Virus record (IMG/VR): IMGVR_UViG_3300047094_000894 | Location: 1 to 21,611 of that record | Reading direction: 5' to 3' (one strand) | DNA: 21,611 bases | Origin: a virus | In this document: positions 1 to 21,611 of the stretch, in pieces | Numbering within the stretch: position 1 is the stretch's first letter | Layout: every line of letters begins with the position of its first letter | Notes under the pieces: generated by a model | Seen by the model: only the letters and a program-made list of their open reading frames with translations | Told to the model about the DNA's origin: nothing | Database searches by the model: none | Position numbers and translations under genes: made by a program

Positions 1-1366
1 TGCCGCTGGCCGTGGTCGTGCCGGTGGTCGTGGGCAGCGTGAAGGTGTTCGTCGTGCCGGTGTAGGTGTTGCTGCCCTCCAGCGTCGCCAGCGTGCCACT
101 CAGCGGCAGCGTAACCGTGCCCGTGCCAAGCGCGCCCGTGGCAGGCGCAAGCGTCGTGGTGCCCGAGGTGGCGTTGCGGAAGCCGATGTTGCCGACTGCG
201 GTGCCTGCGGTGCCGAGGAGGAGGCTGCTGGTCGAGCTTGCCGTGAGCGTGGTGAAGCTGCCTGCGAGTGTGCCGCCTGTAATGTCGGAGGTCAGCGCGA
301 GCGTGCCTGAAGCGTTCGGGAACGCGATGGCGCGGTCGGCGGTCGGTGCGTGCGAGATGGTCGTGGTGTATGTGCCGTTACTGAGATTGAACGTGCTGCG
401 CGTTTGGATGTAGGAACTCGCGTCGGTGGTGGAGATGGGTGAGTCCACGCCGCTGGTGAAGATGGGTGAGTCCACGCCGCTGGTGGAGATGGCTGAGTGA
501 TTGCCGGTGGTGGAGATAGGTGCGTCCTCGCCGCCGGTGGAGATTTGTGCGAAATTGCCGCTGGTGGAGATGGATGCTGCAACGCCGCTGGTGCTCACCG
601 AGTTGCTAAACGTCCCCGTCGTCCCCGCAACCGTGGAGGGCGTGGTCGCGCCCACGGTGCCGTTGAATGCGCCGCCTGTGAACGTCCCGCCCGTCACCGT
701 CTTGCCGGTGAAGGTCAGCGACGAGGGCAGCGAGAGCGTCGGCGTCGTCGTGCCCGTCACGGTGATTTCGTTTGCCGTCCCGGTGATGGAGGTTACTCCG
801 CCGGTGTTGGGCAGATTTGTTAGCTGCGAGCCGTCCACTGCTGGGAGCCGTGCCGAGGCATCCAGCCGAACGAAGCCGAGCGCGGTATTGATCGCGACTT
901 GCAGCGCGGCTGCTACGCCAGTGCCGAGGATGGAAGGCGTGGGCACCGCTGTATCGGGGTCAATCACGCTCCGGTGAATGACAATCGGCGCGGAGAAAAT
1001 CGTGTTCGTGTATCCGCCGCGCGTGCGGACGACGCCGACTTGCAGGGAAAGCCGATTCGCCACCGTCGCAGCGAATAGCGCAACCATGCCCACGGTGTTG
1101 ATCGCCATCGTGCCCGTAGCTGGCGATGCGCTGGCAAGTGCGATGTAGCACACGGGCGCATTCACGCCGTCGCCGATGCCGATGTGCAACACGTCGCCAG
1201 CAACAAACGAATCGGTAATGACTCCCGCCGTGCGCGTGAATGTCTGCACTGACACCGCCTGCCCCTCGTCTGCCACGGAAATATCTGGCACACTGCCGAT
1301 GCCGCCCGTTGCGCTCGCAAAAAGGCCAGCCAGCGGCTTCGTTTCGTTGATGAGAAGTGTCAGCAT
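1..1366 (-). CDS. Phage tail fiber / receptor-binding-like protein, 3' end outside window
   Basis: An uninterrupted reading frame of 455 codons starts at the ATG at 1366 and leaves the left edge without a stop. Residues 1-140 form a mixed globular part. Residues about 165-190 carry the VDGSQLTNLP motif that is frequent in phage fibers and adhesins. A Gly/Thr/Ser-rich stretch (190-255) leads into nonapeptide repeats (about 257-322), then a region containing IQTRSTFNLSNG and ADRAIAFPNASGTLA, which resembles segments I recall from other phage fibers. The composition is low in Cys and Lys and rich in Thr, Gly, Ser and Ala, as expected for a trimeric beta-structured fiber. Being the last gene seen after the tail cluster fits a host-recognition role. 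The upstream gene ends 34 bases before this start, and no strong Shine-Dalgarno is visible. The function is inferred from composition, motifs and position. Confidence 0.75.
   Translation of the reverse strand, partial: MLTLLINETKPLAGLFASATGGIGSVPDISVADEGQAVSVQTFTRTAGVITDSFVAGDVLHIGIGDGVNAPVCYIALASASPATGTMAINTVGMVALFAATVANRLSLQVGVVRTRGGYTNTIFSAPIVIHRSVIDPDTAVPTPSILGTGVAAALQVAINTALGFVRLDASARLPAVDGSQLTNLPNTGGVTSITGTANEITVTGTTTPTLSLPSSLTFTGKTVTGGTFTGGAFNGTVGATTPSTVAGTTGTFSNSVSTSGVAASISTSGNFAQISTGGEDAPISTTGNHSAISTSGVDSPIFTSGVDSPISTTDASSYIQTRSTFNLSNGTYTTTISHAPTADRAIAFPNASGTLALTSDITGGTLAGSFTTLTASSTSSLLLGTAGTAVGNIGFRNATSGTTTLAPATGALGTGTVTLPLSGTLATLEGSNTYTGTTNTFTLPTTTGTTTASG
400..598 (-). repeat. 27-bp / nonapeptide tandem repeats inside the fiber gene
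   Basis: About six to seven degenerate 27-base units encode nine-residue repeats of the form xxxxISTSG, for example NFAQISTGG, EDAPISTTG, NHSAISTSG, VDSPIFTSG and VDSPISTTD. The ISTxG core is kept while the four variable positions change. This suits a beta-solenoid or shaft segment of a fiber that can change length by unit gain or loss. The repeats stay in frame. Confidence 0.8.
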
Positions 1367-1400
1367 TGCGGTGGTCTTTTAGTGTTTGCGGGTGCGGTTG

Positions 1401-1682
1401 TCAAATTGGTTTTCGTTCGGGCCATTTTCCTTCGGGGCAGTCCTCAGTAATCAGCGCGGCCTTTGCTTGCAAAAAGCATCCGCAGACGGCGCACCGCGCG
1501 CCTAGCGCGCCATCCGGCATAAGGAAGTGCGGGCATTCTGTGCAAGATGCCATCCGCCCCTTGCGAACATCCAGCGAAGCAATCAGCTTTCCTGTCGTGA
1601 TGACGCCAATCACCGCCTTCGTCACGGCAACCGCAACTCGCCCCGACGCTGTCACCGCGTTCTTTAAGCATCCGCAACTCAT
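1401..1682 (-). CDS. Small zinc-ribbon protein (DUF6171-like)
   Basis: This 93-residue protein has two Cys pairs in its C-terminal half: C47-x2-C50, then C64-x2-C67-x-C69, followed by C82 in the motif CPEGKW. The CGCFLxAK...CPxGKW signature matches small phage zinc-ribbon proteins (DUF6171-like, from memory) whose exact role is unknown. The N-terminus (residues 1-40) is hydrophobic/neutral with Cys3 and Cys5. I chose the ATG at 1682 because it makes a 4-base ATGA overlap with the preceding gene, a junction type used repeatedly in this window. An in-frame ATG at 1688 and a TTG at 1697 are alternatives. It sits between tail-tip-region genes and the fiber, so it could be a virion accessory or an assembly factor. 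Confidence 0.72.
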   Translation of the reverse strand: MSCGCLKNAVTASGRVAVAVTKAVIGVITTGKLIASLDVRKGRMASCTECPHFLMPDGALGARCAVCGCFLQAKAALITEDCPEGKWPERKPI

Positions 1683-2227
1683 GGGCATGAAGCGCAAGTT
1701 ATTTCAATGAGCGTGCCGCCGTTGTATAAATTTTGTTCTCCGCTGCTGCTTAAATGGTAAATTGTGGACGACACGTAATCATCGCCGGGCGCAATATCTT
1801 CGCCGTTGACGCAAATGGAGTATCCGCCCGTATTTGTCACTCGAATCTCTGTTGTCTCAGTGCCCGCGTATGTTCCGCAAGTACTGTAACGGTTATACCA
1901 AAAATGAAACTGGCGGACGGTAGGAGTGTCGAATGTATAATTGCCGGTGATTATTTCTGGCGGATATGGGCTGCTGGCGCAAACCGGGTGTGCGTCTTCG
2001 TTAAGCGTAAGTGTGCCGCCGACTCCGACTTGAGAAAAGTTGCCGTAATATACCGCACTCAGCGCGTCCTCGCGGCCATACAAGTCGAGGTCGGTTCCAT
2101 CCGTCCAATCCAGCGTGGCGGTGATTGTGAACGTGCATGTCTGACCGCAATCCACAAGCAGCGTGGATGCCGCGCAGTTTGTTAGCAGCGTGGATGCCGC
2201 GCAGTTTGTTAACAGTTTCGCAGCCAT
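1679..2227 (-). CDS. DUF2135-like beta-sandwich protein with N-terminal repeat
   Basis: This is a 182-residue protein with nine Cys (9, 18, 27, 31, 83, 117, 139, 178, 181). Residues 1-28 contain a duplicated nine-residue unit, LTNCAASTL, followed by a diverged third copy (LVDCG). Residues 32-135 resemble DUF2135-type extracellular beta-sandwich domains: a TATLDWTDGTDLDLYG strand, then YYGNF, GGTLTLNEDAH, PPEIITGNY and an FHFWYNRY strand. DUF2135 domains are generally surface or secreted modules. The residual C-terminus (136-182) is another Ser/Gly-rich beta segment ending in CASCP. The gene starts 3 bases after the stop of the previous gene. It is probably a virion tail-tip or decoration protein. 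The domain assignment comes from pattern recall, not a search. Confidence 0.65.
   Translation of the reverse strand: MAAKLLTNCAASTLLTNCAASTLLVDCGQTCTFTITATLDWTDGTDLDLYGREDALSAVYYGNFSQVGVGGTLTLNEDAHPVCASSPYPPEIITGNYTFDTPTVRQFHFWYNRYSTCGTYAGTETTEIRVTNTGGYSICVNGEDIAPGDDYVSSTIYHLSSSGEQNLYNGGTLIEITCASCP
2157..2210 (-). repeat. Perfect 27-bp tandem duplication
   Basis: Positions 2157-2183 and 2184-2210 are identical 27-base units in direct tandem, in frame within the N-terminus of the 182-residue protein. They duplicate nine residues including one Cys. A diverged third unit lies just 3' in the coding direction. The lack of any substitution between copies suggests a recent duplication or replication slippage. 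Confidence 0.95.
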
Positions 2228-2230
2228 TGC

Positions 2231-3217
2231 TTAGGGGCATGTATCTGGCACGCTGGCGGTCGTGGTGATCAAATCCACCCATTCGGGAGAGCTTGCTTCA
2301 TCATCCATTACCCATACCTTCTTGTATTGTCCCTGCAACTCCCCGCCATAAAGCCGTAACCCCACAAGCACGTCAATCTGCACATGCTCAAGAGCAAGCT
2401 CTTCCGGGCCTGTGTAGGTGACTTGTCCGATGGAGTTGATTGTTGCCGGGCGAACGAACGCCTTGGAGTTTCCATCGTCATTCACGAACCGGACAAATCC
2501 CGTTTTGTTGAGCGTCACCGAGTCGTAAGTTGGAGCTAAATCAGTATCATCGGTGTCTTTTCCTTTGCCGGTTACGGTTAGGTCATAGTAATCCGTTTGG
2601 GCTGTGGTTTGATCGCCCGGCGACGGCGGCATGAGATAAGGATTCGATGCCGTGCCGGGGAGGTCGTCAATCGGCCCCCATCGGGTCTGACTGACAATCG
2701 GAACGTTCGAGGCTGGCAAGGTAATAGTGGCGAGTTGGTAGTGGCGCGTTCCGACTGCCGGGTCGTTCGCGGGCACCGTCGCAGCAGCTTCGATTGTGCG
2801 GGTCGTGATTGACCCTGCGATGTTGCCAGTGTTATCCACCGTCCTATCCCATGTCACCCTTGCGTAAATCTTGTCACCGCTTTGAAGCGGCGAGCCATCG
2901 GATCGCGCCGTTATCTCAAACACCGGGTCGTCATTCACTGAAAAGCCGGTTGGCAGTCGACCGAATAGCGTGCCGTTGAACACGCGCAGCTTTTTGCTGC
3001 CAGCCGCTTCGATGTGAAACTGCCGATGCTCGCGCTTTGGCTCTGGCGGTAGCAGCTTTTTCTTGATGGAAAAGCGCACGCCGTCAACGCCTTCAGTCAC
3101 GTCGAAATCCTGCTGGTTCGGGATTGGCTGGCGCGAATAGGCCCACGCCTTGAACCGCTCGATACTGCGGTTAATCCACCCGTTCTTTGCTGGCTCTGGC
3201 TTGCTTGGGAATGCCAT
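2231..3217 (-). CDS. Hypothetical virion/tail-tip protein (328 aa)
   Basis: I do not recognise this family. The 328-residue product has a basic, Pro-containing N-terminus (1-70, with WINRSIERFKAW and a KKKLLPPEPKREHR patch), then a long polar, Thr/Asp/Gly-rich beta-type region, ending in SVPDTCP. There is no signal peptide or membrane helix. It starts in a TAATG overlap with the previous gene and has one of the clearest Shine-Dalgarno sequences in the window (AAAGGAG, 4 bases before the ATG). That suggests efficient translation, as for a structural protein. It lies two genes after the tape measure, so a role in the tail tip or adsorption apparatus is likely by position only. Confidence 0.7.
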   Translation of the reverse strand: MAFPSKPEPAKNGWINRSIERFKAWAYSRQPIPNQQDFDVTEGVDGVRFSIKKKLLPPEPKREHRQFHIEAAGSKKLRVFNGTLFGRLPTGFSVNDDPVFEITARSDGSPLQSGDKIYARVTWDRTVDNTGNIAGSITTRTIEAAATVPANDPAVGTRHYQLATITLPASNVPIVSQTRWGPIDDLPGTASNPYLMPPSPGDQTTAQTDYYDLTVTGKGKDTDDTDLAPTYDSVTLNKTGFVRFVNDDGNSKAFVRPATINSIGQVTYTGPEELALEHVQIDVLVGLRLYGGELQGQYKKVWVMDDEASSPEWVDLITTTASVPDTCP

Positions 3218-3930
3218 TAGGCTCCTTTCAAAATGTATTCATTCACGCTCTGGCACGTCCAAAGCTTGCCGGGCACGATTTCCGAGACGGGAAAAGATGT
3301 GGTCTGCGATACAGCCGAGAATGTGTTGAACACGGCGGTTGCGTCGCCTGTGGAAATTGTGTCAGTGGGTTCCCCTGCGTCATCCACCATTCCCGAAAAG
3401 GTCATTTGCCGGATCGCCGCGCTGCCCATGTTCAGCACGGGAATGTTGCGCACGGCGGAATAAGTCGGTGTCGAGCCGGGGTTTGCAAGCGCCGCCCATT
3501 TGTATGTTGTGCGCGAGCTTACGTAGGTGACTGAGCAGGTGATTGTTTTCTGGTAGTTCACCGAAGTTGCATCGGTGATTTGCTTGGTCGTCTGCGCGGT
3601 TTGCAGCGATGTGTCGTCCTCGGCTAGCACGCCCCGCGCAGCCCCGCCGCGCAGTCCCTTGTAGTTCAACGTGACGGTTGGCAGCACGGGGTTGTCATCG
3701 CTCGTCCAAGTATCCAGAAACATGCTGGCATCGTTCAGATTCGCGCCGGCCTCGTCCGTGCATGACAGCGTTGCGTATGCGCCGAGCGAATCCATGAACG
3801 CCTTCGCGCGATACTGCGCGCCCTGATAGGTGACGGCGCATGTGTCAAGCTCGCCAGTGAAGTTGCGGCTCCACTGCGGCGGTTTGACTTGGATGAAGGT
3901 CGAATCTTCGATGTAATGAAGTGCGCTCAT
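3217..3930 (-). CDS. Hypothetical tail-tip/distal tail protein (237 aa)
   Basis: This 237-residue protein immediately follows the tape measure, with a 4-base ATGA overlap (3927-3930). It is Thr/Ser/Ala-rich, with alternating hydrophobic residues typical of a beta-sheet protein, and has no membrane segment. In siphoviruses the gene after the tape measure usually encodes the distal tail or tail-tip adaptor, which is the best positional guess. I see no diagnostic motif of lambda gpM/gpL or of Dit proteins. Features such as HYIEDSTFIQVKPPQWSRNF at the N-terminus and a closing KLWTCQSVNEYILKG could serve as search handles. Function is inferred from position only. Confidence 0.72.
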   Translation of the reverse strand: MSALHYIEDSTFIQVKPPQWSRNFTGELDTCAVTYQGAQYRAKAFMDSLGAYATLSCTDEAGANLNDASMFLDTWTSDDNPVLPTVTLNYKGLRGGAARGVLAEDDTSLQTAQTTKQITDATSVNYQKTITCSVTYVSSRTTYKWAALANPGSTPTYSAVRNIPVLNMGSAAIRQMTFSGMVDDAGEPTDTISTGDATAVFNTFSAVSQTTSFPVSEIVPGKLWTCQSVNEYILKGA

Positions 3931-5933
3931 TCTGCGATTGCTTTGGCTACTTTTTTGTTTGCGTCGCGTGCGTCCTTTGCCACGTTGAGAAGTTCATCCA
4001 ACGTCTCTTTTTCGGTCAGTCCTTTGAGGCGCTTTCGCTCTTGGTCTTTCTCGAACGCCTTGCGTCGCGCTGCGTCTCCGCGCCTAACCTCGCCCTCCCT
4101 GCGCACTGGCACGCCGTCAATCTCTTTGAGTCCATTCGCCTGCGCCATGTTGCGAAACGCCTCAAACTCGCGACGGCCAAGCGGCCCCTTATAGACAGCG
4201 TTGCGCTCGCGGTCAATGCGTGCGCGAGTTTCGCCTTCCCTCCTGATTCTGGTGCGCGTCGGGTCATTGAACCACTGATTGAATCCTGCCTGCGCTTTCT
4301 GGAAAATCCTAGTGAAAGGCAAATTCCCACCGCCGCCTCCAATCGCGGCCATCCTCGCATCGGCCATTTTCACGGCAGGCTCGATTTTCTTGCGCATAGC
4401 TTGGGCTTCTGCGAGCGCCGCTGCTGCTCCAAAGTGATCCGCGCCAACCTTGGCGGCTTCTAGCGCCTTGGCTGCGCCATTAGCGTTCTTAGCGAGGGAC
4501 GCCATGCCCTCCGCAACCATATCTTTGCCTTTGTTTGGTGTTGGCACAACAAAGTCTTTGGGAATCACTGGCCCAATAAATTCGCGCCTTGCTCGCTTTG
4601 ATTCTTCGTTGGCGATGGCTCTTTCAGTCCGCGCGCGCGGACTGTCATCCATGTTGAAATCAGGCGGTTCACCGGGGACTACCCCGCCTCGCGTGACGAT
4701 AGCTTTCGTTCCCTTGCTGTATTTTTCCTTTTCCTTCGGCGCAGTTCCCGACTTTATGAGTGTCCATACCTCAGGAATGCCGCTGTTTTCCCACCAGTTA
4801 CTAATCCATGCCGTGAAAGCTTTTGCGGCGTCTAGCAGGAACGTGCCGAACTGGGTTGCGTATCCAATGATGATTTTACCCCACGCAATCGTCTTGCTGA
4901 TAGCGTCCTCAATCGCCACCGCCATACCGGGGAATGCCTGCTCGATGGCATCGTGCAGCCAGTTTGCCAATTCAATCGCCTTCACTTTTGCCATCGCCCA
5001 GAAAAAACCCATCGTTCCCATCGGATCTTCCCAGATCGCGAAGCCCCATTTGATCGCTTGCTTTAGCTTCTCGGCAACCTTCTCGCCAAACGGCGCGAGG
5101 TCAACCTTATCAAACTGCGCAGTGATTTTGTCGGCGATTCCTGCCAATCCCGCGCCCGCGCCAATGAAGAATCCGCGAATCTTCGCGCCCACCCTTCCGA
5201 GCCGGTCGCTGATTCGGTCGAATGCCGCTGCGTTCTTTTCGAGAATGCCAGCCTGTTTTCCGAGGCTGTCGCGCGCGGTCTGCATCGCCTCGCCATCTGC
5301 GAAAAATGACAGCATGTTCACACCGGCTTTGCCGAAAATATCCACTGACGCCTTCGTGCGAGCGGCTGTGCTGCCGAGCTTGCTGATTGCTGTGGCGATG
5401 GCCTCGAACTGATCCGCCGGTTCTTTGTTCAGTAATTCCTGAACGCTCAGTCCGATTTGCTCGAATGGCTTCGCGTTGCCGTTTTTTCCAGCCGCCGCAA
5501 CGAGCGCGGTATTCATTTTCTTCACCGCTGGCACCAGCCCCTCAAACTCAACGCCGCAATCTTTGAGCGCCTGAGTAAGAACGAGTAGCTTGCCAATCGG
5601 CATCCCGGTTCGGTCTGCCATGTCCTGCATTTCCCCGCCGAAATTGTAGGCGTGGACAACGCCTGCCGCAAACACTCCGCCGACAACCGCTCCAGCCTTG
5701 GCGAGCGTGCCAAAGGCTTTCGCGGCCATGCCGGGCAGCTTGCCGATGCCGCTGCCGATTGCGCCGATGGCTTTCTCCGCGCCGAGAAACGCGCCCGTGG
5801 CAAGTAGCTTGACGGGGTTGCGCGCGAACTGCGCGGCGAGGGCTTTGCCTGTGGCCAGCGCACGCGATGCGCCGCGCACGAACTGGCTTTGATCCATCGT
5901 GAGAACTGCCTTTAGCTGTGCGGTCTTTGCCAT
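3927..5933 (-). CDS. Tail tape measure protein
   Basis: The 668-residue product starts MAKTAQLKAVL at 5933, one base after the stop of the preceding gene; AGGA lies 7 bases upstream. The reading frame is open further upstream to 6011, but that part would overlap the previous gene and reads as unstructured. The N-terminal 60 residues look like tape-measure starts (LTMDQSQFVRGASRALATGKAL). Gly/Ala-rich hydrophobic stretches follow (around residues 70-110, 250-280 and 315-400), then a highly charged C-terminus rich in Arg, Lys and Glu, with a GGGGG linker. The tape measure sets tail length, occupies the tube lumen and helps deliver DNA. Its place just after the frameshifted chaperone is diagnostic. 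At roughly 0.15 nm per residue the tail would be about 100 nm, an estimate only. Confidence 0.9.
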   Translation of the reverse strand: MAKTAQLKAVLTMDQSQFVRGASRALATGKALAAQFARNPVKLLATGAFLGAEKAIGAIGSGIGKLPGMAAKAFGTLAKAGAVVGGVFAAGVVHAYNFGGEMQDMADRTGMPIGKLLVLTQALKDCGVEFEGLVPAVKKMNTALVAAAGKNGNAKPFEQIGLSVQELLNKEPADQFEAIATAISKLGSTAARTKASVDIFGKAGVNMLSFFADGEAMQTARDSLGKQAGILEKNAAAFDRISDRLGRVGAKIRGFFIGAGAGLAGIADKITAQFDKVDLAPFGEKVAEKLKQAIKWGFAIWEDPMGTMGFFWAMAKVKAIELANWLHDAIEQAFPGMAVAIEDAISKTIAWGKIIIGYATQFGTFLLDAAKAFTAWISNWWENSGIPEVWTLIKSGTAPKEKEKYSKGTKAIVTRGGVVPGEPPDFNMDDSPRARTERAIANEESKRARREFIGPVIPKDFVVPTPNKGKDMVAEGMASLAKNANGAAKALEAAKVGADHFGAAAALAEAQAMRKKIEPAVKMADARMAAIGGGGGNLPFTRIFQKAQAGFNQWFNDPTRTRIRREGETRARIDRERNAVYKGPLGRREFEAFRNMAQANGLKEIDGVPVRREGEVRRGDAARRKAFEKDQERKRLKGLTEKETLDELLNVAKDARDANKKVAKAIAE

Positions 5934-5934
5934 G

Positions 5935-6516
5935 TCAGAATCCTGCTTTCTTTGCGTTGTCCTGCATTTTCTTCGCTGCGTAATCGAGCATGTCGGCGGC
6001 GACAAAATCAACCGCCTCCTGTAACGCTGGCATCATCTTTTCTTCCGCGCTCGCGGCTTTGGCTTCCGTGGGCTGATTCACGCTCGCGGTGATTGCCGTA
6101 AGAAGGCTGTTCACTGTTGCCTTGATCACTTCCGCGCTTGCTCCTGCCAGCCTTTTTCCGCGAAAGTTTCCGCCGAACTTTTCAATCGCCTCTGCCCATG
6201 CGTAACGCATGTATCCTTTCGAGCCGATGCGCCCCATTAGAGTTTTCGTCATTTCCTTCCTGAACTGCGGTGCAGCTACGCGCCCGATGCCTTTTTTGCG
6301 AAGCCGTATTGAAGTGAGCGCCGCTAGAAAGTGCTCGTCCGCGCCTCGCGTTAAGTCGCGCTCGATTTGGCCGGCGAGGGCGGGCTTAGTGAATGACGCG
6401 GCGCGATACGCGATGTTTTTCCCGGCGCGATTCAGCACTTCCGGCAAATCTTTCCCGGTCGCGGCCTCGTAATTGAGCAGCGCCCTTTCAAAGTCGCGAG
6501 TGTCGAGCGTGAGCAT
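5935..6516 (-). CDS. Tail completion / minor tail protein-like (gp10 or gpZ type)
   Basis: This 193-residue protein is helical and basic, starting MLTLDTRDFERALLNYEAAT at 6516. The frame is open upstream to 6819, but that extension is Arg-rich noise overlapping the tail chaperone genes. The true ATG follows the stop of the chaperone extension by 5 bases. The opening DFERALxxYExATGKDLPEVLNRAGKNIA resembles HK97 gp10 / lambda gpZ-like minor tail proteins, which have an amphipathic N-terminal helix and a conserved RxG segment. Such proteins usually lie upstream of the tube gene; here the gene sits between chaperone and tape measure. The family call is moderate; an unrelated tail assembly protein is possible. 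Confidence 0.65.
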   Translation of the reverse strand: MLTLDTRDFERALLNYEAATGKDLPEVLNRAGKNIAYRAASFTKPALAGQIERDLTRGADEHFLAALTSIRLRKKGIGRVAAPQFRKEMTKTLMGRIGSKGYMRYAWAEAIEKFGGNFRGKRLAGASAEVIKATVNSLLTAITASVNQPTEAKAASAEEKMMPALQEAVDFVAADMLDYAAKKMQDNAKKAGF

Positions 6517-6521
6517 GGCGG

Positions 6522-6752
6522 CTAGACTAGCACGTCCCCGCCGTCCTTGGCAAACACGGAAAGCACGTAAATTCGCGCTACCTTGTCGAAGGCGTGCATT
6601 TGGCGTTGCCGGTCGAAGTTCTGCCACCATATTGCATCGTATTGGAGCGCCTCGGCCAGTGGCATCCGGTGCCAGATTTCGTCCGGTGAAGCCCCGCAGA
6701 CCGCGTGAACATGCGCGATGAGATGCGCCCATTGCGACTGCGAGGCTAGACT
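6522..6752 (-). CDS. Tail assembly chaperone frameshift extension (lambda gpT-like half of GT)
   Basis: This reading frame of 76 codons has no start of its own and is reached by a -1 slip at the GGGAAAA heptamer (6758-6752) just before the chaperone stop. The first new codon is AGT at 6752-6750 and the stop is TAG at 6524-6522, 5 bases before the next gene. The fused product would be 235 residues (159 + 76). The extension is coding-like, with Trp/His/Arg-rich sequence (DEIWHRMPLAEALQYDAIWW), and resembles the C-terminal halves of frameshifted chaperones that bind the tape measure and recruit tube subunits. It fills what would otherwise be an unexplained 229-base gap (6517-6745) in a tightly packed operon. 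Confidence 0.85.
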   Translation of the reverse strand, partial: SLASQSQWAHLIAHVHAVCGASPDEIWHRMPLAEALQYDAIWWQNFDRQRQMHAFDKVARIYVLSVFAKDGGDVLV

Positions 6753-7228
6753 TTTCCCGGCTCGTCCTCTGCTTCGCCGCCGCCTGTTTTCTCAACCTCG
6801 ATGCGGAACTGCGCGGCATCCACGCCGGTCACGATTCCGAAGAACACTTGAAACGCCTCACCAAACTTCGGCCCGCTCGAATCGGTGATGCCGCATTTGT
6901 CTGCCCATTCCAGCGCGGCGTCGCGCGCCTCGTCCGGCTTGGACAGCGCCCGCGCCGGCGTCCACACGCCCCGCGCAAGCGCCGTGCTTGCGTCTGGCAG
7001 TGTGCATAGCCAAAGCAGGATTGCGGTATCGCGGATCGCGCCGGGATACATGTTGGTCGCCTGCAACTGCGCAATCGCGGCCTCGCCGATGAACGGCCAT
7101 TGCATCCCCATCGTCTGCGCTGCCACCTTGCGACTGGCGCTGTATGGCGCGAGCGGGGTGCCGAATAGCTCGAAGCCTCGCTTGGCGTTGATGAAGGATG
7201 ATTCTTCCGGTGTGATTTCTTCGCTCAT
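6746..7228 (-). CDS. Tail assembly chaperone, short form (lambda gpG-like)
   Basis: The zero-frame product is 160 residues. It has a polar start, a helical middle (GAIRDTAILLWLCTLPDAS, about residues 63-81) and an acidic C-terminus (about 144-157, EKTGGGEAEDEPGK) that ends directly on the slippery site. In siphoviruses the short (G) and frameshifted (GT) chaperones coat the tape measure and keep it soluble during tail assembly but are not part of the finished virion. The start at 7228 overlaps the preceding stop by ATGA. A long, spaced AGGAG lies 13 bases upstream. The position two genes before the tape measure and the heptamer support the call more than sequence similarity does. Confidence 0.85.
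   Translation of the reverse strand: MSEEITPEESSFINAKRGFELFGTPLAPYSASRKVAAQTMGMQWPFIGEAAIAQLQATNMYPGAIRDTAILLWLCTLPDASTALARGVWTPARALSKPDEARDAALEWADKCGITDSSGPKFGEAFQVFFGIVTGVDAAQFRIEVEKTGGGEAEDEPGKV
6752..6758 (-). promoter_or_regulatory. Programmed -1 ribosomal frameshift site (GGGAAAA)
   Basis: The heptamer is read in zero frame as G GGA AAA, followed by GTC and the TAG stop. It matches the X XXY YYZ rule exactly and differs from the lambda G/T site (GGGAAAG) only in the last base. The alternate frame stays open for 76 codons and stops just before the next gene. No obvious strong downstream pseudoknot is visible, as is also true for lambda. Confidence 0.88.
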
Positions 7229-7812
7229 GGTTTTTTTGGTGCTCCTATTTTTTCGCGGTTTTCCGCTGTGGTGTTCAAATTCCAGAAAACGGCAGTGCCC
7301 TCGGCGGTGTAACTCAGCGGCGCGGACACTTCATCCGGCACGCCGTCAATCGGCTTCACCTTCACGCTGGCCTTGCCGAGCGATAGCGAAGGGCAGACAA
7401 CCCAGATGTGGTCTTTCATCGGCCGGTGGTTCAGCCGGCGCATGTAGAGCGCCTGCATCACGGTTTCCGTCGAAATGTCAGGAAGGTTCGGCTCGCGATT
7501 CTCCGCTTTGGCCTTGTGCATTTCCTCAACCATTGCGTCCCACGCTTTGATTGCGCGGTTGAACTCCGCGTCCTTCACGATGCGCCATGTCACGATGCCG
7601 GGGATCTTCCGCTCGCGCGCTTCGATGACAGCCTTCTCGAATACCTGCGGCGATACGGGCGATTGCGGGAGCAGCCTGCGCGAGCGGCAAAGGTCGGGCG
7701 TGTAGTGGTTGATGCACGGCGGCACGACTCCGGTGTCGCTGCCTGCCAGCTTCGCGCCCGCCGTGATGAGCGCCAGCGCCAATTCCTCGTCTGTTGTCTC
7801 GAAAATTTCCAT
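7225..7812 (-). CDS. Hypothetical tail-region protein (195 aa)
   Basis: I do not recognise this protein. The ATG at 7812 gives MEIFETTDEELALALITAGA; the open frame continues upstream to 7908, but that part overlaps the previous gene's end and is not protein-like. The product is soluble, with a Cys/Tyr segment (CINHYTPDLCRSRR, about residues 33-46), a charged helix (about 60-110) and a basic C-terminus (GAPKKP). It ends in an ATGA overlap with the tail chaperone, suggesting translational coupling and a tail assembly role. Placement between tube candidate and chaperone is unusual for lambda-like phages. Confidence 0.72.
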   Translation of the reverse strand: MEIFETTDEELALALITAGAKLAGSDTGVVPPCINHYTPDLCRSRRLLPQSPVSPQVFEKAVIEARERKIPGIVTWRIVKDAEFNRAIKAWDAMVEEMHKAKAENREPNLPDISTETVMQALYMRRLNHRPMKDHIWVVCPSLSLGKASVKVKPIDGVPDEVSAPLSYTAEGTAVFWNLNTTAENREKIGAPKKP

Positions 7813-7868
7813 GTGATTTGATTGACGTTTGCGGGTTCCGTCTCCCGGCCTTTCGGCGGTGTGAATGG

Positions 7869-8498
7869 TTAGCCTTGGATGGACGTGTAAAGCTCCGCCG
7901 CAGCCCACGCGCCGATGACGGCGGTGCCGGTAGCGGCGTCGGTCACGGCAATGGCGGCTTTGATGTCGAGCATGTCGCCGGGCAACAGGCCCGAGGACGT
8001 GAGCGGGAATGTCGTCTCGGCAAGCGTCAAGCTGCGAATGCTGACAGCGGCTCCGGCGTAGAGGTTCGCGCCAACCGTGCGGTCTCGGCTAACTTTGCGC
8101 ACGTCCACGATGAGCGTCGCGGCGGTGTCGGCGATAGTCGTGATACAGCCTGCGGAAAACCGCACCGTCACGGTCGCGGCTGCGACGTAGGAAGGCGGAA
8201 GCACTTTTAGGCATCGAGCGTAGCGCGTGGTTGCGCCAGCCGTCTTGAGGTCGCTGGTGCCGATGTAGCTGCCAGCCGTGCCATGCGTTCCGGTGTAATA
8301 GCCGAGGTCGTCCGTCGCGCTTGTCGCTGGCAGCACGGTGCCGACCGAATCCCACACGCGCCAGATGTCGAATGGCAGCGGAAGAATCTGGTTCGTGTCT
8401 GTGGCGAGCGAGGAGCGCGGATACGTTGGCAGGTTTCCGGCAACGGCAAGGTTGCCCTGAATCTGCACATTCGGAAAAACTGCCGTGTCCGTAGCCAT
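7869..8498 (-). CDS. Hypothetical virion protein (209 aa)
   Basis: This is a 209-residue, Ala/Thr-rich protein starting MATDTAVFPNVQIQGNLAVAG, with a conserved-looking ILPLPFDIWRVWDS segment (about 38-51) followed by beta-type sequence with many Val/Thr/Ala and a Gly-rich region. There is no signal peptide or membrane segment. The start is 3 bases after the tube candidate's stop, so it is likely co-translated with it. The NVQIQGNLAVAGN motif resembles segments seen in phage fiber or decoration proteins. It may be a second tail-tube-associated, tail-decoration or head-decoration protein. I cannot name its family. Confidence 0.7.
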   Translation of the reverse strand: MATDTAVFPNVQIQGNLAVAGNLPTYPRSSLATDTNQILPLPFDIWRVWDSVGTVLPATSATDDLGYYTGTHGTAGSYIGTSDLKTAGATTRYARCLKVLPPSYVAAATVTVRFSAGCITTIADTAATLIVDVRKVSRDRTVGANLYAGAAVSIRSLTLAETTFPLTSSGLLPGDMLDIKAAIAVTDAATGTAVIGAWAAAELYTSIQG

Positions 8499-8501
8499 AG
8501 C

Positions 8502-8882
8502 TTAGGCGACTGCGAATCGGCTGGAATACTTGGCCGTGACTTTCTTGAGGCCATTGCGCTCGTTGTCCACGGTGGCGGTGTCGCGGTAGAATCCGCCAGC
8601 CGAGCGGCCAAAGTAGGTGGTCGAATTGACGGGCACGAACGCCGTGTAGAAGTTGTGGACGAAAAGGCTGCTCACCGTGGTGATGTCCAGCGTCTCGCCT
8701 TCGATGTCGAGTTCGCCCTGCGGGTCGCCGACAACCTTGCCGCGCGCCTGCCCGTTGATGCCGGGAATCCACTCGTTGATTTCCGGCGAGACGGTGACAG
8801 AAAACTTAGAGCAGTTAATGCCGAGTTCTTCCGAGGCGATGCCCCAGACTCCGTTGGTGAAGGATACGAGTTGAACGGCCAT
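8502..8882 (-). CDS. Probable major tail (tube) protein
   Basis: This 126-residue, beta-rich protein contains the stretch EINEWIPGINGQARGKVVGDPQGELDIEG (about 34-62) and ends LKKVTAKYSSRFAVA. Small tube proteins of siphoviruses are beta-sandwiches of this size, and the GxVVGxxxGELxIEGE pattern resembles their N-terminal strands and loop. The position after the terminator and connector candidates and before the chaperone fits lambda gpV (longer, 246 residues, with an Ig domain) or shorter tube proteins. No other gene in this cluster is a better tube candidate, though the 209-residue neighbour is an alternative. The start at 8882 lies 2 bases after the previous stop; no strong Shine-Dalgarno is seen. 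Confidence 0.55.
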   Translation of the reverse strand: MAVQLVSFTNGVWGIASEELGINCSKFSVTVSPEINEWIPGINGQARGKVVGDPQGELDIEGETLDITTVSSLFVHNFYTAFVPVNSTTYFGRSAGGFYRDTATVDNERNGLKKVTAKYSSRFAVA

Positions 8883-8884
8883 GA

Positions 8885-9076
8885 TTAGGATTTGGTGGGT
8901 GTTGCGGGTGCGGGTTTGGAAAGCTGTTTTTCCAGCGAGGCGAGCTGCTGTTTTTCGTCGGCGATAGTCGCGCTGCGATCGACTTTGTCTTTTAGCGCCT
9001 CCAACGCGGCGATTGAGTCGCGCAATCCTGCGGCCATTTCGCGGAGTTGGGTTTCCTGCTGTGAAGATAGCGCCAT
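8885..9076 (-). CDS. Small coiled-coil protein (63 aa)
   Basis: This is a 63-residue, highly charged helical protein. Heptad-like spacing of Leu/Ala/Met runs from residue 5 to 52 (LREMAAGLRDSIAALEALKD and DEKQQLASLEKQL), followed by a Pro/Lys/Thr tail. It fills the gap between the tail-terminator candidate and the tube candidate with only a 2-base spacer to the next start, so it is probably real. The role is unknown; a tail assembly helper is possible. Confidence 0.62.
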   Translation of the reverse strand: MALSSQQETQLREMAAGLRDSIAALEALKDKVDRSATIADEKQQLASLEKQLSKPAPATPTKS

Positions 9077-9093
9077 AATGGTTTGCTTCTACG

Positions 9094-9504
9094 TCAAACG
9101 CTTGCGACTTGCAAGGGAATTGTGCGGGTGAACACTCGAAAATTGCCGCGCGTTTCCATCGTTGTCCTTGCGGCTTCGGTCATTACGAGTAGCCAAGTGA
9201 AGTTTGCTGTGACGTATGCACTCCCCGCTGGCGAGACAAGCGAAGCCTCCACCTTGGCAAACACGTCGTTTGCCTCGTCCGCGTCGCGGTTGACGGTGTG
9301 GAATGACACGTCGAGTTGCGCGGCGTATGGCTTCTGCCCTTCCAGCATTTTCTCGCCCACCTCGGCCTTCACCACGATACGCTCCGTTGCTGTCTCCGCG
9401 CTGCTATTGAACGCCTCAACTTGCAAGTCGAATGGTAGCGTTGCCGACGCGCGTAGCGCCTGAATTGCCCACGCTTCGATTTTATTGCCGATGGTCAGTT
9501 GCAT
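9094..9504 (-). CDS. Tail terminator-like / minor tail protein (136 aa)
   Basis: The 136-residue product starts MQLTIGNKIEAWAIQALRAS, an amphipathic helix followed by alternating beta segments (ERIVVKAEVGE, AAQLDVSFHTVNRDADEAND, AYVTANFTWLLVMTEAART). Helix then beta-sheet at about 130 residues, placed between head-tail connector and tube gene, suits a lambda gpU-like tail terminator. The start overlaps the previous stop as TAATG (9504-9506). No diagnostic residue is visible, so this is a positional and topological call. Confidence 0.6.
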   Translation of the reverse strand: MQLTIGNKIEAWAIQALRASATLPFDLQVEAFNSSAETATERIVVKAEVGEKMLEGQKPYAAQLDVSFHTVNRDADEANDVFAKVEASLVSPAGSAYVTANFTWLLVMTEAARTTMETRGNFRVFTRTIPLQVASV

Positions 9505-9854
9505 TATTCAGAGGCGGTCGGGTCGCCAACCGTGATGTAGAAAATGCCGTCGCGCTCGTCCACGTCGAGGATGACGTGATCTTGCCCGCGCACCGTGACT
9601 GGCGTGAATTTCGGCGGCTCGCCGTTCGGGTATTTTACCGTGTCCGCGTAGTCAGTGAGCAGGCTCTTTTTGATGGCAAGTATCTGCGATCCTGATTTGC
9701 CGACTCCACCCGGCAAAAGCACGTCGCCGAATGCGTTCATGCCGACGATGCACGGGATCGCGCTCATCGTGCCGATTGTTGCGACGCACGATAATCCCGT
9801 CCATCGCGCCTGCGATGTCACTAGCCGGTCGTGTGCGTCTGTGGTGCGTGACAT
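9504..9854 (-). CDS. Head-tail connector/joining protein-like (116 aa)
   Basis: This 116-residue protein is the first gene after the post-coat terminator. The N-terminus has MSRTTDAHDRLVTSQARWTG, then a hydrophobic middle, and ends RGQDHVILDVDERDGIFYITVGD, beta strands typical of small connector proteins such as lambda gpFII (117 residues). The length and location immediately after the coat gene match. The terminator's U-tract ends 3 bases before the ATG, leaving no room for a normal Shine-Dalgarno. Its translation may depend on read-through transcripts or on a start without a leader signal. Confidence 0.62.
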   Translation of the reverse strand: MSRTTDAHDRLVTSQARWTGLSCVATIGTMSAIPCIVGMNAFGDVLLPGGVGKSGSQILAIKKSLLTDYADTVKYPNGEPPKFTPVTVRGQDHVILDVDERDGIFYITVGDPTASE

Positions 9855-9856
9855 TG

Positions 9857-9898
9857 AAAAAAACGAAGCGCCCGGCCCGAGTGAACAGACCGGGCGCT
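9857..9898 (-). terminator. Rho-independent terminator after the coat gene
   Basis: On the minus strand a perfect 9-bp stem (AGCGCCCGG / CCGGGCGCT, 9898-9890 with 9875-9867) encloses a 14-base loop. Two bases (TC) and a G follow, then seven T (9863-9857). It begins 20 bases after the coat stop codon and ends 3 bases before the next start. It would give a higher dose of coat and upstream head mRNA than tail mRNA unless antiterminated. Confidence 0.9.
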
Positions 9899-9918
9899 AA
9901 GATGAACAACCAATCTGC

Positions 9919-11100
9919 TTAGACTCCGCCGATGATGATCGCGAGGTGCTCCGGCTTGAACACCGTGACGCCCCATGCAAGCGAGACGTGGTAGGTGTTC
10001 ATGCGATAGCCGGGATACATCGCGAGCTCGAAGCTCATGTTGGTGCGCGGGTCGGTGATGACTTGGCGGTCGAGCGCCATGTCGCCCTGCGCCGGGATAG
10101 CCGGAAGGCGGGTGGCAAGCACGATGGCGTTGCGGCTGAACGCGCAGTTGCGCGAGGACGTGCCGAACACTGTGATCGCGCGAGTCGCGGCGGATTGAGC
10201 AACGCGGAGGCCGGGAGCGGCGAGCGTGATGCTGTCACCGCTGGCCGGGTTCGCGCCAGCAAACGAAACGGATGCCACGACATACTTGTTCGTGTCGTTG
10301 GCGAACGTGATGATGTCGCCAGCGGCAACAACGCCGGTGCCAGCCGTAGCGAGCGGGATGACAGTCTGCCCAACCGTGAACGCGGCGTTGGTGCTCGTGG
10401 CGCTCGCCATCGTGCCAGCGGTCTGACTGCCAACCGCTGCGGACTCGCGCAGCGAGAAGCCGTAGAGGTCGCCGAGCAGACCTTGGCGGAGCAGCGTGCT
10501 GTCGCCGCCCTCGTTGACTTTGTAGAGGTTTGCGTAGCCGCGCACCGCGACACCGGCTGCGGTGGAAAGCACGGCGTGGCGGTCGCTGCCCGGAGCGCCG
10601 TTGTCGTCGAGGATTTTTTTCGCGTTGGAGAAATCGCCGATGACAGGCGCGGTGTTGGCCGTCGCACCGAAGGCGCGGGAAGCGCCAGCGTTCGCGGCAG
10701 TCCAGATATCCGCTTCGACTTCGTTGACGGCGGCGCGGATAGCCTGCGCGATCTGATCCTGCTGAATGGTCAGGTAGCCCGGCCCCTTGTCCACCGCCAT
10801 GATGTCCTCGCCGCTCCAGCTAAAGCCAAACGAGCGGGCTTTGGTGATCGTGAGCGACTTGTTGCCAATGGTCTGATTGAGCGCGGACGGAACGGCCATC
10901 GCAGGAACGATGTCAGCGCCGGAGGCGTTCACAGGTGCGACGATGGAGCGGAGCGTTTGCCCGACTGCAACCATGTCTGCGCGGGAATCGCGGGCGACGG
11001 TCGGGATGAAACCAGTCAACTCCCGGCTCACCACGTCAAGCGCGGCGTAGGCATCGGGAATCAGGTCGGTGAGTGTGTTGTTGTTGGTGGGTGCGGCCAT
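9919..11100 (-). CDS. Major capsid (coat) protein, P22 gene 5-like
   Basis: The 393-residue product has an N-terminal region with VSRELTGFIPTVARDSRADM, a central GEDIMAVDKGPGYLTIQQDQIAQAIRAAV helix region, a Thr/Ala/Val-rich inserted segment (about 230-310) and a C-terminal signature (about 318-390) with LPAIPAQGDMALDRQVITDP and SFELAMYPGYRMNTYHVSLAWG. These match the P22 coat protein family (HK97 fold with an insertion domain). It forms the capsid shell; each capsid needs hundreds of copies. The start at 11100 has the AT-rich leader ACAAATAT and no Shine-Dalgarno. A terminator follows. No separate lambda gpD-like decoration gene is present beside it. Confidence 0.92.
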   Translation of the reverse strand: MAAPTNNNTLTDLIPDAYAALDVVSRELTGFIPTVARDSRADMVAVGQTLRSIVAPVNASGADIVPAMAVPSALNQTIGNKSLTITKARSFGFSWSGEDIMAVDKGPGYLTIQQDQIAQAIRAAVNEVEADIWTAANAGASRAFGATANTAPVIGDFSNAKKILDDNGAPGSDRHAVLSTAAGVAVRGYANLYKVNEGGDSTLLRQGLLGDLYGFSLRESAAVGSQTAGTMASATSTNAAFTVGQTVIPLATAGTGVVAAGDIITFANDTNKYVVASVSFAGANPASGDSITLAAPGLRVAQSAATRAITVFGTSSRNCAFSRNAIVLATRLPAIPAQGDMALDRQVITDPRTNMSFELAMYPGYRMNTYHVSLAWGVTVFKPEHLAIIIGGV

Positions 11101-11139
11101 ATATTTGTGCGGTTACGAAGTGAGGTTTTCTGCGGTTGG

Positions 11140-12231
11140 TTAGTCGGTGATCTTCCCGCCCTTTTTGCAAAAGTCGGATTTGTTAAACGGCGAGAGCTTG
11201 TCGAAGTCGGCGCGCTTTAGCGTATTGCCTGCGGCTCCCTGCGCGTCCGTGGAGGTCGCGACGGTCGAGGCTTTGAACGTATTCAGGATGACGTGCTCCT
11301 TGAACTCGGCGAGGTTCTTTCCGTTTGCGGTGAAGGTATCCACGGCGTCGGTCAAACTGACTTTCTGCAAGGCTTCAACCGACTTTGCCCACGCTTTGAT
11401 TTCCGTAATGCGTGCGCGCTCGGCGGTGATTGCTTCGGCTGCGGCCTGCGCAGAGATTGCCGCAACATCGGGCGGCGCTTCCACGGGCGCGGGAGGCGGA
11501 GTTGCGGGCGGGGTGACTACCGGCGCGACTGGCTCGGCAACAACGGGTGCGGGCGTGGAAGGTTCCATTTGCGCGGTTATAACAGATTGCGCGGCGGTGT
11601 CAATAGCTTTTTCGTCGCCTTTGAAAAGAGCAGCCGGAAGCATTGTGAATAGTCCCGCCCATTGCGCCTTGAATGACTTGGCTTTCGCGCCGCTGATAAC
11701 GCTATCTGCAAACCCGGCATCAACGGCTTCCTGCCCGAAAAACCAAGTGCCGAGTTGCGCCTTCATCATGTCACGAATCTCGGCTTCGTCCTTGCCGGTG
11801 CGCGCGACGTAGAGCGCGACGATGCGATCCTCGAATTGCTTTGTGAGTTGCGCTGCGGCTGCGAGGTCGTCGGTGTTGCCGTGTGCTCCGCCAGTGACGC
11901 GGTGAATCATCACGCGCGCATTTTCGTAAATGCGAATCTTGCCCGCGTCGGCTGCGAGCATGATGACGCTCGCCATACTCGCGGCAAGGCCGATGACGTT
12001 CACCGTGACGCTTGCGCCGCTGGCCTTGATTGCATCGTAAATCGTGAGGCCGTCATTGCAATCGCCGCCGGGACTGTCGAGGTTAAGCGTGAGGTTTTTC
12101 ACCTTGCCAACGGCGCGCAGTTGCTCGGCAAATTCCTTGGCAGAAATTCCCCACATTCCGATTTCGTCGAAAATATCCACGACGCATTCGGAGTCGGATT
12201 TGGCGGTGATGGAATACCAGTTCTTTTTCAT
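11140..12231 (-). CDS. ClpP-type prohead protease with C-terminal scaffold-like region
   Basis: Residues 1-185 form a ClpP/S49-like fold: LNLDSPGGDCNDGLTIYDAI (49-68), the nucleophile motif GLAASMAS with Ser85, and VMIHRVTGG with His110. The ClpP-equivalent Asp position aligns with Gly161 in GTWFFGQEAVDAGFAD. After residue 220 comes a long Pro/Ala/Val linker (223-256), then a helical charged segment (257-363) resembling scaffold proteins, as in lambda gpC/Nu3. It presumably processes the scaffold and itself inside the prohead. An internal Met222 (codon at 11568) could start a Nu3-like scaffold form, but no Shine-Dalgarno is visible. The gene overlaps the portal stop by ATGA (12228-12231), and the coat gene follows after 39 bases. 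Confidence 0.9.
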   Translation of the reverse strand: MKKNWYSITAKSDSECVVDIFDEIGMWGISAKEFAEQLRAVGKVKNLTLNLDSPGGDCNDGLTIYDAIKASGASVTVNVIGLAASMASVIMLAADAGKIRIYENARVMIHRVTGGAHGNTDDLAAAAQLTKQFEDRIVALYVARTGKDEAEIRDMMKAQLGTWFFGQEAVDAGFADSVISGAKAKSFKAQWAGLFTMLPAALFKGDEKAIDTAAQSVITAQMEPSTPAPVVAEPVAPVVTPPATPPPAPVEAPPDVAAISAQAAAEAITAERARITEIKAWAKSVEALQKVSLTDAVDTFTANGKNLAEFKEHVILNTFKASTVATSTDAQGAAGNTLKRADFDKLSPFNKSDFCKKGGKITD

Positions 12232-13940
12232 GCTTCTTTTTTCTTGAATGGTTCGTCGTCGTCGTCATCCGGCTCGTCTTTGTCCGGTGGAGTCATCGGC
12301 CCCTTGGTGGTCGCCGTCTCGATGCCGAATTTTTCCATCAGCATGTTGCTCTCTGCGATCTCGGTCAACGTCTGCTCGAGGTCGGTGCCTTGCTCATCGT
12401 GGATGGCTTGCAGGCTGGTGAATTTGTTGGCGAGGTCTTGCGCCTTAGCGACGCCTTCCTTCACGGCGTCCACTCCAGCCCATCGGCGGCCCGTGAACTT
12501 GACTGCGTTGAACTTGCGGAACTTCGCGACAGGCAGCGGCACCGCGCCCATGATGAGCGCCATCTTTAGCCATTCGGAAAAGATGCGCCGCTCCGCTGTG
12601 GAGATGTCCCATTCTTGCAGCATCATCCATTGCGCGGTGATGCTCAGTCTTTCAAGTCGGCCCGCGCTGAAATTAATCTCGGAGTAGTTCTGGCCGAGCG
12701 TCGAAAATTGCGCGGCTGGAAGGCCCGCGCACATTTCGCGCAGGCTCTCGTTGCGGAAGCTGCCCGTCGCCGGATTTGGATTGTTCGGGTTGAACTCTTT
12801 CGCGCGCACGCCGGGAGGCAGGCCGTGCATTCCGCCGGGGTTCATTTCCAGCGAGAACTTTTTCATGATGTCGGGGTCTGGCTGCGCTGCCGCCATGCCA
12901 TCCGGCCCGATCAGATCCGTCTCGAAAAAGACATTGGAGCACGCGCCGACGCGGGCGGATACAACCGCCGCTTCCATCCATTTCGCGAGCTGGCGCGCGT
13001 TGCTCATGATCGGCGTCGTCCACGGCACCGGCCTCGTCACGTCCGCGTCGTCGTCAAACTTGGCGTAGTGAATGATGTCCTCGGCTGGAATGCGCGTGCA
13101 GTTTTCCTCGCCGCCCTGCATGAACGGCATGGGCGCGTAGCCTCCCCATTGGCTCGCGGTTGCCTTGACGAAGTGATATGCCACCGGGACAGGTGCCGCT
13201 CCGCTGTCGTCATACTCGATGCCGAATCGCACCGGGTTGCCGGTCGCCGCGCATTTGCCGGTAAAGTAGTAGCTGCACCACTCCGCGTTGATGTGCTGAA
13301 TCTTAAATCCGAATGGCTGGTAGCGCGCATCGCGGACGAGCCGGATGAAATGCTCGCCGTCGCGCGCTGCGGATTTCAGTCGAAGCTGGCGGGATTCGTT
13401 GTAGCTGAGTCGTCCAGTGACGGTGCAATTTTCGCGCAACTGCCATTCGCGAAACTTCCGCTCGATGAGTTGGCAGGCGAACACGTCCATTTCGCCGACC
13501 TGTATCGTGGCCTTGCCTTTGACTTCGCGAAAAAGTTTTTTTGCGGATGGTTTTTTGCCGGTCGTCCGTTCGATGTAGGCTGCAATCTGCGCGCGGCGTT
13601 CCGTCTCCGCGCGAAGTGTCGCCTTTTCCGTCGGCGTGTGAATCACGCGATCCTCCTCCTCCTTAATCATCATGCGGATCGTGTAGCCGTTCGGCCCGAT
13701 GACGTTCGCGCAGAGGTCTTGGAAGTAGCCGATGACGTAAGGGTTTTCCCGCGCGAGGTTGCGCGAATACGCGCGGAGTTCCCAGTGGTTCCTGTAAATC
13801 TCGGCGTCAACTCCGATGCGGTTCACCTGCCAGTCAGGTGACAGCTTTTTCAACTGCGTAATCAGTTGCGTGTAGTCATTCCGCACTGTCGCCGTTTCCG
13901 GCGCCGCGCTTTTTGTGGATTGCCAGAATTTCCAGTTCAT
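12228..13940 (-). CDS. Portal protein, lambda gpB family
   Basis: The 570-residue product matches lambda-family portals. It has an N-terminal RNHWELRAYSRNLARENPYVIGYFQDL (about 50-76), a central IGxxYxxxG-like beta/alpha stem, SLREMCAGLPAAQFSTLGQNYSEINFSAGR, and a C-terminal GRRWAGVDAVKEG...SLQAIHDEQGTDLEQTLTEIAE (about 484-532) typical of gpB. The portal forms the dodecameric ring at one capsid vertex, docks the terminase and passes the DNA. Lambda gpB is 533 residues; here a strongly acidic, Lys-ended tail (about 553-570) is added. The start overlaps the preceding gpW-like stop (ATGA), so the two proteins are likely made together. Confidence 0.93.
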   Translation of the reverse strand: MNWKFWQSTKSAAPETATVRNDYTQLITQLKKLSPDWQVNRIGVDAEIYRNHWELRAYSRNLARENPYVIGYFQDLCANVIGPNGYTIRMMIKEEEDRVIHTPTEKATLRAETERRAQIAAYIERTTGKKPSAKKLFREVKGKATIQVGEMDVFACQLIERKFREWQLRENCTVTGRLSYNESRQLRLKSAARDGEHFIRLVRDARYQPFGFKIQHINAEWCSYYFTGKCAATGNPVRFGIEYDDSGAAPVPVAYHFVKATASQWGGYAPMPFMQGGEENCTRIPAEDIIHYAKFDDDADVTRPVPWTTPIMSNARQLAKWMEAAVVSARVGACSNVFFETDLIGPDGMAAAQPDPDIMKKFSLEMNPGGMHGLPPGVRAKEFNPNNPNPATGSFRNESLREMCAGLPAAQFSTLGQNYSEINFSAGRLERLSITAQWMMLQEWDISTAERRIFSEWLKMALIMGAVPLPVAKFRKFNAVKFTGRRWAGVDAVKEGVAKAQDLANKFTSLQAIHDEQGTDLEQTLTEIAESNMLMEKFGIETATTKGPMTPPDKDEPDDDDDEPFKKKEA

Positions 13941-14491
13941 CGAAAGTAGGGGCGGATGGAACGGGACGGCGCATCACCGCGCAGACCTGCCGCTTCGTTT
14001 TTTTCCTCCGCAACGAGCGCCTTGAGGTTGCGCACCACGGCAATCATTTTCGGGATGTCAACGCTGGTGATGCTCTGCCCGTTGAAATTCGTCGCCGCGT
14101 CGGGGTTGCCTGCCAGCAACAGGAGCGCCGCGTTTGCCGCGTCAAGCTGCTGCTGTGCGTTTGATTTCGTGAGCGTGCTGGCGGGATTTGCCAGCACGAT
14201 GAAGTCGCCAGCCGCGCCGGTCGTCACGTCGCCGCTCGATGTCTGCGTTGCACGAGCCTGCCATGTCCACGCGCCGACAAGCATCGCCGACGATTGCGTG
14301 GCGGTGATTGTGAACAGGAAATTGTCGCCGGTCGCCGTGCCGGCGCACGTCACCGCTGCCTGCCCCGGCTGGTTGAGGATGAGCGTCGCCGTGTAGGTCG
14401 ATGCCGGGCATTCCGGCAGGCTGAGTTGCAGGCGCGTCGTGTCCCCCGACGTGATGGACTGCGGGAATATAGTGAGAAGCGGGAGCGCCAT
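13937..14491 (-). CDS. Ig-like domain fused to gpW-like head-tail joining domain
   Basis: This 184-residue protein starts MALPLLTIFPQSITSGDTTR at 14491 (an open upstream frame to 14587 has no support). Residues 1-105 form a beta-sandwich/Ig-like module (LQLSLPECPASTYTATLILN, FLFTITATQ, GAWTWQARAT). Residues 109-184 match the lambda gpW layout: NAQQQLDAANAALLLLAGN, a short loop with GQSITSVDIPKMIAVVRNLK, and an Arg-rich end SRSIRPYFR, like gpW's helix-beta-helix and basic tail. GpW closes the head-portal vertex to stabilise packaged DNA. The gene lies directly before the portal, as gpW does in lambda, which supports the assignment. The Ig-like half is not in lambda gpW (68 residues). Confidence 0.75.
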   Translation of the reverse strand: MALPLLTIFPQSITSGDTTRLQLSLPECPASTYTATLILNQPGQAAVTCAGTATGDNFLFTITATQSSAMLVGAWTWQARATQTSSGDVTTGAAGDFIVLANPASTLTKSNAQQQLDAANAALLLLAGNPDAATNFNGQSITSVDIPKMIAVVRNLKALVAEEKNEAAGLRGDAPSRSIRPYFR

Positions 14492-14502
14492 TGTTGGCGC
14501 TG

Positions 14503-14531
14503 CGTATAGCCGCGCCGCGCCGGGGTTGCAA
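14503..14531 (-). promoter_or_regulatory. Putative sigma70-type promoter for the gpW-portal operon
   Basis: TTGCAA (14531-14526) and TATACG (14508-14503) are separated by exactly 17 bases on the minus strand. The predicted transcription start, about 7 bases on, is roughly 5 bases before the ATG at 14491, giving an almost leaderless message. This matches the general scarcity of Shine-Dalgarno sites. The two boxes are imperfect and the region is GC-rich, so chance is possible. Confidence 0.4.
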
Positions 14532-14541
14532 GCGCAAATGC

Positions 14542-15222
14542 TTAGGGTGATGTTTTCGCGAGCCTCGCGGCATACGTGGCGATCCAATCATGCACCGGCT
14601 TGCCTCGGATGAGCCAGCCGGATTTCTGCATCACGGCGAAGAAGTTGCCGTCATAATCAGGATTCGGTTCTACGCCGTGCTGTTTGAGCGTCTCGTGCAT
14701 CGCCTCCACCGAAGTCGGATACGGATGCAGCGGCTTTTTTTCTCCGAAAAACAACTGGTGCTTTGCAAAAGCACCCTTTGTATTCTCTGAAGAAGTCTTT
14801 GCAGTAGTCTTTGTCTTTAGGGGAACTTCCCGTTTCGTCCACTTCCCATCTTCCCGTTTGGGTAACTTTGATGTTTCCATTTGGGCTACTTCGGCGAGGC
14901 GGTCGAGTTCTTCGGTGCGGATTCGGTAATACTTCCGGCGACTCACCCGGCCCTCGGGCTGAATTGTCTCGATCAGGTTCAGGCGCGAAAGGTTCGCCAT
15001 CGCCTTTCGGATAATCTTCTCAGTCCAGAACGGAAAATACTGCCAGCGCCAATCTTCCGCCGTGTTGAAAATCCACTGCTTTTCTTCGATGCGACGACCG
15101 AAGCGCGGATCTCGCAAAAGGTAGTGAAGCTGCTGAAGGATGATTGCTTCGTGAAGCCCGATGACGAGCGCGAGACTTGGCAGGACTTGAAGCGGTGGTT
15201 CTTCGATGATGAGCTTTGACAT
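14542..15222 (-). CDS. Winged-helix replication-initiation-type protein
   Basis: This 226-residue protein starts MSKLIIEEPPLQVLPSLALV at 15222. The N-terminal domain (1-105) has the EPPLQVLPSLAxxIGLHEAIILQQLHYLL signature and WIFNTAEDWRWQYFPFW...IRKAMANLSRLNLI, a winged-helix DNA-binding domain common in phage and plasmid replication or replisome-organiser proteins. A Lys/Thr-rich linker (118-160) leads to a short C-terminal motif, NFFAVMQKSGWLIRGKPVHDW (about 193-213), found in such replication proteins. In this family the N-terminus binds origin or operator DNA and the C-terminus may contact helicase. It sits outside an early region, between terminase and portal, downstream of a hairpin region that may be its binding site or leader. 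The gene could also act as a regulator. Confidence 0.75.
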   Translation of the reverse strand: MSKLIIEEPPLQVLPSLALVIGLHEAIILQQLHYLLRDPRFGRRIEEKQWIFNTAEDWRWQYFPFWTEKIIRKAMANLSRLNLIETIQPEGRVSRRKYYRIRTEELDRLAEVAQMETSKLPKREDGKWTKREVPLKTKTTAKTSSENTKGAFAKHQLFFGEKKPLHPYPTSVEAMHETLKQHGVEPNPDYDGNFFAVMQKSGWLIRGKPVHDWIATYAARLAKTSP

Positions 15223-15233
15223 GGATAAAAGTT

Positions 15234-15282
15234 GCCCCTTCCGCGTCAGACCCGCCTCGAATGAGAGCGGCGCGGAAGGGGC
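15234..15282 (-). other. Large perfect-stem hairpin in the leader of the winged-helix gene
   Basis: A 12-bp perfect inverted repeat (15234-15245 with 15271-15282, GCCCCTTCCGCG) encloses a second stem, CCGC-CTC with GAG-A-GCGG around a GAAT loop (15252-15270). It ends 11 bases before the ATG at 15222. In RNA the 3' arm is followed by AACTTTTATCC, so it could act as an attenuator. Its GGAAGGGG arm could also hide a ribosome-binding sequence. It could instead be a protein-binding or origin structure. Confidence 0.75.
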
Positions 15283-15316
15283 GATGAAAAAGGCTTTTGA
15301 GCCGGTCTGAATCGGC

Positions 15317-15338
15317 GCGTCGCCGTGATTGGCGACGC
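15317..15338 (-). other. Second hairpin in the same intergenic region
   Basis: An 8-bp perfect stem, GCGTCGCC / GGCGACGC, with the 6-base loop GTGATT lies between the terminator of the ParB-fold gene and the larger hairpin. No T-tract follows, so it is not an intrinsic terminator. It is probably part of a structured leader or origin region. Confidence 0.7.
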
Positions 15339-15372
15339 CGCGACATTGCACTACTCACGCGGCCTTGGCAAG

Positions 15373-15409
15373 AAAAAACTGAGGGCGGCACCGTTGCCAG
15401 TGCCGCCCT
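15373..15409 (-). terminator. Rho-independent terminator after the ParB-fold gene
   Basis: On the minus strand a perfect 10-bp stem (AGGGCGGCAC / GTGCCGCCCT, arms 15382-15391 and 15400-15409) has an 8-base loop. CAG and six T (15378-15373) follow on the 3' side. It lies 26 bases after the ParB-fold stop codon at 15436 and separates that gene from the winged-helix gene, which therefore probably has its own promoter in 15223-15372. I could not identify a convincing one. Confidence 0.9.
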
Positions 15410-15435
15410 TGTGTTTGCCTAGATTTTTGGAAGAA

Positions 15436-16248
15436 TTATCCTTTCGAGCTAGGAAATTCGGGATATTTTTCGTTCTCGATAAATCGCAAAACGATAGATT
15501 TTTTTCCTTCCATTACAGCTTTGAATGTTTTGATCAGAAGTCCCATCACGTATCCCCCGGGCAATTTCGCTTTCGATCCCATATTTGAGATCAGCCTGTT
15601 CCTTAAATCGTTAATTGCGCCGTCGCAATTTTTTCCGGAGTAAAGTTTTTCAAGCATCGCCTCGGCTGTTTCAAAAACTTCCGCTCCGCGTTGATACGCA
15701 AGCCATAGGAATGCCATAGCCCCCGACCGTGGTAGCAATTTGCAGCCAGTATGAAATGAATTTGCCAGCATGTAAAACGATTGCAATTCATCATTGTTCG
15801 CGGCGATGAAGTCCATGACTTCGCTCCGTGTCATGGTGGCATTTGTAGATCCAGAGAGCGGCCCTGCCTGCCCCTTTTCGATGGCAAGAATCCATCGCGC
15901 AGCGGCGCTCACGTTTGTTGCGTTCGCAAGTTGCATTGAATCGCCAATTGCACGCTTCAATCCGCAATCAACAATCTTAAAGATTTCTGGTTCGTTCGTC
16001 TTGAGCAGCAAAAACTTTTGCGCCTTGCCTGATTGAACAACCGCAGTCAGTCGATGTTGCCCATTTCCTAGCGTGCCGTTGATCAGCAAGATGGCGTCGG
16101 TGGAAAGCCGAAAAGTTCCGTTCCGCATTTCGCGCTCTAGGTCTGCAACTACTTTTGGCCGGATTTTCCGCTGCATTTCATATCGGTTTTCAAGCATCAG
16201 TGATGCCTCGTTCGGTGTGATTGTCTTGATTTCAATATTTGCGTTCAT
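15436..16248 (-). CDS. ParB/sulfiredoxin-fold phage protein (GQHRL family)
   Basis: This 270-residue protein starts MNANIEIKTITPNEASLMLE at 16248; the open frame extends upstream to 16494 but reads as His/Arg-rich noise. Residues 15-70 contain RPKVVADLEREMRNGTFRL and the motif GNGQHRLTAVVQSG (61-74), typical of a phage family with the ParB/Srx fold in which GQHRL lies at the nucleotide or catalytic loop. The remainder is helical (KIVDCGLKRAIGDSMQLANA, 91-110). These proteins are widespread in phages without an established role; DNA binding, nuclease or CTPase activity has been suggested for ParB-fold relatives. Base composition appears lower in GC than its neighbours, which suggests a moron-like acquisition. 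A strong terminator follows. Confidence 0.78.
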   Translation of the reverse strand: MNANIEIKTITPNEASLMLENRYEMQRKIRPKVVADLEREMRNGTFRLSTDAILLINGTLGNGQHRLTAVVQSGKAQKFLLLKTNEPEIFKIVDCGLKRAIGDSMQLANATNVSAAARWILAIEKGQAGPLSGSTNATMTRSEVMDFIAANNDELQSFYMLANSFHTGCKLLPRSGAMAFLWLAYQRGAEVFETAEAMLEKLYSGKNCDGAINDLRNRLISNMGSKAKLPGGYVMGLLIKTFKAVMEGKKSIVLRFIENEKYPEFPSSKG

Positions 16249-16268
16249 TTTGTGTGGGTTTTTATGGT

Positions 16269-16439
16269 TCAGTTTTTCGGAGCAGGCACCGCGCAGGCTG
16301 CGATGATGCCGATGAGCGGCGAGAGGATGAGGCTGATCGCGAAGTATGCTCCAGCGGAGTGGCCGCGTGCGCCTGCGACGAGTCCGACGCCTACGGAAAG
16401 CGCGATCCAGATGACGATGGGAATGATGTCTATTTTCAT
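16269..16439 (-). CDS. Small two-helix membrane protein
   Basis: This 56-residue protein starts MKIDIIPIVIWIALSVGVGL at 16439. It has two hydrophobic helices (about 5-22 and 31-50, AYFAISLILSPLIGIIAACA) separated by GARGHSAG, and a short Lys-Asn tail. The SLILSPLIG motif occurs in small two-helix membrane proteins of bacteria and phages. Possible roles are a holin-like pore or a superinfection-exclusion protein, but no lysis cassette (endolysin, spanin) is beside it, so holin is only a guess. The ATG was chosen because the longer frame (to 16592) starts with Arg-rich sequence and would make the helices internal. It lies 20 bases before the ParB-fold gene. Confidence 0.65.
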   Translation of the reverse strand: MKIDIIPIVIWIALSVGVGLVAGARGHSAGAYFAISLILSPLIGIIAACAVPAPKN

Positions 16440-16457
16440 TTTGTTTTGGTTCCAAGT

Positions 16458-16508
16458 GCCGCCGCCACGGTGAAACCCGCGCCCGAATGGGCACGGCGTG
16501 ACGGCGGC
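16458..16508 (-). other. Nested inverted repeats upstream of the membrane-protein gene
   Basis: A 7-bp outer arm (GCCGCCG 16458-16464 with CGGCGGC 16502-16508) is extended after one mismatch by a 3-bp pairing. It encloses an independent GCCC-GAAT-GGGC hairpin (16481-16492). It lies in the 173-base gap between terminase and the membrane protein, within the putative leader. It is probably a structured 5' UTR; no T-tract adjoins it. Confidence 0.55.
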
Positions 16509-16563
16509 TGATTTGGTGTTGGATTGCTTGGTTTCACGCAAGAATCGCGGATGCGATGTGGAG

Positions 16564-16592
16564 CTTCTACGCTGCCGCCGTTGGTTTGGCAA
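16564..16592 (-). promoter_or_regulatory. Candidate promoter for membrane/ParB-fold genes
   Basis: TTGCCA (16592-16587) and TAGAAG (16569-16564) are spaced by 17 bases on the minus strand, with an A/T-rich stretch just upstream after the terminase stop (16593-16612). The -35 box is 5 of 6 to consensus and the -10 is 4 of 6. It would start a transcript with a leader of about 118 bases carrying the hairpin at 16458-16508. This is a tentative call. Confidence 0.35.
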
Positions 16593-16612
16593 GGATTATT
16601 TTTAATTTCTTT

Positions 16613-18520
16613 TCACAGCCACCCGCTCCGCGTCTGCCCGCCCTCAAAAATGGCGTAGTCAATCTCCGGCTTCGGCTTCGCGTTTGGCGTGCGCAGGGCT
16701 TCGGCGTCGTCGGCAATGGCCTGCTCTAGCGCGTCCCAGTTGCGCGGGTGCAGCCGTAGCGCACCGAGGCAGCCGACCTCGATGTCGAGGGCTTCGTTGC
16801 GCGCGTTCTTTTCGTTCTCGTATTTCCGAATCTCCTGCCCGCCGTCAAACGTGATGACGACTTTTTCCACGGTCAACTGCTGAAAGTATTCCTCCGAGAA
16901 TCGCTGGTTGAAGTGCATCGCCGTCGCGCCCGGTTCCGTCACGCGTAGGCGTTCGTAGATGCGATCCTTTGCCTCCCATGTCCCGATTTCGTGCCCCTTC
17001 AAATTCTTGGCAACAGTGCTCATCTTGCGCGTGATAATCGGTGCGCCGAATCTGCCGACACCTTTGCTCGCGCGCACGTGTCCCGTGACGTGTTGCACCG
17101 GCTCGCGCGCGATGCGCTGGAAAAAGCGATACACTTCCTCCGCGTATGCGCCGCCGTCCACGAATGCCATTCCGAGCCGTAGCTTCGCGCCGCTAGCGTG
17201 CGTCCACTCGCGGCCAAGCTCCTTTGCCAGCGCCGTCCAGACTTCTTGGTGGGACGTGTAGCCATCGAGCACAACGTGGTCAAGTCCCCACGATTCTTCC
17301 TCGCGGTTCCACGCGCGCCAGCCAACCTCTAGCCGGTTGCGTTGCACGTCGCAAAACGCCGTGATGAACGATGCGGCCTGCGGCACGGTGTCGTAATTCT
17401 CGCGCCGCTCATGTAAGGTTTTCCAGTCGGGCGGCTGCTCGCTTTCGTCGGTGGGGTCGAACGGCTCCGCGTCCACGGTGTTGACCATTGGCCGGCGCGC
17501 GCGCTTCGGGTCTGCGCTCGCTGCGACGGCCATTTCCTCCTCGGCCATCTGGCCAAGGTATCCTGCCGGGTAGCGCACGGGATCAACCGGGTGCGGCCAA
17601 AGCAGCGCGTTGGCGTGGTAGCCTCGCCGCCCGCGAAACTCGTTGCGCGGTTTCCAGTTGTCGAAGCCTTGCTTGTGCGCCATCGCGTAACGCTCTGCGT
17701 CGGTCAGGAACTCGCCGCACCTCGGGCATTCCAGCCGCGCGCCCTCGGGCTTGCCCTTGTCGTATCGAAGCTGTCGGCGGTGCATGACGAACGGCTCGCC
17801 GCCACACTTGACGCATGTGACGTGCCACTCGTTCCAGTCTGAGTTTTCCAGATCGTTCATGATCCGGCTGTGGCCGAGCAGTGACGGGTAGCTCGCCGCC
17901 ACGCGGATTGTGTCCGGGTATTCGCTGCCACGCTTCCAGAATATTTGCACCTGGTCGCCTTCGTCGCCTTCCTCTTTTTGAATGGCGTCCTTTTCGTCAA
18001 TGACGAGGAAGCTGCCTTTCGCGCGTCGCAATTCGCCGGGTGCATTCGCGCCGAACATGGTAATCAGTCCGCCGGGAAACTGCTTGTGCAGAATGGTGTT
18101 GGACGTGACGCGTCGGTTGCCCTTGCTGCCGTATTCGTTCAGGCAGGGCGTCGTGTCGAAAAGCTCGCCGCACAAATTGTCTTTGCTAAACTTCTCCACC
18201 TGTCCAGTCGTCGGCATCATGTAGAGGATGCGGCGCGGTTTCTGATCCACCGTGTAGCCGATGGCCAGTAGGATGACGGTGCTTTTGAGTCCGCGCGAAA
18301 AGATGGCATAGCTCGTCTCGATCACGCGCCGGTCGAAGATGCTCTGATACATGGCGCGCGTGTAGGGCGCGAAGTCCCAGCGGAAGCGCCCGCCGTTTGG
18401 TAGGCGATACACTTCCTCGGCCCATTCCTCCGGTGCCATGCGAGACCACGGCGCAAAGCTGCGCGCGTAGCTGTGCAGCCATGATGCACGAATCTTGGCG
18501 ACGCTGATCGGGTCGGTCAT
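16613..18520 (-). CDS. Terminase large subunit, lambda gpA family
   Basis: The 635-residue product is a packaging motor ATPase plus nuclease. The ATPase part contains SRGLKST (75-81) at the Walker A place, a conserved RRILYMMPTTGQVEKFSKD (96-114) and Walker B FLVIDEKD (171-178). Two Cys pairs (C236/C239 and C265/C268) form a zinc-ribbon insert typical of gpA. The nuclease domain shows Asp residues at FCDVQ (D391), FVDGG (D455) and EALD (D579). The protein threads the genome into the prohead through the portal and cuts concatemers. It is close to lambda gpA in length (641 residues). The start overlaps the Nu1-like stop by ATGA. A small oddity is Leu in place of the usual Gly before the Walker A Lys. 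Confidence 0.93.
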   Translation of the reverse strand: MTDPISVAKIRASWLHSYARSFAPWSRMAPEEWAEEVYRLPNGGRFRWDFAPYTRAMYQSIFDRRVIETSYAIFSRGLKSTVILLAIGYTVDQKPRRILYMMPTTGQVEKFSKDNLCGELFDTTPCLNEYGSKGNRRVTSNTILHKQFPGGLITMFGANAPGELRRAKGSFLVIDEKDAIQKEEGDEGDQVQIFWKRGSEYPDTIRVAASYPSLLGHSRIMNDLENSDWNEWHVTCVKCGGEPFVMHRRQLRYDKGKPEGARLECPRCGEFLTDAERYAMAHKQGFDNWKPRNEFRGRRGYHANALLWPHPVDPVRYPAGYLGQMAEEEMAVAASADPKRARRPMVNTVDAEPFDPTDESEQPPDWKTLHERRENYDTVPQAASFITAFCDVQRNRLEVGWRAWNREEESWGLDHVVLDGYTSHQEVWTALAKELGREWTHASGAKLRLGMAFVDGGAYAEEVYRFFQRIAREPVQHVTGHVRASKGVGRFGAPIITRKMSTVAKNLKGHEIGTWEAKDRIYERLRVTEPGATAMHFNQRFSEEYFQQLTVEKVVITFDGGQEIRKYENEKNARNEALDIEVGCLGALRLHPRNWDALEQAIADDAEALRTPNAKPKPEIDYAIFEGGQTRSGWL

Positions 18521-18936
18521 AGCTTTGCCAGCTTCGCAGGCACCTCGCGCAACTCGGTGAAGATGTCGCGGATCAACTCCGGCGTGAGCGTCTTTCCTTC
18601 GTGCGCTTTGAGCAGGCCCGCCACGTTGCTGAGGCTGGTTTCGTGGATTGCCTCAACGTCCTCGGAAGGCCATCGCTCTCCGCGTAGCACCTCCATTTCC
18701 AGATCAATCTGTTGCCGCCGCGCAATGGTGAGCAGCCGCGATGCCTCTTGCGCCGTCACTGAGCCGGTGCCGTCCTCGCCCGCCACGCCGTAGAGCTTGG
18801 CCAGCGCGAGCTTGGAATCGTAGAGTTTGCCCGACTTCGGGCCGGGCTGGAACGTCAGGCCGTCCATGCTTTTCGTCACGGTCGCGCGCGTTTTGCCGGT
18901 CAGTTTGTGCAGTTCGTTGATGCTTAGGAGTGGCAT
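18517..18936 (-). CDS. Terminase small subunit, Nu1-like
   Basis: This 139-residue protein starts MPLLSINELHKLTGKTRATV, an N-terminal helix-turn-helix of the Nu1/terminase small subunit type (LSINELHKLTGKTRATVTKSMDGL, 4-27). A linker and a helical middle follow (SVTAQEASRLLTIARRQQIDLEMEVLRGERW, about 59-89) and a C-terminal helical region (ELREVPAKLAKL) that in Nu1 contacts the large subunit. It recognises the packaging site on phage DNA. The start at 18936 overlaps the HNH gene by 13 bases, and the stop couples to the large subunit. Confidence 0.85.
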   Translation of the reverse strand: MPLLSINELHKLTGKTRATVTKSMDGLTFQPGPKSGKLYDSKLALAKLYGVAGEDGTGSVTAQEASRLLTIARRQQIDLEMEVLRGERWPSEDVEAIHETSLSNVAGLLKAHEGKTLTPELIRDIFTELREVPAKLAKL

Positions 18937-19601
18937 ATCGGAAGCGGAAGTTGCGATTTACCCGGTATGATTCGTGAACCTTTCTTAGCGTTCTCTGTCC
19001 CCCAAATCGGGCGGAGGTTCTGCCAGTTCCAGCAAATCATCTGCTGTTCAAACGTCGCCGCGAATATGGACTGCGGCAAGATGTGGTCGATCTGCCATCG
19101 TCTGACTCCGGTGCCTTGGTTTCCCCAATCCATGCCGTGCCTGAATTGCGACTCGATGTGCGCGCGAAGCTGTTCAAGCGAACAACCAAGCAACCGCTCC
19201 ATTGCGCCGGATGTTTTTTGGCCGCTAATAAATCGCTGCATCTTCCGTTTGAGTATGAAGCGAAGGCGGAAGGCTGGATCGTTTTTGTATCGCCACCGTT
19301 CAACCTCCGCGCGTGTGGCGCTTTTAGGAAGCGGGTGTTTTTTGCAGTGCGGAATATAGCCTGCGTTGGAGCACAGTCGCCCGCAAAATTTTTGATCTCC
19401 GTTGATTCTTATCTGAAATTTTTTTCCGCATTGGATGCATGATCTTTTTATTCGTTCCTTGCGCTTTCTCATCATCGCGTTTTGAAATGCCTCCTTGAAA
19501 GACGGATCTGCCCGCTGCGCTTTCATTCGTTCGCTGGTTTGCGCGCGGAACTCTGGCCGCTTCCAAATCTCCTTGGCTGCTTGGCTTCTGTTTTGATTCA
19601 T
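18924..19601 (-). CDS. HNH endonuclease next to the terminase
   Basis: This 225-residue protein has an N-terminal helical, basic region (1-52, QAAKEIWKRPEFRAQTSERM, repeat-like DNA-binding helices), a Cys zinc ribbon (C55-x2-C58 ... C73-x3-C77), and an HNH motif: Asp172-His173 in WQIDHILPQS, Asn195 in WQNLRP, and Asn204/Lys207 in ENAKKGSR. The intermediate GCSLEQLRAHIESQFRHGMDW is typical of this phage HNH family. HNH proteins beside terminase in cos phages (for example HK97 gp74) stimulate terminase cutting, but free-standing homing endonucleases also occur here. The lower GC than neighbours and the NUMOD-like N-terminus leave homing open. Confidence 0.88.
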   Translation of the reverse strand: MNQNRSQAAKEIWKRPEFRAQTSERMKAQRADPSFKEAFQNAMMRKRKERIKRSCIQCGKKFQIRINGDQKFCGRLCSNAGYIPHCKKHPLPKSATRAEVERWRYKNDPAFRLRFILKRKMQRFISGQKTSGAMERLLGCSLEQLRAHIESQFRHGMDWGNQGTGVRRWQIDHILPQSIFAATFEQQMICWNWQNLRPIWGTENAKKGSRIIPGKSQLPLPICHS

Positions 19602-19701
19602 GTTGTTGCGTCGTTATAGAAATTATCAGCTAGCGGCTGTGTGCGCCGCAGAACCTGCCTTGAAGATTAACGTCTCAGAAGAACCTAAAATGTTTTGCGC
19701 T

Positions 19702-19887
19702 CTAATCATGCACCACGGCCTCATGCGAGTCCCCGGAAATGTTTTTGCGCTTCGCCTCCCTGCGCGCCTTCATCGCAGCCCGGCCCTTGGCAGCGTTGGC
19801 CTGCCTCGCGACGATGCTGGCAGGCGTGAGTGTCTTGGGCTTGCCCTTGGCTTTGCGGCCAAGGGCGACGGCGTGCGGGTCTTTCAT
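19702..19887 (-). CDS. Small basic protein (61 aa)
   Basis: This 61-residue protein starts MKDPHAVALGRKAKGKPKTL at 19887 and is strongly basic with many Ala (ARQANAAKGRAAMKARREAK). The upstream open frame to 20103 is not used. Small Lys/Arg/Ala-rich proteins with GKPKTLTPA motifs are common in phages; nucleic-acid binding is likely but the role is unknown. It sits 10 bases after the neighbouring 85-residue gene and before the HNH gene. Confidence 0.55.
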   Translation of the reverse strand: MKDPHAVALGRKAKGKPKTLTPASIVARQANAAKGRAAMKARREAKRKNISGDSHEAVVHD

Positions 19888-19897
19888 GGGTGATACG

Positions 19898-20155
19898 CTA
19901 GAGCGGTTGCGTGCGCGTGTCAAGCACGACCAAGGCCGCGCGCGTATTGCTCGACGTGCTCGGCGTGTTCCTTGTGCTGGCCTGTTTAGGCGCGAGCTTT
20001 GCCCGCTTTGGCGGGTGTAGTGCTTCTCGTGCAAGGATTGCGGCGGCGCATCCACATCCGCATCCGCCGTGTCGGTCGCACATGCAGCCGTCGCCGAGGT
20101 CAATGACCTGGAGGAGTGCCTTCCGGTATCGGGCTAGCGTGTCAAGGTCGCTCAT
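19898..20155 (-). CDS. Small Cys-rich protein (85 aa), possibly with altered C-terminus
   Basis: It starts MSDLDTLARYRKALLQVIDL at 20155 in an ATGA overlap with the previous gene. Residues 23-37 are Cys/Gly-rich (DGCMCDRHGGCGCGC), probably metal binding. After about residue 57 the sequence becomes low-complexity Thr/Ser/Arg (STRNTPSTSSNTRAALVV). The -1 frame over this same stretch encodes a C-terminus like that of the neighbouring 69-residue protein (see the feature at 19920-19985), so the original end of this gene may be in that other frame. Confidence 0.6.
   Translation of the reverse strand: MSDLDTLARYRKALLQVIDLGDGCMCDRHGGCGCGCAAAILAREALHPPKRAKLAPKQASTRNTPSTSSNTRAALVVLDTRTQPL
19920..19985 (-). 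pseudogene. Out-of-frame C-terminal segment resembling the neighbour's end
   Basis: Relative to the 85-residue gene, the -1 frame here is open for 21 codons after a TAA at 19986-19988, then stops at 19920-19922. It reads HKEHAEHVEQYARGLGRA, which parallels QEHAEHVDMAARNFTRA at the end of the 69-residue protein. The codons differ at synonymous places (GAA/GAG, GTC/GTG), so protein-level descent is more likely than chance. It has no start codon, so it is either a remnant after an indel or, less likely, reached by frameshifting. Confidence 0.5.
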
Positions 20156-20361
20156 GCGCGGGTGAAGTTGCGTGCGGCCATGTCCACGTGCTCGGCGTGC
20201 TCCTGCGCGTAGCCGGGGCAGCGGCGGAGCAGCCAGAGGTGGCAGGCGAGGCGGATGTCGTCGCAGGACTCGCCGTGGCGTTTGCTGGATACGGCGTCGC
20301 GCTCCTTCCAACGCGAGCGGTAGTTCAAATGAGTGTTGGCTGAGTGGCTTATGTTTCTCAT
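20152..20361 (-). CDS. Small hypothetical protein (69 aa)
   Basis: This 69-residue, Arg/His-rich protein starts MRNISHSANTHLNYRSRWKE at 20361 and ends QEHAEHVDMAARNFTRA. Two to three Cys in SCDDIRLACHLWLLRRCPG (about 32-50) hint at metal binding. Both ends form ATGA overlaps with neighbours, strong evidence that it is a translated unit in the operon. No family recognised. Confidence 0.65.
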   Translation of the reverse strand: MRNISHSANTHLNYRSRWKERDAVSSKRHGESCDDIRLACHLWLLRRCPGYAQEHAEHVDMAARNFTRA

Positions 20362-20720
20362 GGGGTGGGGTTCCAGAGGTTGAGGGTGCGGAGGAAAGCT
20401 TCGGCGCGCTGGGCGGCGGTGGCTGATGCGACGGATTCAAGGCCTGCGTGTAGTTTGTGCCATGCCTCGTCTCCATGCGGCTGGAAACCGCATACCAAGG
20501 CCAGTTCAGACAGGTAGGCAGAGAATACCCTCTTCGCTTTGATTTCCTTCTCCGCCTCGTGCATGGCGTTGAGGTCGTTGAGGTAGTCGGGGATGCCGTG
20601 GAATGAATAGCTGTCGTCCTTCCACCATCCATTGCGGTGCGTGCCTCCATAGGTCGCTTCACCGTGATATTTCCATCCGCACGCCTCGGCGATGGCGATT
20701 CGTTGTGCTTCTGGTGTCAT
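20358..20720 (-). CDS. Phage ABA sandwich domain protein
   Basis: This 120-residue protein has the family pattern: MTPEAQRIAIAEACGWKYHG at the N-terminus, YSFHGIPDYLNDLNAMHEAEK in the middle, and ATAAQRAEAFLRTLNLW at the C-terminus. This matches the small phage ABA-sandwich domain proteins (DUF family) that occur in many siphovirus genomes without known function. The middle includes His/Trp residues (GTHRNGWWKDDSYSFHG). It sits in the ATGA-coupled small-gene operon. Position and family say accessory early protein; more cannot be concluded. Confidence 0.82.
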   Translation of the reverse strand: MTPEAQRIAIAEACGWKYHGEATYGGTHRNGWWKDDSYSFHGIPDYLNDLNAMHEAEKEIKAKRVFSAYLSELALVCGFQPHGDEAWHKLHAGLESVASATAAQRAEAFLRTLNLWNPTP

Positions 20721-20917
20721 GTCGTGTGCTTGGCTAGGATGTTGCTGAGGTGGCGAGGGTTGAGCGAGCGAAGATGCGCGATGCAGGCGGCGTGGTCAGG
20801 CGAGGCGATGTCCTCCAGCCGGGTGCAGTTGGACGAGCAAAGGCCGTGGCGGTGAAGATGCGCGTAGATTGGCCAAGCAGGGAGATTGGCGGCGGCGAGG
20901 TAGTCAACAAGCGTCAT
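20717..20917 (-). CDS. Small hypothetical protein (66 aa)
   Basis: The 66-residue product starts MTLVDYLAAANLPAWPIYAH at 20917, is His/Cys-containing (HLHRHGLCSSNCTRLEDI, then HAACIAHL), and ends LAKHTT. ATGA overlaps at both ends support translation. The open frame upstream to 21070 overlaps the previous gene and is Arg/Cys-rich noise. A metal-binding role is possible; no family is recognised. Confidence 0.65.
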   Translation of the reverse strand: MTLVDYLAAANLPAWPIYAHLHRHGLCSSNCTRLEDIASPDHAACIAHLRSLNPRHLSNILAKHTT

Positions 20918-21117
20918 CGGTCTTGTGCAGCATCGGCGGCGTCCTCGGCTTGGCCGACGAGCGTGTCGGTGATGTCGGCACCGCAGGCGAGGCAGATGCC
21001 GTGATCGTGCTCCTCGTGGTCGCATTCCTGCTGCTCCCGGTAAAGCCTCGCAGCCTCGGCACCGGCGCACACGTGGCAGTCAGGGGCGCCGCAGTCGCGC
21101 AGGCGGCAGCCCCTCAT
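20914..21117 (-). CDS. Small Cys/His-rich zinc-binding-like protein (67 aa)
   Basis: It starts MRGCRLRDCGAPDCHVCAGA at 21117. Seven Cys and several His occur in CRLRDCGAPDCHVC (4-17) and ECDHEEHDHGICLACGAD (31-48), a pattern like small zinc-finger proteins of phages. The C-terminus is acidic (GQAEDAADAAQDR). It could bind DNA or protein. The stop overlaps the next ATG by ATGA; it follows the 73-residue gene after a 20-base spacer. Confidence 0.7.
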   Translation of the reverse strand: MRGCRLRDCGAPDCHVCAGAEAARLYREQQECDHEEHDHGICLACGADITDTLVGQAEDAADAAQDR

Positions 21118-21137
21118 CGGTCGCGTCAAGTGCGTGC

Positions 21138-21359
21138 TCACGCTGCGAGGGCGCGCTTGGCGGAAGCGATCTGGTTTTCGATTTCCGCGATGTAGGCAAT
21201 GCGCTTTGCAACCTGCGCATCGGCGGCAGGCAACTCGTTCGCGCGGGCGGCATCCATCGCGATCAGGTCGCGATGGCATTCTTCGCCGAGCAGCGCCATC
21301 TTCTGCGTGGATTTCCATTCGATGAGCTTTTTGATGTAGGCAAGTTTCGTTTTGTTCAT
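21138..21359 (-). CDS. Small helical protein (73 aa), first gene of the small-gene operon
   Basis: The ATG at 21359 gives MNKTKLAYIKKLIEWKSTQK, a basic amphipathic helix, then an acidic/Ala-rich helical remainder (AKRIAYIAEIENQIASAKRALAA). Another in-frame ATG at 21380 lies between the -35 and -10 boxes of the upstream promoter candidate, so 21359 is preferred. If that promoter is used, transcription begins at or next to this ATG, making the mRNA nearly leaderless. Function unknown. Confidence 0.65.
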   Translation of the reverse strand: MNKTKLAYIKKLIEWKSTQKMALLGEECHRDLIAMDAARANELPAADAQVAKRIAYIAEIENQIASAKRALAA

Positions 21360-21366
21360 GGGGTCG

Positions 21367-21417
21367 AAAATACACTGCATCGTCCCCGCGTCAACAGTTT
21401 TTTATTTTTATTTTTAG
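21367..21417 (-). promoter_or_regulatory. Putative strong promoter with UP-like A-tract
   Basis: On the minus strand TTGACG (21394-21389) and TATTTT (21372-21367) are spaced by 16 bases. Immediately upstream of the -35 lies an A-rich stretch (21395-21417, TAAAAA repeated three times) at the place of an UP element. The start site is predicted at or near the ATG at 21359. It lies between the 40-residue gene and the small-gene operon. Confidence 0.6.
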
Positions 21418-21426
21418 GGGGTGGGT

Positions 21427-21549
21427 TCACGGCCACGGATTCCAGAACGTCATCGCTTCCACCGCGCGCAGCAACTCGGCAAACCCGGCGAGGATTTCCT
21501 CGTGCGTGAGTCGGCGCGGGAGGTGCGGGAAAAAGTCGAGTTGCGTCAT
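21427..21549 (-). CDS. Very small protein (40 aa)
   Basis: An ORF of 40 codons starts MTQLDFFPHLPRRLTHEEIL at 21549 and ends AMTFWNPWP. Its ATG overlaps the preceding stop (ATGA). The sequence is balanced and coding-like, with a helical centre (EEILAGFAELLRAVEAM). No family is recognised. It is followed by the A-rich promoter region. Confidence 0.5.
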   Translation of the reverse strand: MTQLDFFPHLPRRLTHEEILAGFAELLRAVEAMTFWNPWP

Positions 21550-21611
21550 TTTCGTTTTCGGTTGAAAGATTTGCCGCTGGCCTGCTCCGGCTCATGCGCG
21601 AGCGGGTGCCA
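21546..21611 (-). CDS. C-terminal end of a gene entering from the right
   Basis: The frame is open from the right edge for 21 codons (ending EPEQASGKSFNRKRK) and stops at 21548-21546, giving an ATGA overlap with the next gene. The basic C-terminus fits a small phage DNA-binding or nuclease protein, but too little is present to name it. Confidence 0.5.
   Translation of the reverse strand, partial: WHPLAHEPEQASGKSFNRKRK

Follow-up and report, generated by a model that had tools for sequence, protein, structure and literature searches.

In lambda-like phages, gpW lies directly after the large terminase gene. Lambdoid morons are extra genes between conserved late genes, with promoter and terminator signals of their own, a partly different GC content, and separate expression in the lysogen. 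Structured RNAs carried by phages have also been described. The put RNAs of HK022 are about 70 nt long and form two stem-loops, and putL lies just downstream of a promoter (PMC9378689). The manA and wcaG motifs are structured phage-carried RNAs located before varied genes (PMC2864571). Structured RNA before varied phage genes (manA, wcaG), morons, and put are already known in kind. New, as far as our searches reach, is one RNA family common to exchangeable cassettes in one slot, with two of them side by side; no description of either appeared among the papers listed by literature searches aimed at such slots and leaders.

The DNA analyzed here, which we call the window, is a stretch of 21 611 nucleotides from the IMG/VR phage record IMGVR_UViG_3300047094_000894. 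Its late genes are on the minus strand, as are the genes, leaders, terminator, and promoter-like pairs of the slot described below. The left border of the slot is terL (16613–18520), which encodes a gpA-type large terminase (PF20454, 7.2e-56; PF05876, 2.7e-48), and the right border is the head-tail joining gene in the gpW position (13937–14491; phrog_5774, 1.1e-20). Reading from terL, the slot holds a leader copy (copy 2, 16444–16563, a match to model R1), the gene of a 56-aa membrane protein, MemA (16269–16439; phrog_9201, 8.5e-6), the gene of a 270-aa GQHRL protein (15436–16248), an intrinsic terminator of 12 pairs with a T-run that forms the right border of this cargo (15382–15409), a second structured RNA leader that ends in a start codon (copy 1, 15220–15344), and the gene of a 226-aa DnaD-like helicase loader or replication initiator (14542–15222). 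The preliminary description had a membrane gene, a GQHRL gene, a terminator, hairpins, and a 226-aa gene inserted inside the morphogenesis block; all were found on the minus strand at or near those places, in the interval from terL to the head-tail joining gene. The leader before the membrane gene had been overlooked. Taken gene by gene, GC content departs from the core mean (0.595, sd 0.034) in two of the three genes: it is 0.469 in the gene of the GQHRL protein and 0.529 in that of the DnaD-like protein, and the MemA gene, at 0.596, does not differ.

What are the proteins encoded in the slot? MemA has two helices, judged by reading its sequence. The DnaD-like protein matches phrog_6493 (8.9e-26) over residues 1–150, and no Pfam DnaD match was obtained in the profile search. 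With respect to a winged-helix fold at the N-terminus, the structure model (pLDDT 57) gave mostly winged-helix hits, many with a probability >0.9, but the best E was only 0.042. The protein resembles the phrog_6493 helicase loaders in its profile match, and differs from them in that its gene sits among late genes with a leader before it. The GQHRL protein matches phrog_5931 (1.4e-40), a family of unknown function, over residues 2–258. This protein (P0002) gave no Pfam or NCBIfam match and no usable PADLOC or PDB sequence match, and its model (pLDDT 68, weak) had a best Foldseek E of 1.9, with no ParB among 37 hits. A DGQHR protein in L098 also belongs to phrog_5931 (1.4e-28); in the ParB/DGQHR profile search this relative scored 13.4 bits against a cut-off of 58.85. 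The GQHRL protein is like phrog_5931 proteins in its profile match, and these searches did not place it in the ParB or DGQHR families. The 'ParB-fold' label given to it earlier is not established, since its support consists of the GQHRL motif and the match to phrog_5931. As a query in viral_contigs, the GQHRL protein found no close relatives; in phages it has 45 records, all with <60% identity, and all but one among the matches listed carry a name like hypothetical protein. The DnaD-like gene itself contains a perfect palindrome of 19 bp, GGTGCTTTTGCAAAGCACC (14757–14775), near the start of the part of this gene that is retained across the compared versions. An origin within the initiator gene is conceivable.

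Loci related to the window were found in viral_contigs through TerL (42 loci) and through the DnaD-like protein (10 loci). Thirteen duplicate loci were excluded before the slot comparison, for which 51 loci, counting the window, had both borders; after removal of two false matches, L054 and L064, 49 remained. The close set comprises 12 loci besides the window whose TerL reaches 96% identity or more in the best segment, and none of these 12 has the window's set of cargo. The slot holds a GQHRL protein alone, 60% identical, in L002, L003, and L010; ParB-Dam in L004 and L018; T5orf172 together with a phrog_4652-like gene in L007 and L016; a different 56-aa membrane protein in L008; and a membrane protein of the L008 type with the DnaD unit in L021. 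Only 46–143 bp are present in L005, L006, and L041. The distance between terL and gpW is 46–49 bp in L005, L006, L009, and L011, and a remnant of 143 bp is left in L041. These short gaps show that the cargo has been inserted between genes that are neighbors in relatives. Five of the 12 close loci (L005–L008 and L018) also differ in having another version of the head gene. More distant slots contain an SF2 helicase with a 180-aa gene, a metallophosphoesterase, or a replication initiation protein (L119; phrog_270, 1e-12). Three border elements are conserved: the terminator and two promoter-like blocks, one behind terL and the other near the head gene. In L050, TerL is only 36% identical and gpW is 99% identical, so the slot is also a place where packaging and head modules have rejoined. 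Synteny is thus the opposite of one arrangement shared by all close relatives. The suggestion of a moron cassette or independently controlled unit in the preliminary description gains support from the variable cargo, the terminator shared by relatives, and the promoter-like pairs before both units.

Exchange was also seen elsewhere in these late regions. TerS (window 18517–19601) is 99% identical in L006 and L007, and only 60–63% identical in L002, L004, L005, and L008 despite a nearly identical TerL; an HNH gene adjoins TerS in the window and in L006. The gpW and portal genes, neighbors in the window, are separated by a gap of about 785 bp in L052 (1013–1798) and L053 (882–1667), a second slot.

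Part of the cargo is common to two phage groups. In the other group, the terminase matches phrog_15 (7e-58) and the portal phrog_21 (1e-24), and the identity of the shared cargo is 78% for the SF2 helicase, 77% for ParB-Dam, and 68–72% for phrog_4652. Eight relatives of MemA (L096–L103) lie directly behind terL of this group, in a region that precedes a 140-aa gene with no family match and the portal gene (phrog_21). The next cargo after MemA is an SF2 helicase in L097, the phrog_5931 protein with a DGQHR motif in L098, ParB-Dam in L099 and L100, and a phrog_4652-like gene in L101–L103; L096 has none. The DnaD unit is found in L044 with 93% identity over 812 nt, opposite in direction to the packaging genes. 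The window's slot would consist of two cassettes of different origin. One would comprise a leader and the membrane protein (with the GQHRL gene and then the slot's terminator), with its relatives behind the terL of another terminase group. The other would comprise a leader and the DnaD-like initiator; it is present as well in a third group (L044), where it heads a region opposite to the packaging genes. Like lambdoid morons, the slot genes lie between late genes, have promoter-like and terminator signals, and differ partly in GC content. Unlike morons, they share one slot with a cargo pool common to phage groups, two units have one structured RNA leader, and replication initiators are among the cargo.

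Several loci contain (GGCNN)n arrays of 5–19 units, which without exception lie on the same strand as the cargo genes. They flank the cargo on both sides in L007 (2535–2617 and 3514–3571), L016 (1370–1422 and 2306–2373), and L050 (5208–5300 and 6194–6271), and occur also in L012, L013, L015, L026, L029, L101–L103, L114, L118, and L120. In 1.1 Mb on both strands there are 39 runs, some of them in overlapping or repeated loci, against none in one mononucleotide shuffle. A short remnant, GGCAAACACAAGGG, lies immediately before the terminator of the window (15409–15423), and likewise in L002 and L016. The arrays are possibly joints for cassette exchange, and their G2N3 spacing would also suit two-layer quadruplexes.

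The leader is about 120 nt long and consists of P1 (8 bp), P2 (4 bp), a linker, and P3 (12 bp), which encloses an inner AUUC-loop hairpin and has a 3′ bulge. The 12-bp arms of copy 1, 15234–15245 and 15271–15282, pair perfectly. The predicted fold of copy 1 has an energy of −63.3 kcal·mol−1, against a shuffle mean of −41.8 (z = −5.7), and that of copy 2 has z = −4.6. An alignment of 12 distinct leaders made with MAFFT (A1) is almost free of gaps; 359 of its 360 cells are paired, with 37 double-changed cells compared with 11.4 in shuffles. The alignment A6, which contains all 28 copies as 20 distinct rows fitted to the structure of the model, gives the same picture. In A6, 579 of 580 cells are paired, 96 are double-changed compared with 27.7 in shuffles (0 of 500 shuffles as high), and structures slid along the alignment give only 33–48% paired cells. 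Pairs that show double changes are only in moderate excess (16, with 12.2 in shuffles; 5 of 500 as high), and further pair types show no excess (30, with 35.3 in shuffles; 500 of 500 as high). The 28 copies are mostly close relatives and represent in essence four divergent versions of P3; as many are nearly identical, copy counts are not independent events. The leader cells contain 41 G-U or U-G pairs and one A-C, and this 41 : 1 ratio suggests that the leader functions as RNA of the sense strand. Within P3, the basal GCC, the GCC before the inner hairpin, the AUUCG loop (UUUCG in one copy), GGG, and the bulge A are fixed, and the free part varies in compensated pairs. The leader had no match at gathering score in Rfam 15 (0 matches, 4227 families), and the five matches below that score in 15200–16600, up to E 5, all lie clear of the leaders. 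The separation of the leader from manA and wcaG, which are cyanophage and marine motifs, is one of Rfam score rather than of detailed structure.

Model R1, built without copy 2, finds copy 2 with 28.5 bits (E 1.1e-5 over 568 kb), and it also finds the leaders of the other phage group, none of which was used in building it. There are 28 leader copies on 27 contigs, and the complete genes that follow them are of six kinds, two with a C-terminal part in common. All 28 copies have an ATG in the interval from 2 nt before to 5 nt past the match end, and it opens a complete reading frame of at least 55 aa in 25 of them; the other three run past the end of the locus (L054, L062, L064). The genes behind the leader encode the DnaD-like protein (3 copies), a DnaD-like protein with another N-terminus (8), an 88–90-aa cysteine-rich protein (7), the membrane protein (7), the replication initiation protein (1), and a phrog_4652-like protein (1, in L114); behind the one further copy the gene is cut after five codons. 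In the eight copies with another initiator-like N-terminal domain (L046–L050, L064, L118, L120), the leader and about 80 C-terminal residues are retained. Of the 28 copies, 12 sit in a stretch bounded by terL on one side and a head or portal gene on the other (the window twice, L021, L050, L096–L098, L101–L103, L114, and L119). In L099 and L100, the membrane gene begins 6 nt past the −10 and has no leader. With R1 and R2 (E <1e-3), no match was found before the GQHRL gene, nor in the searched slots with only T5orf172, SF2 helicase, or metallophosphoesterase genes. Long two-part hairpins precede slot genes such as ParB-Dam at L004:3272–3326, L018:1323–1375, and L014:1515–1579; they resemble one another but were not counted as leaders, having another topology and no match to the models. 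A looser hairpin scan yielded mostly chance stems among the matches listed and was discarded. The best E for R1 in four bacterial genomes was 0.22, taken as background, and the one match of R2 in 374 genomes, searched with stricter filters (E 0.005), was regarded as chance. In a search for hosts, the TerL profile found seven relatives at 21–27% in genome_contigs; 387 genomes from the phylum of L085 (Cerasicoccus) gave five TerL matches, the best at about 33%, none with P0001.

The signals around the leaders draw their weight from comparison, since a consensus scan counts for nothing by itself (1 promoter against 2.3 expected; 10 terminators against 10.5 expected). For the terminator, the weight comes from its conservation: a 46-nt block is 100% identical in L002, L003, L007, L010, and L016, so that the terminator at 15382–15409 is common to relatives with other cargo, including the leaderless units of L002 and L016. 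For the promoters, it comes from comparison and a shuffle control. A promoter-like pair with a score of at least 7 at one fixed offset (0–3) was found for 19 of 21 representative leaders, compared with 0.7% of shuffles, and the L050 leader has a pair at the same place with a score just under the threshold. The best TTG-hexamer pair ends 0–3 nt into the modeled leader in 27 of 28 copies; the locus of L118 has only 25 nt upstream. Before the DnaD unit of the window, the pair TTGCCA-17-CAATGT (15343–15371), which overlaps the first two bases of copy 1, is a promoter candidate on the basis of comparison and the shuffle control; its −10, CAATGT, is weak here and in L050. The pair upstream of copy 2, TTGCCA-17-TAGAAG (16564–16592), is promoter-like by resemblance only; in the other phage group (L096–L098, L101–L103) its TAG doubles as the stop codon of terL. 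A third pair, TTGCAA-17-TATACG (14503–14531), ends 11 nt before the start of gpW; 52 nt of this region recur with 96–98% identity in L005, L006, L007, L009, and L018, where they stand in front of a head gene of another version. In the window (gene start 14491), L005, and L011, a promoter-like −10 lies just 9–11 nt before the start codon of the head gene, and being so close it may make the mRNA of this gene nearly leaderless.

We propose that the gap between terL and gpW is a cargo slot in which phages of more than one group place exchangeable gene cassettes, many of them for DNA processing, and that these are promoter–leader–gene cassettes, exchanged between phages, in which a cis-acting RNA leader sets expression. 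We give the two parts jointly a probability of about 0.65. What the comparisons show directly is the variable slot, the cargo in common, the structure and position of the leader, and its presence or absence before one gene. In each cassette, a promoter-like sequence and then a structured 5′ leader come first, and the two leaders belong to a single RNA family. The leader would act in cis as RNA, with transcription starting where P1 begins or slightly within it if the promoters are active as we infer; P3 ends 11–18 nt upstream of the start codon. Because changes in the stem of P3 are compensated while the AUUCG loop, the GCC/GGG steps, and the bulge A are fixed, P3 is most likely a binding site, whether for a protein of the phage or its host, for the ribosome, or for RNA polymerase, and this binding would set the stability, translation, or elongation of the cassette mRNA, in one direction or the other. 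Several points speak against this reading: if transcription starts about 7 nt past the −10, the first one to four pairs of P1 are left untranscribed; the membrane gene of L099 and L100 manages without a leader; the −10s of the DnaD units in the window and L050 are weak; the copies are largely close relatives, with no excess of further pair types; and R1 and R2 found no leader before the GQHRL gene.

Could the leader do its work without any regulator? As a passive 5′ element, its stem near the 5′ end and a second stem before the start codon would protect the mRNA and keep the start codon open. The position of P1, which begins 3–6 nt after the −10, at the presumed 5′ end, fits this. So does the scarcity of Shine-Dalgarno sites in this phage, found by eye at 1 of 18 starts: the leader need not hide such a site, and for the same reason we rejected the idea that hiding one is its function. 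However, the fixed loop, steps, and bulge A of P3 exceed what plain stability needs, and we consider a purely passive role unlikely, although a serious competitor. An antitermination signal that needs no factor, like the put RNA of HK022, would allow polymerase to read through terminators within the cargo or downstream of it. As with put, the structured RNA lies just after an inferred promoter, has adjacent stem-loops, and occurs more than once in the genome, here in two copies; moreover, the window's MemA unit runs into the conserved terminator. The leader is, however, longer than the put RNA described there, with P1, P2, and, next to the start codon, a long compound P3 as a third, different hairpin, and the same terminator also closes leaderless units (L002, L016). 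We consider such a role improbable.

The preliminary description proposed that its winged-helix protein acts on the hairpins; on this view they would be a DNA site, either an origin or an operator, to which the DnaD-like protein binds. They do adjoin a replication initiator, and three types of initiator carry the leader. But the leader also precedes the membrane protein, the 88–90-aa protein, and the phrog_4652-like gene, six different downstream genes in all, it stays when the N-terminal part of the initiator is swapped, as in 8 of 28 copies, and the excess of G-U over A-C is a mark of RNA rather than DNA. The proposal is weakened, and we think it very improbable. Least credible to us is a small mobile palindromic element that landed before genes by chance. 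It would explain why the leader precedes unrelated genes and is missing before one, but all 28 copies are in sense and end at a start codon. The only other R1 matches below E 0.01 are three on the opposite strand (L055, L059, L068; 19.3 bits, E 0.006), and these overlap the leaders themselves, because the leaders are palindromic.

Returning to the cassettes with a cis-acting leader, we suggest tentatively, and at somewhat less than even odds, that the leader represents a cis-acting phage RNA of a new class and serves several phage groups as a portable control module at the 5′ end. If this is true, exchangeable accessory and replication-initiator genes would come under one signal and be regulated from their arrival. 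Phages constantly gain genes, yet one can rarely see how control over a new gene is established. Here, cassettes that have a covarying leader in common can be traced across phages, and the same gene is found with and without it, which makes the question testable. Furthermore, the slot is an address for finding further accessory genes of these uncultured phages.
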